Under the pieces are notes generated by a model. It searched no databases. It was not told where the DNA came from and was given only the letters and a program-made list of their open reading frames with translations. A DNA stretch of 64,000 nt, from assembly GCA_030828505.1 (NCBI GenBank), contig JAURCJ010000006.1, forward strand, positions 1 to 64,000. Reading direction: 5' to 3'. The position numbers and the translations under genes were made by a program. Positions 1-64,000 of the stretch are shown one piece after another (position 1 is the stretch's first letter; every line of letters begins with the position of its first letter). Source of the DNA: Alphaproteobacteria bacterium. GTDB taxonomy: Bacteria; Pseudomonadota; Alphaproteobacteria; TMED109.

Positions 1-4
1 ATGG

Positions 5-79
5 TGGTATCCCCTAGGAGAATCGAACTCCTCTTTCCAGGATGAAAACCTGGTGTCCTAACCGATAGACGAAGGGGAC
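5..79 (-). tRNA. tRNA-Glu (anticodon TTC)
   Basis: Reverse complement GTCCCCTTCGTCTATCGGTTAGGAC...CCAGGTTTTCATCCTGG...AGGGGATACCA folds as a cloverleaf; anticodon loop TTTTCAT gives TTC; 3' CCA encoded. Confidence 0.95.
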
Positions 80-216
80 ACATTAACTGATATATAAGTA
101 GTAATTAAAGTAGTCAATACTTTTTAACAAATTAAAAAAGTAAAACATTAATTCACATTACTAAACAAAGAATGTATTAATTAAAAATATAAATCTTTTG
201 CTTATGGGGATAAAAA

Positions 217-1404
217 ATGAATAATAAAAATATTATTTTAAAAATTATATTTATTACACTTATTACTGTATTAAGTTCATCAATATCATACTCTAAAGAT
301 ACTATTAGAATTGGTACATTACTTCCATACTCAGGAGTTTACACAGTTTTAGGAGAAGAAATTACAAATGCAATGTCTTTAGCATTTGATGAAATAGATA
401 ATTTTATCAATGGTAAAACAATAGAAATTATTAAGGGGGATACTGAAGTAAAACCAAACATAGCTTTGCAAAAAAGTAGAAAACTAATTTCTTCAGATAA
501 AGTAGATATTCTTGTAGGCCCAGTTTCGTCTTCTGTTGCTTTAGCGTTACGTGATATAGTTGTTCAGACTAAAACACCATTAATAATTCCTAATGCTGGT
601 GCAAATGTACTTACTGATGAAAAGTGCTCAAAATTTATAACAAGAATTTCATTTTCTAATTATCAAATAAATGCTCCAATGGGAGAATGGTTAGCAAATC
701 AAGGTATAAAAACGGCTTTTTTATTAGCTCCTAATTATGCTGCAGGAAAAGAAATGATGAGTGCCTTTAAGGAAAAATTTGTTGCAGCAGGAGGTTCTAT
801 ATTAGGAGAAGAATATACACCCTTTAGAAAAACTAAGGATTTTGGACCTTATTTAGCTAGAGTAAAAAATAGTGGAGCAGATGCTGTTTATGTTTTTTAT
901 GCAGGTGGAGAGGCTATTAACTTTATAAAACAAGCTCATTCATTCGGCCTATCTAAAGTAATGAAACTAACTGGAGCAGGATGGACTACTTCTCCATTAT
1001 TTCTCCCAGCACAGAAAGATGCAGCAATAGGTTTTATTGGAAGTTTAAATTATGTACCATCAATAAATACAGAAGCAAATAAGGCTTTTATAAATTCTTA
1101 TAAAAGCAAATATGGAAGAATTCCTTCTGAATTTGCCGTTCAAGGATATGATTCTGGCAAAGTTATAATTGAAGCTATAAAATCTTTATCTGGAGATATG
1201 AGTAATAAAGAAAATCTTGCCGAAGCAATAAGAACCGTTTCAATAAATGGGCCTCGGGGACCTTTAACTATTGATAAAAATACTAATAATGTAATACAAA
1301 ATATATATATATTTGAGGTAATAGCAGGAGAAAATGGACCAGAATTAAAAGTTCTAGATACAATAAAAGCTGTTCAAGCACCAGGTGACAAGTGTAATAT
1401 ATAG
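217..1404 (+). CDS. ABC transporter substrate-binding protein, branched-chain amino acid / aromatic acid type (LivK family)
   Basis: Signal peptide, periplasmic binding protein fold (RIGTLLPYSGVYTVLGEE..., ILVGPVSSSVALALRD); followed by LivHMGF-like genes. Confidence 0.9.
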   Translation: MNNKNIILKIIFITLITVLSSSISYSKDTIRIGTLLPYSGVYTVLGEEITNAMSLAFDEIDNFINGKTIEIIKGDTEVKPNIALQKSRKLISSDKVDILVGPVSSSVALALRDIVVQTKTPLIIPNAGANVLTDEKCSKFITRISFSNYQINAPMGEWLANQGIKTAFLLAPNYAAGKEMMSAFKEKFVAAGGSILGEEYTPFRKTKDFGPYLARVKNSGADAVYVFYAGGEAINFIKQAHSFGLSKVMKLTGAGWTTSPLFLPAQKDAAIGFIGSLNYVPSINTEANKAFINSYKSKYGRIPSEFAVQGYDSGKVIIEAIKSLSGDMSNKENLAEAIRTVSINGPRGPLTIDKNTNNVIQNIYIFEVIAGENGPELKVLDTIKAVQAPGDKCNI

Positions 1405-1414
1405 GTCTTTATTT

Positions 1415-2263
1415 ATGTTATTAATTCAATTTCTTAATGCATTACAATTCAGTATGACTTTATTTTTATTAGCTGTCGGCTTAACTATAATATTTGGATT
1501 AATGAAAATAGTTAATTTGGCTCATGGAAGTTTATATATGATAGGGGCATATGTTGGCTTATCAATATGGACTTATTTTGACTCTTTTTGGTTGGCTCTT
1601 ATTTTTTCTCCTCTAATAACTGCATTAGTAGGAGCATTTTTGTATTATATATTATTCAGGCATATACAAAATGCAGACCCTATGAAGCAAGTATTACTTA
1701 CATTTGGATTAATCTATATTGGCTTAGACTCAGTTAGACTTATATGGGGTACAATGAGTCATTCTATATCAGCCCCAGAATTACTTTCAAAATCAATAAT
1801 ATTGATTAATAACCCTTATCCCTCATATAGATTATTTGTAATTTTTATAGGAATTCTCGTATTAATTTGTTTATATTTTATTTTGGAAAAAACAGTTATT
1901 GGAGCTAAAGTAAGAGCATCTGTAGATGACCCTGAAGCAGCAAAACTTCTTAAAATTAACACTGATAAAATCTTATTCTATACATTTTCATTTGGATGTG
2001 GTTTAGCTGGATTAGCCGGTATAACTGTAGCTCCAATATTAGGTGTAGAGCCAGGAATGGATATGGAAGTTTTGGTTTTAACTTTAATTGTAGTTGTAGT
2101 TGGCGGACCTGGAAGTTTAAAAGGAGCTTTAGTAGGCGCATTATTAATAGGATTTGTTGATAGTTTTGGTAAGGTATACATCCCGCAATTAGCTCAAATA
2201 ATAATATATGCTGTTATGGCATTAACGCTTTTATTTAGACCTGATGGATTGTATAAAAGATAA
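1415..2263 (+). CDS. Branched-chain amino acid-type ABC transporter permease (LivH family); start moved from 1385 to the ATG at 1415
   Basis: GLTIIFGLMKIVNLAHGSLYMIGAY and C-terminal VVGGPGSLKGALVGALLIG typical of LivH. Confidence 0.88.
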   Translation: MLLIQFLNALQFSMTLFLLAVGLTIIFGLMKIVNLAHGSLYMIGAYVGLSIWTYFDSFWLALIFSPLITALVGAFLYYILFRHIQNADPMKQVLLTFGLIYIGLDSVRLIWGTMSHSISAPELLSKSIILINNPYPSYRLFVIFIGILVLICLYFILEKTVIGAKVRASVDDPEAAKLLKINTDKILFYTFSFGCGLAGLAGITVAPILGVEPGMDMEVLVLTLIVVVVGGPGSLKGALVGALLIGFVDSFGKVYIPQLAQIIIYAVMALTLLFRPDGLYKR

Positions 2264-3219
2264 TGAGAGCAGTTAATTATAATCCTAAATTAAGATTTCA
2301 AATAATGATAATATTAATTTTATTATCAATTATATTTAATATTTTTGGAGGATACTTCACTAGATTTTTTGTAGCAGAAATAATAATTTTATCTATTTTT
2401 GCTATAAGTCTAGATTTCATTGCCTCTAGAGGAGGAATGGTCTCCTTAGGCCATGCTATGTTCTTAGGAATTGGAGCTTATGCTACAGCTATACTTTCTA
2501 TTAATTATGGGATTCCCCCCTTCTATGCTACATTTTTTTCAATTCTTATTGGTCTATTTATTGCTCTATTAATAGGTTATTTTATTGTACTACTAGATGG
2601 AATATTTTTTATAATGGTAACCTTAGCTCTGGGTGAAATGTTTCATGCTTGGGTATTCACTTCCGAATTATTAGGAGGTTCAGATGGCATAACGGGTATA
2701 ATGAGACCAGATCTATCTTTTTTAAAAATAGATTTAAATACACCAATAATTTTTTCTTTTTATACAATATTCTGGCTTATAATAGTTTATAATTTAATTT
2801 CTAGAATTACTGATGCTCCTCTTGGAAGAAATTTAGATGCCATAAGACAGAATAGTGAAAGAGTATCTGCAATAGGCGGTTATAAAAAAACATATAAAGC
2901 AATAGCATTTAGTATTTCTGCTGGCATTGCGTCTTTAGCAGGATCTTTATATGTTCAATTAAATGGGTTTATTTCTCCTGAACTTACTCATTGGACAGTA
3001 TCAGGTGAAGGTTTAATAATGATTATAGTGGGAGGAATTGGATCAATTTCTGGTGCTATATTAGGAGCTTCTGTAGTTCATATTATTCAGCATGAATTAT
3101 CAAATATAATCAATTGGTGGATGTTAGTAATTGGTTTTGGCTTTATATTAGTAGTATTATTTATGAAAGATGGTCTTTGGGGATTAATTGAAAGCATCAA
3201 AAAGAAATTAGGATACTAA
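2263..3219 (+). CDS. Branched-chain amino acid-type ABC transporter permease (LivM family)
   Basis: SRGGMVSLGHAMFLGIGAYATA; IVGGIGSISGAILGA. Confidence 0.9.
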   Translation: MRAVNYNPKLRFQIMIILILLSIIFNIFGGYFTRFFVAEIIILSIFAISLDFIASRGGMVSLGHAMFLGIGAYATAILSINYGIPPFYATFFSILIGLFIALLIGYFIVLLDGIFFIMVTLALGEMFHAWVFTSELLGGSDGITGIMRPDLSFLKIDLNTPIIFSFYTIFWLIIVYNLISRITDAPLGRNLDAIRQNSERVSAIGGYKKTYKAIAFSISAGIASLAGSLYVQLNGFISPELTHWTVSGEGLIMIIVGGIGSISGAILGASVVHIIQHELSNIINWWMLVIGFGFILVVLFMKDGLWGLIESIKKKLGY

Positions 3220-3954
3220 ATGGCATTAAAATTAACTAATTTATATAAATCATTTGGTTCTATTCGTGTATTAGAAGATATTAATATAATATCAAATAAG
3301 AAAGAATGTATAGCAATTATTGGACCAAATGGTGCTGGAAAAAGTACTCTTTTTAAAGTAATTTCAGGAATAGTAAAACAAGATATTGGTAATGTAGAAT
3401 TTAATAATAAAAATATTAATGAGCTAAATGTTGAGAAAAGAGCAAGATTAGGAATATCTCAAAGCTTTCAAAAAAATTCTTTATTTTTAGAAATGACGGT
3501 TAAAGAAAGTCTTATGCTTGCATGTAGTCATAAATATAAAACATCATTTAATTTAATTAAGCCATTGATAAAAAACAATTTTATTTCCGATGATGCAATA
3601 ATGATAGCAAAAGATATAGGTCTTGAAAACTATCTAGATGTACAGTCAGAATTTTTATCTTATGGTTTACAAAGACAATTAGAACTTGGAATAGCTATAG
3701 CTTGTAATCCTAAACTACTCTTACTAGATGAACCTACAGCAGGTATGAGTCCAGCAGAAACCAAAGATATAATTACATTAATTAGAAAACTGTCTAAAGA
3801 TTATTCAATTATAATAGTAGAGCATGATATGGAGGTAATATATAACTTAGCTGATAAAATTTATGTTTTAGATAGAGGAAAATTAATATTTGAAGGTAGT
3901 CCTAATGCAGTAAAGAACTCTAAATTAGTTCAAAAAGTATACTTAGGGATATAA
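3220..3954 (+). CDS. ABC transporter ATP-binding protein (LivG family)
   Basis: Walker A GPNGAGKST, Walker B LLLLDEPTAGMSP. Confidence 0.9.
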   Translation: MALKLTNLYKSFGSIRVLEDINIISNKKECIAIIGPNGAGKSTLFKVISGIVKQDIGNVEFNNKNINELNVEKRARLGISQSFQKNSLFLEMTVKESLMLACSHKYKTSFNLIKPLIKNNFISDDAIMIAKDIGLENYLDVQSEFLSYGLQRQLELGIAIACNPKLLLLDEPTAGMSPAETKDIITLIRKLSKDYSIIIVEHDMEVIYNLADKIYVLDRGKLIFEGSPNAVKNSKLVQKVYLGI

Positions 3955-3959
3955 TATAT

Positions 3960-4661
3960 ATGTCTATTCTTAATATTAAAAATCTAAATACTTATTATGG
4001 TAAAAGTCATATTTTACAGGGTGTTAATTTTAATTTAGATAAACCTGGTTGTTTAGCTTTATTAGGAAGAAATGGCGCTGGAAAAACAACTACTTTACGT
4101 TCTATAGTTAATTTAACCAGACCTGATTCTGGAGAAATTAATTTTAATGATCTTAATCTCAAAGATTTATCTACCTATGAAATCGCAGAAAAAGGACTTA
4201 CTATGGTGCCTGAAAATAGGGGCATGTTTTCATCACTATCAGTATTAGAAAGTCTTAATATAATAAATAATAATTATAATAATAGTGAATGGAACATTGA
4301 AAGGGTATTAGAATCATTTCCACAATTAAAAACTAAACTTAAAAATAGTTCTACTAGTTTATCAGGTGGAGAACAACAAATGCTTGCTATAAGTAAAGCC
4401 CTTCTTACAAACCCTAAACTTATATTATTAGATGAACCTACTCAAGGTCTTGCACCAAATATTGTTTTAGAATTAATAGAAATACTGAGAAAAATACTTA
4501 GCGAACATATTTCACTTTTAATTGTTGAACAGAATGTAAATATGGCATTAGAAATAGCCACGGAAGTTTCTATTCTTGGAAAAGGTGAAACAAAATGGAA
4601 CGGTACAAAAAAAGATTTTAAGAAAAATATAGCCTATCACAAAGAATGGATAGGCATATAA
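3960..4661 (+). CDS. ABC transporter ATP-binding protein (LivF family)
   Basis: Walker A GRNGAGKTT, LSGGEQQ, LILLDEPTQGLAP. Confidence 0.9.
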   Translation: MSILNIKNLNTYYGKSHILQGVNFNLDKPGCLALLGRNGAGKTTTLRSIVNLTRPDSGEINFNDLNLKDLSTYEIAEKGLTMVPENRGMFSSLSVLESLNIINNNYNNSEWNIERVLESFPQLKTKLKNSSTSLSGGEQQMLAISKALLTNPKLILLDEPTQGLAPNIVLELIEILRKILSEHISLLIVEQNVNMALEIATEVSILGKGETKWNGTKKDFKKNIAYHKEWIGI

Positions 4662-6092
4662 TTAAGACTTTAAATTAACATAGTCAAAGCCTATATCCAT
4701 ATTGTTTATACCTCTACTAGGAGGGGCAATCCATCCTGCAGTTTTATTAACTTCAACAACCTGAACCATTAAACTATTTATAAATTGCTTATCTTCATCA
4801 GAAGGCAGCCAAGCTGCAATCTTAGATTCAAAATCACTTTTTTGTAAAATCTTCCCATCAGGATTTACATCAACACCAGCCCATATTCCAATATTTCTTC
4901 TAAACCTTGTAGAGGGTAATTTTAATTGTATATCATGGCCAGCTTTTTTAATTAATCTATTCCACCTTTTTAAGCCAACTTCACAATCAGTAACGTACGC
5001 TCTTCTAGTAATTTCATTCATAGCATTCCTCATTGGTATTGTCTGAGTTTCTATAGTATTTTCCAATGATAATCCTTCAAATGTAAATGTTGAATTTTTT
5101 TCTGAATGGTCTTCATATCTCATTTCATCAGGTCTACCCTTTAGCCCATTGGCAAATGCAGTCGCAGAATTAGACGAAATTTCAGAACCAAACAAATCTA
5201 AAGAGGAAGAAAACCAAAAATTTATATATCTTTGAATAGTTTGAAGATCGATTGCCCCTGCATTTCTTACTGCATCAATTGAATCAGTTTTTAATTCGTT
5301 CATTACTTCAAGTGTTCTTTGTATCATCCTAGTTATTCCAGTTTCTCCCACCTGCATATGATGAGCCTCTTCAGTAAGCATAAATTGACACGTTCTTGCA
5401 AGTGGATCAAAACTGCTCTCTGCCAGAGATTTTAACTGGTACTTACCATCTCTATCAGTAAAATATGTAAACATGAAAAAACTTACCCAGTCTGTGATAG
5501 GTTCATTAAATGTTCCAAGTATTCTAGGATTATCAACGTCACCAGAATTACGCTCAAGTAGAGCTTCTGCTTCTTCTCTACCGTCTCGTCCAAAATACGC
5601 ATGTAATAAGTAAACCATAGCCCATAAATGTCTACCTTCCTCAACATTAACTTGAAATAAGTTTCTTAAATCAAATAAGGATGGACATGTTTTACCTAAT
5701 TCTCTTTGCTGTTCAACTGAAGCAGGCTCCGTATCTCCTTGAGTAACAATAAGTCTTCTTAAAATTGATCTATAATCTCCAGGAACTTGTTGCCAAACAG
5801 GCTTTCCAATATTATCACCGAAATGTATTTTTCTATCCACTACTTTATCATTTAAAAATATGCCCCACCTATATTCAGGCATTTTAACTTTTCCATAAGT
5901 AGCCCAACCGTCAGCATCAACAGATGTAGCAGTCCTTAAGTAAACATCAGAAGCCTGAAAACCCTCTGGGCCCATCTCTGTCCACCAATTTTTAAATTTA
6001 GGTTGCCAATGTTCTAAAGCTCTTTGTAACGACAAGTCAGTACTAAGATTTACATTATTAGGAATTTTTTCTTGATAGTTTAAATTTGTCAT
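4662..6092 (-). CDS. boxB: Benzoyl-CoA 2,3-epoxidase oxygenase subunit BoxB
   Basis: Di-iron ExxH motifs (EEGRH, EEAHH); recognisable BoxB N-terminus (LQRALEHWQPKFKNWWTEMGPEGFQASDVYLRTA); adjacent to boxC and boxR. Confidence 0.93.
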   Translation of the reverse strand: MTNLNYQEKIPNNVNLSTDLSLQRALEHWQPKFKNWWTEMGPEGFQASDVYLRTATSVDADGWATYGKVKMPEYRWGIFLNDKVVDRKIHFGDNIGKPVWQQVPGDYRSILRRLIVTQGDTEPASVEQQRELGKTCPSLFDLRNLFQVNVEEGRHLWAMVYLLHAYFGRDGREEAEALLERNSGDVDNPRILGTFNEPITDWVSFFMFTYFTDRDGKYQLKSLAESSFDPLARTCQFMLTEEAHHMQVGETGITRMIQRTLEVMNELKTDSIDAVRNAGAIDLQTIQRYINFWFSSSLDLFGSEISSNSATAFANGLKGRPDEMRYEDHSEKNSTFTFEGLSLENTIETQTIPMRNAMNEITRRAYVTDCEVGLKRWNRLIKKAGHDIQLKLPSTRFRRNIGIWAGVDVNPDGKILQKSDFESKIAAWLPSDEDKQFINSLMVQVVEVNKTAGWIAPPSRGINNMDIGFDYVNLKS

Positions 6093-6095
6093 TGT

Positions 6096-7745
6096 TTATA
6101 CCCTTTTATTATCAAATTTAGCTCTAGAACCCGTTCCAAAAAGTTTTAAAGCTCCTTTTTCACTTACAGCATTAGGTCTATTGAAGATCCAATTTTGCCA
6201 AGCTGTTAATCTTCCAAAAATTTTAGTTTCACATGTCTCCTTACCAGGAAATCTTAAATTAGCCTCTAAACCCGTTAAAGCATCCGGTGAAAAACTCGTT
6301 CTTTCTTCAACACTAAGCCTAATTTCATCACTCCAATCTAAATCATCAGGAATGACTGTGATTAATTCCTCTTCAAAGGCACTTTCAGCATCCAAAGGCT
6401 TTCCAATAATATTACGTAATTTTTTTAATTTTAGTTCATCATTATTAAATCTAGTTGCAAGTCTAGACATTCCATTTACCATCTCCAATGAAGCAAAATT
6501 TATATCACTTAATGTTATAAAAGGACCTTTAAGATCATCAGGCGACATAGCGTTATTAAGCATATAAGTCCTATCTGCAGCAAATAATAATTCTGCTAAA
6601 AGTCCCGAAAAACAACTATTATTATCAATAATTGTAAATATAGATCTAGAGGATAGGTCTAATCTTGATAAAGTTCTTCTGAGTAAACCAATTATTTCAT
6701 TTATTAACCAGACATCTTTATTTTTTTCTATAATAGAAGTTACATTTAAAATATCATCAGTACTTCCTTCAGATGTCATAGTTAATACGCCCACCTCTAA
6801 CTCATTAGTTCTAAGTAGTAAAATTAAATCCTCTAATTCCCTGGCAAATTTTAATGGCCACCAATCACATCCTTTTTTGCCTATATCCTCAAGGTTCAAC
6901 ACATCATTAGAAGTAGGCCCAATTATATGAATATTAGCTATCCTATCTTCTCTATTTATCTTAGCATTTAAGCAATCATAATTAATGCCCTCATTAGTAA
7001 TATTTCTATTAAGTTTATTAAGTTTGATACCCTCTTTACCATCACGCAATTTGACTGTACTAGTAATTTTTTTAACTCTTTCATCAATAAGATCTGCAAA
7101 TTTTGAAGGAGGAGCAATATAATCAACTAATTTCCAATCAACTGCTTTTTTTCCTCTTATACCATCTGCATTCGTACAAAATATATCTGCAAGATCCTTC
7201 CTTACTTTTCTCTTATCAATTAATCGCGTTACACCGCCAGTTCCAGGAAGAACTCCTAAGAGAGGAACTTCAGGTAAACTAACTGTACTAGATCTATCAT
7301 CTATTAGTAAAATTTCATCACATGCTAAAGCAACTTCATACCCTCCTCCGGCACAAATACCATTTACTGCCGCTATAAATTTTAAAGAACCGGACTCACT
7401 AGAATCCTCAAAGCCATTGCGTGTCTCATTAGTAAACTTACAAAAATTTACCTTCCAAGTATGTTCTGATTGACCGAGCATATAAATATTAGCACCAGCA
7501 GAGAAGTTTTTTTCTTGGTTTGAAGTTATAACTACAACTTTCACCTGTGGATGTTCGAATCTAATTCTTTGTACTATATCATTTAATTCGATATCCACTC
7601 CTAAGTCATAAGAATTTAGCTTTAAATCATAACCAGGTTTTATCCCATCTTTTTCAGACACATCTAGAAATAAAGTAGCTTTATTTTCTTTAATATCCAC
7701 TTTCCAGTGCTTATAATTATTAGGGTCTCTGTCGAAAGTTATCAT
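6096..7745 (-). CDS. boxC: 2,3-epoxybenzoyl-CoA dihydrolase BoxC (crotonase family); start moved from 7772 to the ATG at 7745
   Basis: Enoyl-CoA hydratase core (NFSAGANIYMLGQ, AAVNGICAGGGYEVALACDEI); ATG at 7745 is preceded by GGAGG; the 7772 start would overlap a predicted operator. Confidence 0.92.
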   Translation of the reverse strand: MITFDRDPNNYKHWKVDIKENKATLFLDVSEKDGIKPGYDLKLNSYDLGVDIELNDIVQRIRFEHPQVKVVVITSNQEKNFSAGANIYMLGQSEHTWKVNFCKFTNETRNGFEDSSESGSLKFIAAVNGICAGGGYEVALACDEILLIDDRSSTVSLPEVPLLGVLPGTGGVTRLIDKRKVRKDLADIFCTNADGIRGKKAVDWKLVDYIAPPSKFADLIDERVKKITSTVKLRDGKEGIKLNKLNRNITNEGINYDCLNAKINREDRIANIHIIGPTSNDVLNLEDIGKKGCDWWPLKFARELEDLILLLRTNELEVGVLTMTSEGSTDDILNVTSIIEKNKDVWLINEIIGLLRRTLSRLDLSSRSIFTIIDNNSCFSGLLAELLFAADRTYMLNNAMSPDDLKGPFITLSDINFASLEMVNGMSRLATRFNNDELKLKKLRNIIGKPLDAESAFEEELITVIPDDLDWSDEIRLSVEERTSFSPDALTGLEANLRFPGKETCETKIFGRLTAWQNWIFNRPNAVSEKGALKLFGTGSRAKFDNKRV

Positions 7746-7767
7746 AGTATCCTCCAATATACATGTG

Positions 7768-7781
7768 TGCAATATAATGCA
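7768..7781. promoter_or_regulatory. Putative BoxR operator upstream of boxCB (TGCA-N6-TGCA)
   Basis: TGCAATATAATGCA, lying between the boxR stop and the boxC ATG; matches the half-site spacing reported for BzdR/BoxR operators. Confidence 0.65.
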
Positions 7782-7799
7782 CTATCTAAAAATATCAAA

Positions 7800-8693
7800 T
7801 CAAAATAATTTAGTCTTTAAATTTTTATATGAATCTTGTATTGACTTATTTTCTGTATCAATAATTAAATCTGCTTTAGAGTAAAGCGCTACTCTTTCAT
7901 TCAATATATTATTTAAATCATCCATAGCTCTAGGATTTGAGCTCATTGGTCTTGAGTCACCTTGACTTAATACTCTTTCCATATGTTCACTAGGACTTGC
8001 TTTGATCCAAATAGTAAAATAATTATTTAATACATAATTATAAGTTTTATCCTCAGAAACTATACTTCCTCCTGCAAGAAGTATTAACTTAGTATTATTT
8101 TCATTTAACGATTTAACTACATCGAATTCAAAACGTCTATACATACCTTGTCCACCTAATTCAATAATTTCATTTATATTCATTCCTCCTAGTTTTTCTA
8201 TTTCACTAGTAGCTTCAAATAAAGGATAAGTGTATTCTTTGTGTAATAAATTACCTAGAGTAGACTTTCCTGCGCCTCTCAACCCAATTAAGGCAATTTT
8301 ATTCTTATTTTTTTTAGAATTGTTTTCTTTATAAATGTTATCAATTAATTCAAAAACTTTATTTTTTTGTGTTGAATTAAAACTTTTAATCTTATTATTT
8401 ATTAAGTTGGTTTCGATAACATCTTTATCATTATAAAAAAATTCATATGAAGATAAGTTTAATGCATATGCAATATTAGCAATTATAGATACGGTTGGGT
8501 TACCCTTACCACTTTCTAATTGAGCTAAATACCTTAGAGAAATGCCTGATTTATTTGCTAAAACTTGACGAGTGATCCCCCTTTTTAGTCTATATTTTTT
8601 TACAAGTAAGCCAATATTAATTTCATTATTTCCATTTCTAGGGTTTGTTGAATCTAATATAATATTTTTCTTATATTCAGCTATATTATTCAT
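7800..8693 (-). CDS. boxR: BoxR/BzdR-type transcriptional regulator: XRE-type HTH fused to a shikimate kinase-like domain
   Basis: N-terminal HTH (LVKKYRLKRGITRQVLANKSGISLRYLAQLESGKGNPTVSI) and C-terminal P-loop kinase-like domain (IGLRGAGKSTLG). Confidence 0.93.
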   Translation of the reverse strand: MNNIAEYKKNIILDSTNPRNGNNEINIGLLVKKYRLKRGITRQVLANKSGISLRYLAQLESGKGNPTVSIIANIAYALNLSSYEFFYNDKDVIETNLINNKIKSFNSTQKNKVFELIDNIYKENNSKKNKNKIALIGLRGAGKSTLGNLLHKEYTYPLFEATSEIEKLGGMNINEIIELGGQGMYRRFEFDVVKSLNENNTKLILLAGGSIVSEDKTYNYVLNNYFTIWIKASPSEHMERVLSQGDSRPMSSNPRAMDDLNNILNERVALYSKADLIIDTENKSIQDSYKNLKTKLF

Positions 8694-8721
8694 TTACAAC
8701 TTTCAAAACTAATGATAAATA

Positions 8722-8745
8722 ATATATGCATTATAGTGCATATAT
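8722..8745. promoter_or_regulatory. Putative BoxR operator in the boxR/flavodoxin divergent region
   Basis: Perfect 9-bp inverted repeat ATATATGCA-TTATAG-TGCATATAT containing TGCA-N6-TGCA; right arm overlaps a candidate -10 TATAAT (8743-8748). Confidence 0.7.
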
Positions 8746-8781
8746 AATGTAAATGTAAACAATTTTAGTAAGGATTTTTTT

Positions 8782-9243
8782 ATGAACTCTGAAAAACTTT
8801 TAATTTTAGTAGCTACTATGACTGGAACAGCTCTTATGGCTGCTGAAGATATCGCAGAATATTGTAATGAAATTAATTTAGATACAGATATTATTGAAAT
8901 AGATAATTCAGATTTAGACATTTTAATTAAAGCAAAAAGTCCAGTTTTAATATGTTCCTCTACTTATGGTCAGGGAGATGTTCCTGACAGTGCTCAAGAT
9001 TTTTATAATAAATTAAAAGAACTATCACCTGATTTAAGTCATATTAATTATGCTTTATTTGGTTTAGGTGATATGACATATAGAGATACTTTTGCTTATG
9101 GAGGAAAAAAATTTTCTAATTTGTTAGATTCTCTTAATGCTACTAAAATTGGAGATGCATTTTATCATGATGCTTCAGATGGAAGTTTACCGGAAGAAGT
9201 CGCTGTAGAATGGTTTAAAAATAATATTAAAGAACAATTATAA
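8782..9243 (+). CDS. Flavodoxin-like protein (MioC/flavodoxin family)
   Basis: FMN-binding P-loop ATMTGTALMAAEDI; SSTYGQGDVPDSA; FGLGDMTYRDTFAYGGK. Confidence 0.85.
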   Translation: MNSEKLLILVATMTGTALMAAEDIAEYCNEINLDTDIIEIDNSDLDILIKAKSPVLICSSTYGQGDVPDSAQDFYNKLKELSPDLSHINYALFGLGDMTYRDTFAYGGKKFSNLLDSLNATKIGDAFYHDASDGSLPEEVAVEWFKNNIKEQL

Positions 9244-9246
9244 ATA

Positions 9247-10776
9247 ATGAGCAAATTTACAAAAAAAAACTATAATGCAGCATATGACCTTTTATACAGG
9301 AATATTATTAAAAACCCTGATAAAATAGCTTTTATAGATAATAACGAAAAAATTACATACAGTGAACTTTATCATAAAGTTAAGGCTTTTTCATATTCTA
9401 TAAAAAACAGCAATATTGCTGTTAATGATAGAGTGATTATATGTATGGATGATAATATATGCTACCCTATAGTATTTTTAGGCCTTATTTGGTCAGGCAT
9501 CATTCCAATCTGTATTAATACTCTATTGCCTAGTAAAGATTACAAATATATGATTGAAGACTCAACTGCAAAAGCAGTAATTATATCAGATCATTTAATT
9601 GATAAATTCAAACCTATTATGAGTGAAAATAAAGATACTTTAATTATTATAAATGATGATAAAGGTCTTAAAAGTTTAATTAATCAAACATCAGAATACA
9701 TAGAGGAACCATATAACTCATATGAAAATGATACAGCTTTCTGGTTATACTCTTCTGGTTCTACAGGCTCTCCTAAGGGAACTCTTCACATGCATAAAAG
9801 TTTAATTGCAACATCAAATAATTATGCAAAAACAGTATTAAATATTACTGATAATGATATTTGCTTTTCAGCTGCAAAATTATTTTTTGCTTATGGGCTT
9901 GGCAATGCTCTTACATTCCCTATGAGCGTAGGAGCTACATCTATACTTATGGCAGATAGACCAACTCCTGAATCTGTTTCCAATATTATTAAAAAGTATT
10001 CTGTTACCTTATTTTTTGGAGTCCCTACTCTCTATGCTGCTTTACTAAATGCAAATATGAGTTCAGATCTTTTCAAATCATTAAGATTATCTATATCAGC
10101 AGGTGAAGCTTTACCCGCAAATTTATATGAAAAATGGTATAAATTTTCAGGAGTACAGATACTAGACGGCATTGGTTCTACTGAGATGCTTCATATATTT
10201 ATTTCAAATACGATTGATAATATTACTCCTGGGGCCTCTGGTAAGCCAGTAAAAGGTTATAAAGCGAGGCTTATAAAAGATGACGGAAAATTAGCAAATG
10301 ATAATGAAATTGCGGAATTAGAAATAAATGGCCCTTCAAGTGCAAGTAGCTATTGGAATAAACCAGAAAAATCTAATTTAACATTTAATGGTCAATGGAC
10401 AAAAACCGGTGATAAATATATACGAAATTCAGATGGAATATATACATATTGTGGACGAGCTGATGATATGATGAAAGTTTCAGGGCAATATGTATCCCCT
10501 TTTGAAGTTGAAGCAGCTTTACAAACGCATGAAGAAGTATTGGAAGCTGCGGTCGTAGCAAATAGAGATATTGATAATTTGATAAAACCAAAAGCTTATA
10601 TCATACTAAAAACTAAATCAAAAATAATAAAAAACATAGAGCTAGCACTTACAAATCACGTTAAAGAGCAATTAACACCATTTAAATATCCACGTTGGTA
10701 TGAATTTGTAGACGAGCTACCTAAAACAGCAACCGGTAAAATACAGAGATATAAATTAAGAAAAAATTATGAATGA
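9247..10776 (+). CDS. Benzoate-CoA ligase family protein (ANL superfamily)
   Basis: AMP-binding motif YSSGSTGSPKGTLHMH; GIGSTEMLHIFISN; C-terminal PKTATGKIQRYKLR; box cluster context. Confidence 0.87.
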   Translation: MSKFTKKNYNAAYDLLYRNIIKNPDKIAFIDNNEKITYSELYHKVKAFSYSIKNSNIAVNDRVIICMDDNICYPIVFLGLIWSGIIPICINTLLPSKDYKYMIEDSTAKAVIISDHLIDKFKPIMSENKDTLIIINDDKGLKSLINQTSEYIEEPYNSYENDTAFWLYSSGSTGSPKGTLHMHKSLIATSNNYAKTVLNITDNDICFSAAKLFFAYGLGNALTFPMSVGATSILMADRPTPESVSNIIKKYSVTLFFGVPTLYAALLNANMSSDLFKSLRLSISAGEALPANLYEKWYKFSGVQILDGIGSTEMLHIFISNTIDNITPGASGKPVKGYKARLIKDDGKLANDNEIAELEINGPSSASSYWNKPEKSNLTFNGQWTKTGDKYIRNSDGIYTYCGRADDMMKVSGQYVSPFEVEAALQTHEEVLEAAVVANRDIDNLIKPKAYIILKTKSKIIKNIELALTNHVKEQLTPFKYPRWYEFVDELPKTATGKIQRYKLRKNYE

Positions 10777-11539
10777 AATAAACGATAATTTAGTAATTAA
10801 TGGTATTAGCATTGAAATTAAATCACTTATACATAAAAATTCTAGCTTAGAACCAATAATTTTTTTACACGAAGGTCTTGGGTCCATATCATTATGGAAA
10901 AGCTTTCCAGAAAAAATTTATAACTTAACAAAACGTGATGTAGTAATTTACTCAAGAGTTGGTATGGGAAATTCTTCAGCAATAACAAAACCTAGAAAAA
11001 CTGACTATATGCACTATGAAGCTAACTATTTTCTTCCAAAAATTTTAAATTATTTAAAGATAAATTCACCTATTTTACTTGGCCATTCTGATGGGGCTTC
11101 TATAGCATTAATTTACACTGGTAGTGGCAATAAAGTAAAATCAATGGTTTTAGAAGCCCCTCATGTTTTTGTTGAAAAAGTTTCTATTAAAGGCATACAG
11201 GATGCTAAAAAATTATGGAAAAACAGTGATTTAAGAGATAAACTTAGTAAGTATCATAATGATCCAGATGGAGCGTTTAATGGTTGGTGTAATGTTTGGC
11301 TTTCTAAAGAATTTATTAATTGGAACATAGAAAATTATTTAAGCAAAATAAATTGTCCTATTCTATTAATTCAAGGAAAGCAGGATACTTATGGAACAAT
11401 CAAACAACTTGAAAGCATAGAAAATTATACTAATGGCTTTACAAAGAGATTTGAGTTAGAGAACTGTGGACACAGTCCTCATACTCAATATCCAAAAGAA
11501 GTTGCAACTAATATTAATGATTTTTTAATTAATAATTAG
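10769..11539 (+). CDS. Alpha/beta hydrolase associated with the box cluster
   Basis: [12 protein letters not shown], nucleophile elbow LGHSDGAS, catalytic His NCGHSPH; overlaps the upstream ligase by ATGAATGA. Confidence 0.82.
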
Positions 11540-12954
11540 GCAGATACAGATGGTAAATTTGCTAAAGCCATGGCTACTTCACTTTCATCATAGTCTTGAT
11601 CTTTAAGTTTACCACCAAAATAATCTGTATAAGCTTGCATATCAAAATGGCCATGACCACATAAATTAAATAATATAGTTTTGTTTTGTCCTTCTTCTTT
11701 AGCTTTTAAAGCCTCAACAATAGCCCCTTTTACAGCATGATTTGCCTCTGGAGCAGGCAATATACCTTCAGCCTTAGCAAATGTTACACCTGCTTCAAAA
11801 CACTCTAACTGTTTATAAGAAGTACACTCAATTTCATCTTCATTAGCTAAATGACTAACTAATGGAGACATACCATGATATCTTAAACCACCAGCATGAA
11901 AACCAGGCGGTACAAAAGCTGATCCTAAGGTATGCATTTTTACTAATGGAGTTAAATGTCCAGTATCACCAAAATCATAGGCATATTTTCCTTTAGTTAA
12001 AGTTGGGCAATTAGCTGGTTCTACTGCAACAATTCTAGTTTTACTTTCTCCTCTTAAATTTCTTCCTATAAAAGGAAAAGCTATACCAGCAAAATTAGAT
12101 CCCCCTCCTGTACAACCCACTATTACATCAGGCTCATCACCAGCAATCTCTAATTGCTTCATACTCTCTTGACCAATAATAGTTTGATGCAAAAGAACAT
12201 GATTTAAAACACTACCTAATGCATATTTAGTATCATCTCTTTGAGCAGCCATTTCTACAGCTTCCGATATTGCTATACCAAGACTACCAGTACTATCTGG
12301 ACTATCTTTTAAAATTGCCTTACCAGATTCTGTCTCATTACTTGGGCTAGCAACACATCTAGCACCAAAACTTTCCATTAATGCTCTTCTATAAGGCTTT
12401 TGATTGAAACTAACCTTAACCATATAAACGTCTACTTCTAAACCAAATATAGAACCAGCAAAAGCTAGCGAAGATCCCCACTGTCCTGCACCTGTTTCTG
12501 TCGTTAATCTTTTTACACCTTCTTCTTTATTATAATATGCTTGGGGAACTGCTGTATTAGGCTTATGGCTACCAGATGGGCTTACACCTTCATATTTGTA
12601 ATAAATTTTAGCTGGAGTATCTAAAGCTTTTTCTAACTTTCTCGCTCTATATAGAGGACTTGGTCTCCATTGCCTATATATTTCTCTAACCTGATCAGGA
12701 ATTTCGATTTCCCTATCTGTACTCACTTCTTGCATAATTAATTCCATTGGAAAAAGAGGAGCTAGATCCTCCGGTCCAATAGGTTCTCCTGTTCCAGGAT
12801 TTAATGGAGGCGCCAATGGAGTTTTTAAATCAGAACAAATATTATACCAATGTGTTGGCATTTCATGTTCATTTAATAAAATTTTTACTCTTTCATTTTC
12901 ATAATTAGTTTGATCTAACGCAGAAAGTACATCCTGCTCTCCCTTTTTAAACAT
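11536..12954 (-). CDS. TrpB2-like pyridoxal-phosphate-dependent enzyme (tryptophan synthase beta-like)
   Basis: [17 protein letters not shown] (PLP lysine), [20 protein letters not shown]. Confidence 0.87.
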
Positions 12955-12973
12955 CTACATCTCCCTGTAAATT

Positions 12974-14044
12974 TTATTTTTTGGATTTAACCCATATACC
13001 TTTATCATGCAATAATTTTATCTGTTTATCAATTACTTTAGTTTTATATTCCTTATGTTTCATTGGAATTCTATCAAGGTACAAATTCTTAGGATAAATA
13101 GGATCTTTATATAGTAGCTGATATAGCTCAGTTCTAATATCTTTCATCCAATTATCCCATTGAGCATTTTCACGATGAAACCTTAATGCTTCTATATCAA
13201 TCACTCCTGAAACATAAGTCGAAGATCCACCATAATCCTGTCTACCTACTATTTTTCCTTTATAGTCAATTATATAAGATCTACCTCCAAAAGTATCTAT
13301 CGGTGTGTCACCCTCTTTATGTAAATAATAAGTTCCCATGTTAGGAGCTAAAACATACATATTATTATCTAAGGCTCTAGCCCTACTCTGTATCTCAAAC
13401 ATATCATTACCTGTAGCAGGATGTGGATAAGAAGCTCTATAAACTATTTCAGCACCATTTAAAGCTAAAGCTCTAGCATTTTCTGGGTAAGAGCCTTCAT
13501 TAGCCATCATAATTCCTAATCTTCCAATATCGGTTTCTACAACTGGCCAAAATGCATCTAAATTATTACCATATTTTTCAATCCACCAATCATATATATC
13601 ATGTGGACAAACAGAATGTTCTACTGGAAATAATGGAGAAACCTTATAATGAACCAAAATTACTTCACCTGAAGGGTCTATAATAAAGCCACAATTAAAA
13701 AACCTATTTGGCCAATCTGGATGTCTAGCTTTAGCTTGTGCAATGATATAACTATTATATTCTCTAGCTATGCCTCCTAACATATCTGTTTCCCAACCTG
13801 GGATGTCAATACAACATGTTTTTGCAAAATCTTCATGTTCAGCATCTAAAACTTCATCATTAAAACCTTGTAATGCACCCTCAGGAACAGCTATTAATCT
13901 CACAGGAATATCCAAACTCGAAAGCCATGATGCAGCTTTAGTTAAATGTTTTATGTGTGTTAAATTATGTCTTATATCAGACCTATGTCTGATACCTCTA
14001 ACTGTAGGAATTAATCCTACAGCAGTATACGGTTTAATACTCAT
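12974..14044 (-). CDS. Nitrilase/aliphatic-amidase superfamily protein with Ala at the catalytic Cys position
   Basis: VPEGAL (Glu), HYKVSP (Lys), but MMANEGSYPE where amidases read ICDDGNYPE. Confidence 0.8.
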   Translation of the reverse strand: MSIKPYTAVGLIPTVRGIRHRSDIRHNLTHIKHLTKAASWLSSLDIPVRLIAVPEGALQGFNDEVLDAEHEDFAKTCCIDIPGWETDMLGGIAREYNSYIIAQAKARHPDWPNRFFNCGFIIDPSGEVILVHYKVSPLFPVEHSVCPHDIYDWWIEKYGNNLDAFWPVVETDIGRLGIMMANEGSYPENARALALNGAEIVYRASYPHPATGNDMFEIQSRARALDNNMYVLAPNMGTYYLHKEGDTPIDTFGGRSYIIDYKGKIVGRQDYGGSSTYVSGVIDIEALRFHRENAQWDNWMKDIRTELYQLLYKDPIYPKNLYLDRIPMKHKEYKTKVIDKQIKLLHDKGIWVKSKK

Positions 14045-14122
14045 TGTTTTTCCAAATAAAAATTTATTAGAATGGAATTAAATATTTTTTGAATTAAAAA
14101 GTCCATTAAATAATATAATTTA

Positions 14123-15193
14123 TTACTTTATTAAATTTAATATCTCATTTGTAACTTTATTAGTGGAAGCAGTTCCACCCAAATCTGGAGTAAATGGACC
14201 ATTATTATTTGCATATAATTTTATAGATTTATATATTCTAGTTGCAGATTTTTTTTCACCCAGATGTTCAAGCATCATCATTCCACTCCATATAGCACCT
14301 ATTGGATTAGCTATATTCTTACCAACAATGTCAAATGCGGAACCATGAATAGGCTCAAACATAGATGGAAGGCTTCTATCAGTAGTAATATTTGCAGTAG
14401 CTCCTATTCCTAAACTTCCTGATAAAGCAGAAGCTAAGTCAGATAAGATGTCTGCATGCAAATTAGTTGCAACCATCACATCAATTTTTTCTGGATTATT
14501 TACCATTACTGCTGTTGCAGCATCTACTAATAACTTTTCAGTTTTTACTGTTGGATATTTTTTCTTAACTTCATAAAATGTTTTATCCCATAACTTCATT
14601 CCATGTCTTTGTGCATTAGATTTAGTAATCAATGTTAAATGCTTTTTAGGTCTTTTTAATGCTAATTTAAAAGCATATTCATGAATTCTTCTACAACCTT
14701 CTCTTGTAAAAACTGCTAATTCACTTCCAATTTCAATAGGTAAACCTTCATGAACAATTCCTCCTGATCCCGCATATTCTCCCTCACTATTTTCTCTTAC
14801 TATTAACCAATCAATTTTTTTAGCTAAATTTTTATTTAAGGGAGATTTAATTCCCTCTATATATTTAGATGGTCGAATATTAGCAAATTGATCTAATCCT
14901 TGACAAATTTTAAGCCTAAGTCCCCATAATGTAATGTCATCAGAAATATTCTGGTCACCAACTGCACCAAAAAATATTGCATCATGTTCTTTAAGTTTTT
15001 CTAGGCCATTTTTTGGCATCATTAATTGATGTTTCTTATAATAATTACTACCCCAGTTATATCTTTTTTCTTTAATAGTAATATTATCTAGTCTTAATGC
15101 TTTTTTGATAACTTTTAAACTAGCATTAATAACTTCTGGACCAATGCCATCGCCAGGAATTATAGCTATATTATGTTTATTAAATTGTTTCAT
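14123..15193 (-). CDS. Isocitrate/isopropylmalate dehydrogenase family, tartrate/D-malate dehydrogenase-like
   Basis: IIPGDGIGPEV, WGLRLKICQGLDQFANIRP, VRENSEGEY, EPIHGSAFDI. Confidence 0.83.
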   Translation of the reverse strand: MKQFNKHNIAIIPGDGIGPEVINASLKVIKKALRLDNITIKEKRYNWGSNYYKKHQLMMPKNGLEKLKEHDAIFFGAVGDQNISDDITLWGLRLKICQGLDQFANIRPSKYIEGIKSPLNKNLAKKIDWLIVRENSEGEYAGSGGIVHEGLPIEIGSELAVFTREGCRRIHEYAFKLALKRPKKHLTLITKSNAQRHGMKLWDKTFYEVKKKYPTVKTEKLLVDAATAVMVNNPEKIDVMVATNLHADILSDLASALSGSLGIGATANITTDRSLPSMFEPIHGSAFDIVGKNIANPIGAIWSGMMMLEHLGEKKSATRIYKSIKLYANNNGPFTPDLGGTASTNKVTNEILNLIK

Positions 15194-15254
15194 ATCTATT
15201 TATTTTATAATAATATTATTATTTTAAACATATACTAAATAATAGGGGATTGAA

Positions 15255-16007
15255 ATGATTAATTATAGTGAAAACTTTTCTAATAAGGTTGCAATTATAA
15301 CTGGCGCTGGAAGTGGAATTGGAAAAGAAACTGCAAAAAGAATGATTGATAATGGAGCAAAAGTGGCATTATGGGATTATAATCAGGATACGTTAAATAA
15401 AATCCAAAATGAGCTTGGAGAAAAATCCCTTTCAGTTTTAGTTGATGTTTCAAATGAAAATTCTATAAAAAAAGCTGCTGATGAAGTTAGAAATAAGCTT
15501 GGTTCCCCTTCTATTTTAGTTAATTGTGCTGGTGTTGCAGGTGTAAATGCTACTATAGAGAATACCGATCCAGATGAATGGAGAAGAGTTATAAATATTA
15601 ACTTAAATGGAACATTTTTATGTTGCAGAGAAGTAATAAAAGATATGGTTGAAAATAAATATGGTAGAATAGTTAATATTGCCTCTGTAGCGGGTAAAGA
15701 GGGTAACCCAAATGCTGCTCATTATAGCGCCTCTAAATCAGGAGTTATTACATTTACCAGGTCTTTAGGTAAAGAACTGGCTGCAACTGGAGTACTAGCT
15801 AATTGTATTACTCCTGCTGTTATAGAAACCGAGATGCTCTCGCAAGTAAGTGATGAACATAAAGCTTATATGGTATCAAAAATTCCAATGGGCAGAATGG
15901 GTCAACCTAGTGAAGTTGCTGCTCTAATATGTTGGTTAAGTTCTAATGAATGTTCTTATAGTACAGCTGCTGCTTTTGATTTATCAGGAGGAAGATCAAC
16001 ATATTAA
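15255..16007 (+). CDS. SDR family oxidoreductase
   Basis: TGAGSGIGK, NCAGVAG, YSASKSGV. Confidence 0.88.
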   Translation: MINYSENFSNKVAIITGAGSGIGKETAKRMIDNGAKVALWDYNQDTLNKIQNELGEKSLSVLVDVSNENSIKKAADEVRNKLGSPSILVNCAGVAGVNATIENTDPDEWRRVININLNGTFLCCREVIKDMVENKYGRIVNIASVAGKEGNPNAAHYSASKSGVITFTRSLGKELAATGVLANCITPAVIETEMLSQVSDEHKAYMVSKIPMGRMGQPSEVAALICWLSSNECSYSTAAAFDLSGGRSTY

Positions 16008-16091
16008 ACCAGAATTCATTAATTTTTTTGCATTTTAATATATAATGTAGTACTTAAGTTATATATATATATTTACTTTGGGGCTTTAAAA

Positions 16092-16418
16092 ATGGACAAA
16101 ATTATAAAAAAATTATTAATGATTACTATTGTGGGTACTACAATAGTAGGTCTTTCTGCATGTCAAAACACACAAATGGCTTCTAAAGAAGCTATTAGTG
16201 CAACAGGATCTTCGGAACAAATGCAAGATGACTCTATTGCAGCAGCTCAAGCTGCAGCTGATGCTGCTAATACTAGAGCAAATGAAGCATTCCAAGCTGC
16301 TCAAACAGCAAGAAGAGTTGCAGAACGTGGTGTAGAAATGGCTAATCAAAATCAAGCTGCTTTAAGAGCATTAAATGATAAAATTGATAGAATGTTTGAA
16401 ACAATTTCTCGAAAATAG
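16092..16418 (+). CDS. Alanine-rich Lpp-like murein lipoprotein
   Basis: Lipobox LSAC followed by an alanine-zipper-like heptad region (AAAQAAADAANTRANEAFQAAQTARRVAERG). Confidence 0.7.
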   Translation: MDKIIKKLLMITIVGTTIVGLSACQNTQMASKEAISATGSSEQMQDDSIAAAQAAADAANTRANEAFQAAQTARRVAERGVEMANQNQAALRALNDKIDRMFETISRK

Positions 16419-16437
16419 TCATTAAGATTGCTATATT

Positions 16438-16469
16438 AAAAGGGTTCTTATTTTAGAGCCCTTTTTTTT
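16438..16469 (+). terminator. Rho-independent terminator after the Lpp-like gene
   Basis: AAAAGGGTTCT-TATTTT-AGAGCCCTTTTTTTT hairpin with T-tract. Confidence 0.85.
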
Positions 16470-17376
16470 ATTTTGTTAGCATAACTTCAATAGGGATACC
16501 ATTAGCTATTTTTACAGCTTTTTTTACTTTATCCCAGTCAACTTTAGTTATTTCTAATCCTGCAGCTTTTTGAATAACTTCATAAGCTTGTGGATATAAA
16601 TCAGTGCTATTTATAACCTTCTTTTCTTCACTACTAGTCACATATTCAGGTAAAATATGTACTTCTATATATAATTTATTATCTTTCCAACCAGCTTTAA
16701 TAGGTTGATTAATGATATTAACATTAGTTCCTTCTGCAACCAAATCATATAAAGCTTCAATATCTTCTGGATATAACCTTATACAACCATGCGAGACTTT
16801 CATTCCAACACCATAGGGCTTATTTGTCCCATGTATCAAATATGAAGGCATTGATAAATAAATTGCTCTATTGCCTAGTGGATTATCATCTCCTGATGCA
16901 ACTACTTTTGGCAAACTTGGATCCTCTTTCCTTACAGAATCAGGAGGAATCCAAACAGGATTTTTTTTCTTCTTAATTACCTTAGCTTTGCCTAATGGAG
17001 TTTCCCAACCACTTCTTCCTATGCCAATTGGAAAAGTATTTAAAAGTTCACCTTCATCAAAGTAATATAGTCTTAAATCACCAATATTAATTACTATTCC
17101 ATCTCGTTTACTGAAAGGTATAATATGCGATTTAGGAATTAATAATTTTTTATCTTTGCCTGGTATCCATGGATCCATATTTACATCATTTGCGGAGAGT
17201 ATGTCCGCGAAAGAAATACCATATTTTCTTGCAATACTAATTAAAGTATCCTTTTCATTTGTAGTATAGTAAGTATTTACACCATAGATATCATTACTTA
17301 TATTACTATTATCTGATAGAGAATAATTAGAAAAAATTAATACTAGGAAAAAAATAATGAATTTAAAAAGTCTCAT
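16468..17376 (-). CDS. L,D-transpeptidase (YkuD) with LysM domain
   Basis: LysM-like TNEKDTLISIARKYGISFADILSAN; catalytic IHGTNKPYGVGMKVSHGCIRLYPED. Confidence 0.9.
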   Translation of the reverse strand: MRLFKFIIFFLVLIFSNYSLSDNSNISNDIYGVNTYYTTNEKDTLISIARKYGISFADILSANDVNMDPWIPGKDKKLLIPKSHIIPFSKRDGIVINIGDLRLYYFDEGELLNTFPIGIGRSGWETPLGKAKVIKKKKNPVWIPPDSVRKEDPSLPKVVASGDDNPLGNRAIYLSMPSYLIHGTNKPYGVGMKVSHGCIRLYPEDIEALYDLVAEGTNVNIINQPIKAGWKDNKLYIEVHILPEYVTSSEEKKVINSTDLYPQAYEVIQKAAGLEITKVDWDKVKKAVKIANGIPIEVMLTK

Positions 17377-17884
17377 AAGAACAGTCCCAAATTATCCTAA
17401 GCCTGGAATATTATTTCGTGATATTTCAACATTATTATACAATGGAAATGCTTTAAAATATATATCTGATGTTTATTTTAATAGATATAATAATAAAAAT
17501 ATTAACGCTATTGCTGGAATTGAAGCAAGAGGTTTTATATTTGGTTCGATAATTGCTGAAAAACTAGGAATAGCTTTCGTTCCTATTAGGAAAAAAGGAA
17601 AGCTTCCTTGTGATGTCATATCTGAAGAATATTCTCTAGAATATGGAACTGATTCATTAGAGATTGATATATCATCTCTTAATAATAACTCTAAAGTGGT
17701 CATAGTAGATGATTTAATAGCTACTGGAGGAACAGCAATAGCTGCTGGCAACCTAGTAAAAAAGTTAGGTGCTGATATTATTGAATACTCTTTTTTAGTA
17801 AATTTACCAGATATAGGTGGAAGTACTAAATTAATAGATAATGACTATAAAGTTCACTCTTTAATGGAATTTGCTGGAGAATAA
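17357..17884 (+). CDS. apt: Adenine phosphoribosyltransferase
   Basis: VPNYPKPGILFRDIS, GIEARGFIFG, VVIVDDLIATGGTA. Confidence 0.94.
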   Translation: MNLKSLIRTVPNYPKPGILFRDISTLLYNGNALKYISDVYFNRYNNKNINAIAGIEARGFIFGSIIAEKLGIAFVPIRKKGKLPCDVISEEYSLEYGTDSLEIDISSLNNNSKVVIVDDLIATGGTAIAAGNLVKKLGADIIEYSFLVNLPDIGGSTKLIDNDYKVHSLMEFAGE

Positions 17885-17885
17885 C

Positions 17886-19004
17886 CTATTCCTTTACATC
17901 AACATCTTTTTTCTTCGTTAGGTCTCCAAGCCTGCTATTAAATTGCTGATGTTTTTCATTTTTTAATGCAAAAACCCAATTTCTAAACTTTGCATTTAGA
18001 TTAATAACTTCTTCTTCTACATTTTTAAAACTTTTCATCTCAGGTAGACCAACATTCACTGGACCATCTTTTGGAAGTTCTCTTCTTAATTTATTATTTG
18101 AGGAAGCTTCAAAATTTACCCAATTAAAACCTTTGATATTTTCATTTTTAATAATAATTTTTAAGCCATCAAAAGTTGTGTAGACGATAGTAGTTGCTTT
18201 ATCAGTAAATGAAATATCATTTTTAGATCGGATATCTATTAATGCAACATTATCTAAAGCACTTCCCAATTGATTACCTACATAAGGATTTACTGGTAAA
18301 GTATCTTCATCTAAATTTTGTAATTTGAAATATTGTTCCGCATAATTATCTCTTTTTATAAAAACTTCATGACCATCTGGATGAGTTATAGTAATATCAG
18401 CTATTCTAGTTCTGTGAACTGTAAATAATGTATCATCTAACCAATCAATTTCAGAATTTGGAACATCAAAATTTCTCCAGACTAACCAACTTTGATTATC
18501 ATTTGGCCTCCTAGCATATCTAGTTTCTTTTCCAAATTTAGAGTCATTACCTACTAAAATAGATGCAACTTCACCATTTTTATTATTAATTAAAGTAACT
18601 TTACTAGCTGAATTAGTATCGCTATTTACATCATTTAACCCTAACTCCCCGTGAAGTTCAGAATTTTTAGTTTTAGGTTCTATAGTCTCTAATTGAGCAA
18701 CACCAACTATTACTCTTTTTATTTTATCTAAAGGAACAGGAAAATTTGCTAAGCCAGGAAGATACCAGCTATCTTCATTTCTAACAATTGAAAAGCTTCC
18801 ATTATTATTAATAATATTTACCTCTGCAATTTCATTTAATAATTTGAGGCTATTTTCATCTGTAGAAACACTTAGCTCAGGAAATAAAAACCTTTCACCT
18901 ACAACCCTTCTATTTTCCGCATCTCTATATAAACTAACAAAAAATGTAAGTCCTACGAAAATTAGAGCTATAATTATAATTAAATAAGCATTTGACTGCT
19001 TCAT
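17886..19004 (-). CDS. DUF4340 domain-containing protein
   Basis: Membrane-anchored protein immediately downstream of a GldG-like gene; DUF4340-like WYLPGLANFPVPLDKIKRVIVGVAQLETIEP. Confidence 0.75.
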   Translation of the reverse strand: MKQSNAYLIIIIALIFVGLTFFVSLYRDAENRRVVGERFLFPELSVSTDENSLKLLNEIAEVNIINNNGSFSIVRNEDSWYLPGLANFPVPLDKIKRVIVGVAQLETIEPKTKNSELHGELGLNDVNSDTNSASKVTLINNKNGEVASILVGNDSKFGKETRYARRPNDNQSWLVWRNFDVPNSEIDWLDDTLFTVHRTRIADITITHPDGHEVFIKRDNYAEQYFKLQNLDEDTLPVNPYVGNQLGSALDNVALIDIRSKNDISFTDKATTIVYTTFDGLKIIIKNENIKGFNWVNFEASSNNKLRRELPKDGPVNVGLPEMKSFKNVEEEVINLNAKFRNWVFALKNEKHQQFNSRLGDLTKKKDVDVKE

Positions 19005-19020
19005 AATTTTTTATCCTTCT

Positions 19021-21003
19021 TTATTTACTTCTCATACCAGCTAAATGATTAATTCTTTTTCTTCTTCTCATTATAAATACAAGAACTGCAGAAATAGACA
19101 CTAGTATTGGAGCAATCCAGATATTATATAGTTTTAACATTAATCCTAACTTTTCAATATCAACTCTTAAGTCTCTTTGAACATCTCTTAATTTCTTTCT
19201 GATATTTATAATTTGGTCTTTAAATTCTTGTAAAGTATCTGCCTGCTCTTTAGATAAAATAGGAGCTCCATCTTGAGTAGCAATAGATGCTCCTCTTTGT
19301 AAATCCCTTAATTTATTTTCAGTTATAGTTAAATCATTTTGCAAACTTTTTTCTGTTTCTCTATATGCTGTCTCAGCTTTTTTCTGAAGTTCTTCAACTA
19401 CTATAAAGGGCCGCATTGAAGTACCCCTTGTTCTTAAAGCGATCAACTCTCCACCTCCTGCAAGATACTCAACTGCATTTATAACTAATGAACCATTATC
19501 TGAAATTGGAGTAAATGTCTCTTTCCCAAAATTGTCTTGTTTTTGAGTCCATATTGAATTAGATAGCATATCTGTATCTGCAAAAATAAGTATATTTCCA
19601 TTTTTAGTTTGTTGTAAATGTGCATTATTTTTAATAGGTTGTTCTCCATCTTCAGGTAATGGAGGTCCATCAATATAAGCTGATTTAAATTCTCCGGTTA
19701 AGCTAACGGCTAAATTCTTCGCAACTTTATCAGATTGAAACTCTGACAATAATAAAGTTGGGTCAGGTCTAAATTGAATTTTAAACCTTTCTATAAACAT
19801 AGAGTCGGGATTTGAACTATATAAAATTTCAAATTTTGATTTTGCGTCTTTAGACCTTATGATACCACCTGGAGTATTAGTGAGAATAGATTCTAACTCA
19901 TTAGTAATTAAATTGTTAGGATTCATTAAATCTTTAGTTAAAGCTAACCATAATACATAAGTAATAACTCTAGAATTTTGAGACCTTCCTATAGTAACTT
20001 TTCTTCCAGATATTCTATCTCCTACTATCATTCCGGGTTCTACATAAGCACCATAATTACTAAAAAGTGTGTTTAAATTTGAACCCGGAATATAAGTTCT
20101 TCTTTGCTCTATAGGTAATGCATTTCTTTCAACTTCAGAATATGGATCAACAAAAAATATAGTTCCTTTTCCAGAAAGAACAAATTGATCAATTGCATAT
20201 TTTGTGGAATTATTTAAGTCCTTAGGGTGTACTACCATTAGTAAATCAATATCCTCAGAAATCATATTAGTTTCAGAAGGTATACTAACAATTTCAAAAA
20301 CTTCACCTAGCCTATTATAAATTTCCCAAGGAGGAACATAATCAGATGCTGGAGCATCTGGATAAGCTAAACCCCCATTAATAGGTAAAGTACTAATTAA
20401 ACCTAATTTCTTTTTCTTTGGATTTGCAAGATCATTAACTATTCTGCTTATATCATATTCTAAATATGTTTCTCTGTTTTGTTCAAAAAATGGTATAATT
20501 GAGATATCATCTGTAGAATTTGTTGCTACTAATCCAAAATAAAATTTTTCTCCTGCTTGAGATATTTGCATACCTTGTAGACCATATAAGATAGCTAAAT
20601 CTTCATTATCTGTAAAAGGCTCAGGATCAACTCTTTCTAATCTGATCATACCATTAGACCTAACAACATATTCCTCTATTAATTCTCTGACTCGTTGTCC
20701 ATACTCTCTCATAGGAGCAATATCTCTACTTAATTTATCTGAAAAAAATAATCTAAGTGTAATTGGTTCTTTGATTGTTTCTATAACTTTAAATGTACCT
20801 GGATTTAAGGTGTAAAGATTATTTTCTGTAAGATCTAATCTAGCACCAGATAACAATTGGTTACTTAATGTATTTAAAGAAATAAATAAAACAATAACCC
20901 CTAAAACTGCAAATCTTACTAATGTAGAAGAAGATGTATTATCGTTTTTTAATAAAGAGAGTAACATTCTATATCCCTTTTTTAGAATTAATAGATATGA
21001 CAT
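19021..21003 (-). CDS. GldG-like ABC transport accessory protein (uncharacterised transport system, IFT52-like domain)
   Basis: N- and C-terminal TM segments, LDLTENNLYTLNPGTFKVIETIKEPITLRLFFSD. Confidence 0.82.
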   Translation of the reverse strand: MSYLLILKKGYRMLLSLLKNDNTSSSTLVRFAVLGVIVLFISLNTLSNQLLSGARLDLTENNLYTLNPGTFKVIETIKEPITLRLFFSDKLSRDIAPMREYGQRVRELIEEYVVRSNGMIRLERVDPEPFTDNEDLAILYGLQGMQISQAGEKFYFGLVATNSTDDISIIPFFEQNRETYLEYDISRIVNDLANPKKKKLGLISTLPINGGLAYPDAPASDYVPPWEIYNRLGEVFEIVSIPSETNMISEDIDLLMVVHPKDLNNSTKYAIDQFVLSGKGTIFFVDPYSEVERNALPIEQRRTYIPGSNLNTLFSNYGAYVEPGMIVGDRISGRKVTIGRSQNSRVITYVLWLALTKDLMNPNNLITNELESILTNTPGGIIRSKDAKSKFEILYSSNPDSMFIERFKIQFRPDPTLLLSEFQSDKVAKNLAVSLTGEFKSAYIDGPPLPEDGEQPIKNNAHLQQTKNGNILIFADTDMLSNSIWTQKQDNFGKETFTPISDNGSLVINAVEYLAGGGELIALRTRGTSMRPFIVVEELQKKAETAYRETEKSLQNDLTITENKLRDLQRGASIATQDGAPILSKEQADTLQEFKDQIINIRKKLRDVQRDLRVDIEKLGLMLKLYNIWIAPILVSISAVLVFIMRRRKRINHLAGMRSK

Positions 21004-21703
21004 TTAATGTTAATGCCCCCATAATTAGAGATATAAAATATATTATATTTCTAATATCTATTACACCTTGCGTTAAATCTGTAAAATTTGATATAAAACT
21101 AAATGAAGCAATTGTGTCAAGCAGAGCTTGAGGAGTCCAACTAGAAAAGAAGTTTAAAACTATTGGCATACCACTTACGGTAAATAAAAAACAAACTGCT
21201 ATAGTTACAACGAATGCTATAACCTGGTTTTTTGTCAAAGAGGAAATACAAGAACCAATCGCTAAGTATCCTCCTGCCATTAATAAACTTCCTAAATAAC
21301 TTGCTATTATAGTCCCATTATCTGGTTCACCTAAATAATTTACTGTAAGCCACATTGGGAAAGTTAACATCAAGGATATAGCAGTAAATAACCAAGCCGC
21401 AATAAATTTACCTATTACTGCTTGCGAAGTGCTTATAGGAAGAGTCATTAATAATTCTATTGTTCCATTTCTTCTTTCTTCTGCCCATAGCCTCATAGAT
21501 ATAGCAGGAATTAAAAACAAATATAACCAAGGGTGCCACTCAAAAAATGATGTTAAATCAGCCTGCCCTCTTTCGTAAAAACCTCCCATATAAAAGGTAA
21601 ATAAACCAGACATTATTAAGAATATAACAATAAATACATACGCTACAGGAGTAGCAAAGTAGCCACTTATTTCTCTTTTTGTTATAGATAAAATAGTATT
21701 CAT
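20969..21703 (-). CDS. ABC-2 type transporter permease (GldF-like)
   Basis: TKREISGYFATPVAYVFIVIF; SMRLWAEERRNGTIELLMTLP. Confidence 0.88.
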   Translation of the reverse strand: MNTILSITKREISGYFATPVAYVFIVIFLIMSGLFTFYMGGFYERGQADLTSFFEWHPWLYLFLIPAISMRLWAEERRNGTIELLMTLPISTSQAVIGKFIAAWLFTAISLMLTFPMWLTVNYLGEPDNGTIIASYLGSLLMAGGYLAIGSCISSLTKNQVIAFVVTIAVCFLFTVSGMPIVLNFFSSWTPQALLDTIASFSFISNFTDLTQGVIDIRNIIYFISLIMGALTLNVISINSKKGI

Positions 21704-22446
21704 TAATTTTTTACCTTATTGTTCCCTATCGTTAGATTTCTAAAGACATCATCTAAATTTGATCCTTTTGGAGCACCAACTAATAGTTCTTTTGGTGATT
21801 TATCCACTACCATTTTTCCTTTAGCTATTATCATTGCTCTAGTACAAACTGCATCGACTTCCTCAAGAATATGAGTAGATATAATTATAGCTTTTGTAGA
21901 AGCCATTTCTTTAATTAATTTTCTAACTTCATGTTTTTGATTTGGATCCAAACCATCAGTAGGTTCATCAAGTATTAGAACGTCTGGATCATGTATAATG
22001 GCTTGAGATAACCCAACTCTTCTCTTATATCCCTTTGATAAAGTCTCTAATTGCTGATATAAAACTAATTCTAGACCTAATTTTTTAACAGCGTTAGCTA
22101 TAGCACTATCTACACTCTCTTTAGGAATTTTTCTAACCTCAGCAATAAACTTTAAAAAATTTAATACAGTCATTTCCCCATAAAGTGGTGCTCCTTCAGG
22201 AACATAACCTATTTTTTCCTTAATTTGTAATGGGTATTTAGAGACATCATTACCACAGACTTTTATATTACCCTCAGTAGGAGATAAAAAACCAGTTATC
22301 ATTCTCATAGTGGTAGTTTTGCCTGCACCATTAGGCCCTAGAAAACCAAGCACCTCTCCTCTCTTTAGAGAAAAACTAATATTATCTACAGCTATAAATG
22401 GGCCAAAGCTTTTTGTTAATTGGTCAACTTCTATCAAAACAGACAT
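21703..22446 (-). CDS. ABC transporter ATP-binding protein (GldA-like)
   Basis: GPNGAGKTTTMRMITGFL; LILDEPTDGLDPNQ. Confidence 0.9.
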   Translation of the reverse strand: MSVLIEVDQLTKSFGPFIAVDNISFSLKRGEVLGFLGPNGAGKTTTMRMITGFLSPTEGNIKVCGNDVSKYPLQIKEKIGYVPEGAPLYGEMTVLNFLKFIAEVRKIPKESVDSAIANAVKKLGLELVLYQQLETLSKGYKRRVGLSQAIIHDPDVLILDEPTDGLDPNQKHEVRKLIKEMASTKAIIISTHILEEVDAVCTRAMIIAKGKMVVDKSPKELLVGAPKGSNLDDVFRNLTIGNNKVKN

Positions 22447-22567
22447 ATAGTTGAATTCCTCCTAATAAAAATTTATTGCACATAAATAGTATCACTTAAC
22501 AATACTTTCAAGTATATTATGATAATTAATTATTTGAAATAGTAAAATTTAGGAGCCAAAAATAATT

Positions 22568-23098
22568 ATGCTAACTCAATCTAATCAAATTGAAGCAAAT
22601 TTTATTGCCCAAGACTTTTCCTTATTAGGTGTTGATAGTAATTATTATAACCTTAAAAATATCACAGGTAAAAAAGGTACTTTAGTTTGTTTTATTTGTA
22701 ATCATTGTCCCTTTGTTAAAGAAATAATTTCTGACTTGGTAAGAGATATTAATGAATTAAAGGAGTATGGAATTTCTTCCGCTGCAATTATGCCAAATGA
22801 TGTAAATGTCTATAAAGAAGATAGCTTTGAAAATATGATCTTGTTTTCACAAAAATATAAATTAAATATTCCATATTTGTATGATGAAAAACAAATTGTC
22901 GCGAAATCATATAACGCAGTTTGTACCCCAGATTTTTTTGGCTTTGATAGAAACCTAAACTTAAAGTTTAGGGGCAGATTAAAAAGTTCAAAAAATAATA
23001 ATATTAGAGAATTATTTTCTTCAATGATTGCTATTTCTAAAAACGAAGATATTCCCTTTAACAACCCAAGCATTGGGTGTTCTATTAAGTGGAAATAA
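22568..23098 (+). CDS. Thioredoxin-like/AhpC-TSA family protein
   Basis: FICNHCPFVKEI motif. Confidence 0.8.
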   Translation: MLTQSNQIEANFIAQDFSLLGVDSNYYNLKNITGKKGTLVCFICNHCPFVKEIISDLVRDINELKEYGISSAAIMPNDVNVYKEDSFENMILFSQKYKLNIPYLYDEKQIVAKSYNAVCTPDFFGFDRNLNLKFRGRLKSSKNNNIRELFSSMIAISKNEDIPFNNPSIGCSIKWK

Positions 23099-23099
23099 A

Positions 23100-24125
23100 A
23101 TGTCTTCTGATCATACTAATATTATTATACCTAAGTATAATTTAAATTACTCTATAGCCAAAAATAAGAATATAATAGAAGCCTCATTAGAAAAAAATAT
23201 TAAATTAGCTTATAGTTGTAAATCAGGTATATGTGGAACATGTAAGGCAAAAATTATAAGTGGAGAAATACAAAAAAATAATAAAATTAATCATATACTC
23301 ACTAAATCGGAAATAGACAATAATATTATTCTTCTCTGTCAAAGTTCAACTTTATCAAATAGTATAACCATAGAACCTTTAGCACCAATGCCAAGAAAAA
23401 TTGAGTTATCAAAGGTACGTGAAATAGTTTCAGAAGTTCTTTCTATTAAAAATATTAATAAAAATATTATAGAATTAAGTATTTCTATCCCTAAAAGATT
23501 TTTTTATGATAAAAAAAATTTAAACTATATAAAGTTATTAATTCCAGGAAAAAATAAAAAAAAGTATTATATTTTTGATACTATAAATCATGATGAGGCA
23601 ATTAATGGTTCTATAAATGTATTAATTGATAAAAATGAAGACAATGATATTAAAAAATATTTAAATAAATCTCTTATAATTGGAGAAACCATAACTATAA
23701 AAGGGCCATATGAGAGAAATATTAATAATATACCAAACAATAAACCTTTATTATTTATAACAGAAGATAATCATATTATTTCATCATTAAATATAATTAA
23801 AAGTTTAATTTATAATAATAATATTCCTATAATGCTCATTTGTAGTTTTAAAAATAAAGAAGACATAATTTTATTGGATGAATTACATAAGATACAATTT
23901 ACCTATAAAAATTTTTCATATAAAATTTCTCTTATTTATAACGAAGACACAAATAATTTAAACAGATTTAAAACTGGCAAAACTATTAATATTATTAATA
24001 AAATATTACCAGATTTAAGTAATCATTATGTTTATATAAAGGGTAGTTTAGATTTTTTAAATGAAAATTATAAAAAGGTTGAAGACCTAGGAGCAAAAAA
24101 AGAGAATATTTATAATAAAAATTAA
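23100..24125 (+). CDS. 2Fe-2S ferredoxin domain fused to a divergent ferredoxin-reductase-like domain; start moved from 23028 to the ATG at 23100
   Basis: CKSGICGTCKAKIISGEI...LCQSS (CX4CX2C...C); C-terminal region resembles FNR only weakly. Confidence 0.7.
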   Translation: MSSDHTNIIIPKYNLNYSIAKNKNIIEASLEKNIKLAYSCKSGICGTCKAKIISGEIQKNNKINHILTKSEIDNNIILLCQSSTLSNSITIEPLAPMPRKIELSKVREIVSEVLSIKNINKNIIELSISIPKRFFYDKKNLNYIKLLIPGKNKKKYYIFDTINHDEAINGSINVLIDKNEDNDIKKYLNKSLIIGETITIKGPYERNINNIPNNKPLLFITEDNHIISSLNIIKSLIYNNNIPIMLICSFKNKEDIILLDELHKIQFTYKNFSYKISLIYNEDTNNLNRFKTGKTINIINKILPDLSNHYVYIKGSLDFLNENYKKVEDLGAKKENIYNKN

Positions 24126-24128
24126 AAA

Positions 24129-24398
24129 TTATTTAACATTATCCTCATCATTTATCTCAATATATTCAGCATCAGTATATTTGTCATTATTATTATTTAA
24201 ATTATAGTTTTTATTTATTTTATTTTTAATAAATTTATAAATATATAATAATGCAATAAAACCTAAAACAAATAAACCAATAAAAAAGCCTAAAAATATT
24301 ATAGTTGATATAACTATAATAGCGATTATAAAGCCAATACAGCCAAATTTTTTACCTAATGGAAGTGAATAAAAATTATTTTTATTATCAAAAGACAT
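24129..24398 (-). CDS. Small predicted membrane protein
   Basis: ORF with two hydrophobic segments, between convergent gene ends. Confidence 0.5.
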   Translation of the reverse strand: MSFDNKNNFYSLPLGKKFGCIGFIIAIIVISTIIFLGFFIGLFVLGFIALLYIYKFIKNKINKNYNLNNNNDKYTDAEYIEINDEDNVK

Positions 24399-24409
24399 AT
24401 AATTATATA

Positions 24410-25534
24410 TTAACTTAATTTTGAGTATGCCCCTAGGTAATAATCTGAATTACCTAAGAAAGTATCTAGCATAGTAATTCTCTTAAAATATTGTCCAATA
24501 TCCATTTCTTCAGTAACACCCATACCTCCATGAAGTTGGATAGCCTCCTGGCCAAGTTTTCTACCCCCTATGCCAATATGAATTTTGGAAGCATATATAG
24601 ACTTTAAAGCTTCTTCACTATCCGCTTTTAAAGCAGCCATTGAAGCTAAAGAATTCATTTCATCGCTCAAGATTAACATTTCAACTGTTCTATGCTGTAT
24701 AGCCTGGAACTTTCCAATAGGTATACCAAATTGTTTTCTTGTTTTAATATATTCTAAAGTCATTTCATACATTTTAGACATAATTCCAGAAGCCTCTGCA
24801 GCTACAGCAAGCAATGTTTTGTTGATTGAATGATTAATAATACTAATTGCTTTATTTTCTGTACTAATTAATTGATTTGATGGGAGTTGAACATTATTTA
24901 ACTTTACTTCTGCTGCCTTAAAACCATCTACAGTAGGGTAATCTTGAATATAAAGACCTTCATTATCTTTCTCAATAACAAAAAGTGAAATACCCTCTTC
25001 ATCAAATCTTTCACCTTTAGTTCTTGCAGAAACAATAATAAAATCAGATTGGCCAGCTCCAAAAACTACAGATTTATGACCATTTAATACCCATTTGTTA
25101 TTATCTACTTCTGCAGTTGTACTTACATCTTTCAAATTATATCTTGAAGTAGGTTCAGCAAAAGCAAAAGATACTTTATTTTTTCCACATATAATATTAC
25201 TTATAATTTTATTCCTAATCTCTCCTTCTGGACAAAGAGATAATATGGAACCTGATAAAATAACCGTAGATATATATGGTTCAACTACTAAGCCTTTTCC
25301 AAAAGACTCCATTAAAATATTTAGATCCATAGAGTCTCCTCCAAAGCCTCCATCTTTCTCTAAAAAAGGCAAACCTAACCATCCCAATTCTGCAAATTGC
25401 TGCCATATTTTATCATCAGAACCTAGATTGTTTTTTATAGTTTTTCTTCTGCATTCACTGTCATAGCTTTCCATTATAAACTTTTCTACAGAAGCTTTTA
25501 TTAATTCTTGATCTTCATTTAGTGATAAATCCAA
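24410..25534 (-). CDS. Acyl-CoA dehydrogenase family protein
   Basis: Acyl-CoA dehydrogenase core (YIKTRKQFGIPIGKFQAIQH, QLHGGMGVTEE). Confidence 0.9.
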   Translation of the reverse strand: MDLSLNEDQELIKASVEKFIMESYDSECRRKTIKNNLGSDDKIWQQFAELGWLGLPFLEKDGGFGGDSMDLNILMESFGKGLVVEPYISTVILSGSILSLCPEGEIRNKIISNIICGKNKVSFAFAEPTSRYNLKDVSTTAEVDNNKWVLNGHKSVVFGAGQSDFIIVSARTKGERFDEEGISLFVIEKDNEGLYIQDYPTVDGFKAAEVKLNNVQLPSNQLISTENKAISIINHSINKTLLAVAAEASGIMSKMYEMTLEYIKTRKQFGIPIGKFQAIQHRTVEMLILSDEMNSLASMAALKADSEEALKSIYASKIHIGIGGRKLGQEAIQLHGGMGVTEEMDIGQYFKRITMLDTFLGNSDYYLGAYSKLS

Positions 25535-25546
25535 TTATTTTACTCC

Positions 25547-26743
25547 TTATAATTCTAATACCATTTTAGCTAAAATATTTTTTTGAATTTCATTTGAACC
25601 ACCATAAATAGTAGTTTTTCTTGTATTAAAATATTTAGGTGCTGCTGCTGAAGACCAATCAGGACCAATTAAAGGTTCATTATTTCCAGTATCCATTATA
25701 TTAGGTTGATATGGGTTTGCATAATAGCCACTTGCTTCTAAAACTAACTCTGTTATTTCTTGTTGTATTTCTGACCCTCTAATCTTTAACATACTGGCTT
25801 CTGGTCCAGGAGGTATTCCTTTAACATCATCTGATATACTTTTTAACTCGGCATATTCTAATGCTTGAAGTCTTACATCACATTTTGTTACTTTATCCAT
25901 AAATCTTGAATCTTCATTTAGCGTTGAATTACCATTTATATTTAATTTCGCTATTTCTCTTACTTTTGATAATGCTTTTTTTGACCTAGACACTGCTGCA
26001 ATAGATGTTCTTTCATGACCTAGTAAATATTTAGCAACTGTCCAGCCTTTATTTTCTTCAAAAATTAAATTTTCATCAGGAACTTTAACATTCTCAAGAT
26101 AAACCATATTTACTTCATGCCCACCATCAAGAGTAATAATAGGTTTCACTGATACACCAGGAGCTTTCATATCTAAAAGCATAAATGATATACCTTCTTG
26201 TGGTTTACAATCCGAATTAGTTCTAACTAAAATAAACATCATATCTGCATGCTGAGCTAATGTAGTCCAAGTTTTTGTGCCATTAATAATATAACCTCCC
26301 TCAACCTTTTCTGCTTTTGTAGATAAAGAAGCTAAATCAGAACCAGAACCAGGCTCAGAGTAACCTTGACACCACCAATCATCACTAGATAAAATTCTTG
26401 GTAGATATTTAGACTTTTGTAGGTCTGTTCCAAACTTAATAATTACTGGAGCAACCATTGTTACTCCAAATGGTAAAGCTGATGGGGCTGCAGCTGCTCC
26501 ACACTCCTCATCAAATATATATCTTTGTGTTATACTCCAGCCAGTACCACCATATTCTTTAGGCCAGTTAGGGGCCATCCAACCCTTTTCATGTAACTTT
26601 TTTTGCCAATTGACCAAGTCATCCTTACTCAAATGGTGACCATCAATAATTTTTTTTTGAGTATTCTTGTCTAAGTTTTTAATTATAAAATCTTTTACTT
26701 CTTCTTTGAATTTTAAATCTTCTTGGCTAAATATTAAGTTCAT
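25547..26743 (-). CDS. Acyl-CoA dehydrogenase family protein
   Basis: WCQGYSEPGSGSDLASL, NGTKTWTT, YGGSNEIQKNI. Confidence 0.92.
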   Translation of the reverse strand: MNLIFSQEDLKFKEEVKDFIIKNLDKNTQKKIIDGHHLSKDDLVNWQKKLHEKGWMAPNWPKEYGGTGWSITQRYIFDEECGAAAAPSALPFGVTMVAPVIIKFGTDLQKSKYLPRILSSDDWWCQGYSEPGSGSDLASLSTKAEKVEGGYIINGTKTWTTLAQHADMMFILVRTNSDCKPQEGISFMLLDMKAPGVSVKPIITLDGGHEVNMVYLENVKVPDENLIFEENKGWTVAKYLLGHERTSIAAVSRSKKALSKVREIAKLNINGNSTLNEDSRFMDKVTKCDVRLQALEYAELKSISDDVKGIPPGPEASMLKIRGSEIQQEITELVLEASGYYANPYQPNIMDTGNNEPLIGPDWSSAAAPKYFNTRKTTIYGGSNEIQKNILAKMVLEL

Positions 26744-26874
26744 TAAATACTCCAGTATTACAATTTAAAGAATAATAAGAATTATTAACAATTTTTAATA
26801 TTTTAGCAATCATCCTGCAACCTTAAATTGTTTAGTTTAATTATATACATATATCTCTCAAGAAGGTGTCAATT

Positions 26875-26910
26875 AATTAACCCAGTTTTCCCCTAGTTGC
26901 TGGGTTAATT
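26875..26910. promoter_or_regulatory. Perfect 11-bp inverted repeat in a divergent promoter region
   Basis: AATTAACCCAG-N14-CTGGGTTAATT. Confidence 0.5.
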
Positions 26911-26956
26911 TTAACATGTTATATTATAACACAATAATTAATAAAAAAAGTTTATT

Positions 26957-27637
26957 ATGAAAATATTACTTATAGAAGATGATCTATCAACTTTAAATTT
27001 TATTAGAAAAGGTCTTAAAGAATCTGGCCATGTAGTTGATGGGTTTTCTAATGGTAAAGACGGGCTTGATGCAGCTTATTTAAATGAACATGATGTTATA
27101 ATATTAGATAGAATGCTACCTGAAATAGATGGATTAACAATTGTTACGAAAATCAGAAATAATAAGATTACTACCCCCGTACTATTTCTATCTGCATTAG
27201 GTGAAGTAGATGATAGAGTTAAAGGATTAAAAGCTGGCGGTGATGACTACTTAACTAAACCTTTTTCTTTTTCGGAGTTAATAGCCAGAATTGAAGCATT
27301 AAATAGAAGACAAAACCCTAAAAGTGATATTGATATTTTAGAAGTACATGATTTACTATTAAATAAAAGAAGCAGAAAAGTTACTAGAAACTCAGTATTA
27401 ATTAATTTACAACCACAAGAATATAAACTTTTGGAAGTCTTAATGGAAAACTCTAATGAAGTTATTACTCGAACTATGTTGCTTGAAAAAGTATGGGATT
27501 TGCACTTTGATCCTCAAACAAATATAATAGATGTCCATATTAGTCGCCTTAGAAAAAAAATTGATAAAGATCATAAAGTGCAATTACTTCATACTATTAG
27601 AGGTGCTGGATACAGTATCCAATATAATAAAGTTTAA
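26957..27637 (+). CDS. OmpR-family response regulator
   Basis: Receiver (ILDRMLPEIDG, LTKPFSFSEL) plus winged-helix output (VDVHISRLRKKID). Confidence 0.92.
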   Translation: MKILLIEDDLSTLNFIRKGLKESGHVVDGFSNGKDGLDAAYLNEHDVIILDRMLPEIDGLTIVTKIRNNKITTPVLFLSALGEVDDRVKGLKAGGDDYLTKPFSFSELIARIEALNRRQNPKSDIDILEVHDLLLNKRSRKVTRNSVLINLQPQEYKLLEVLMENSNEVITRTMLLEKVWDLHFDPQTNIIDVHISRLRKKIDKDHKVQLLHTIRGAGYSIQYNKV

Positions 27638-27639
27638 CT

Positions 27640-29010
27640 ATGTTTTTAAATTATTTTAGAGCATTAACAGCAAAAACAGTATTAATATTTTCTCTTTTTT
27701 TTATATTTATAATAATAGTGCTATCTTTATCAGTATATGAATTCACATATAAAGTTATGAAAAAAGAAAATAATAGAGTTATAGATATTGAATATGAATA
27801 TCTTGTCAAAACTTACTTGAAGTATGGTCCTCAACAATTATATTTGACAATCAATCAAAGGTCCAAAAATCAAAATACAGCAATATATATTGCAGCTGAT
27901 GAATATAACGATAAAATTGCTGGTAATCTTAATTCATGGCCTGAACAAAAAATTGATAAAGATGGTTATATTAATTTTGAAATTAGTCGCACTCTTGGGG
28001 CAGAAATAATAACACATATTTGTAGAGCAAAAACTATAGAGTTTAAAAATGGACCAAAAATTTTAGTAGGAAGAGATGTACAACCAGAAATATTAATCTC
28101 TAATGCTCTTACTAACCTCATTATATTTACCATAATTTTTATTATTTTTTCGGGTATATTTGGTAGTATATTTTTGGGAAGATATACTTTAGCCAAAGTT
28201 AATATTTTAAATAATGCCATTCAAAGTATTACAGATAATGACTTGAATGGACGCATTAATAATAAAATTATTAACAATGAATATAAGCAGATTGCAACAA
28301 ATGTTAATAGAATGTTGGAACGAATAGATGAATTAGTAGATAATTCTAAAAATATATCTGGTAATATTGCTCATGACCTAAAGAAACCTCTTACAAAGCT
28401 AAAATCTAATTTAGAGTTAGCTGCATTAAAATATAAAAATAAGAACAATGCAAAATACATAAATCAAGCAATAACTGAAGCCGATAATCTTATTAAAATA
28501 TTTAATGCACTTCTTGATATAGCAAGTTTCGAAAGTGAAAAAAAACAAGATTTTAAAACTGTTAATTTAACACTAATCATTAATTCTCTAATTGAAATAT
28601 ATAAACCTATTTTTGAGGAAAAAAAAATAGAATTGAGATTTAATATTGAGAAAAACCTTGAAGTATTAGGTAATAAAATATTGCTTACTCAAAGTTTTAC
28701 AAACATATTAGATAATGCAATTAAATATTCAAAAGCTGATAAGAATAGCTTTATAGAAATTAATCTATTTAATTCAAATAATATAGTAAATATTGAATTT
28801 AAAGATAATGGTGAAGGCATAGAGGAAAAAGATTTTAATAGGGTATTTGATAGATTTGTTAGGCTTGAAAAACACAGACAAACAGAAGGAAATGGACTAG
28901 GTTTAAGTATGGTTAAGGCAATATTAAAGCTTCATGAAGCTCAAATTTCACTCCATAATAATAATCCTGGCCTAATGGTTAAAATTAATTTTATTAAAAC
29001 TAACCAATAA
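27640..29010 (+). CDS. Sensor histidine kinase
   Basis: Two TM segments, HAMP, H-box NIAHDLKKPLTKLKSNLE, N/G boxes (FKDNGEGIEEKDF, GNGLGLSMVKAIL). Confidence 0.92.
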   Translation: MFLNYFRALTAKTVLIFSLFFIFIIIVLSLSVYEFTYKVMKKENNRVIDIEYEYLVKTYLKYGPQQLYLTINQRSKNQNTAIYIAADEYNDKIAGNLNSWPEQKIDKDGYINFEISRTLGAEIITHICRAKTIEFKNGPKILVGRDVQPEILISNALTNLIIFTIIFIIFSGIFGSIFLGRYTLAKVNILNNAIQSITDNDLNGRINNKIINNEYKQIATNVNRMLERIDELVDNSKNISGNIAHDLKKPLTKLKSNLELAALKYKNKNNAKYINQAITEADNLIKIFNALLDIASFESEKKQDFKTVNLTLIINSLIEIYKPIFEEKKIELRFNIEKNLEVLGNKILLTQSFTNILDNAIKYSKADKNSFIEINLFNSNNIVNIEFKDNGEGIEEKDFNRVFDRFVRLEKHRQTEGNGLGLSMVKAILKLHEAQISLHNNNPGLMVKINFIKTNQ

Positions 29011-29779
29011 CATGTCCTCCATCCACTCTTATTACACTTCCTGTCATAAAAGATCCTAATTCTGTACATAATAAAAGCAATGCGCCATCAAGCTCTTCTG
29101 GCTTACCTAATCTTTTTTGAGGAATAGTTTCTATCATTTCTTTTCCTTCATCAGTTTCAAAAAAATTTCTATTTAAATCTGTTAGAATGTATCCAGGAGC
29201 TATAGCATTAACCTGAATATTATATTTTGCATATTCAAATGCTAAGGTTCTAGTCAAATGACTTACTGCTGCTTTTGACGCACAATAAGAAGATAAATAA
29301 TTTCCTAATACAATTTCTGCTGCTATAGAAGATATATTAATAATTTTTCCAGGACTATTATTTATAATTAGCCTTTTAGCAAAAACCTTTGAGCATGCAA
29401 AAACTCCCCTCAGATTTGTATTCATCACACTATCCCAATCTTGAATTGAAGTTTTAAGAGATGATTTTGAAATAGCAATACCTGCATTATTTATCAAAAT
29501 TGAAATTTCACCAAATTTATTTTCTGCTTTTTCAAAAGCATTGTTAATAGAATCTTCAGAATTAACATCCATGTCTACTGAATAGCATTCTCCACTATTT
29601 TTTTTTATAATTTTTTCAGTTTCTAATAGTTTATCTTTATTTCTTGCTGCTAGTACTACATTAGCGCCCATATTGCCTAAAACGATACTAAACCTTCTAC
29701 CTAATCCTCTTGAAGCACCTGTTACTAATGCAGTTTTATTTTTTAGGTTAATTTTTTCTAGAATTTGAGAATTAGTCAT
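29000..29779 (-). CDS. SDR family oxidoreductase
   Basis: TGASRGLGRR, NNAGIA, YCASKAAV. Confidence 0.88.
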   Translation of the reverse strand: MTNSQILEKINLKNKTALVTGASRGLGRRFSIVLGNMGANVVLAARNKDKLLETEKIIKKNSGECYSVDMDVNSEDSINNAFEKAENKFGEISILINNAGIAISKSSLKTSIQDWDSVMNTNLRGVFACSKVFAKRLIINNSPGKIINISSIAAEIVLGNYLSSYCASKAAVSHLTRTLAFEYAKYNIQVNAIAPGYILTDLNRNFFETDEGKEMIETIPQKRLGKPEELDGALLLLCTELGSFMTGSVIRVDGGHVIG

Positions 29780-29808
29780 AATTTTTATCCTTTATTTTTT
29801 TTCTAAAT

Positions 29809-29843
29809 AATATAATAATTCTTAACATAAGAATTATTATATT
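29809..29843. repeat. Perfect 16-bp inverted repeat with 3-nt loop between divergent genes
   Basis: AATATAATAATTCTTA-ACA-TAAGAATTATTATATT. Confidence 0.6.
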
Positions 29844-29856
29844 TTAAGGTAAAATA

Positions 29857-30495
29857 ATGATAAAAATTGATATAGTATCCGATACTGTTTGCCCATGGTG
29901 CTATATTGGTAAAAAAAGACTCGATGAAGCAATAGAGGAATATAGTGATCAAAGTTTTGATATAAATTGGCACGCATTTCAATTAAATCCATCAATGCCA
30001 AAAGAAGGAATTAATAGACAAATGTATTTGTCTTCAAAATTTGGTGGTAGGGAAAGAGCTGATAGTATTTATAGTCAAATAAAAATTGCAGGAACAAATT
30101 CTAATATTTCTTTTAATTTTGAAGAAATGCATATTATGCCAAATTCTTTTTATTCACATATGTTAATTGAATATAGTAAAGAATTTGGTTTACAAAATAA
30201 AGTTACTGAAGATTTATTTAAAGCTTTTTTTATGCATGGAAAAAATATAGGAGAATTTAATGAATTAAATAACATAGCCCAAATAAATAATATCAAGGGT
30301 TTTTCTGAAGAATTTCTTATAAAACGACATGATATAAGAAGAAAAGTACAAGATTCTGATGAAACTTCTAGGACAAAGGGTATTGGTGGCGTTCCATTTT
30401 TCATCATAAATGACAATTATGCTATTTCAGGCGCACAAGAAAGTGAAGTCTTTAAAAAAATATTTGAAACATGCTTATTAGAAACTACTAATTAA
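29857..30495 (+). CDS. DsbA-family FrnE-like oxidoreductase
   Basis: DTVCPWCYIGKKRL; KGIGGVPFFIIND. Confidence 0.87.
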   Translation: MIKIDIVSDTVCPWCYIGKKRLDEAIEEYSDQSFDINWHAFQLNPSMPKEGINRQMYLSSKFGGRERADSIYSQIKIAGTNSNISFNFEEMHIMPNSFYSHMLIEYSKEFGLQNKVTEDLFKAFFMHGKNIGEFNELNNIAQINNIKGFSEEFLIKRHDIRRKVQDSDETSRTKGIGGVPFFIINDNYAISGAQESEVFKKIFETCLLETTN

Positions 30496-33400
30496 TTATT
30501 AGCTAATTTTTTTATTTCATTAGTTAAATCTTCTATAACATCTAGTCTTTCTTCAATATTATTCCATTTAAAATATAAAATAAGTTTTTGATCATTTCTA
30601 ATTTTTAATTGATAAGTTGTTTTACCTAACCAAGAAATGAAACTATTTGGATCAATATATCCATCATTTATAAATTCTATAGCTGCACCATTTATTCCAC
30701 TATCAATTCTAAAAATTCCAGCTACTTCACAATTTAATTTAATTTTCATTACTTTAATCAAATAATTTAATTCTTTTGGTATTACACCAAACCTATCTAT
30801 TAATTCAATTATGAAATTATCAAATTCATTATTATTACTTATGCTTCCAAGTCTTCTATAAGTTTGTAATCTAATACTTAAATCTAAAATATAATCTTCA
30901 GGAATTAATGCTGGAGCCTGAAGATTAATTTGTGGAGAAAAATCATTTTTTAACTTAGTTTCTCCTTTTAAATCTAATACTGCTTCATTAAGTAGCTGCT
31001 GATATAAACTTACTCCTATTTCTTTAATTTGTCCTGACTGTTCATCACCTAATAAGTTACCCGCACCCCTTATATCTAAATCATGAGCTGCTAAACTAAA
31101 TCCAGCACCAAGACCTTCTAATGACTGAATAGCATTCAATCTTTTTTCTGCATTAGACGACATCTCTCCATGGTTACTTAGTAAATAATAGGCATATGCT
31201 CTTTTATTTGATCTACCAACGCGTCCTTTGAGTTGATATAATTGACCTAAGCCAAACATATCTGCATTATAAATAAAAATAGTATTAGCATTAGGTATAT
31301 CTAACCCATTCTCAATTATAGATGTTGCAATTAAAATATTAATTTTGCCTTCATAAAATTTCATCATAGTATTTTCAATTTCTTTTGGAGTCATGCGTCC
31401 ATGAATAGAGAAAATACATGCATTATCATTTAACGATGATATTTTTTCTTTTAGACCTTTTATATCTTTAATACGTGGAACAATAAAATAAACTTGTCCT
31501 CCTCTATGCAACTCTCTTTGAATACCTTCTTTAATATTAAAATCATTAAATGGAGTAACAAAAGATCTAACAGGTAATCTCTCTTGAGGAGCAGATGCAA
31601 TAATAGATAAATCTCTAATACCAGATAAAGCCATATGTAAAGTTCTAGGAATTGGTGTAGCTGTTAAAGTTAAAATATGAGAATTAACAGTTAAATTTTT
31701 TAATCGTTCTTTTTGAACAACACCAAACCTTTGCTCTTCATCAACAATTACTAAACATAAGTTATTAAATATAATCTTATTAGACAATAGGCTATGAGTA
31801 CCTATAACAATATCTATATCACCTGATTTTAATTTAGATGTAATATGATTTTTTTCTTTAGTACTTGTTAATCGTGACAAATGTGCTATTGAAATATTTT
31901 CATCTTTAAATCTCTTAGAAAAAGTTTCATAATGCTGACGAGCAAGGATTGTAGTTGGAGCAATAACTAATACTTGAGCCTTAGATTTAACAGCCACAAA
32001 CGCAGCCCTCATGGCAACTTCTGTTTTTCCAAAACCAACATCTCCACAGATAAGCCTATCCATGGGTTGAACAGAATTTATATCTTTTAATACATCTTTA
32101 ATAGCGTCAAGTTGATCATCAGTTTCATAAAATTCAAACTTAGAAATAAAGTCATTATAATTATTAGGATTACAAGTTAATTTTACTGCATTACCTAATT
32201 TTCTCTCAGAAGCAATTCTCACTAAACTTTCGGCGACATCTCTAATTTTTTCTTTTGCTTTTCTTTTTTTATTACTCCAAGTTTTGCTTCCTAATTTATC
32301 TAATAATGGTTGTGAATTTTTACTAGAAAATTTACTCAATAAATTAATATTTTGTACTGGTACTAACAACTTATCTTCAGATAGATATTCTAATTCAAGG
32401 CAATCGTGTTTTACTTTATTAATTTCTACAACCTTAAGACCTTTATATCTGCCAACTCCATATTCTAAGTGAACTAAATAATCACCTACGCTAAAAGATT
32501 CTGCTTCTTGAAGAGCTGTTTCTAATTTTTTAGATTTATTAACTCGTGAATATCTTTTTCCAAAAATATCTGTCTCAGAAATAATGACCATATCATTAAT
32601 TTCAAAGCCTCTTTCAAAATTAGCTATTAAAAGAGATAAAATTTTATTTGAAGTAAATTTTTTTATTAGCCAAGAATTTCCATAATCTATATTAGAAATA
32701 AAATATTTATTTAATTGTTCAGTTAAAACTTTTCTACTTCCATTTGACTTACATGCTATAATAACTTTATGACCACTTTCTATTTTAGAATTAATATAAG
32801 AAATCAAATCTTCAAATAAATCTCTGGATTTAATTTTCTTATTAAGCCAAAAATTAGGGATACTTTTGCCTTGAAGATTATTTAAGATTTCAGGGTTTTT
32901 AAATGATGATAATTTTATTGCCGAAATTTTAGAAATAGCATTCTCAAGCTCTTTTCTACCTAAATACAAATCCTGAGACTCAAGAGGTTTATAACAATTT
33001 ACTATATTCTTGCTTTTTATAGATTCTTTGTATGCAATATTTCTTGTAGTAAAATAATCGCTAATATCATCAAAACGCATATTACAATAATTATCAAATG
33101 AGGAATCAAAAATATAAGAAAAACTATTATCTAAAATTTCAAATATAGACTCTAACTTAGGATAAAATAAGCTTGCCCAATGTTCTAATCCAGAGTAACG
33201 AACTCCATTAGATATTGATTGAAATAGTTCATCTTGTGAAGAATTACTTCCAAAAAGTTTTCTATAATTCTTTTTAAAAGTGTTAATATTATGATTATTT
33301 AACAAAACTTCAGAAGTCGGTAATATCATAACATTATTTACTGATTCCTTACTTAATTGAGTTAAGGAATCAAAAAATTTAAGCTCCTCAACTTCATCAC

Positions 33401-33953
33401 CAAAAAAATCTATTCTTAATGGAGCTTTATAATTTGGTGAATAAATATCTACTATCCCTCCCCTAACTGCTATCTCACCAATATCCATAACATTTCCAGA
33501 CCTTCTATAACCAGCATCAATACAATTTTGCACAAATAAAGATAAGTTTAACTCTTTACCGACACTTATAGTATAGGCGTTATTAGGATAGTTTTTTATA
33601 GGAATATTTTTTTGTAATAGTGCATTTACGGTAATTAAAATTAATTTTATAGGTCGTTTTTTATTTAGTATTTTTAAAAAAGAATTAATTCTCTCCCCTG
33701 AGACCCGAGTACTTGGAGATACACTATCATATGGCAAACAGTCCCAAGCAGGAATAATTGCATAATTAATATTAGGATAAATCTCATTAATTAATTTAGA
33801 AGTTTTATATAGTTTGTCTTCATTTTTTAAAACGTATACAAATGAAATATTTTCATTTTTTATAATTGTATCACCAATAGAAAAAACATCTAAACCATCG
33901 ACTACACCTCCAATATTTGTGGTATTTTTATCTTTAAAGAATGCTTTAAGAAT
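30492..33953 (-). CDS. mfd: Transcription-repair coupling factor Mfd; ORF extended upstream to a probable ATT start at 33953
   Basis: Helicase motifs (ICGDVGFGKTEVAMRAAF, VDEEQRFGV, RGAGNLLGDEQSG). The track ORF begins at TTG 33737, but the same frame stays open to 33953 and encodes AIIPAWDCLPYDSVSP; total about 1153 aa. Confidence 0.88.
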   Translation of the reverse strand: MLKAFFKDKNTTNIGGVVDGLDVFSIGDTIIKNENISFVYVLKNEDKLYKTSKLINEIYPNINYAIIPAWDCLPYDSVSPSTRVSGERINSFLKILNKKRPIKLILITVNALLQKNIPIKNYPNNAYTISVGKELNLSLFVQNCIDAGYRRSGNVMDIGEIAVRGGIVDIYSPNYKAPLRIDFFGDEVEELKFFDSLTQLSKESVNNVMILPTSEVLLNNHNINTFKKNYRKLFGSNSSQDELFQSISNGVRYSGLEHWASLFYPKLESIFEILDNSFSYIFDSSFDNYCNMRFDDISDYFTTRNIAYKESIKSKNIVNCYKPLESQDLYLGRKELENAISKISAIKLSSFKNPEILNNLQGKSIPNFWLNKKIKSRDLFEDLISYINSKIESGHKVIIACKSNGSRKVLTEQLNKYFISNIDYGNSWLIKKFTSNKILSLLIANFERGFEINDMVIISETDIFGKRYSRVNKSKKLETALQEAESFSVGDYLVHLEYGVGRYKGLKVVEINKVKHDCLELEYLSEDKLLVPVQNINLLSKFSSKNSQPLLDKLGSKTWSNKKRKAKEKIRDVAESLVRIASERKLGNAVKLTCNPNNYNDFISKFEFYETDDQLDAIKDVLKDINSVQPMDRLICGDVGFGKTEVAMRAAFVAVKSKAQVLVIAPTTILARQHYETFSKRFKDENISIAHLSRLTSTKEKNHITSKLKSGDIDIVIGTHSLLSNKIIFNNLCLVIVDEEQRFGVVQKERLKNLTVNSHILTLTATPIPRTLHMALSGIRDLSIIASAPQERLPVRSFVTPFNDFNIKEGIQRELHRGGQVYFIVPRIKDIKGLKEKISSLNDNACIFSIHGRMTPKEIENTMMKFYEGKINILIATSIIENGLDIPNANTIFIYNADMFGLGQLYQLKGRVGRSNKRAYAYYLLSNHGEMSSNAEKRLNAIQSLEGLGAGFSLAAHDLDIRGAGNLLGDEQSGQIKEIGVSLYQQLLNEAVLDLKGETKLKNDFSPQINLQAPALIPEDYILDLSIRLQTYRRLGSISNNNEFDNFIIELIDRFGVIPKELNYLIKVMKIKLNCEVAGIFRIDSGINGAAIEFINDGYIDPNSFISWLGKTTYQLKIRNDQKLILYFKWNNIEERLDVIEDLTNEIKKLANN

Positions 33954-34248
33954 TGTTCAACCCATTCTTATTTGAATAAATTTTTAATTTATTATATAAG
34001 CTTTCTGAAATTGAATTAGGCCAATTTATTTTATTAATAAAACAATTATATAGATCATTATCTGATAGCGGTATTATAAATTGTTCAATCTCATCTATTT
34101 CTTTATCTGAGAAGTCTTTTTGGAAGGCTTCAAAAAAACCACCCATTAAAATATCCATTTCTCTCATTCCACGATGCCAAGACCTAAATTTAAGCTGTTT
34201 AAGTTTTTTATTCACTTTTATATTACCTTTAATAATTATATATTCCAT
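33946..34248 (-). CDS. sdhE: Succinate dehydrogenase assembly factor SdhE (DUF339)
   Basis: KQLKFRSWHRGMREMDILMGGF, the RGxxE motif region typical of SdhE. Confidence 0.9.
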   Translation of the reverse strand: MEYIIIKGNIKVNKKLKQLKFRSWHRGMREMDILMGGFFEAFQKDFSDKEIDEIEQFIIPLSDNDLYNCFINKINWPNSISESLYNKLKIYSNKNGLNNS

Positions 34249-34304
34249 ATAATAACATATATGAAAATATACAGTTTATAATCTATGTAGGAGCAAAATA
34301 CATA

Positions 34305-36386
34305 ATGTCTCTAAAATTACTAGATGATTTATATAATAAAATAGATAAATATAGAGGTTTTGGTCCTAAGAATTTAATTTATTTTAATAAACTGTGCGGT
34401 GATAGATTATTAGATATAATATTCCATCTACCTACTTCACTTATAAAAAGAAAAAAAATAAGCGAATTAAAGGATGAATATTTATTTAAAAGAATAATTC
34501 TAAAAGGTAAAATACAAAAAACTTGGTTTAGTTATAAAAAACCAAAAATATCTATAGCTTCTATAAATATAAATAATCAGCAATTAGAAATCATATATTT
34601 TAATGTTAATAAAAATTGGTTTTCAAGCAATTTTATAATAAGTAATAATATTACAATAAGTGGTGAATTAACAAAAAAAGGAAATAAATATCAAATAGTA
34701 CATCCAGATAGAATTCAGACTAAAGATTCGGAAGAAGTTATACCTGTTTATGAAACTACATACCCATTAACTTCAGGGCTCTCACATAAAAAAATTAAAA
34801 ATGCAATAAGATATTCTATAAACTCAGTCCCACATTTTCAAGAATGGATAAATAATGATTTATTAAAACAGTATAATTGGAATAGCTTCAATCAATCTTT
34901 ATATAAATTACATTATCCTGATAGAAATGAAGATATTGAAAATCATATTTTATATAGAGAAAGACTTGCATATGATGAAGCTTTATCAAGACAATTAGCG
35001 CTAAATTTAATTAGAAAACATAAATACAAAACAGAACAAAGTATTCTCAGTAATAAAAATACATTAAAAAATAAATTAATTAATAACTTACCTTTTAATC
35101 TAACTGGAGACCAAATATCTGTTTTAGAAACTATATATAAAGATATAAATTCTAGCAAAAGAATGTATAGACTGCTTCAAGGTGATGTTGGTAGCGGAAA
35201 AACTATTGTAGCATTTATGTCTTTACTTCATGTAATAGAAAATGGTTTTCAAGGTGCTTTAATGGCTCCAACAGAAATTCTTGCACACCAACATTACGTA
35301 TTCTTTAAAAAATATGAAAAAATTTTAGGAATAAAAATTGCTCTATTAACTAGCAAAATGCAAAAAAACATTAAATATAATCATATTCTTAATATTAGTA
35401 AAGGACAAATCAATATAGTTATTGGAACGCATGCTATAATTCAATCTAACATAAAATTTAAAAACTTAAGATTGGCTATTATTGATGAACAACATCGATT
35501 TGGTGTATATCAAAGACTTGAATTATCAAAAAAATCTCCAAATACAGATTTCATGGTAATGACAGCTACACCGATACCTAGAACATTGATATTAACTGAC
35601 TATGGAGATATGGATATTTCAATTATTCATAGCAAACCAAAAGACAGAGCTAAGATAAATACTATAAGTGTTAGTATCCCAAGAATAAACGAAATAATTA
35701 AAGCTGTATCTAGAGCAGTAAAAAATAATGAGCAAATATTTTGGGTATGCCCTTTAGTCAAAGATTCTGAAAAGTTAGATTTAGCAGCAGCTGAAACAAG
35801 GCAAATTTATTTAAATAAAATTTTTCCAAATAATGTTGCCCTTGTTCATGGAAAAATGGACACTAAAAGTAAAGAAAAAGCTTTAAATCAATTTTCAAAT
35901 AATGAAAAAAATATTCTAGTCTCAACTACAGTAATAGAGGTAGGAATCGACATACCTAATGCTACAATAATGATAATAGAACATGCTGAAAGATTCGGAT
36001 TAGCACAATTACATCAATTAAGAGGTAGAATTGGAAGAGGTAATAAGAAATCAATTTGCATATTACTATATGATCAAAAAATTGGTGATATAGCAAGAGA
36101 ACGTCTTAAAGTAATGAGAGAAACAAATAATGGATTTTTAATATCGGAGAAAGATTTAAAACTTAGAGGTGCCGGAGAGATACTTGGCACTAAGCAATCA
36201 GGAGGTCAAATGTTTAAAGTTTTAGATATTAATAAACATGAACATTTAATTCAAATTGCGAACCAAAATTCGAAGCTTATTATAAACAAAAACCCTTATT
36301 TATTAGGACAAGAAGGAAAAAATATGAAAAATTTATTATATTTATTCGGACAAGATGAGGCTATAAAACTTATAAATTCAGGATAA
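34305..36386 (+). CDS. recG: ATP-dependent DNA helicase RecG
   Basis: LQGDVGSGKTIVAF, IDEQHRFGV, TATPIPRTL, LRGAGEILGTKQSG. Confidence 0.95.
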   Translation: MSLKLLDDLYNKIDKYRGFGPKNLIYFNKLCGDRLLDIIFHLPTSLIKRKKISELKDEYLFKRIILKGKIQKTWFSYKKPKISIASININNQQLEIIYFNVNKNWFSSNFIISNNITISGELTKKGNKYQIVHPDRIQTKDSEEVIPVYETTYPLTSGLSHKKIKNAIRYSINSVPHFQEWINNDLLKQYNWNSFNQSLYKLHYPDRNEDIENHILYRERLAYDEALSRQLALNLIRKHKYKTEQSILSNKNTLKNKLINNLPFNLTGDQISVLETIYKDINSSKRMYRLLQGDVGSGKTIVAFMSLLHVIENGFQGALMAPTEILAHQHYVFFKKYEKILGIKIALLTSKMQKNIKYNHILNISKGQINIVIGTHAIIQSNIKFKNLRLAIIDEQHRFGVYQRLELSKKSPNTDFMVMTATPIPRTLILTDYGDMDISIIHSKPKDRAKINTISVSIPRINEIIKAVSRAVKNNEQIFWVCPLVKDSEKLDLAAAETRQIYLNKIFPNNVALVHGKMDTKSKEKALNQFSNNEKNILVSTTVIEVGIDIPNATIMIIEHAERFGLAQLHQLRGRIGRGNKKSICILLYDQKIGDIARERLKVMRETNNGFLISEKDLKLRGAGEILGTKQSGGQMFKVLDINKHEHLIQIANQNSKLIINKNPYLLGQEGKNMKNLLYLFGQDEAIKLINSG

Positions 36387-36392
36387 AACTTA

Positions 36393-37040
36393 TTATTTAA
36401 CTTTTTTAATTTTTTTTTTAAATTTAGGAGTTACAATTCCACCAGAAATTACCATTTTTATGCCTTCTTCTACATTCATATTGAGAACTTTTAAATCTTT
36501 TCTTGGAACAAATAATAAAAACCCGGATGTAGGATTGGGCGTAGTAGGTAAAAAAACATTAACAAATTCATCCTTTGAAATTTGTTGAACTTCACCCTTC
36601 GTATCACCTGTAATAAAACCGATAGCCCATATTCCCTTTCTTGGATACTCAATTAAGACTACCTCACGAAAAGATTTTGAAGATGTTTTTAATACACTTT
36701 CAAAAATTTGCTTTAATGCCCCATAAACAGACCTAATTATAGGTAATCTAGCAATAATTCGTTCACCTAATTTGATTATATATCTTCCTATTAAACCTGC
36801 AGTTAAAAAACCTATAAAAGTTAGCATTACAAATACTATTAAAAGACCTAAGCCTGGTATTTCAAAAGGTAATAAATTATCATAATGATACTTTACAGGA
36901 ATTACATTTCTAACCTTTGAGTCAATAAAACCTATAAATAAAAATGAGACATAAAAAGTTAAACCCACTGGAGCAGTTACTATAATCCCAGTTAGAAAAT
37001 AACCTCTTATTTTACTGAGTATACTTTTATTATCTTTCAT
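36393..37040 (-). CDS. DUF502 family membrane protein
   Basis: GIIVTAPVGLTFYVSFLFIGFID; VFLPTTPNPTSGFLLFVPRKD. Confidence 0.9.
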   Translation of the reverse strand: MKDNKSILSKIRGYFLTGIIVTAPVGLTFYVSFLFIGFIDSKVRNVIPVKYHYDNLLPFEIPGLGLLIVFVMLTFIGFLTAGLIGRYIIKLGERIIARLPIIRSVYGALKQIFESVLKTSSKSFREVVLIEYPRKGIWAIGFITGDTKGEVQQISKDEFVNVFLPTTPNPTSGFLLFVPRKDLKVLNMNVEEGIKMVISGGIVTPKFKKKIKKVK

Positions 37041-37056
37041 TATATCACTATTATAT

Positions 37057-37926
37057 TTATTTATCTAAAAAATTACTAATTGCTTCAAACGTATCTAAAG
37101 GTTTCTCTTCAGGTAGAAAATGTCCACAGTTTATACTTTTGCCCTCAACATTAATGGCCCATTCCTTCCAAACTGCTACTGGATCATATAATTCCTCTAC
37201 TGTAGCTTTTTTTCCCCATAATATTTGAACAGGACAAGTAATTTTTTTTTCAAAATCTTCCTTATGATGAACTAAATCAATACTAGCCCCTGCTCTATAA
37301 TCTTCACAAGAAGCATGAATGGAATCAGAATTAAAACATCTTAAGTATTCCTTTATAACATCTTCAGTCAAATAATCATTATTAGAGCCCCACATCTTAA
37401 GTTTTGAGCGCAAGTAATATTCTGAATCTTTAGCAATCATAGTTTCTGGATGAGGAAATGATTGTATTAAAAAAAACCAATGATAATAACGTCTTGCTAA
37501 TAAAGCATTTGTATTATCAAAAACATGAGAAGTAGGAACTATGTCTAATAAAGATAACTTTTTTATATTATCTTGATAATCTATCGCCATTCTATGAGCA
37601 ACTCGAGCACCTCTATCGTGACCAACTAAATAATATTTACTATAACCTAATTTTTTCATTAACTCATTTTGATCAAAGGCCATATATTTTTTTGAATAGG
37701 TAAGATGCCTCTTATCAGACTTAGGTTTATCACTATCACCATATCCTCTTAAATCGGAGCATATTACAGTATAATTTTTAGCAAATAAATGTGCCATTTT
37801 TCTCCATAATATATGAGTTTGTGGGTATCCATGTAAAAGTAAAATAGGTTCTCCGCTGCCACCAATTTTATAGTTTATATTTATACCTTCTACTTCTATT
37901 TTATTTTCTATAAAACCTTCAAACAT
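37057..37926 (-). CDS. Alpha/beta hydrolase, haloacetate/fluoroacetate dehalogenase-like
   Basis: GHDRGARVAHRMAIDY, LDIVPT, YHWFFLIQSFPHPE, CEDYRAGASID, NCGHFLPEE. Confidence 0.82.
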   Translation of the reverse strand: MFEGFIENKIEVEGININYKIGGSGEPILLLHGYPQTHILWRKMAHLFAKNYTVICSDLRGYGDSDKPKSDKRHLTYSKKYMAFDQNELMKKLGYSKYYLVGHDRGARVAHRMAIDYQDNIKKLSLLDIVPTSHVFDNTNALLARRYYHWFFLIQSFPHPETMIAKDSEYYLRSKLKMWGSNNDYLTEDVIKEYLRCFNSDSIHASCEDYRAGASIDLVHHKEDFEKKITCPVQILWGKKATVEELYDPVAVWKEWAINVEGKSINCGHFLPEEKPLDTFEAISNFLDK

Positions 37927-38012
37927 TGGTCCCTCAATTAATATTAAAACTAATTAATTATATACTTATTATATGATATAGATATAGTTTATAAAAAGAA
38001 AAATTTATTCAT

Positions 38013-38483
38013 ATGACTAAATATTATTTATTATTTATATATATATTTACTATAGGTTTATATACCTATAGTTCTGTTCATGCCTTTAATGAAGATGATT
38101 TACAAAAATTACTGAAAGATAATAAATGTATAAATTGTGATTTATCTGGCGCAGACTTAAGAAAAAAAAATTTAGTTGGTGCTAATTTAGAAGGTTCTAA
38201 TTTAGATAAAGCTAACTTATGGAGAGCAAATTTAGAAGGAGCAAATTTAAAAAATTGCTCATTTGAAGGGGCAAACCTAAGAAGAGTCAACTTACAAAAT
38301 ACAAATTTAGATAATAGTATCTTTAGATGGGCAATAATAAGACATTCTTTAATGAATGGAGCTACTGCTAGAAATACAGATTTTAGAAAAGCAGGAATAA
38401 GAAAAACAAGTTTTAAAAATGTAGTTTTATGTAATAGTAAAATGAAATATGGTATAGATAACTCAGGATGTGAAAATGACTAA
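38013..38483 (+). CDS. Pentapeptide repeat protein, secreted
   Basis: Signal peptide; tandem A(D/N)LxxxxL repeats (LSGADLRKKNLVGANLEGSNLDKANLWRANLEGANL). Confidence 0.88.
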   Translation: MTKYYLLFIYIFTIGLYTYSSVHAFNEDDLQKLLKDNKCINCDLSGADLRKKNLVGANLEGSNLDKANLWRANLEGANLKNCSFEGANLRRVNLQNTNLDNSIFRWAIIRHSLMNGATARNTDFRKAGIRKTSFKNVVLCNSKMKYGIDNSGCEND

Positions 38484-38994
38484 ATTAATTAGATTATATA
38501 TAATAATATCTTTCTTAATTATTTCAAAAACTTTAATTGCTGCAGACATGTCTGGTTATTTACTAAATCAAGCAATTAAAGAATTTAATAATAAAAATTA
38601 TAAAGTAGCATATAAAGCATTATCAAATATTGCCCCTACTGGAAACCCAGTAGCAACTTATCTTTTAGGACAAATGTATTTAAAAGGCTTAGGTATTGAA
38701 GTTAATAATAAAAATGCTTATGAAATGATTTTATATTCTGCAGAAAAACTATTCTCACATGATAAAAATTTAGCTTTAGAGTCACAAATTACTCTTTCAA
38801 ATATGTATAAAAAAGGTATAGGAACTAATCAAAATAATGAAAAAGCATATATGTGGGCATATATAGCTCATAAAACTAATGAAGAAATGCACTTAAATTA
38901 CTTAAAAGATTTTCAGGAGCAATTATCCCCAGAAGAAATTATAAAAATCGAAAAACAAGGAATAAAAATTTTTAAAAAAACTATAAAAAAATAG
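38470..38994 (+). CDS. Sel1-repeat protein, secreted
   Basis: Signal peptide; ATYLLGQMYLKGLGIEVNNKNAYEM, SNMYKKGIGTNQNNEKAYMW. Confidence 0.82.
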   Translation: MKMTKLIRLYIIISFLIISKTLIAADMSGYLLNQAIKEFNNKNYKVAYKALSNIAPTGNPVATYLLGQMYLKGLGIEVNNKNAYEMILYSAEKLFSHDKNLALESQITLSNMYKKGIGTNQNNEKAYMWAYIAHKTNEEMHLNYLKDFQEQLSPEEIIKIEKQGIKIFKKTIKK

Positions 38995-38996
38995 TT

Positions 38997-39323
38997 TTAT
39001 TTCATTATAGATAACTCAGTAGCTTTAAGGTTCTGTACTTTAATTGCATCCCTATCAATTAGTTTTCCAACAACAGGGGCTATTTCATTAATCCATTCAG
39101 AGCTTTTATAAACATCTTCATATAACTTATTTTTATGCTCTTCATTTTTAAATCGTCTAATCCAGATATAAGTTTCATCATCACCATTTACAGAAAAACT
39201 TCCATGTATTACCATTCCTTTTGAAACCTGAAATGGAATAATTGTTTTTTCCATATAATTTAGCCATTCATCCATTTTACCTGGAAATATTTTATATGTT
39301 CTTAATTCAAAAAATGACGACAT
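38997..39323 (-). CDS. NIPSNAP family protein
   Basis: FFELRTYKIFPGKMDEWLNYMEKTIIP; YIWIRRFKNEE. Confidence 0.85.
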   Translation of the reverse strand: MSSFFELRTYKIFPGKMDEWLNYMEKTIIPFQVSKGMVIHGSFSVNGDDETYIWIRRFKNEEHKNKLYEDVYKSSEWINEIAPVVGKLIDRDAIKVQNLKATELSIMK

Positions 39324-39332
39324 ACTATACTC

Positions 39333-40019
39333 CTATTTTTTTTTACTAATAATATTTAATCTCATTGGTTGTATAAACTCATATTTATTATTATTATAAT
39401 TAGACAAATTATTGAATTCATTTAATAAAAAGTCTTTATTTTTGTCTATATAATTTACTCTATTAGCATCAACTTTTGATAAAAAATCAATACACTCTTC
39501 ACCATTACTAAAAGCTTTTATCTCATTATACAATAATTCTGAATTATTTTCTAAATTATAACTTTCACAATTTTTTATTGCTTTATATGCTAAATCCCTA
39601 ACCTGAGTTTCATCATCTATGTTTTTAACAAAATTATGAAAACTACCCTCAGCAATAGGCTCAATAATAATTATCCTACCATTACTATTAAGTTTATTAG
39701 CACTATGCTGTATTGATTTTTCCATTATATTACTTGGAATATGATGCAGGCTATTAAAAAAAAATATTAAATCATAAGTTTTTTTTAAATCATTAATATT
39801 TTCAGCTCCTGCTAGCAAAAAATTTATCTTATTGTTTTTATCCTTATATTTAGCCTCTTTTATTTGATTTGCAGAAGGATCCATAGCATCTACTTGACAG
39901 CCATTATCTTCAGCCCAAAATGCAAACCATCCATTTCCACATCCTATATCTAAAACTTTTTTATTTTTAAAGTTAAATTCTTTTATTAATATTTTTTTTG
40001 ATTTATTCCAGCCTGACAT
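39333..40019 (-). CDS. Class I SAM-dependent methyltransferase
   Basis: KKVLDIGCGNGWFAFWAE; DLIFFFNSLHHI. Confidence 0.85.
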   Translation of the reverse strand: MSGWNKSKKILIKEFNFKNKKVLDIGCGNGWFAFWAEDNGCQVDAMDPSANQIKEAKYKDKNNKINFLLAGAENINDLKKTYDLIFFFNSLHHIPSNIMEKSIQHSANKLNSNGRIIIIEPIAEGSFHNFVKNIDDETQVRDLAYKAIKNCESYNLENNSELLYNEIKAFSNGEECIDFLSKVDANRVNYIDKNKDFLLNEFNNLSNYNNNKYEFIQPMRLNIISKKK

Positions 40020-40092
40020 TTTACTACCAAATATATTTGTTCTCTTTTTGTTCTTATGTTAAAATTATATTCCAAAAAAGGATAAAAATTTA

Positions 40093-40278
40093 ATGAAATA
40101 TAAAGACCAAAATAATTTACCATTTATACATAAAGATACAAAAAAAATAATAAAAAATGGCAAAATAATATTAGTAATTGAAAAAAATAAATTTTTATTA
40201 GAATACAAAAATAAAAGATATGTTTGTATAATTAACGATAATAAAGAAGTGGATTCTTGCTATAGTTTATGGAGCTAA
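40093..40278 (+). CDS. Hypothetical small protein (61 aa)
   Basis: ATG ORF only, no recognised domain. Confidence 0.35.
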   Translation: MKYKDQNNLPFIHKDTKKIIKNGKIILVIEKNKFLLEYKNKRYVCIINDNKEVDSCYSLWS

Positions 40279-40294
40279 AGGAGAATACCTTGCT

Positions 40295-40381
40295 TGGTGC
40301 GGCCAAGAGGACTTGAACCTCCACGAGATTTCTCTCACAACGACCTCAACGTTGCGCGTCTACCAGTTCCGCCATGGCCGC
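40295..40381 (-). tRNA. tRNA-Leu (anticodon GAG)
   Basis: Reverse complement GCGGCCATGGCGGAACTGGTAGACGCGCAACGTTGAGGTCGTTG...GGTTCAAGTCCTCTTGGCCGCACCA; long variable arm; anticodon loop TTGAGGT. Confidence 0.95.
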
Positions 40382-40414
40382 GATTTATGCAAAATAACAA
40401 AGAAATATAAAGCG

Positions 40415-41017
40415 TCAACTTTTAAAATATTTTTCAGCTAATCTAATATCTTCAGGATTATTAATATTAAAGAATGGATTTAATTCGTCATATTTCCAAT
40501 CTACTATTGAAACATCAAATGATTCTGTAAAAATATCAATTTTTCTCACTCCATTCTTAAGGGCATCATCTAATTGTTTATCTATAGAAACAGGCCATAG
40601 CCCTATTACTGGATAAATATTATTATTTGAAGAAGCAAAAATAATATCTGGTTTATTTATATCTAGTTCCAATACCATTCTGTTAACTAGGTCTGAAGGT
40701 AATAATGGTGTATCAACTGGGACTGTTACAACGTGAGTACTTGATTTTGAAAATTTTTTTACCCACTTAATCGCAGATGAAATTCCAGCTAAGGGCCCAG
40801 ACCCTCCTATCTCATTTATAGAATCTTCAATAATAGGATAATTGTAGGAAAAATAGTCATCTTTATTTCTTGTATTAATTGCAACTTGAGTTACTTGTGA
40901 TTCAAACTTCTTCAAAACTAAATTAATTAAAGGTACACCAGAAATATTAATAAAAGCTTTACCCTCACCACCTAACCTTCTGGCATTACCGCCCGCCAAT
41001 ACAACGCCTGGAAACAT
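40415..41017 (-). CDS. mobA: Molybdenum cofactor guanylyltransferase MobA
   Basis: GVVLAGGNARRLGGEGKAFINISG. Confidence 0.92.
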   Translation of the reverse strand: MFPGVVLAGGNARRLGGEGKAFINISGVPLINLVLKKFESQVTQVAINTRNKDDYFSYNYPIIEDSINEIGGSGPLAGISSAIKWVKKFSKSSTHVVTVPVDTPLLPSDLVNRMVLELDINKPDIIFASSNNNIYPVIGLWPVSIDKQLDDALKNGVRKIDIFTESFDVSIVDWKYDELNPFFNINNPEDIRLAEKYFKS

Positions 41018-41039
41018 TTAAAAATATCTCCATAAATAA

Positions 41040-41852
41040 TTAATCATAGATAATTCTCTCTAAACCAGAAAGTGCGATAAATCTTGTTCCTTTTGCTCTC
41101 CCAATCAAAGTAAGATTAGATTTAAGTGCTAACTCTACACCCGCTGCAGTAAAGCCGGAACGTGAAATTAAAATAGGTATGTGCATTTGAACAGTTTTTA
41201 TTACCATTTCACTCGTTAAACGACCAGTTGTGTATAATAATAAATTACTTGTATCAATTTTATTAAACCATAACCATCCAGCAATTTTATCTAAAGCATT
41301 GTGTCTCCCTACATCCTCAATAAATACTAAAGGTTTATTTTCTTGACATAGAATACATGAATGAATAGCTCCAGCTTCTAAATATAATGAAGGTTGTGTA
41401 TTTATATCTTTTAGTAAAGTCTTAAGCCAAGATGTGCGAAATGATGAATTTTTATTTAATTTAACTGAGTTAAATAAATCCATAACATCTCCGAACATTG
41501 TTCCTACTGCACAACCAGAGGTTCTAATTTTTCTCTTTATTTTATGCTCATAATTAGTTTGCTTATCTGTTCTTACAACTATTGCTTCAGATTCCCAATC
41601 TAAATCAATAGATACAATTTTATCGTTTTTAGATAACATTCCTTGATTTACTAAAAAACCTACAGCCATCCATTCCGGGTGATCACCTACTGTCATACTT
41701 GTGATAACTTCTTGTTTATTAAGAAAAATTGTAAGAGGTCTTTCCATAACCACATTTTGAGAATAATCTTCACCTAAATGATCCTTTCCTTTGACATTTT
41801 TAATCAAACTTTGGTCATTTATATTCGGTTTTACAGAAAAACTTTTATTCAT
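41040..41852 (-). CDS. fdhD: Formate dehydrogenase accessory sulfurtransferase FdhD
   Basis: FIEDVGRHNALDKIAGW; TGRLTSEMVIK; RSGFTAAGVELA. Confidence 0.9.
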   Translation of the reverse strand: MNKSFSVKPNINDQSLIKNVKGKDHLGEDYSQNVVMERPLTIFLNKQEVITSMTVGDHPEWMAVGFLVNQGMLSKNDKIVSIDLDWESEAIVVRTDKQTNYEHKIKRKIRTSGCAVGTMFGDVMDLFNSVKLNKNSSFRTSWLKTLLKDINTQPSLYLEAGAIHSCILCQENKPLVFIEDVGRHNALDKIAGWLWFNKIDTSNLLLYTTGRLTSEMVIKTVQMHIPILISRSGFTAAGVELALKSNLTLIGRAKGTRFIALSGLERIIYD

Positions 41853-41860
41853 ATTATTTT

Positions 41861-41887
41861 AGAAGCCTATCTGATAGATAGGCTTCT
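41861..41887 (-). promoter_or_regulatory. Perfect 12-bp hairpin ending 8 nt upstream of the fdhD ATG
   Basis: AGAAGCCTATCT-(3 nt)-AGATAGGCTTCT; no T-tract on the fdhD-sense strand. Confidence 0.6.
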
Positions 41888-41900
41888 AATTCCTTATTGG

Positions 41901-43634
41901 CTATGCTTTAAATCCAGGATGTGTATTTTCCACAAAATGTTTCTTATTAACTGGCTTAATTAATAAATTTGAGAAAAATGCAATTACTAATAAACAAGCC
42001 ATAGCATACATCGTTGTATTATATAGACTTGGTGTTGGGTCAACAGTACCCTCTGGAGCAATTTCCATAAGCTTTGAAATTGTTACTGTTTTTGCTCTTA
42101 CTAATTCATCCACTTGCTCTATAGGAGCACCAAATTTATTCATAAATGCTGCTGGATCTATAGTAGCAATTAATTTCTCAAGTGAATTCGTTACTGATAA
42201 TTTACGTAATTCAGCAATAGCCACAGGACCAATTACACCAGCAGTGCTCCATGCTGTTAGCAATCTTCCATGTATACCCCCAACATGCATTGTACCAAAC
42301 ATATCGGCTAGATAAGCAGGAATAGTAGCAAAACCGCCACCATACATAGTAAAAATAATCATTGTTGCAGCATAAAACATGACTAAATACATAATTTTAG
42401 GATCTACACTTACTGCATTTGCTGTAAATGGAATAGATAAGTACAATAACGTTCCTATTACAAAAAAACAATGATACGTATTTTTTCTACCTATAAAATC
42501 TGATAGTGATGCCCAAATAATTCTTCCACACATATTAAAAACACTAATCATTAAAACGTATGTTCCTGCAAACCCTGCAGTAACCATAGTAGCCATTTCA
42601 CTTCCTGCAGGAGCAGATCCAAATATTTCAGACATCATTGTTTTAGCTACACCTATGACACCAATTCCAGCAGAAACATTAAAACATAATACTATCCATA
42701 ACTGGTAAAATTGAGGAGTTTTTATTGCTTGATTAATATGTACATTATTTAATGTTTTCATTTTAGATGCTGATTCATCCTTTGATGGAGGCTTATAACC
42801 CTCTGGCAACCAGCCTTCTGCAGGCACTCTATACTGAAATGCTGCAATTATCATAATGATAAAATATACTATACCTAAAGTTAAAAATGCACCTCCAGCA
42901 CCAGTATTTCCAGTTCCAACTACATAGACTCCAGCATCACCTGGAATTGCCATTTGTGCAGCTTCTGATGCTGACGCAACTACAACTTCAACTTTTTCGC
43001 CAGCCACTTCAGCAAATCTACGTCCACCTTCTGTAACCATTGATACGGCTGACTCTAGGCCTAAATACTCGGGAGCCTTAGCATAATAATCAAGAAGAAA
43101 TTTCTTTAGTGGTGCTCCGATCATTGCTCCACCTCCGAAGCCCATTATAGCCATTCCGGTAGCCATTCCTCTTCTATCAGGAAACCACCTTATTAGTGTA
43201 GATACTGGAGAAACATATCCTAAACCTAATCCACATCCTCCTAGCACTCCATATCCAAGATATATTAACCAAAGTTGATGTGTCATAATACCAATACTAC
43301 CTACTATGAAACCTCCACCCCACAAGCAAGCAGCAGTTACACCAACACATCGTGGTCCAACATCTTCTAGCCATTTTCCTGCTATAGCAGCAGCAAGCCC
43401 TAAACAGACAATTGCTACAGAAAAAATCCATATAACACTACTTAGAGTCCAATCGTCAGCTGAACTAGTTACAACTCCTAATTCTTTAATTAAAGCTGGA
43501 TTAAAAATACTCCAGGCATAAACAGAACCTATACATAGATGAATAGCTATAGACGCTGGAGGGATACGCCATCTGTTATACCCCTTAGGCGCTACTATTT
43601 TATCTTTCATTAAAAATGAAAACATTCCTGACAT
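41901..43634 (-). CDS. OFA-family MFS transporter (oxalate/formate antiporter-like)
   Basis: MFS with IHLCIGSVYAWSIFNPAL and GCGLGLGYVSPVSTLIRWFPDRRGMATGMAIMGFGGGA. Confidence 0.88.
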   Translation of the reverse strand: MSGMFSFLMKDKIVAPKGYNRWRIPPASIAIHLCIGSVYAWSIFNPALIKELGVVTSSADDWTLSSVIWIFSVAIVCLGLAAAIAGKWLEDVGPRCVGVTAACLWGGGFIVGSIGIMTHQLWLIYLGYGVLGGCGLGLGYVSPVSTLIRWFPDRRGMATGMAIMGFGGGAMIGAPLKKFLLDYYAKAPEYLGLESAVSMVTEGGRRFAEVAGEKVEVVVASASEAAQMAIPGDAGVYVVGTGNTGAGGAFLTLGIVYFIIMIIAAFQYRVPAEGWLPEGYKPPSKDESASKMKTLNNVHINQAIKTPQFYQLWIVLCFNVSAGIGVIGVAKTMMSEIFGSAPAGSEMATMVTAGFAGTYVLMISVFNMCGRIIWASLSDFIGRKNTYHCFFVIGTLLYLSIPFTANAVSVDPKIMYLVMFYAATMIIFTMYGGGFATIPAYLADMFGTMHVGGIHGRLLTAWSTAGVIGPVAIAELRKLSVTNSLEKLIATIDPAAFMNKFGAPIEQVDELVRAKTVTISKLMEIAPEGTVDPTPSLYNTTMYAMACLLVIAFFSNLLIKPVNKKHFVENTHPGFKA

Positions 43635-43724
43635 TTATTATCTCCCCCTTGAAAAACTTATAAAAACTACAATTAAACCATAGCTCAGACCTCAAAAAAT
43701 GCAAACGCATAATTTACAAAATAT

Positions 43725-46493
43725 TTACTCTGCTGCTATTGATATACTATCCACTTTAGCTGCACAAAATTTAAACTCAGGTATTTTACCAAAAGGATCT
43801 AACTGTGGGTTTGTTAAAATATTAGCTGCAGCTTCATTGAAACAAAAAGGCATAAATATCATTCCCTCAGGAAGTTGCCAATCTTGCCTAACAGCTAAAG
43901 ATACATAACCTCTCCTTGTTGAAACCCTTACATTTTGTCCAGGTTCAATTTTCATTTTTTTCATATCTATAGCATTCATACACAATATAGCTTCTGGTTC
44001 TATACCATCAAGAATTTCTGATGTTCTTGTCATAGCGCCTGTATGCCAATGCTCTAATAATCTCCCAGTTGTGAGAACTAGTGGAAATTCTTCATCAGGA
44101 ATTTCTGCAGGTGATACTAATTGTGCCGGAACAATTTTTCCTCTTGTATCCTCTGTTGGATACCCCTCAACAAAAATAATTTCATTACCAGGACTATTTA
44201 TATCCTCACATGGATATGTCACGCTATGCTCTTTTTCTAATCTTTCCCACGTTATATTATTTAAAGATGGCATAACCATAGACATTTCTTTAAATATATC
44301 TGAGACATCTTTGTATACCCAATTCATTCCTAGTGCATTAGCTAAATCAATAATTATTTTCCAATCTTCTCTTGCATCACCTGGAGGTAAAATTGCTTTT
44401 CTTCCCATCTGAACTTGCCTATTTGTATTAGTAAATGTACCATTTTTTTCGGCAGCTGCAGAAGCAGGTAATATAATATCAGCAAACCATGCTGTTTCTG
44501 TCATAAATATGTCTTGAACTACCATATGTTCTAATTTAGCTAGTCCTTCACGTGTATGATTTTGATCTGGGTCTGACATGGCTGGGTTTTCTCCCATTAT
44601 GTACATGCCCTTAATATTATTTTTAATAACCTCATCTATAATTTCGACCACAGTTAACCCTTTTTTCTTATCAAGAGTTTTTCCCCAAAACTTCTCCATT
44701 TTACTATAAATATCATCATTTTCTACAGAATTATAATCTGGATACATCATCGGTATTAAACCTGCATCTGAAGCTCCTTGAACATTATTTTGACCTCTTA
44801 ATGGGTGCAAACCTGTACCTGGTCTACCAATTTGGCCTGTAATTAAAGATAAAGTTATAAGACACCTAGCATTATCCGTTCCATGAACGTGTTGTGATAT
44901 ACCCATTCCCCAAAAAATTATTGATCTTTCAGAATTAGCATAAACTCTTGCTACTTTTCTAAGTACAGACGCTTCTATGCCACATTTTTTTGACATTTCC
45001 TCAGGAGAAAAACCTTCTATAGACTTCTTTAATTCATCAAAACCTTTAGTCATAGATTGAACGTATTGCTCATCATATAACTTTTCTTCAATAATTGTGT
45101 AAATTAATGCATTAAGCATTGCTACATCCATACCAGGTTTAAATTCTAAATGTTCCCAAGCATGACGAGACATATCATTTTTTCGAGGATCCATAATAAT
45201 AACTTTTGTACCTTTTTTCGCAGCTTGCTTCATATAAGTAGCCGCAACCGGATGATTTGTTGATGGTCTTGCTCCAATTATAATTGCACAATCTGAATCT
45301 TCTGTTGCTGTAAATGGTGCGGATACAGCACCTGAACCAACACATTCTAATAAAGCTGCTACTGATGATGCATGGCATAATCTGGTACAATGATCTACGT
45401 TATTAGTTACAAAAGCCGTTCTTATTAATTTTTGAAATAAATAAGCTTCTTCATTAGACCCCTTTGCTGAACCAAAACCACATAAAGCTGAAGAGCCATT
45501 ATATTTCAAGATATTATTAAAACCTTTAGCAGATAATTCTATAGCTTCTTCCCATGTTGCCTCCCTAAAATAATCCTCAATTTTTTTATCTTTTTTATCA
45601 AGAATATGCTTATCCTTGGTAGCATTATCTTTTCTGATTAAAGGCTTTAATAACCTTTTATCATTATGAACATAATCAAAACCAAAACGACCTTTAACGC
45701 ATAATCTCTGATTATTTGCAGGCCCGTCTCTACCATCTACATGCAATATTTTATTATCTTTAACATGTACTTTAGTTTGACAACCAACTCCACAAAATGG
45801 ACATAATGAGTTTACAGTTTTATCACTATAATTTATTCTTTTACCTTGCTCATTAACTAATGATTTTTCTATTAATGCCCCTGTTGGGCATATCTGAACG
45901 CACTCTCCACAAGCCACACAGCTAGAATCACCCATACCGTCATCGAAATCAAAAGTGATTTTTGATTTATGCCCCCTATATGACATGCCAATGACATCAT
46001 TAACTTGAACTTCTCTACATGCCCTAACACATAAATTACAATTAATACATGCATCTAAATTTACATGCATAGCTTTATGTGAAATATCACGTTGTACATT
46101 TTTTATTTTTGGATACTGAGAAGTATCTATATTCATTTTATCTGCCCATTTCCAAAATTTTGAATCTGGATCTGGATGACTTTCTCTAGATGGTTGGTCT
46201 GCAGAGAGAAGTTCAAATACAGATTTTCTAGCGGAAATAGACCTAGTAGAATCCGTATTAATTTTCATTCCTTCAGTAGGTTTTCTTATACAAGAAGCCG
46301 CTAGCACTCTTTCTCCTTCAATTTCAACCATACATGCTCTACAATTACCATCTGACCTATAACCAGGTTCATCAGCATGACATAAATGAGGAATGCTTAT
46401 ATTTTCACGTTTAGAGACGTCCCAAATAGTTTCATCACTATTAGCCTCAACTTGTTTATCATTTATATAAAATTTAATTATATTTTTATTCAT
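43725..46493 (-). CDS. NAD-dependent formate dehydrogenase alpha subunit (FDH1/FdsA type, Cys form)
   Basis: N-terminal 2Fe-2S and 4Fe-4S motifs, CPFCGVGCQTKV, HCTRLCHASSVAALLECVGSGA, GMGISQHVHGTDNARCLI. Confidence 0.92.
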   Translation of the reverse strand: MNKNIIKFYINDKQVEANSDETIWDVSKRENISIPHLCHADEPGYRSDGNCRACMVEIEGERVLAASCIRKPTEGMKINTDSTRSISARKSVFELLSADQPSRESHPDPDSKFWKWADKMNIDTSQYPKIKNVQRDISHKAMHVNLDACINCNLCVRACREVQVNDVIGMSYRGHKSKITFDFDDGMGDSSCVACGECVQICPTGALIEKSLVNEQGKRINYSDKTVNSLCPFCGVGCQTKVHVKDNKILHVDGRDGPANNQRLCVKGRFGFDYVHNDKRLLKPLIRKDNATKDKHILDKKDKKIEDYFREATWEEAIELSAKGFNNILKYNGSSALCGFGSAKGSNEEAYLFQKLIRTAFVTNNVDHCTRLCHASSVAALLECVGSGAVSAPFTATEDSDCAIIIGARPSTNHPVAATYMKQAAKKGTKVIIMDPRKNDMSRHAWEHLEFKPGMDVAMLNALIYTIIEEKLYDEQYVQSMTKGFDELKKSIEGFSPEEMSKKCGIEASVLRKVARVYANSERSIIFWGMGISQHVHGTDNARCLITLSLITGQIGRPGTGLHPLRGQNNVQGASDAGLIPMMYPDYNSVENDDIYSKMEKFWGKTLDKKKGLTVVEIIDEVIKNNIKGMYIMGENPAMSDPDQNHTREGLAKLEHMVVQDIFMTETAWFADIILPASAAAEKNGTFTNTNRQVQMGRKAILPPGDAREDWKIIIDLANALGMNWVYKDVSDIFKEMSMVMPSLNNITWERLEKEHSVTYPCEDINSPGNEIIFVEGYPTEDTRGKIVPAQLVSPAEIPDEEFPLVLTTGRLLEHWHTGAMTRTSEILDGIEPEAILCMNAIDMKKMKIEPGQNVRVSTRRGYVSLAVRQDWQLPEGMIFMPFCFNEAAANILTNPQLDPFGKIPEFKFCAAKVDSISIAAE

Positions 46494-46500
46494 AACAACA

Positions 46501-48189
46501 CTATATACTATTAATTTGCTCGGGAAAATATTTTAAAATACATGTAAGTGGGTTTGCAGCAGCCTGACCCAAACCACATATAGAAGCATCTGTCATCACA
46601 TTACCAACCTCTTTGAGCAGCTTAATATCCCAATCTTTTTTCTTCATTAATTTAACTGCCATACTAGTACCATTCCTACATGGAGTACATTGTCCACAAC
46701 TTTCATCTTCAAAAAATTTCATTAAATTTATAGCGACATCTTTTATGCATACCTTATCAGAAATAATTACAATAGCGGCAGAACCGATAAAACAACCATA
46801 ATCTTGCAATGTATCAAAATCTAAAGGAATATTAGATAACTTTGCAGGGAGAATTCCTCCAGAAGCTCCTCCTGGAAGATAAGCTGCAAATTTATGCCCA
46901 TCCAACATACCTCCACAATATTCATTAATTAGATCTAAAACTGATATTCCTGCAGGAGCCAACTTTACTCCTGGGTTTTTCACAAAGCCAGATACAGAAA
47001 AAGATCTTAGTCCTGTTCTATTATTTCTTCCAAAGGATATAAACCAATTTGAACCCTTCTCAAAAATTTCTCTTAACCAATATACTGTCTCAACATTATG
47101 AACTAATGTTGGATATCCAAAAACTCCATTTTGAGCTACATATGGAGGCCTATGCCTTGGAAGACCCCTCTTACCTTCAACAGATTCTATTAAAGCAGAT
47201 TCCTCTCCACAAATATATGCCCCTGCACCTCTCCTTACTTCAATAAAGTCTTTATTTATAATTCCTCTTTTAATTAATTCATTAACTTCTTTACGCAATA
47301 TTTTTATAATTCCTGGGTATTCATCCCTCATATATATATAACATTTTTCTGCCTCAACCATGTAGGCCGCTATTAAAGTACCTTCTAAAAACCTATGAGG
47401 GTCAGTATCTAAATAATATTTATCTTTAAAAGTTCCAACTTCTCCCTCGTCTCCATTTATACACATCATTCTAGGGCCTTTATTAGCATTAACAAATTCC
47501 CATTTTTTTGATGCAGGAAATCCAGCACCACCTAATCCTCTTAAATTTGAATCACCTATTACTTTACTAAACTCTTTATATGATATTTCTTCACTTTTAA
47601 TTTTTTTATATAGTGCATAACCACCATCATTTACATAGGAGTCTAAATCTATATAATTACTTATTACTGGTTTAAATAACTTTTTAGAAATTACATTATC
47701 AACTTTTTCTAAAGTAGCATTATCGACATGATTATGTTCTACTTCTAAAGCAGGTGCATAATCACATTTTCCCATACACGGAGCTTTTAATACTCTAACT
47801 CTTCCCTCATATTTATTTTCTAAACCTTTATATAGCTCTTCACTTCCAAATAAACTACAAGTTAGGCTTTCGCAAACTCTAATTGTTACATCCGGAAGCT
47901 TCGCATCATTATCATCTACTATTGTGAAATGGGCATAAAAAGATGCTACCTCATACACTTCAGCCATAGATAATTTCATAACATCCGCTAAAGCTCTTAA
48001 ATGTTTAGAATATAAAAACTTATATTTATCCTGAAGAATATGGAGATATTCTATTAAATGATCTCTTCTTATATTTTCTATAGGTAAAATTGATTTTATT
48101 TCTTCAAGAGATAATGCATCAATTTGCCTTCCTTTATCAAAAGCAAATTTTTTTCTTCTACCTTGACCTGGTTTATACTTATTATTCAT
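46501..48189 (-). CDS. Formate dehydrogenase beta subunit, NuoE-NuoF fusion
   Basis: N-terminal NuoE-like 2Fe-2S domain (CESLTC...CMGKC) fused to NuoF-like domain (GRGGAGFP-like GLGGAGFPASKKWEF, GAGAYICGEESALIESVEGKRG, ESCGQCTPCRNGT). Confidence 0.92.
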   Translation of the reverse strand: MNNKYKPGQGRRKKFAFDKGRQIDALSLEEIKSILPIENIRRDHLIEYLHILQDKYKFLYSKHLRALADVMKLSMAEVYEVASFYAHFTIVDDNDAKLPDVTIRVCESLTCSLFGSEELYKGLENKYEGRVRVLKAPCMGKCDYAPALEVEHNHVDNATLEKVDNVISKKLFKPVISNYIDLDSYVNDGGYALYKKIKSEEISYKEFSKVIGDSNLRGLGGAGFPASKKWEFVNANKGPRMMCINGDEGEVGTFKDKYYLDTDPHRFLEGTLIAAYMVEAEKCYIYMRDEYPGIIKILRKEVNELIKRGIINKDFIEVRRGAGAYICGEESALIESVEGKRGLPRHRPPYVAQNGVFGYPTLVHNVETVYWLREIFEKGSNWFISFGRNNRTGLRSFSVSGFVKNPGVKLAPAGISVLDLINEYCGGMLDGHKFAAYLPGGASGGILPAKLSNIPLDFDTLQDYGCFIGSAAIVIISDKVCIKDVAINLMKFFEDESCGQCTPCRNGTSMAVKLMKKKDWDIKLLKEVGNVMTDASICGLGQAAANPLTCILKYFPEQINSI

Positions 48190-48265
48190 TATATCTCTAA
48201 TTAAGCTTATATTAAATTATGCCTTTAACTGTATAAGCATTTTATAGAATAATGCCATAACATAG

Positions 48266-48308
48266 TAAAAAAATTAGAATAGCTCGCACCAAAATTAAGG
48301 CGCGAGCT
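48266..48308 (-). terminator. Rho-independent terminator of the PQQ-dependent dehydrogenase gene
   Basis: Minus strand AGCTCGCGCC-TTAATTTT-GGTGCGAGCT followed by ATTCTAATTTTTTT. Confidence 0.88.
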
Positions 48309-48326
48309 AAACCTAAACGTTACATT

Positions 48327-49652
48327 CTAGTGTGAATGTGCTGTTGCAGTAGCTTTATAAATTCCACCATCATCTGTAGAAATATATAATGCATTATCCG
48401 GACCCATTACTAAGCCACGGAACCTTTTTGTCATACCAACAGGCATATGAATTACACTTTTCATTGATAATCCATCGTCAGCAATATCATAAATATCGAT
48501 TCTGCTTCCGCCTGGTGTATCACCAAAAGCTATACCCATAATACCAGCTACCATGCGACCCTCGTAAATGCCCCAATTGCTTCCTGTAAGGAATGCAGCA
48601 GAACCTGTACCTTGAGAATAACCATTATTCTGCCAAGCCGGTGGCATTAGATCAGGAAAACGAGTATCACTCATTGGAGTGTATGCAGCACGCTCAGATG
48701 GATCCATTCCGTCCATTTGATTTGGCTCATAACCACAATACTGATCTGGACAAGCACCTCTACCACCTCTTTTTTCAGCAGGGTCCCATCCACCATTACC
48801 GCCATTAACTAGCATAGTAATTTCATCATTGTGCCATGGTCCATGTTCTGCAGTAAACGCACGTCCATCGCTTGGACGGAAAGCAATACCTTGAACATTT
48901 CTATGTCCATAAGTATAGATTCTTTTGTCTTCAGCAATTTTATTACCGCCGTGACCGTTTCCATCGCCGTCTATTCTAAGAACAACACCACAAATTAATG
49001 TGTTATCTTGTGGACAAATACCTCTATGTCTGTCTCCAGTACCTACCCAAAGATATCCATCAGGTCCAATACGAATTCTTCCACCATTATGTGCACCAGG
49101 TCCACCAAATGGTTGATCTGATTCAAATGGTTTAAACTGAATGTCTTTTACGATATCAACTCTATTAGAAATACTCTTCATATCATCAGAAACTGTCCAC
49201 TTCATAACAATGTTACCATCGCATCTTTCGAAGTTAGTTTTACAACCGTTACCATGATACTTACTTGAAGTTGAATATAGATATAATGTTCTATTGTTAT
49301 CAAAATCAGGATCTAAAACTACACCTAACATTCCTTCTTGCGCACCATATGAAAAAAGGTCATTTGCAGTCTGTGGATATCCAGATGAGCCTTTCATGCC
49401 TAGAATTTTATGCACTTTACCACCCATTAAAACTGAAAGACCATCTAATTTTTCAGTAAAAAACATAGCTGAACCGTCAGCAGTCCAAGCCATATCCCAA
49501 GGGTTTTTTAAACCATCGAGTACGGTAGTAACTTCAATTTTAGGAACATTCATTCCTCCGCCGTGTCCATCTGAATAACCAACTTTAGTCAAACCGAAAG
49601 ACAAAGAGAATATAATTGCTACTAAAATAGAAAATTTAGATTTAATATTCAT
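48327..49652 (-). CDS. PQQ-dependent sugar dehydrogenase (GDH/sorbosone dehydrogenase family)
   Basis: Signal peptide; LKNPWDMAWTADGSAMFFTEK; GGRIRIGPDGYLWVGTGD; YGHRNVQGIAF; AEHGPWHNDEI. Confidence 0.87.
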   Translation of the reverse strand: MNIKSKFSILVAIIFSLSFGLTKVGYSDGHGGGMNVPKIEVTTVLDGLKNPWDMAWTADGSAMFFTEKLDGLSVLMGGKVHKILGMKGSSGYPQTANDLFSYGAQEGMLGVVLDPDFDNNRTLYLYSTSSKYHGNGCKTNFERCDGNIVMKWTVSDDMKSISNRVDIVKDIQFKPFESDQPFGGPGAHNGGRIRIGPDGYLWVGTGDRHRGICPQDNTLICGVVLRIDGDGNGHGGNKIAEDKRIYTYGHRNVQGIAFRPSDGRAFTAEHGPWHNDEITMLVNGGNGGWDPAEKRGGRGACPDQYCGYEPNQMDGMDPSERAAYTPMSDTRFPDLMPPAWQNNGYSQGTGSAAFLTGSNWGIYEGRMVAGIMGIAFGDTPGGSRIDIYDIADDGLSMKSVIHMPVGMTKRFRGLVMGPDNALYISTDDGGIYKATATAHSH

Positions 49653-49673
49653 TTCTCTATCCTTTCAAATTAA

Positions 49674-50051
49674 TTAATTAATACTTGATAAATAAGCCGC
49701 TAAAATTTCAATTTCTCTATCTGATAACTTTCTAGCCATAGAGATCATTAAACCTGAATTAGAACCTATTTTTTCACCTGATCGATATCTATTTAATCTA
49801 TCAATGATATAATTAGACTCTAAGCCAGCTACTTTAGGATAACTTGCTACGCCCATGCCTGCTGGACCATGACAATTGTGACAATTCTTATGGTAGCGTT
49901 CATTTCCTGCATCAATATCACTACTAAAAGCATTTGACACAAGTAACAAATAAAAGACACAAACTAGTTGAATAATTTTCAACAACTCCTCCCCATTTAA
50001 CAGCATTACTTCAATACAAATACATATAAATAAAATATAGTTAAAATTCAC
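49674..50051 (-). CDS. Secreted c-type cytochrome
   Basis: CHNCHGPAGMG haem motif; distal MISMARKLSDREIEILAAYLSSI; true start may be internal. Confidence 0.85.
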   Translation of the reverse strand: MNFNYILFICICIEVMLLNGEELLKIIQLVCVFYLLLVSNAFSSDIDAGNERYHKNCHNCHGPAGMGVASYPKVAGLESNYIIDRLNRYRSGEKIGSNSGLMISMARKLSDREIEILAAYLSSIN

Positions 50052-50117
50052 ATATATTTGTTTATTTAATGTATGTGACTGATATATTAAATCAACTATT
50101 TTATTAGGATTTTTTTT

Positions 50118-50621
50118 ATGATTTTAGGACTAGCTGGATGGAGTGGAAGTGGAAAGACAACACTTATCAAGAATCTTATACCAGAACTACTAAAAATAAA
50201 TATATCTACATCAACTTTAAAACATGCTCATGAAGGGTTTGATATAGATAAACCCGGAAAAGATTCATATATACATAGAGAATCAGGGGCAAAAGAAGTT
50301 CTAATTTCTTCTAGTAATAGATTTGCACTGATGTCCGAATATAAAGACAAAGAACTTAGCCTAGATAAGCTTATTACTAAATTATCACCAGTAGACCTAG
50401 TAATTATTGAAGGTTGGAAAAAAGAAAATATTAAAAAAATTGAAGTTTTTAGAAGAGAAATCAATAAGCCACTATTAGCAAAAAATGATAAAAATATTAT
50501 TGCAATTGCAACTACTGATAAAACTATTAAAATAAAAAATACCGTTTTATTGGATTTAAATAATTATAAAGAAATAGCAATGTTTATTAAAAAATTAATT
50601 GAACAAGAAAATATTAAATGA
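50118..50621 (+). CDS. mobB: Molybdopterin-guanine dinucleotide biosynthesis protein MobB
   Basis: GLAGWSGSGKTTLIKNLIPEL; STLKHAHEGFDIDKPGKDSYIHRESGA. Confidence 0.92.
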   Translation: MILGLAGWSGSGKTTLIKNLIPELLKINISTSTLKHAHEGFDIDKPGKDSYIHRESGAKEVLISSSNRFALMSEYKDKELSLDKLITKLSPVDLVIIEGWKKENIKKIEVFRREINKPLLAKNDKNIIAIATTDKTIKIKNTVLLDLNNYKEIAMFIKKLIEQENIK

Positions 50622-51868
50622 CTCAACTAACTAAAGATCTTGAGGCTTTTAGCAATAAATTAATAAAATTAGATTCTGCTATCAAAAAAATTAAAAATAG
50701 TATTGAATGTAAGCAAGATTCAGAATTAATAAATATAGAAAATTCACTAAATAGAATAATTGCTACAAAAATAACATCTTCAATTAACGTTCCAGCTTAC
50801 TCAAATTCTGCAGTAGATGGTTACGCTATTAATTACAAAGAATATTCAAAAGGTAATAGAAAATTTTATATTATTGGAAAATCATCAGCAGGACATCCTT
50901 TTAATAATAAAATTATGAGGTTGTCTTCTATAAGGGTTTTAACAGGAGCAATGTTGCCATCTCAATTTGATACCATAATTATGGAAGAGGATTGCCTAAT
51001 TAAAGACGGTACTTTAATATTACCAAATAATATAAAAAAAGGTATAAATTATAGATACTTAGGAGAAGATATTAAGAAAAATTCTACTGTATATAAAAAA
51101 GGTCATAAAATCAGACCTCAGGATATTGGAGTCTTATCATCCTTGGGTGTAAAAAAAATAACTACATATAAGCAACTTAAATTAGCTATTTTTTCTAGTG
51201 GAGATGAACTTACTAATGCAGGAAATTCTTTGCAGAATGGTCATATATATGACTCTAACCGTGAAATGATTAAAGGATTTTTAAAAAAACTTGGATACCA
51301 AGTCAATGATCTAGGAATATTAAAAGATAACATAAAAGTTGTTGAAAAAAAATTATCTAAAGCATCCATTGATAATGATCTTATTATTACAAGTGGAGGT
51401 ATGTCATTAGGGGATGAAGACCATATTAAAGATATAATAGAGAAAAAAGGTAAAATTCATGCTTGGAGATTATCTATTAAACCAGGAAGACCTGTTGGTT
51501 TTGGAATATATAATAATTGTCCAATAATTGGGCTGCCAGGAAATCCGGCAGCAGCATTTGTAACTTTTCTAATGGTTGCCATACCAATATTAAAGAAGAT
51601 GTCGGGACAATTAATAGATAAATATAATCTCATTCCAATAACTAGTGATTTTCATTATACCAAAAAAAAAGGTAGAAAAGAATTTATTAGAGTTAAAATT
51701 GTTAATAAAAATAATAAATTAACCATGTTAAAGTTCCCTAAAGTTGGAGCTGGAATTTTAACTTCTGCTACTTGGGCAACTGGGATGGGCATCTTAGATG
51801 AAAATATTGAAGTTATAAAACCAGGCGATCAAATTAACTACTTATCTTTTAATGAAATATTGGGTTAA
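50618..51868 (+). CDS. moeA: Molybdopterin molybdotransferase MoeA
   Basis: NSAVDGYAI, IFSSGDEL, TSGGMSLGDEDHIK, GLPGNPAAAFVTF; ATGA overlap with mobB. Confidence 0.94.
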   Translation: MTQLTKDLEAFSNKLIKLDSAIKKIKNSIECKQDSELINIENSLNRIIATKITSSINVPAYSNSAVDGYAINYKEYSKGNRKFYIIGKSSAGHPFNNKIMRLSSIRVLTGAMLPSQFDTIIMEEDCLIKDGTLILPNNIKKGINYRYLGEDIKKNSTVYKKGHKIRPQDIGVLSSLGVKKITTYKQLKLAIFSSGDELTNAGNSLQNGHIYDSNREMIKGFLKKLGYQVNDLGILKDNIKVVEKKLSKASIDNDLIITSGGMSLGDEDHIKDIIEKKGKIHAWRLSIKPGRPVGFGIYNNCPIIGLPGNPAAAFVTFLMVAIPILKKMSGQLIDKYNLIPITSDFHYTKKKGRKEFIRVKIVNKNNKLTMLKFPKVGAGILTSATWATGMGILDENIEVIKPGDQINYLSFNEILG

Positions 51869-51870
51869 AC

Positions 51871-52095
51871 ATGAAAAATGAAACTAATACTATTGATTTA
51901 TTAGGGCTAAAATGCCCTCTTCCCATTTTAAGAGCTAATCGAATTATAAAAAATTATAAAAAAGGAGATATTTTAGAATTTCTAGTTAATGATGAAGCTG
52001 CTCCTGACGATTTTAAAGCATTTTGCCAAACAAAAAAATTTAATCTTTTATCAATTAAAAGGCAGGAAAATATAAAAATTAAAATCAAAATTTAG
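51871..52095 (+). CDS. TusA-family sulfurtransferase
   Basis: DLLGLKCPLPILRANRIIKN. Confidence 0.9.
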   Translation: MKNETNTIDLLGLKCPLPILRANRIIKNYKKGDILEFLVNDEAAPDDFKAFCQTKKFNLLSIKRQENIKIKIKI

Positions 52096-52964
52096 TTAAA
52101 AACAACTGTCTTATGCTTATTTAATAATACTCTTCTTTCAACATAGTATTTTACAGCTCTAAACAATACAATACGCTCGACATCTCTTCCCGCTGCTATC
52201 ATATCAAACGATGATGTAATATGGGTTACTCTTGTAACATCTTGCTCTATTATTGGTCCTTCATCTAAATCAGAAGTTACAAAATGTGCAGTAGCACCAA
52301 TAAGTTTTACTCCTCTTTTATGAGCCTGTTTGTATGGAGAAGCACCTTTAAATGAAGGTAAAAATGAATGATGAATATTAATAATTCTAGAACTAAACTT
52401 TTCTGACATTTCTTCACTTAATATTTGCATATATCTAGCTAATATAATTGCTTCAACATCATATTTAGATATTAGGGACTCTATCTCAACCTCAGCTTCT
52501 TTTTTATTATCTTTTGTTACCTCTATATGGTGGAAAGGAATATTATAACTTTTTGCTAAATCATAAGTATCTGAATGGTTTGAAATAATTGCTTTAACTT
52601 CAGCTTTAAGCTCTCCATTTTTAACTCTATAGAGCAAATCTACTAAACAATGATCAAATTTTGAAACTAAAATTATTATTTTTGGGATCTCCCCAGTATT
52701 ATAAATATTAAAATTCATATTTCTTTTATGAGCTATTAATTTAAAGGATTCTCTAATTCCATGAAAATCTATATTATTCAAATCACTAATAGATAAAGCT
52801 TTAACTCTCATAAAAAAAGAATTAGTCTCAGAATCACCAAATTGATTAGATTCTTTGATCGTTAAATTATTTTCTGCCATAAAACCCGCAACTTCAGCAA
52901 CTATGCCAGAAGTATCTGGACATGATAAAGTTAAAATTAACTCTGACTTATCTTTATTATTCAT
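52092..52964 (-). CDS. purU: Formyltetrahydrofolate deformylase PurU
   Basis: ACT domain plus formyl transferase domain (NIHHSFLPSFKGASPYKQAHKRGVKLIGATAHFVTSDLDEGPIIEQDV). Confidence 0.94.
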   Translation of the reverse strand: MNNKDKSELILTLSCPDTSGIVAEVAGFMAENNLTIKESNQFGDSETNSFFMRVKALSISDLNNIDFHGIRESFKLIAHKRNMNFNIYNTGEIPKIIILVSKFDHCLVDLLYRVKNGELKAEVKAIISNHSDTYDLAKSYNIPFHHIEVTKDNKKEAEVEIESLISKYDVEAIILARYMQILSEEMSEKFSSRIINIHHSFLPSFKGASPYKQAHKRGVKLIGATAHFVTSDLDEGPIIEQDVTRVTHITSSFDMIAAGRDVERIVLFRAVKYYVERRVLLNKHKTVVFN

Positions 52965-53054
52965 TTACAATCCTGATAATGAAAATTAATATTGATTCTA
53001 TTATGTCATAGCGAAGATTTTAATATTAAACAATAAAAATGTAAGGATTTAAAA

Positions 53055-53903
53055 TTGGATGAATGGAAAAAACTAAATTCTACTGAAAAAGAATTATACT
53101 TAAATCCCAGAAAATCAGTACCAAACCATGCTACTTTCCAAAATATAGCCACAAATTCAGCAGAAGAATTTAGAGATTCATTTGATAATAAACATCTCAA
53201 TATTTCATATGGAAATAGAGCTAATCAAAAACTAGATATTTTTTTACCAAAAAAAAATAAAGATTGTGCTGTACAGCTATATTTTCATGGAGGCTATTGG
53301 GTTGGAAGAGATAAATTTGATCATTCTCATTTAGCCATACCTGCTATAACAAATAATGTTATTCATATTTCTGTAAATTATGATCTAGCTCCAAATGTAA
53401 CAATTGATATAATTGTTGAAGAAACAATTGAATGTATATTATGGGTAATTAAAAATATTAGTAAATATGGAGGAAATAATAAAAATATTAATTTGGTAGG
53501 ACATTCAGCAGGAGCGCATCTAGTTGCAATGGCATTAACTAGAAAATACAACACTAAAAATATAATTAATTCGTCTACGTTAATAAGTGGAATTTATCAG
53601 CCACAAATAACAAAACATATATCTTTAAATAATATTATTAATATATCAAAACAAACTATTGAGTTAACAGACGTTTATAAACATACAATAATTCAAAATA
53701 CAAAGTTTCTTATTATAGTTGGTAATAATGAACCCAAAGCTTGGAAAGAATTAACTATAAACTACTGTAAATGGTTATTAAATAAAAATATTTCATTTAC
53801 GTTTTATAATGCTATAAATTTAAATCATTTTTCAATTATAAAAGATTTAGCAAATCCAAATTCTAGTTTGTCCAAAAAAGTAATTAAAATGTGCGAGATA
53901 TAA
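53055..53903 (+). CDS. Alpha/beta hydrolase (arylformamidase/carboxylesterase-like)
   Basis: YFHGGYWVGRDK oxyanion-hole motif and GHSAGAHL nucleophile elbow; TTG start; TAATG coupling to larC. Confidence 0.8.
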   Translation: MDEWKKLNSTEKELYLNPRKSVPNHATFQNIATNSAEEFRDSFDNKHLNISYGNRANQKLDIFLPKKNKDCAVQLYFHGGYWVGRDKFDHSHLAIPAITNNVIHISVNYDLAPNVTIDIIVEETIECILWVIKNISKYGGNNKNINLVGHSAGAHLVAMALTRKYNTKNIINSSTLISGIYQPQITKHISLNNIINISKQTIELTDVYKHTIIQNTKFLIIVGNNEPKAWKELTINYCKWLLNKNISFTFYNAINLNHFSIIKDLANPNSSLSKKVIKMCEI

Positions 53904-55087
53904 TGAAACAAAAACTTCATATACATTTAGATCCTATAGGAGGTATATCTGGCGATATGTTTATTTCTGCAATGCTTGACGCGGAACCAAACTTAAAGAG
54001 AAATGTTAAAACTATTTCAGAAAAAATTATTAAGGATATTAAGATAACCATTAAAAAAAAGTCAAATCAGCATATCTCTGGTACTAAATTTAATGTAGAT
54101 TTAATATCCACCAAACACAACCATCATAGATCATTTTATGATATAAAAAAACTTATTGAAGAGAGCCCACTTAATATAGAAGTTAAAGAAATTGCTATAA
54201 ATATTTTTCAAATACTCGCTAAGGCTGAGTCACAGGTTCATGGGGTATCCTTGAAAAATGTATCTTTTCATGAAATTGGTGCATGGGATTCTATAATTGA
54301 TAACATAATTGCGGCATACATTATAAATAATATTGTTAATAAGTATGAAGTAACCTGGTCATGTGCCAATGTTCCAATTGGTAAAGGATTAGTAAAAACT
54401 GCTCATGGATTATTATCGATACCCGCTCCAGCTACAGCTATATTACTTAAAAATATTCCAATTATAGATGATGGAATTGCAGGAGAAAGGATAACTCCTA
54501 CTGGAGCGGCAATATTATCTTTTTTAAAACCGCTACCTAATATATCTTCTTCAGGAATAGGAAATTTAAAAATATACAAACAAGGAATTGGAATTGGTAC
54601 TAAAGATTTTAAAACTATCCCAAATATTTTAAGAGTATTAATATTTAAAGAAGCAAAACCTTCAGTAAAAAATACATTAAAAGAAGTAGTATCAGAAATA
54701 ATTTTTGATATAGATGATCAAAGTCCAGAAGATCTAGCTTTATCTTTAGATACTATAGCTCAGAAAGAAGGAACAATTGATATTGTCCAAAAACCTATTC
54801 TTGGCAAAAAAGGTAGGGTTACAATAAATATAAACATTTTATGCAAAGTAGAAAAAACTGAAGAATTAATAGAAATGATATTCAATGAAACTAGCACTTT
54901 AGGTGTCAGACATTCAATTAAAGGAAGGTATATCTTAAATAGAAAAATAACTAAAATCAGCCATTTTAATATAAAACAAACAAAGAGGCCATCAGGTAAG
55001 ATAACTAAAAAGGTTGAATCCGATAACTTAAAGAATTATTCTTATAAAAATAGAAAAGCAATAAAAAATAAAATAGAAAATAATTAA
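53903..55087 (+). CDS. larC: Nickel pincer cofactor biosynthesis protein LarC (single ORF); start moved from 53891 to the ATG at 53903
   Basis: HLDPIGGISGDMFISAMLD; FHEIGAWDSIIDNI; GERITPTGAAIL. Confidence 0.92.
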   Translation: MKQKLHIHLDPIGGISGDMFISAMLDAEPNLKRNVKTISEKIIKDIKITIKKKSNQHISGTKFNVDLISTKHNHHRSFYDIKKLIEESPLNIEVKEIAINIFQILAKAESQVHGVSLKNVSFHEIGAWDSIIDNIIAAYIINNIVNKYEVTWSCANVPIGKGLVKTAHGLLSIPAPATAILLKNIPIIDDGIAGERITPTGAAILSFLKPLPNISSSGIGNLKIYKQGIGIGTKDFKTIPNILRVLIFKEAKPSVKNTLKEVVSEIIFDIDDQSPEDLALSLDTIAQKEGTIDIVQKPILGKKGRVTININILCKVEKTEELIEMIFNETSTLGVRHSIKGRYILNRKITKISHFNIKQTKRPSGKITKKVESDNLKNYSYKNRKAIKNKIENN

Positions 55088-55088
55088 T

Positions 55089-55904
55089 ATGCAACAATCA
55101 GATTTAAAAAAAATAATTGAAAAAATTGTAATTAATAAAAATGTTATACCTACTATAGCCGTAAGCGGGGGTATTGATAGCATTACACTGGCTACTTATA
55201 CAAGTTCTATTTTTAAAAGTAATAGAGTCAACGTTTCTCATGCTATAGGCCCTGCCGTCCCAATTGAAGCAACTAATAGAGTTAAATTATTAGCAAAAGA
55301 ATATAATTGGAATCTAAATATAATTAATACAAATGAAATATCTGACCCAAGATATTTAGCTAATCCTATAAATAGATGTTTTTTTTGTAAGGAAAATCTG
55401 TATAAAACGATAAAATTATTCACTAAAGGTTCTATTTTTTCTGGCGCAAATTTGGATGATCTAAATGATTATAGACCTGGTCTAGATGCAGCAAAAGAAG
55501 CTAACGTAGTTCATCCTTTTATATTAGCAAAATTTGGCAAAACAAATATAAGAAAATTGGCCTTTGAAATAGGACTTGGTCAATTATCTGAACTACCAGC
55601 ATCACCATGTTTAGCAAGCAGAGTAGAAACAGGTATAAAAATTACTCCAAATTTATTAAGTAAAATTGATCATATTGAAAGATACATAAAAAATATTTTT
55701 ACTAATGCTGATATTCGGTGTAGATGGATGACAAATAATTTAGACATACAATTTAATAACCCTAAACTAAATAAAATTACGGAGTATCAAAAAAAGTTAA
55801 TAAGAAATAAAGCTAATAATTTATTCTCCATTGCAGATTCAGATATTATATTTAGTGAATATAAAAAAGGTAGCGCATTTATACCTAGAAATACCAAAGT
55901 TTAA
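55089..55904 (+). CDS. larE: ATP-dependent sacrificial sulfur transferase LarE
   Basis: AVSGGIDSITLA PP-loop; NRCFFCKENLY; PASPCLASRVETG. Confidence 0.92.
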   Translation: MQQSDLKKIIEKIVINKNVIPTIAVSGGIDSITLATYTSSIFKSNRVNVSHAIGPAVPIEATNRVKLLAKEYNWNLNIINTNEISDPRYLANPINRCFFCKENLYKTIKLFTKGSIFSGANLDDLNDYRPGLDAAKEANVVHPFILAKFGKTNIRKLAFEIGLGQLSELPASPCLASRVETGIKITPNLLSKIDHIERYIKNIFTNADIRCRWMTNNLDIQFNNPKLNKITEYQKKLIRNKANNLFSIADSDIIFSEYKKGSAFIPRNTKV

Positions 55905-55906
55905 AA

Positions 55907-56557
55907 ATGCAAAAAGAACATTTAATTGATTTTGATAGAAAAAATAGAATTGGAATACCTGAAACAATTTTTTGTTTAGACAAAGATGTAATTCAAATAA
56001 GAAATATATTTAATGATTTAGATAAAAGTAAAACTAATTTTTTTACTCGATTATCTACAGAAAAATATTCTAATCTTCCTAAATATATTCAAAAAAAATT
56101 AAAATATGATAATATTTCTAGAACTGCAATATACGGTAAGATCCCTACTACAAAAAAAAATTTTAATATAGCTATAATTTGTGCAGGCACTTCTGATATG
56201 CCAGCAGTCACAGAAGCCCAACAAACATTAATCTCTTCTGGCGAATATAGTAAATTATTTGCAGATGTAGGAGTTGCCGGACTATGGCGAATTCAAAAAC
56301 ACCTTACAGAAATAAAAAAATATAAAATAATAATTGTTGCGGCCGGTATGGATGGTGCGCTGGTAAGTGTACTAGGAGGATTAATATCACAACCAATTAT
56401 AGCGGTTCCAACTTCAACTGGGTACGGCGTTTCTAACAATGGAAAAACTGCCCTTAATGCCATGTTAGCAAGTTGTTCACCAGGTATTACTTTAGTTAAT
56501 ATTGATAATGGGTATGGAGCAGCAACTGCAGCAATTAGGATATTAAATGCTATCTAA
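55907..56557 (+). CDS. larB: Nickel pincer cofactor biosynthesis protein LarB
   Basis: AGTSDMPAVTEAQQTL; VAAGMDGALVSVLGGLISQPIIAVPTSTGYG. Confidence 0.93.
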   Translation: MQKEHLIDFDRKNRIGIPETIFCLDKDVIQIRNIFNDLDKSKTNFFTRLSTEKYSNLPKYIQKKLKYDNISRTAIYGKIPTTKKNFNIAIICAGTSDMPAVTEAQQTLISSGEYSKLFADVGVAGLWRIQKHLTEIKKYKIIIVAAGMDGALVSVLGGLISQPIIAVPTSTGYGVSNNGKTALNAMLASCSPGITLVNIDNGYGAATAAIRILNAI

Positions 56558-57830
56558 AAAAGTAAAACTATTATATGGCAAAAATGGCATTGATCTAGAT
56601 TTAAAAGATAATTGGAAACCTCATATTATAAGAAAACCTACAATGCCAATTATTAAAGATATAAAATCAGAAGTTACAAAAATTTTAGAAAACCCAATAA
56701 ATATGAATACAATTGAGCAAGTAGCGAAGAATGCAAAATCTGTATCCATATTAGTCTGTGACATAACTAGACCAGTACCAAATAAACTATTTTTAGAGCA
56801 ACTAATTATGAAATTTGTGAGTGCAGGTATATCCATACAAGATATCTTAATAATTATTGCTACCGGACTACATAGGCCGGCTTCAGAAACAGAAATAGTG
56901 GAAATAGTAGGCTCTAGCTGGGTATTAAAAAATATTAAAATTGTTAATCATTACGCTAGAGACGATGCAATGCATGAAAATATTGGCACAACAAAACAAG
57001 GTAATATTATAAAATTAGATAAAAGGTTTTTAGAGGCTGATATAAAAATTGTTACCGGATTAGTTGAGCCACACTTTATGGCTGGTTATTCAGGAGGCAG
57101 AAAAGTAATTGCACCTGGAATAGCTCATGCAGATACAATCACGACATTTCATAGTGCGAGATATATGGAAAATCCAAATTCAACTAGTTGTAACCTTAAG
57201 AATAATCCATTACATCAGGATCAAATTGAAATAGTTAAAATGATTGGAAAAATATATGCGATTAATTGTGTAATAGATGAAAATAGAAATTTATCATATA
57301 TAAATTTTGGAGAAGTAATAGATAGTCATATGAAGGCTATTGATTTTATTTCTGAGTTTGCAAAAGTTAAATGTAATAATAAATATAATACTATAGTTAC
57401 AAGTGCAGCTGGCTCCCCTTTAGATGGAAATTTTTACCAAACTGTAAAAGGAATGGTAACTCCATTAGAAATTTTAAAGGAAGGTGGAGACTTAATTATA
57501 GTCTCAGAATGTTCTGAGGGATTAGGATCTAAAGAGTTTATTGAATCACAAAAAGAACTTCTAAGAGTTGGCCCCAATCAATTTTTAAAAAATATTTTAA
57601 AAAAAGATTTTGCAGCTATAGATGAATGGCAAACTGAAATGGAAATTAAATCCTTAAAAAGAGGAAATATCTATCTATATTCTCAAGGCTTATCGAAAGA
57701 AGATAAAAAATACACTGGCGTAAATATTATTAATGATCTATCAAAAACAATAAATGATAGTATTAAAAGACATAAAAATAATAATATAGCTATAATTCCT
57801 GAAGGCCCTTATGTTATTCCTGTGTATTAA
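56547..57830 (+). CDS. larA: Nickel-dependent lactate racemase family protein (LarA)
   Basis: TGLVEPHFMAGYSGGRKVIAPGIAHADTITTFHS retains the pincer Lys (SGGRK) and neighbouring His residues. Confidence 0.9.
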   Translation: MLSKKVKLLYGKNGIDLDLKDNWKPHIIRKPTMPIIKDIKSEVTKILENPINMNTIEQVAKNAKSVSILVCDITRPVPNKLFLEQLIMKFVSAGISIQDILIIIATGLHRPASETEIVEIVGSSWVLKNIKIVNHYARDDAMHENIGTTKQGNIIKLDKRFLEADIKIVTGLVEPHFMAGYSGGRKVIAPGIAHADTITTFHSARYMENPNSTSCNLKNNPLHQDQIEIVKMIGKIYAINCVIDENRNLSYINFGEVIDSHMKAIDFISEFAKVKCNNKYNTIVTSAAGSPLDGNFYQTVKGMVTPLEILKEGGDLIIVSECSEGLGSKEFIESQKELLRVGPNQFLKNILKKDFAAIDEWQTEMEIKSLKRGNIYLYSQGLSKEDKKYTGVNIINDLSKTINDSIKRHKNNNIAIIPEGPYVIPVY

Positions 57831-58411
57831 CGTCTTTTCATAGTATATTTATTAATTATTTTAGCCTCTTGAGTCATTTCAAGCCTACATTTACTTATTT
57901 TAAAATTCATAATATTTTCTTTATCTTTAGGAAATAATATAACGTTTCCACTATTTATATTTTTATTTCCATTATATATAACTAAAGCCAAGGCTTGCAA
58001 TTTTCTTCGCTCTAAGGATGAATAATTCATCAAATATTCTCGTATCTTAAATTTAACTGGTTTTGTAGGTAAAACAGGAGTAAATTTATTATCTAGTTTA
58101 TATAAATATTTGCCATTATTAGGCTGATATTTAGGTGGAGGAAGCTTTCTACCAGTAAAGATACCATCCCTACATAAAAAACCGGAAGGCAAAGATTTAA
58201 TAATATAGAATTGTGTTTCTAGATGGTTTATAAATTCATAAAAATATGATTTATTAAAATAATTAATTGATATACCTTGTTCAGAAGTACAAAATTCTAG
58301 ATCTGCACTCACTTTAAATTTAGTTGAAAATTTAGATGAACATATATTTAATTCATCCGCAATTAAGAAAGAAGAAAATATTAAAACGTAAAAAAATATG
58401 AAATATCTCAT
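57827..58411 (-). CDS. Hypothetical secreted protein
   Basis: Signal peptide (MRYFIFFYVLIFSSFLIADE); no recognised domain. Confidence 0.55.
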   Translation of the reverse strand: MRYFIFFYVLIFSSFLIADELNICSSKFSTKFKVSADLEFCTSEQGISINYFNKSYFYEFINHLETQFYIIKSLPSGFLCRDGIFTGRKLPPPKYQPNNGKYLYKLDNKFTPVLPTKPVKFKIREYLMNYSSLERRKLQALALVIYNGNKNINSGNVILFPKDKENIMNFKISKCRLEMTQEAKIINKYTMKRR

Positions 58412-58416
58412 ACTTA

Positions 58417-58845
58417 TTACTTATTATTTTTTATGGCAATTATCCAGCTTTTTTCAAAAGTATTAAATACATCCAATAATTTTTCTGTACCAGTAATAAA
58501 AGTTTCTCTACCTTCCTTAATTTTAAGTAATTCTCCTCTGTCAACTCCTTCTTTTATAATGGTCCTCATAGTTTTATCTGTGCACCTACATAACCGTCTT
58601 ATATTTTAATAATTTATTTTATTATTTTCACTAGTGTTATGTCTAAATTCTTTAGGCAACTGTTTCAAAGACGAGTTTATTGCAAGCAGACATATTATTC
58701 TATGATCTACCGACCTATTCCAGAAAGCTATAGAACTATGAGCCGGTAATGAGTTTATCCAATTCCAAAATTCTAATCACATAGCTGCTGTATCTTTAAA
58801 CTCTTTCTTAGTACTAGCTATTCTTGTATCAGTAACTAAGTTCAT
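58417..58845 (-). pseudogene. Degraded paralogue of the 61205..61669 gene, with in-frame TGA and TAA
   Basis: Hand translation: MNLVTDTRIASTKKEFKDTAAM*LEFWNWINSLPAHSSIAFWNRSVDHRIICLLAINSSLKQLP...NKINY*NIRRL...TMRTIIKEGVDRGELLKIKEGRETFITGTEKLLDVFNTFEKSWI; aligns with LNFWINICKNPVSHGNYYWNSSPEHRLIAMLAISANMKQIP...KIQRIIKMGIDRGDLILIRDKPPQYQGTKQLMFLYEDFERSWI. Confidence 0.8.
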
Positions 58846-58929
58846 AATTTCCCCCCAAAAATTATGTAAGCAGTATATTATAAGTAGATTGTTTCTTATT
58901 TGTCCATTAAAACATAAATTTTATAGTTA

Positions 58930-59829
58930 TTATTTAAAGAGTAATATTAATAAAAGTCCTAAAAAAATAACAAAAATACCTATTAATTGTCTTAAAGTAA
59001 TTTTTTCTTTGAAATAAAATATAGATGCTAAGATAGTAAATATTAATTCTATTTGACCTAACGCTCTAACATAAGCAACATTTTGAATACTCATAGCATA
59101 AAACCAGCATATGGAGGCTAAAGCTCCAAAAAAACCAACTGTTAAACCGTCTTGTAAGTTAGTATAAAGTAAATTAAACTGCTTAATATCTTTGAAAACT
59201 ATATATAAAGTTAAAATAAAAGTCTGAATACTTATTGCTATGAGAAGAGTAAAAGATGACGTCAACACATAATCAAGAGAAAATAGACTATGAGATGCTC
59301 CTCTAAACATCACGGCTGATAAACCAAATAAGGCACCAGATAAAAGGCCATATAAGACAGAGATATTAAAAACTATATTTTTAAAATTTAATTTCTTAAT
59401 TGATGTAATAACAATTCCAACCAAACCTATTAAAATACCAATAAAACCCATAAGGCTAATAGAATCATTTAACAAAATAAAGCCAAATAAAGCCGCTTGT
59501 ATTGGCTCAGTTTTAGAATAAGAAGTAGCAACAGAAAAATTACTAGTTTTAAATATCTTTAGTAATAAAAAAGTAGCTATTATTTGGCTTAAACCTCCAA
59601 ATAAACAATAAATAAAAAAAGTAATATTAATATTTGATATTTGAAAAGTAGTATTAGAAAAATAATTTAAAAATAAAAAATATATTATTACAAATGGTAA
59701 ACCAAAAAGAAATCTCGTGTAGGTAGAACTTATGCTTGACATTTTATCTTGTAATTTTTTTTGGAAAATTGATCTTTGGTTTTGAGAAAAAGCCGCAAGA
59801 ATAGTAATAGGAACCCATAATTCAAACAT
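58930..59829 (-). CDS. DMT superfamily transporter (EamA domain)
   Basis: About 10 predicted TM segments, two EamA-like repeats (TEPIQAALFGFILLNDSISLMGFIGILIGLVGI; LGQIELIFTILASIFYFKEKITLRQLIGIFVIFLGLLLI). Confidence 0.87.
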   Translation of the reverse strand: MFELWVPITILAAFSQNQRSIFQKKLQDKMSSISSTYTRFLFGLPFVIIYFLFLNYFSNTTFQISNINITFFIYCLFGGLSQIIATFLLLKIFKTSNFSVATSYSKTEPIQAALFGFILLNDSISLMGFIGILIGLVGIVITSIKKLNFKNIVFNISVLYGLLSGALFGLSAVMFRGASHSLFSLDYVLTSSFTLLIAISIQTFILTLYIVFKDIKQFNLLYTNLQDGLTVGFFGALASICWFYAMSIQNVAYVRALGQIELIFTILASIFYFKEKITLRQLIGIFVIFLGLLLILLFK

Positions 59830-59930
59830 TATAAATCTTCTTAATTTTAAATATATTTTTATTAAATAATTTACACTACATCTATTCTATCATTATATTT
59901 AATTATTAATATAGAAAACAGGAGGAGAAA

Positions 59931-60338
59931 ATGAATAAAAAACAAAATGAATGGAATTTTGTTCATAATATTGCGGAAAATGCAAATTGGACCCCAGGTT
60001 TAAGAGAAATTTTCAACTATAGAGATCTTGGCTTAAAAGAAGGAACTAATGGCGACTATATTGCTCATATTATTAAAGCAAATGGCAAAGAAATGAAAGA
60101 TGAAGTTAAGGAATGGCATATACACGAATGTGAATTTCAATTTGTATTAGTTTTAAATGGCTGGGCCAAATTTGAATATGAAGGAGAAGGAGTTAAAACT
60201 ATTAGAAAAGGAGATGCTATAAACCAACGCCCTAAAATTGCTCACAGAGAGATAGACTGCTCAAAAGACTTTGAAGTTTTAGAAATTGTTGCACCAGCAA
60301 ATTTTAAAACTAAAATTGTTAGTGATCCAAATAAATAA
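59931..60338 (+). CDS. Cupin domain protein
   Basis: WHIHECEFQFVLVLNGWAKFEYEGEGVKTIRKGDAINQRPKIAHRE. Confidence 0.85.
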   Translation: MNKKQNEWNFVHNIAENANWTPGLREIFNYRDLGLKEGTNGDYIAHIIKANGKEMKDEVKEWHIHECEFQFVLVLNGWAKFEYEGEGVKTIRKGDAINQRPKIAHREIDCSKDFEVLEIVAPANFKTKIVSDPNK

Positions 60339-60354
60339 AATTTATAGCTAATTA

Positions 60355-60969
60355 ATGAATTACATTAAAATACTTATATATATATTATTAATAAATATAA
60401 AAAATGTAACAGCAGATGAAATAGCTGATAGGTTTAAATATGAAATAGGAGATGAAATAAGCTATAATATAGAAACAATATTGCCAAACAAAGCTCAATA
60501 TGTATCTAAATCAAAATTATTAAATATTATAGATAATGAAGAAATATGGAAAGTATTTAATAGTCCGTCAGCAGATAAAAGAATTTATGATAGAATAACA
60601 GGTAACTGGATAGCATCTTTTAAAGATGGTAGTGAAGTAGCTAGAGCGATACCTCATAATGGTGGTTTAAGGTTTCCTATGAAAAAAGGTGATAAATGGA
60701 CTGAAAGTTGGACTTTTACTGCAGCAGGTGGATTAATTTCTGGAAAATCTGAAGCTAATTATAAAATCAAAAAAGAAACTATAAAAGCTAATAATAAAAA
60801 ATACAAAACCTTAAAGGTTGAAATGAGAGATCCGTTATGGAACTCTGAAAAAGATAGAAATTGGAAAAAAGAAATAAGATGGATTGAAATTAAATCAGGA
60901 AAAATTATAAAAATACATTTTAAAAATATTGGCTTTAAAATGGAATATATAGCAACATTGATAGAATAA
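60355..60969 (+). CDS. Hypothetical secreted protein
   Basis: Signal peptide; no recognised domain. Confidence 0.55.
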   Translation: MNYIKILIYILLINIKNVTADEIADRFKYEIGDEISYNIETILPNKAQYVSKSKLLNIIDNEEIWKVFNSPSADKRIYDRITGNWIASFKDGSEVARAIPHNGGLRFPMKKGDKWTESWTFTAAGGLISGKSEANYKIKKETIKANNKKYKTLKVEMRDPLWNSEKDRNWKKEIRWIEIKSGKIIKIHFKNIGFKMEYIATLIE

Positions 60970-60978
60970 AAATAAATA

Positions 60979-61007
60979 TAGCTCCCCACAAAGTATATGA
61001 GGAGCTA
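60979..61007 (+). other. Stem-loop just after the 60969 stop
   Basis: TAGCTCC-N15-GGAGCTA, no T-tract. Confidence 0.4.
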
Positions 61008-61204
61008 ATGATCTCAAGGGATAGAGAGATTATTAATTATACAAACATTACTTTTATACCATATGTATTATTTGTCCCCATTTTATGCGTCAATTTTGTC
61101 GGGAATAAATAAAAAATAATAATATATTTAAAATCAATTATATAATTAAATATTATTATATTAATTTTAACTATGTAGAGAGACTTACCTTCATAAAAAA
61201 ATAT

Positions 61205-61669
61205 TTATATAGTAGATTTAATTTCATTTTTTTGAGAATCTATCCAACTTCTCTCAAAATCTTCGTATAGAAACATTAATTGTTTAGTACCTTGATATTG
61301 AGGTGGTTTATCTCTGATTAGAATTAAATCCCCCCTATCTATTCCCATTTTTATAATTCGTTGTATTTTTCTTTCTGAGATATGAGTCAAAAGCCTAACC
61401 ATAGCAACTGTAAAGTAATCCTTTATTTTATTTTGATTAATTAAACTAAATGGAATTTGTTTCATATTTGCAGAAATAGCTAACATAGCTATTAATCTAT
61501 GTTCAGGAGAGCTGTTCCAATAATAATTACCATGGGATACAGGGTTTTTGCATATATTAATCCAAAAATTAAGTCTGAACTGAATAGTTCTCCTTAAAGC
61601 AATGTCGGCAACTATGTTTTCATCAAACATATCACTTTGAGAATATTTACTTTCTATTAATTTAGCCAT
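61205..61669 (-). CDS. Small predicted DNA-binding/regulatory protein (winged-helix-like C-terminus)
   Basis: ERKIQRIIKMGIDRGDLILIRDKPPQYQGTKQLMFLYEDFERSWID resembles a winged-helix recognition/wing region; paralogous pseudogene at 58417..58845. Confidence 0.55.
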   Translation of the reverse strand: MAKLIESKYSQSDMFDENIVADIALRRTIQFRLNFWINICKNPVSHGNYYWNSSPEHRLIAMLAISANMKQIPFSLINQNKIKDYFTVAMVRLLTHISERKIQRIIKMGIDRGDLILIRDKPPQYQGTKQLMFLYEDFERSWIDSQKNEIKSTI

Positions 61670-61711
61670 ATATCCCCCCCCCAGAATATTATGGTAATAA
61701 ATATATATATA

Positions 61712-62623
61712 TTAATTTTTTTCTAAATAACTTGGCATATCACCTGCTACTGTAGTTCTATGCATAATTCTCCTATACTTAGACTCATCATATCCGGTAC
61801 CTTTATGCAATACTCTTCTATTATCCCATAAGACTAACTCTCCAGTTTTCCATTTATGTTCAGCTATTTCACCAGACTCTATAATCCAATCATTAATTTC
61901 CTTTATTAATTCTCTACTCTCTTCTATATCCCAACCAATAATATGACTACAGTGACTTCCTGCAAAAAAAGCAGCTCTTTTTGTATAAGGATGAATTCTT
62001 ATTAATTTTTGTTTTACAAAAGGCATATCCTTTTTAAATTTTTCGTCAAATATATCTCCTGTATTATTTTTTCTGGAATAAACTATAGAATGTTCACATA
62101 TACAATCATTAAGATCACTTAAGGAATATTTTCTTGGTTTATCTTCCCAAGTTTCTAAAGCATGTCTTGCATCTATAAAATCAGTGCCTCCGCCATATTC
62201 AGGAACTTCTCTTCCACTCAATATAGATATTTTTGATGGAATCTCTTTAAACGAAGAATCAGTATGCCAATAATTATTTCCACGATCAAAAATTACTTTT
62301 GAATTATCAATAGGCAACATCTTATCATTTAAATCAACATTTGAAATCCTACTTATTTCAGGTCTTATTGGCGTAGTACTATTTGCCAAATTATAATCTG
62401 GCGCTTTAGTTTTTGTTCCAATTGATACCTCTAATTTGCCAAAACGTTCTGAAAATGCAATTTGATCATCATCATTAATAAATTGAGAGTCTATTGAAAC
62501 GACTCCATATGTCTCAACAATATTTTTTACCTTTATAAAATCTGTATCAGATAATTTTTTTATATCTATATTTGATATATTTGCGTAAAAATCTTGTTGC
62601 TCAAATTTTATTTTTACATCCAT
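61712..62623 (-). CDS. TauD/TfdA family Fe(II)/2-oxoglutarate dioxygenase
   Basis: WHTDSSF (HxD), GGGTDFIDAR, WDNRRVLHKGTGYD, RRIMHRTTVAGD. Confidence 0.92.
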   Translation of the reverse strand: MDVKIKFEQQDFYANISNIDIKKLSDTDFIKVKNIVETYGVVSIDSQFINDDDQIAFSERFGKLEVSIGTKTKAPDYNLANSTTPIRPEISRISNVDLNDKMLPIDNSKVIFDRGNNYWHTDSSFKEIPSKISILSGREVPEYGGGTDFIDARHALETWEDKPRKYSLSDLNDCICEHSIVYSRKNNTGDIFDEKFKKDMPFVKQKLIRIHPYTKRAAFFAGSHCSHIIGWDIEESRELIKEINDWIIESGEIAEHKWKTGELVLWDNRRVLHKGTGYDESKYRRIMHRTTVAGDMPSYLEKN

Positions 62624-62713
62624 TACCTATCCCCTATAAATAATATTAATAATCAAATAGGCAAAATTCAAGCATAAAGTATATTTAACAATCAAAGATT
62701 ATTTTTTATAAAT

Positions 62714-63178
62714 TTATTGAGAATAATAACCTACAACACAAATTAGATCTACTACTCTGGTTACTAATTGTGTTTTTATATACTCTTTTTCATCATCAGT
62801 AGTTAACCTAGCTATAACAAAATCTATTGTATTTACTTCATTATACTTTGCAATTTTTATAAGTTCTTTACCAACATCTTTACCGGAAGAGTCTTTGAAA
62901 TTAGTTATATTTAAACCTACACTTGTAGGATGACCTAATAATATACCATTATCTTTCAAACAAAAAGGATATAAATCTTTAGGATGTAGACCTCCTTCAC
63001 CAGAAGTAATCAAATCTAAACCTCTATTTCTATCTTCTTGTACAAGTGAAATCGCTCTATCTAATAATGCTAAAGCTTCATCCTTGGTGCCAAATTCCTC
63101 TGCTATAATATTTTTAGATAAAAATAGTGATAATATTAATATTGCAGTATATTTAATAATTATTCTTAATAAGTTCAT
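62714..63178 (-). CDS. Secreted Cache-domain-like protein
   Basis: Signal peptide; EALALLDRAISLVQEDRNRGLDLI...DLYPFCLKDNGILLGHPTSVGLNITNFKDSSGKDVGKELIKIA resembles single Cache domains. Confidence 0.65.
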   Translation of the reverse strand: MNLLRIIIKYTAILILSLFLSKNIIAEEFGTKDEALALLDRAISLVQEDRNRGLDLITSGEGGLHPKDLYPFCLKDNGILLGHPTSVGLNITNFKDSSGKDVGKELIKIAKYNEVNTIDFVIARLTTDDEKEYIKTQLVTRVVDLICVVGYYSQ

Positions 63179-63333
63179 AATTAACTCCATATAAATAAAA
63201 TAATATTTTTATATAAATACTATTTGAAGTCAACATTAAAAACATGGTGTATTTAAAGTTAAATAATTTATATTTTTGTCTAAATTATTAAATAACCTAT
63301 AATAAATTAGATATATATATAAAGGAATATGTT

Positions 63334-64000
63334 ATGAAATTTGTTGCAGCTGTTGTTCAAGATAGTCCTGTTGTTTTTGATTTGGACGCTACAATTGATA
63401 AAGTAGAAAAAATAACTAACGAAGCAAAGAAAAAAAATGCAGAGCTAATCGTATTTCCTGAAGCTTTTGTTTCTGCCTACCCTAAAGGATTAGATTTTGG
63501 TGCAAGAATTGGTATGAGATCAGATGAAGGAAGGGTTATGTATTCTAAATATTATAATTCAGCAATAGATTTTGAAAGCAAACAATTTAAAAAATTATGC
63601 AATATTGCAAAAAAATATAAAATTTTAACCAGTATAGGTGTCATAGAAAAAGATAATGGAACGCTATATTGTACAGCTTTAATTATATCTAAGGATGGTG
63701 CATTACTAGGCAAGCATAGAAAAATTATGCCTACTGCAATGGAAAGATTAATATGGGGTTTCGGAGATGGTTCAACTCTCCCTGTAATAGATACAAGTAT
63801 TGGTAAAATTGGATCTGTTATTTGCTGGGAAAATTATATGCCACTCATGAGAATGGCAATGTATTCTAAAGGTATACAATTATACTGTGCCCCTACTGCA
63901 GATGATAGAGATACTTGGATTTCTTCAATGATACATACTGCTTTAGAAGGAAGATGTTTTGTATTTTCATCTTGTCAATATTTATTAAGAGCAGATTGTC
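63334..64000 (+). CDS. Nitrilase family protein, truncated by the window end
   Basis: Open frame from ATG 63334: MKFVAAVVQDSPVVFDLDATIDKVEKITNEAKKKNAELIVFPEAFVSAYPKGLDFG..., GKHRKIMPTAMER, ICWENYMPLMRMAMY (Glu-Lys-Cys intact); not in the ORF track. Confidence 0.9.
   Translation, partial: MKFVAAVVQDSPVVFDLDATIDKVEKITNEAKKKNAELIVFPEAFVSAYPKGLDFGARIGMRSDEGRVMYSKYYNSAIDFESKQFKKLCNIAKKYKILTSIGVIEKDNGTLYCTALIISKDGALLGKHRKIMPTAMERLIWGFGDGSTLPVIDTSIGKIGSVICWENYMPLMRMAMYSKGIQLYCAPTADDRDTWISSMIHTALEGRCFVFSSCQYLLRADC

Follow-up and report, generated by a model that had tools for sequence, protein, structure and literature searches.

Predicted BoxR operators on both sides of boxR in the box gene cluster of an uncultured marine alphaproteobacterial lineage

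Gene content and predicted promoters of the locus

The window analysed here, i.e. the whole stretch of 64,000 nucleotides, carries near its beginning a gene cluster for aerobic benzoyl-CoA degradation (box) together with the gene of its putative repressor. The features of the cluster are, in order of position:

217..4661, plus strand: livKHMGF-type ABC transporter genes (PF13458 for the binding protein)
4662..6092, minus strand: boxB, benzoyl-CoA 2,3-epoxidase oxygenase subunit (TIGR03225, 736.9 bits, cut-off 499)
6096..7745, minus strand: boxC (TIGR03222, 812.6 bits, cut-off 712)
7765..7784, no strand assigned: predicted operator site A in the gap between boxR and boxC, at the promoter of boxC (core TGCAATATAATGCA at 7768-7781)
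7771..7776, minus strand: predicted boxC -10 box TATATT, inside site A
7793..7798, minus strand: predicted boxC -35 box TTGATA
7800..8693, minus strand: boxR, HTH plus shikimate-kinase-like repressor of 297 aa, ATG at 8693
8722..8745, no strand assigned: ATATATGCA-TTATAG-TGCATATAT, predicted operator site B in the promoter region between the divergent genes boxR and fldX
8730..8735, minus strand: predicted boxR -10 box TATAAT, inside site B
8743..8748, plus strand: TATAAT proposed earlier as -10 box of the fldX operon, overlapping the palindrome by 3 bp
8754..8759, minus strand: predicted boxR -35 box TTTACA
8782..9243, plus strand: fldX, which opens the divergent operon and encodes a short MioC-like flavodoxin (PF00258, E=3e-22)
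9247..10776, plus strand: bcl, benzoate-CoA ligase (TIGR02262, 657.9 bits, cut-off 375)
10769..11539, plus strand: alpha/beta hydrolase (PF00561)

The deduced BoxR protein matched the profile NF006015 with 293 bits (cut-off 204), so that BoxR, BoxC, BoxB and the ligase all exceed their curated NCBIfam cut-offs. It combines an N-terminal HTH_3 domain (PF01381, residues 31-84) with a C-terminal SKI domain (PF01202, residues 139-289), and its Walker A motif GLRGAGKS (137-144) is kept in 11 BoxR sequences except for S/T at the last position and is also found in locus L169. Domain architecture, Walker A motif and cluster context all assign the window regulator to the BoxR/BzdR subfamily. For boxC, the ATG at 7745 with GGAGGA upstream was the best start codon; a mechanically chosen TTG start at 7772 would overlap site A. 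Going by PMC6449761, the alpha/beta hydrolase could be the 3-hydroxyadipyl-CoA lactonase that occurs in box clusters; the ABC transporter is a possible benzoate importer. The arrangement boxR-boxC-boxB plus fldX-bcl-hydrolase was found in all 11 boxR-bearing genomes of the family. Beside the cluster, a TrpB-like enzyme and a nitrilase-type amidase (11536-14044) show 94-99% identity in same-genus relatives, an unusually strong conservation; the neighboring BoxR reaches 65-81%.

boxR and fldX are separated by an intergenic gap of 88 bp, whose best predicted promoter is that of boxR on the minus strand, TTTACA-18 bp-TATAAT (8759 to 8730). Its TTTACA with a spacing of 18 is kept in the window and four same-genus relatives. 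For boxC, TTGATA-16 bp-TATATT (7798 to 7771) was predicted. The TATAAT at 8743-8748, taken as a -10 box in a previous reading made from the sequence only, is present and does overlap the palindrome, but it is weak as a -10 box, since relatives do not keep it and its best -35 partner reaches only 9/12. The minus-strand TATAAT inside the palindrome is the better-supported -10 box. If fldX has its own plus-strand promoter there, this must lie in the same 88-bp gap; it is not well defined.

Two TGCA-N6-TGCA palindromes flank boxR

Site B lies within the boxR-fldX gap, and its arms form a perfect 9-bp inverted repeat; both the palindrome at 8722-8745 and its placement between boxR and the divergent flavodoxin/ligase operon had been described in the sequence-only reading and were confirmed. 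The spacer is near-symmetric, the dyad being broken only by its outermost pair (T/G). In the window, the bare pattern TGCA-N6-TGCA occurs twice (1.0 expected; 25 of 100 shuffles reach this number), and counting it was therefore rejected as proof of site B, as it is not significant. Palindromes with 9-bp arms and a 6-nt loop were found three times (1.05 expected), and 92 of 20000 shuffles of the 88-bp gap yielded one. Judged from the sequence alone, site B is modestly unusual in AT-rich DNA, which is suggestive only; it becomes convincing because it is conserved among relatives.

The second TGCA-N6-TGCA of the window (7768-7781) is located just upstream of boxC. The previous reading did not include this site A, which belongs to the same regulatory system as site B. 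With a matrix built from the family sites, the scores of the two operators in the window are 28.7 and 21.5, whereas no other position exceeds 8.4. The matrix scan hence gave only two operator sites in the window, 959 bp apart and with one strong site per promoter, and no operator-like site at the start of the ABC transporter genes.

The distance between both sites (from 7768 to 8727 in the window) is 957-960 bp in 10 of the 11 boxR-bearing family genomes (window and loci L036-L045) and 939 bp in the remaining one (L039); it varies among distant species. The components of the distance vary though the total is nearly constant, with few independent lineages. Permutation of the components gave p ~0.13 for all lineages and 0.0004 only without the outlier. 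A looping constraint is not claimed here, because the test was not significant with all lineages kept.

Conservation in the own genome, the family and distant BoxR loci

In the own genome assembly (1.44 Mb, ~70% complete, from which further sites may be missing), 20 exact copies of TGCA-N6-TGCA were detected. The 18 copies other than the box sites are without exception located within ORFs, and the spacer NTATAN is confined to the two box sites. The weakest of the 18 cases is C9:69950 near a tRNA: it was rejected as an intergenic site, as it lies in the 3′ end of an ORF of 83 aa, the start of which resembles a signal peptide, and is not located at a promoter. Equal frequency of the pattern at unrelated promoters, the check formulated with the earlier reading, was thereby looked for genome-wide and not found. 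On the same contig C9, a SAM-I/IV riboswitch (L051:1784-1882) precedes a 182-aa ORF, which by its sequence may encode an OsmC-type protein.

Within the family, boxR is present in 11 of 28 genomes, the window's own included, and these 11 span four genera. Named relatives such as TMED109, MarineAlpha9_Bin3, SP299 and AG-390-K05 are MAGs and single cells, and the host is therefore an uncultured marine alphaproteobacterial lineage. The palindrome was found in both intergenic regions of each of the 11 genomes, so that the motif search of related genomes suggested previously recovered the site in every relative with boxR. Of the eight half-site letters, 7-8 are matched in site B and 6-8 in site A. 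The TATA core is invariant in all 22 family sites, while the flanking intergenic sequence is variable. With both strands counted, one half-site always keeps the G and A of TGCA, and the opposite half-site the corresponding T and C; at the other half-site positions, at most a fifth of the 22 sites deviate.

To cover a broader range, 57 BoxR loci from the class and the phylum were sampled, and TGCA pairs were counted for spacings from 0 to 30. The largest excess was obtained for the 6-base spacing, with 32 pairs seen and 5.2 expected. A strong site (>10 bits) was present upstream of boxR in 58 of 70 named distant BoxR loci, of which 10 matches are partly circular, as the matrix used includes 18 sites from the same loci; in shuffled controls, the best score averaged -2.8 with a maximum of 3.9. 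The N6 sites near boxR in distant loci mostly share the NTATAN spacer, and L177 (Rhodocyclaceae) carries the 16-bp core of site B, ATGCATTATAGTGCAT, letter for letter. An enrichment of TGCA-N8-TGCA near distant boxR genes was set aside as coding conservation: most of these matches recur ~250 bp past boxR in near-identical form (AACTGCACGACGCCGTGCAGCG) inside the boxC reading frame.

Sites A and B as probable BoxR operators

TGCA repeats, mainly of the form ATGCACTATAGTGCAT, are the published binding sites of BoxR and BzdR (PMC6449761), and the core of site B matches this BoxR consensus at 15 of 16 positions. Also, the predicted -10 boxes of boxR and boxC lie inside sites B and A, as expected of BoxR operators; multiple sites 3-5 helical turns apart, which are typical of them, were not found. 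Based on the BoxR profile match, the match to the published motif and the conservation in all relatives with boxR, which support the operator interpretation already given for site B, we regard it as very probable that both sites are operators for BoxR, repressing boxCB, boxR and fldX-bcl-hydrolase, and that repression is relieved by benzoyl-CoA.

Three other explanations were weighed. Firstly, the dyad could serve another TGCA-recognising box regulator, e.g. of the XylS/BenR type or a second XRE protein. XylS/BenR sites do contain TGCA (PMC6449761, PMC6678401) and share the 6-nt spacing, but they are TGCA-N6-GGNTA repeats, i.e. not dyads, and belong to a regulator family different from that of BoxR. 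Since, moreover, boxR is located directly between both sites in all 11 genomes and the motif also stands beside boxR in distant groups, this is very unlikely. Secondly, the site might be conserved only as overlapping -10 elements on both strands; its most constant part, the core TATAAT/TATAGT, does read as a -10 hexamer on both strands. The TGCA half-sites, however, lie mostly outside the -10 box and are conserved as a dyad, and the enrichment of the N6 dyad near boxR in distant groups makes an origin without a regulator equally improbable. Finally, that AT-rich intergenic DNA formed an inverted repeat around a -10 element by chance can practically be dismissed: 64 kb should hold roughly one TGCA-N6-TGCA and one 9/6 palindrome, but here two sites flank boxR, shuffles of each intergenic region give one in 59 and 110 of 20000 cases, the sites persist in 11 of 11 relatives from four genera despite variable flanks, and they match the published consensus.

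For BoxR as the regulator, the simplest mechanism would be steric repression of three promoters from two operators. A BoxR dimer would bind each TGCA-N6-TGCA dyad via the N-terminal HTH, thereby covering the -10 box of boxR at site B and that of boxC at site A, and the same site B would also block the divergent fldX-bcl-hydrolase promoter. Benzoate entering the cell would be converted to benzoyl-CoA, which would bind to the shikimate-kinase-like C-terminal domain and cause BoxR to release the DNA. This release would turn on boxCB (oxygenase), fldX (electron carrier) and the ligase genes together, with boxR being autoregulated. That BoxR binds and represses, that benzoyl-CoA is the inducer and where precisely the promoters lie are points that we infer. 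In the case of the dimeric repressor BzdR, benzoyl-CoA causes the release, for which the accessory sites are needed (PMC6678401); the window BoxR would therefore either need none, or the two sites would cooperate across 959 bp.

Comparison with known systems

The operators are of a known type in a new lineage. Like the BoxR operators of Betaproteobacteria (Suvorova and Gelfand 2019, PMC6449761), they consist of a TGCA-N6-TGCA dyad with a TATA core beside boxR, and the divergent organisation of boxR-boxCB and ligase genes is also shared. In Betaproteobacteria, however, several sites are 3-5 turns apart, whereas the lineage of the window has one per promoter, with the second at the distance given above on the far side of boxR. 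It further differs in being a low-GC marine alphaproteobacterial lineage with fldX present and boxA absent. In the PN promoter of Azoarcus, TGCA-N6-TGCA is likewise found in the BzdR operators OR2 and OR3, the core promoter is covered by OR1, as the predicted -10 boxes are by the window sites, and the regulator has the same architecture (PMC6678401). In contrast to Azoarcus, where the tandem array OR1-OR3 controls anaerobic bzd genes, the window has no such array and carries aerobic box genes.

Probable replacement of BoxA by a flavodoxin

In the 28 family genomes, many of them incomplete, no TIGR03224 match over the cut-off was obtained for BoxA, while boxB and boxC are intact; none of the eleven family box clusters contains boxA. 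The BoxA reductase, whose presence is the standard criterion for BoxAB, is thus lacking from what was found in the window family. Among 54 box loci with a visible boxB neighbor, 31 have boxA only, 18 flavodoxin only, three neither and two both. The two loci with both (L182, L188) each carry a second boxB. Clusters with fldX include the window (8782-9243), L036-L045, L139, L140, L156, L170, L181 and L198.

In a BoxB tree (quick search, SH-aLRT support only), all 17 BoxB proteins of fldX clusters, which originate from the marine family, other Alphaproteobacteria, Betaproteobacteria and one Acidobacteria MAG, group together on the same side of a branch with full support. To this fldX side also belong the second BoxB of L182 and that of L188 (partial), whose boxA-linked copies are placed on the other. 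Flavodoxin and BoxA hence nearly exclude each other, tracking two BoxB clades. One of the 18 flavodoxin-only loci, L149 of Pacificoceanicola onchidii (Roseobacteraceae), has the gene of a distant flavodoxin (35% identity) immediately following boxB (L149:3537-3995); no boxA was detectable, and the BoxB of L149 sits inside the boxA side of the tree. L149 therefore appears to be an independent swap of flavodoxin for BoxA.

This gene content, i.e. the near-mutual exclusion together with the BoxB clades, suggests FldX as electron carrier of BoxB. It is probable, with less assurance than for the operators, that FldX, as a dedicated flavodoxin, replaces BoxA as electron donor to a distinct BoxB clade and is fed by a housekeeping reductase, with L149 having apparently swapped independently. 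In the literature searched, no paper on such a replacement was found.

Conclusions

By the sites described here, the BoxR/benzoyl-CoA switch, which has been described mainly from Betaproteobacteria, is extended to an uncultured marine alphaproteobacterial lineage with small genomes, and coordinated, inducible use of aromatic acids is supported for this lineage. The flavodoxin-for-BoxA pattern is more interesting than the operator itself, as the genes under this control suggest a benzoyl-CoA epoxidase that works with a flavodoxin and without BoxA, and thereby raise a question of enzymology that is directly testable.
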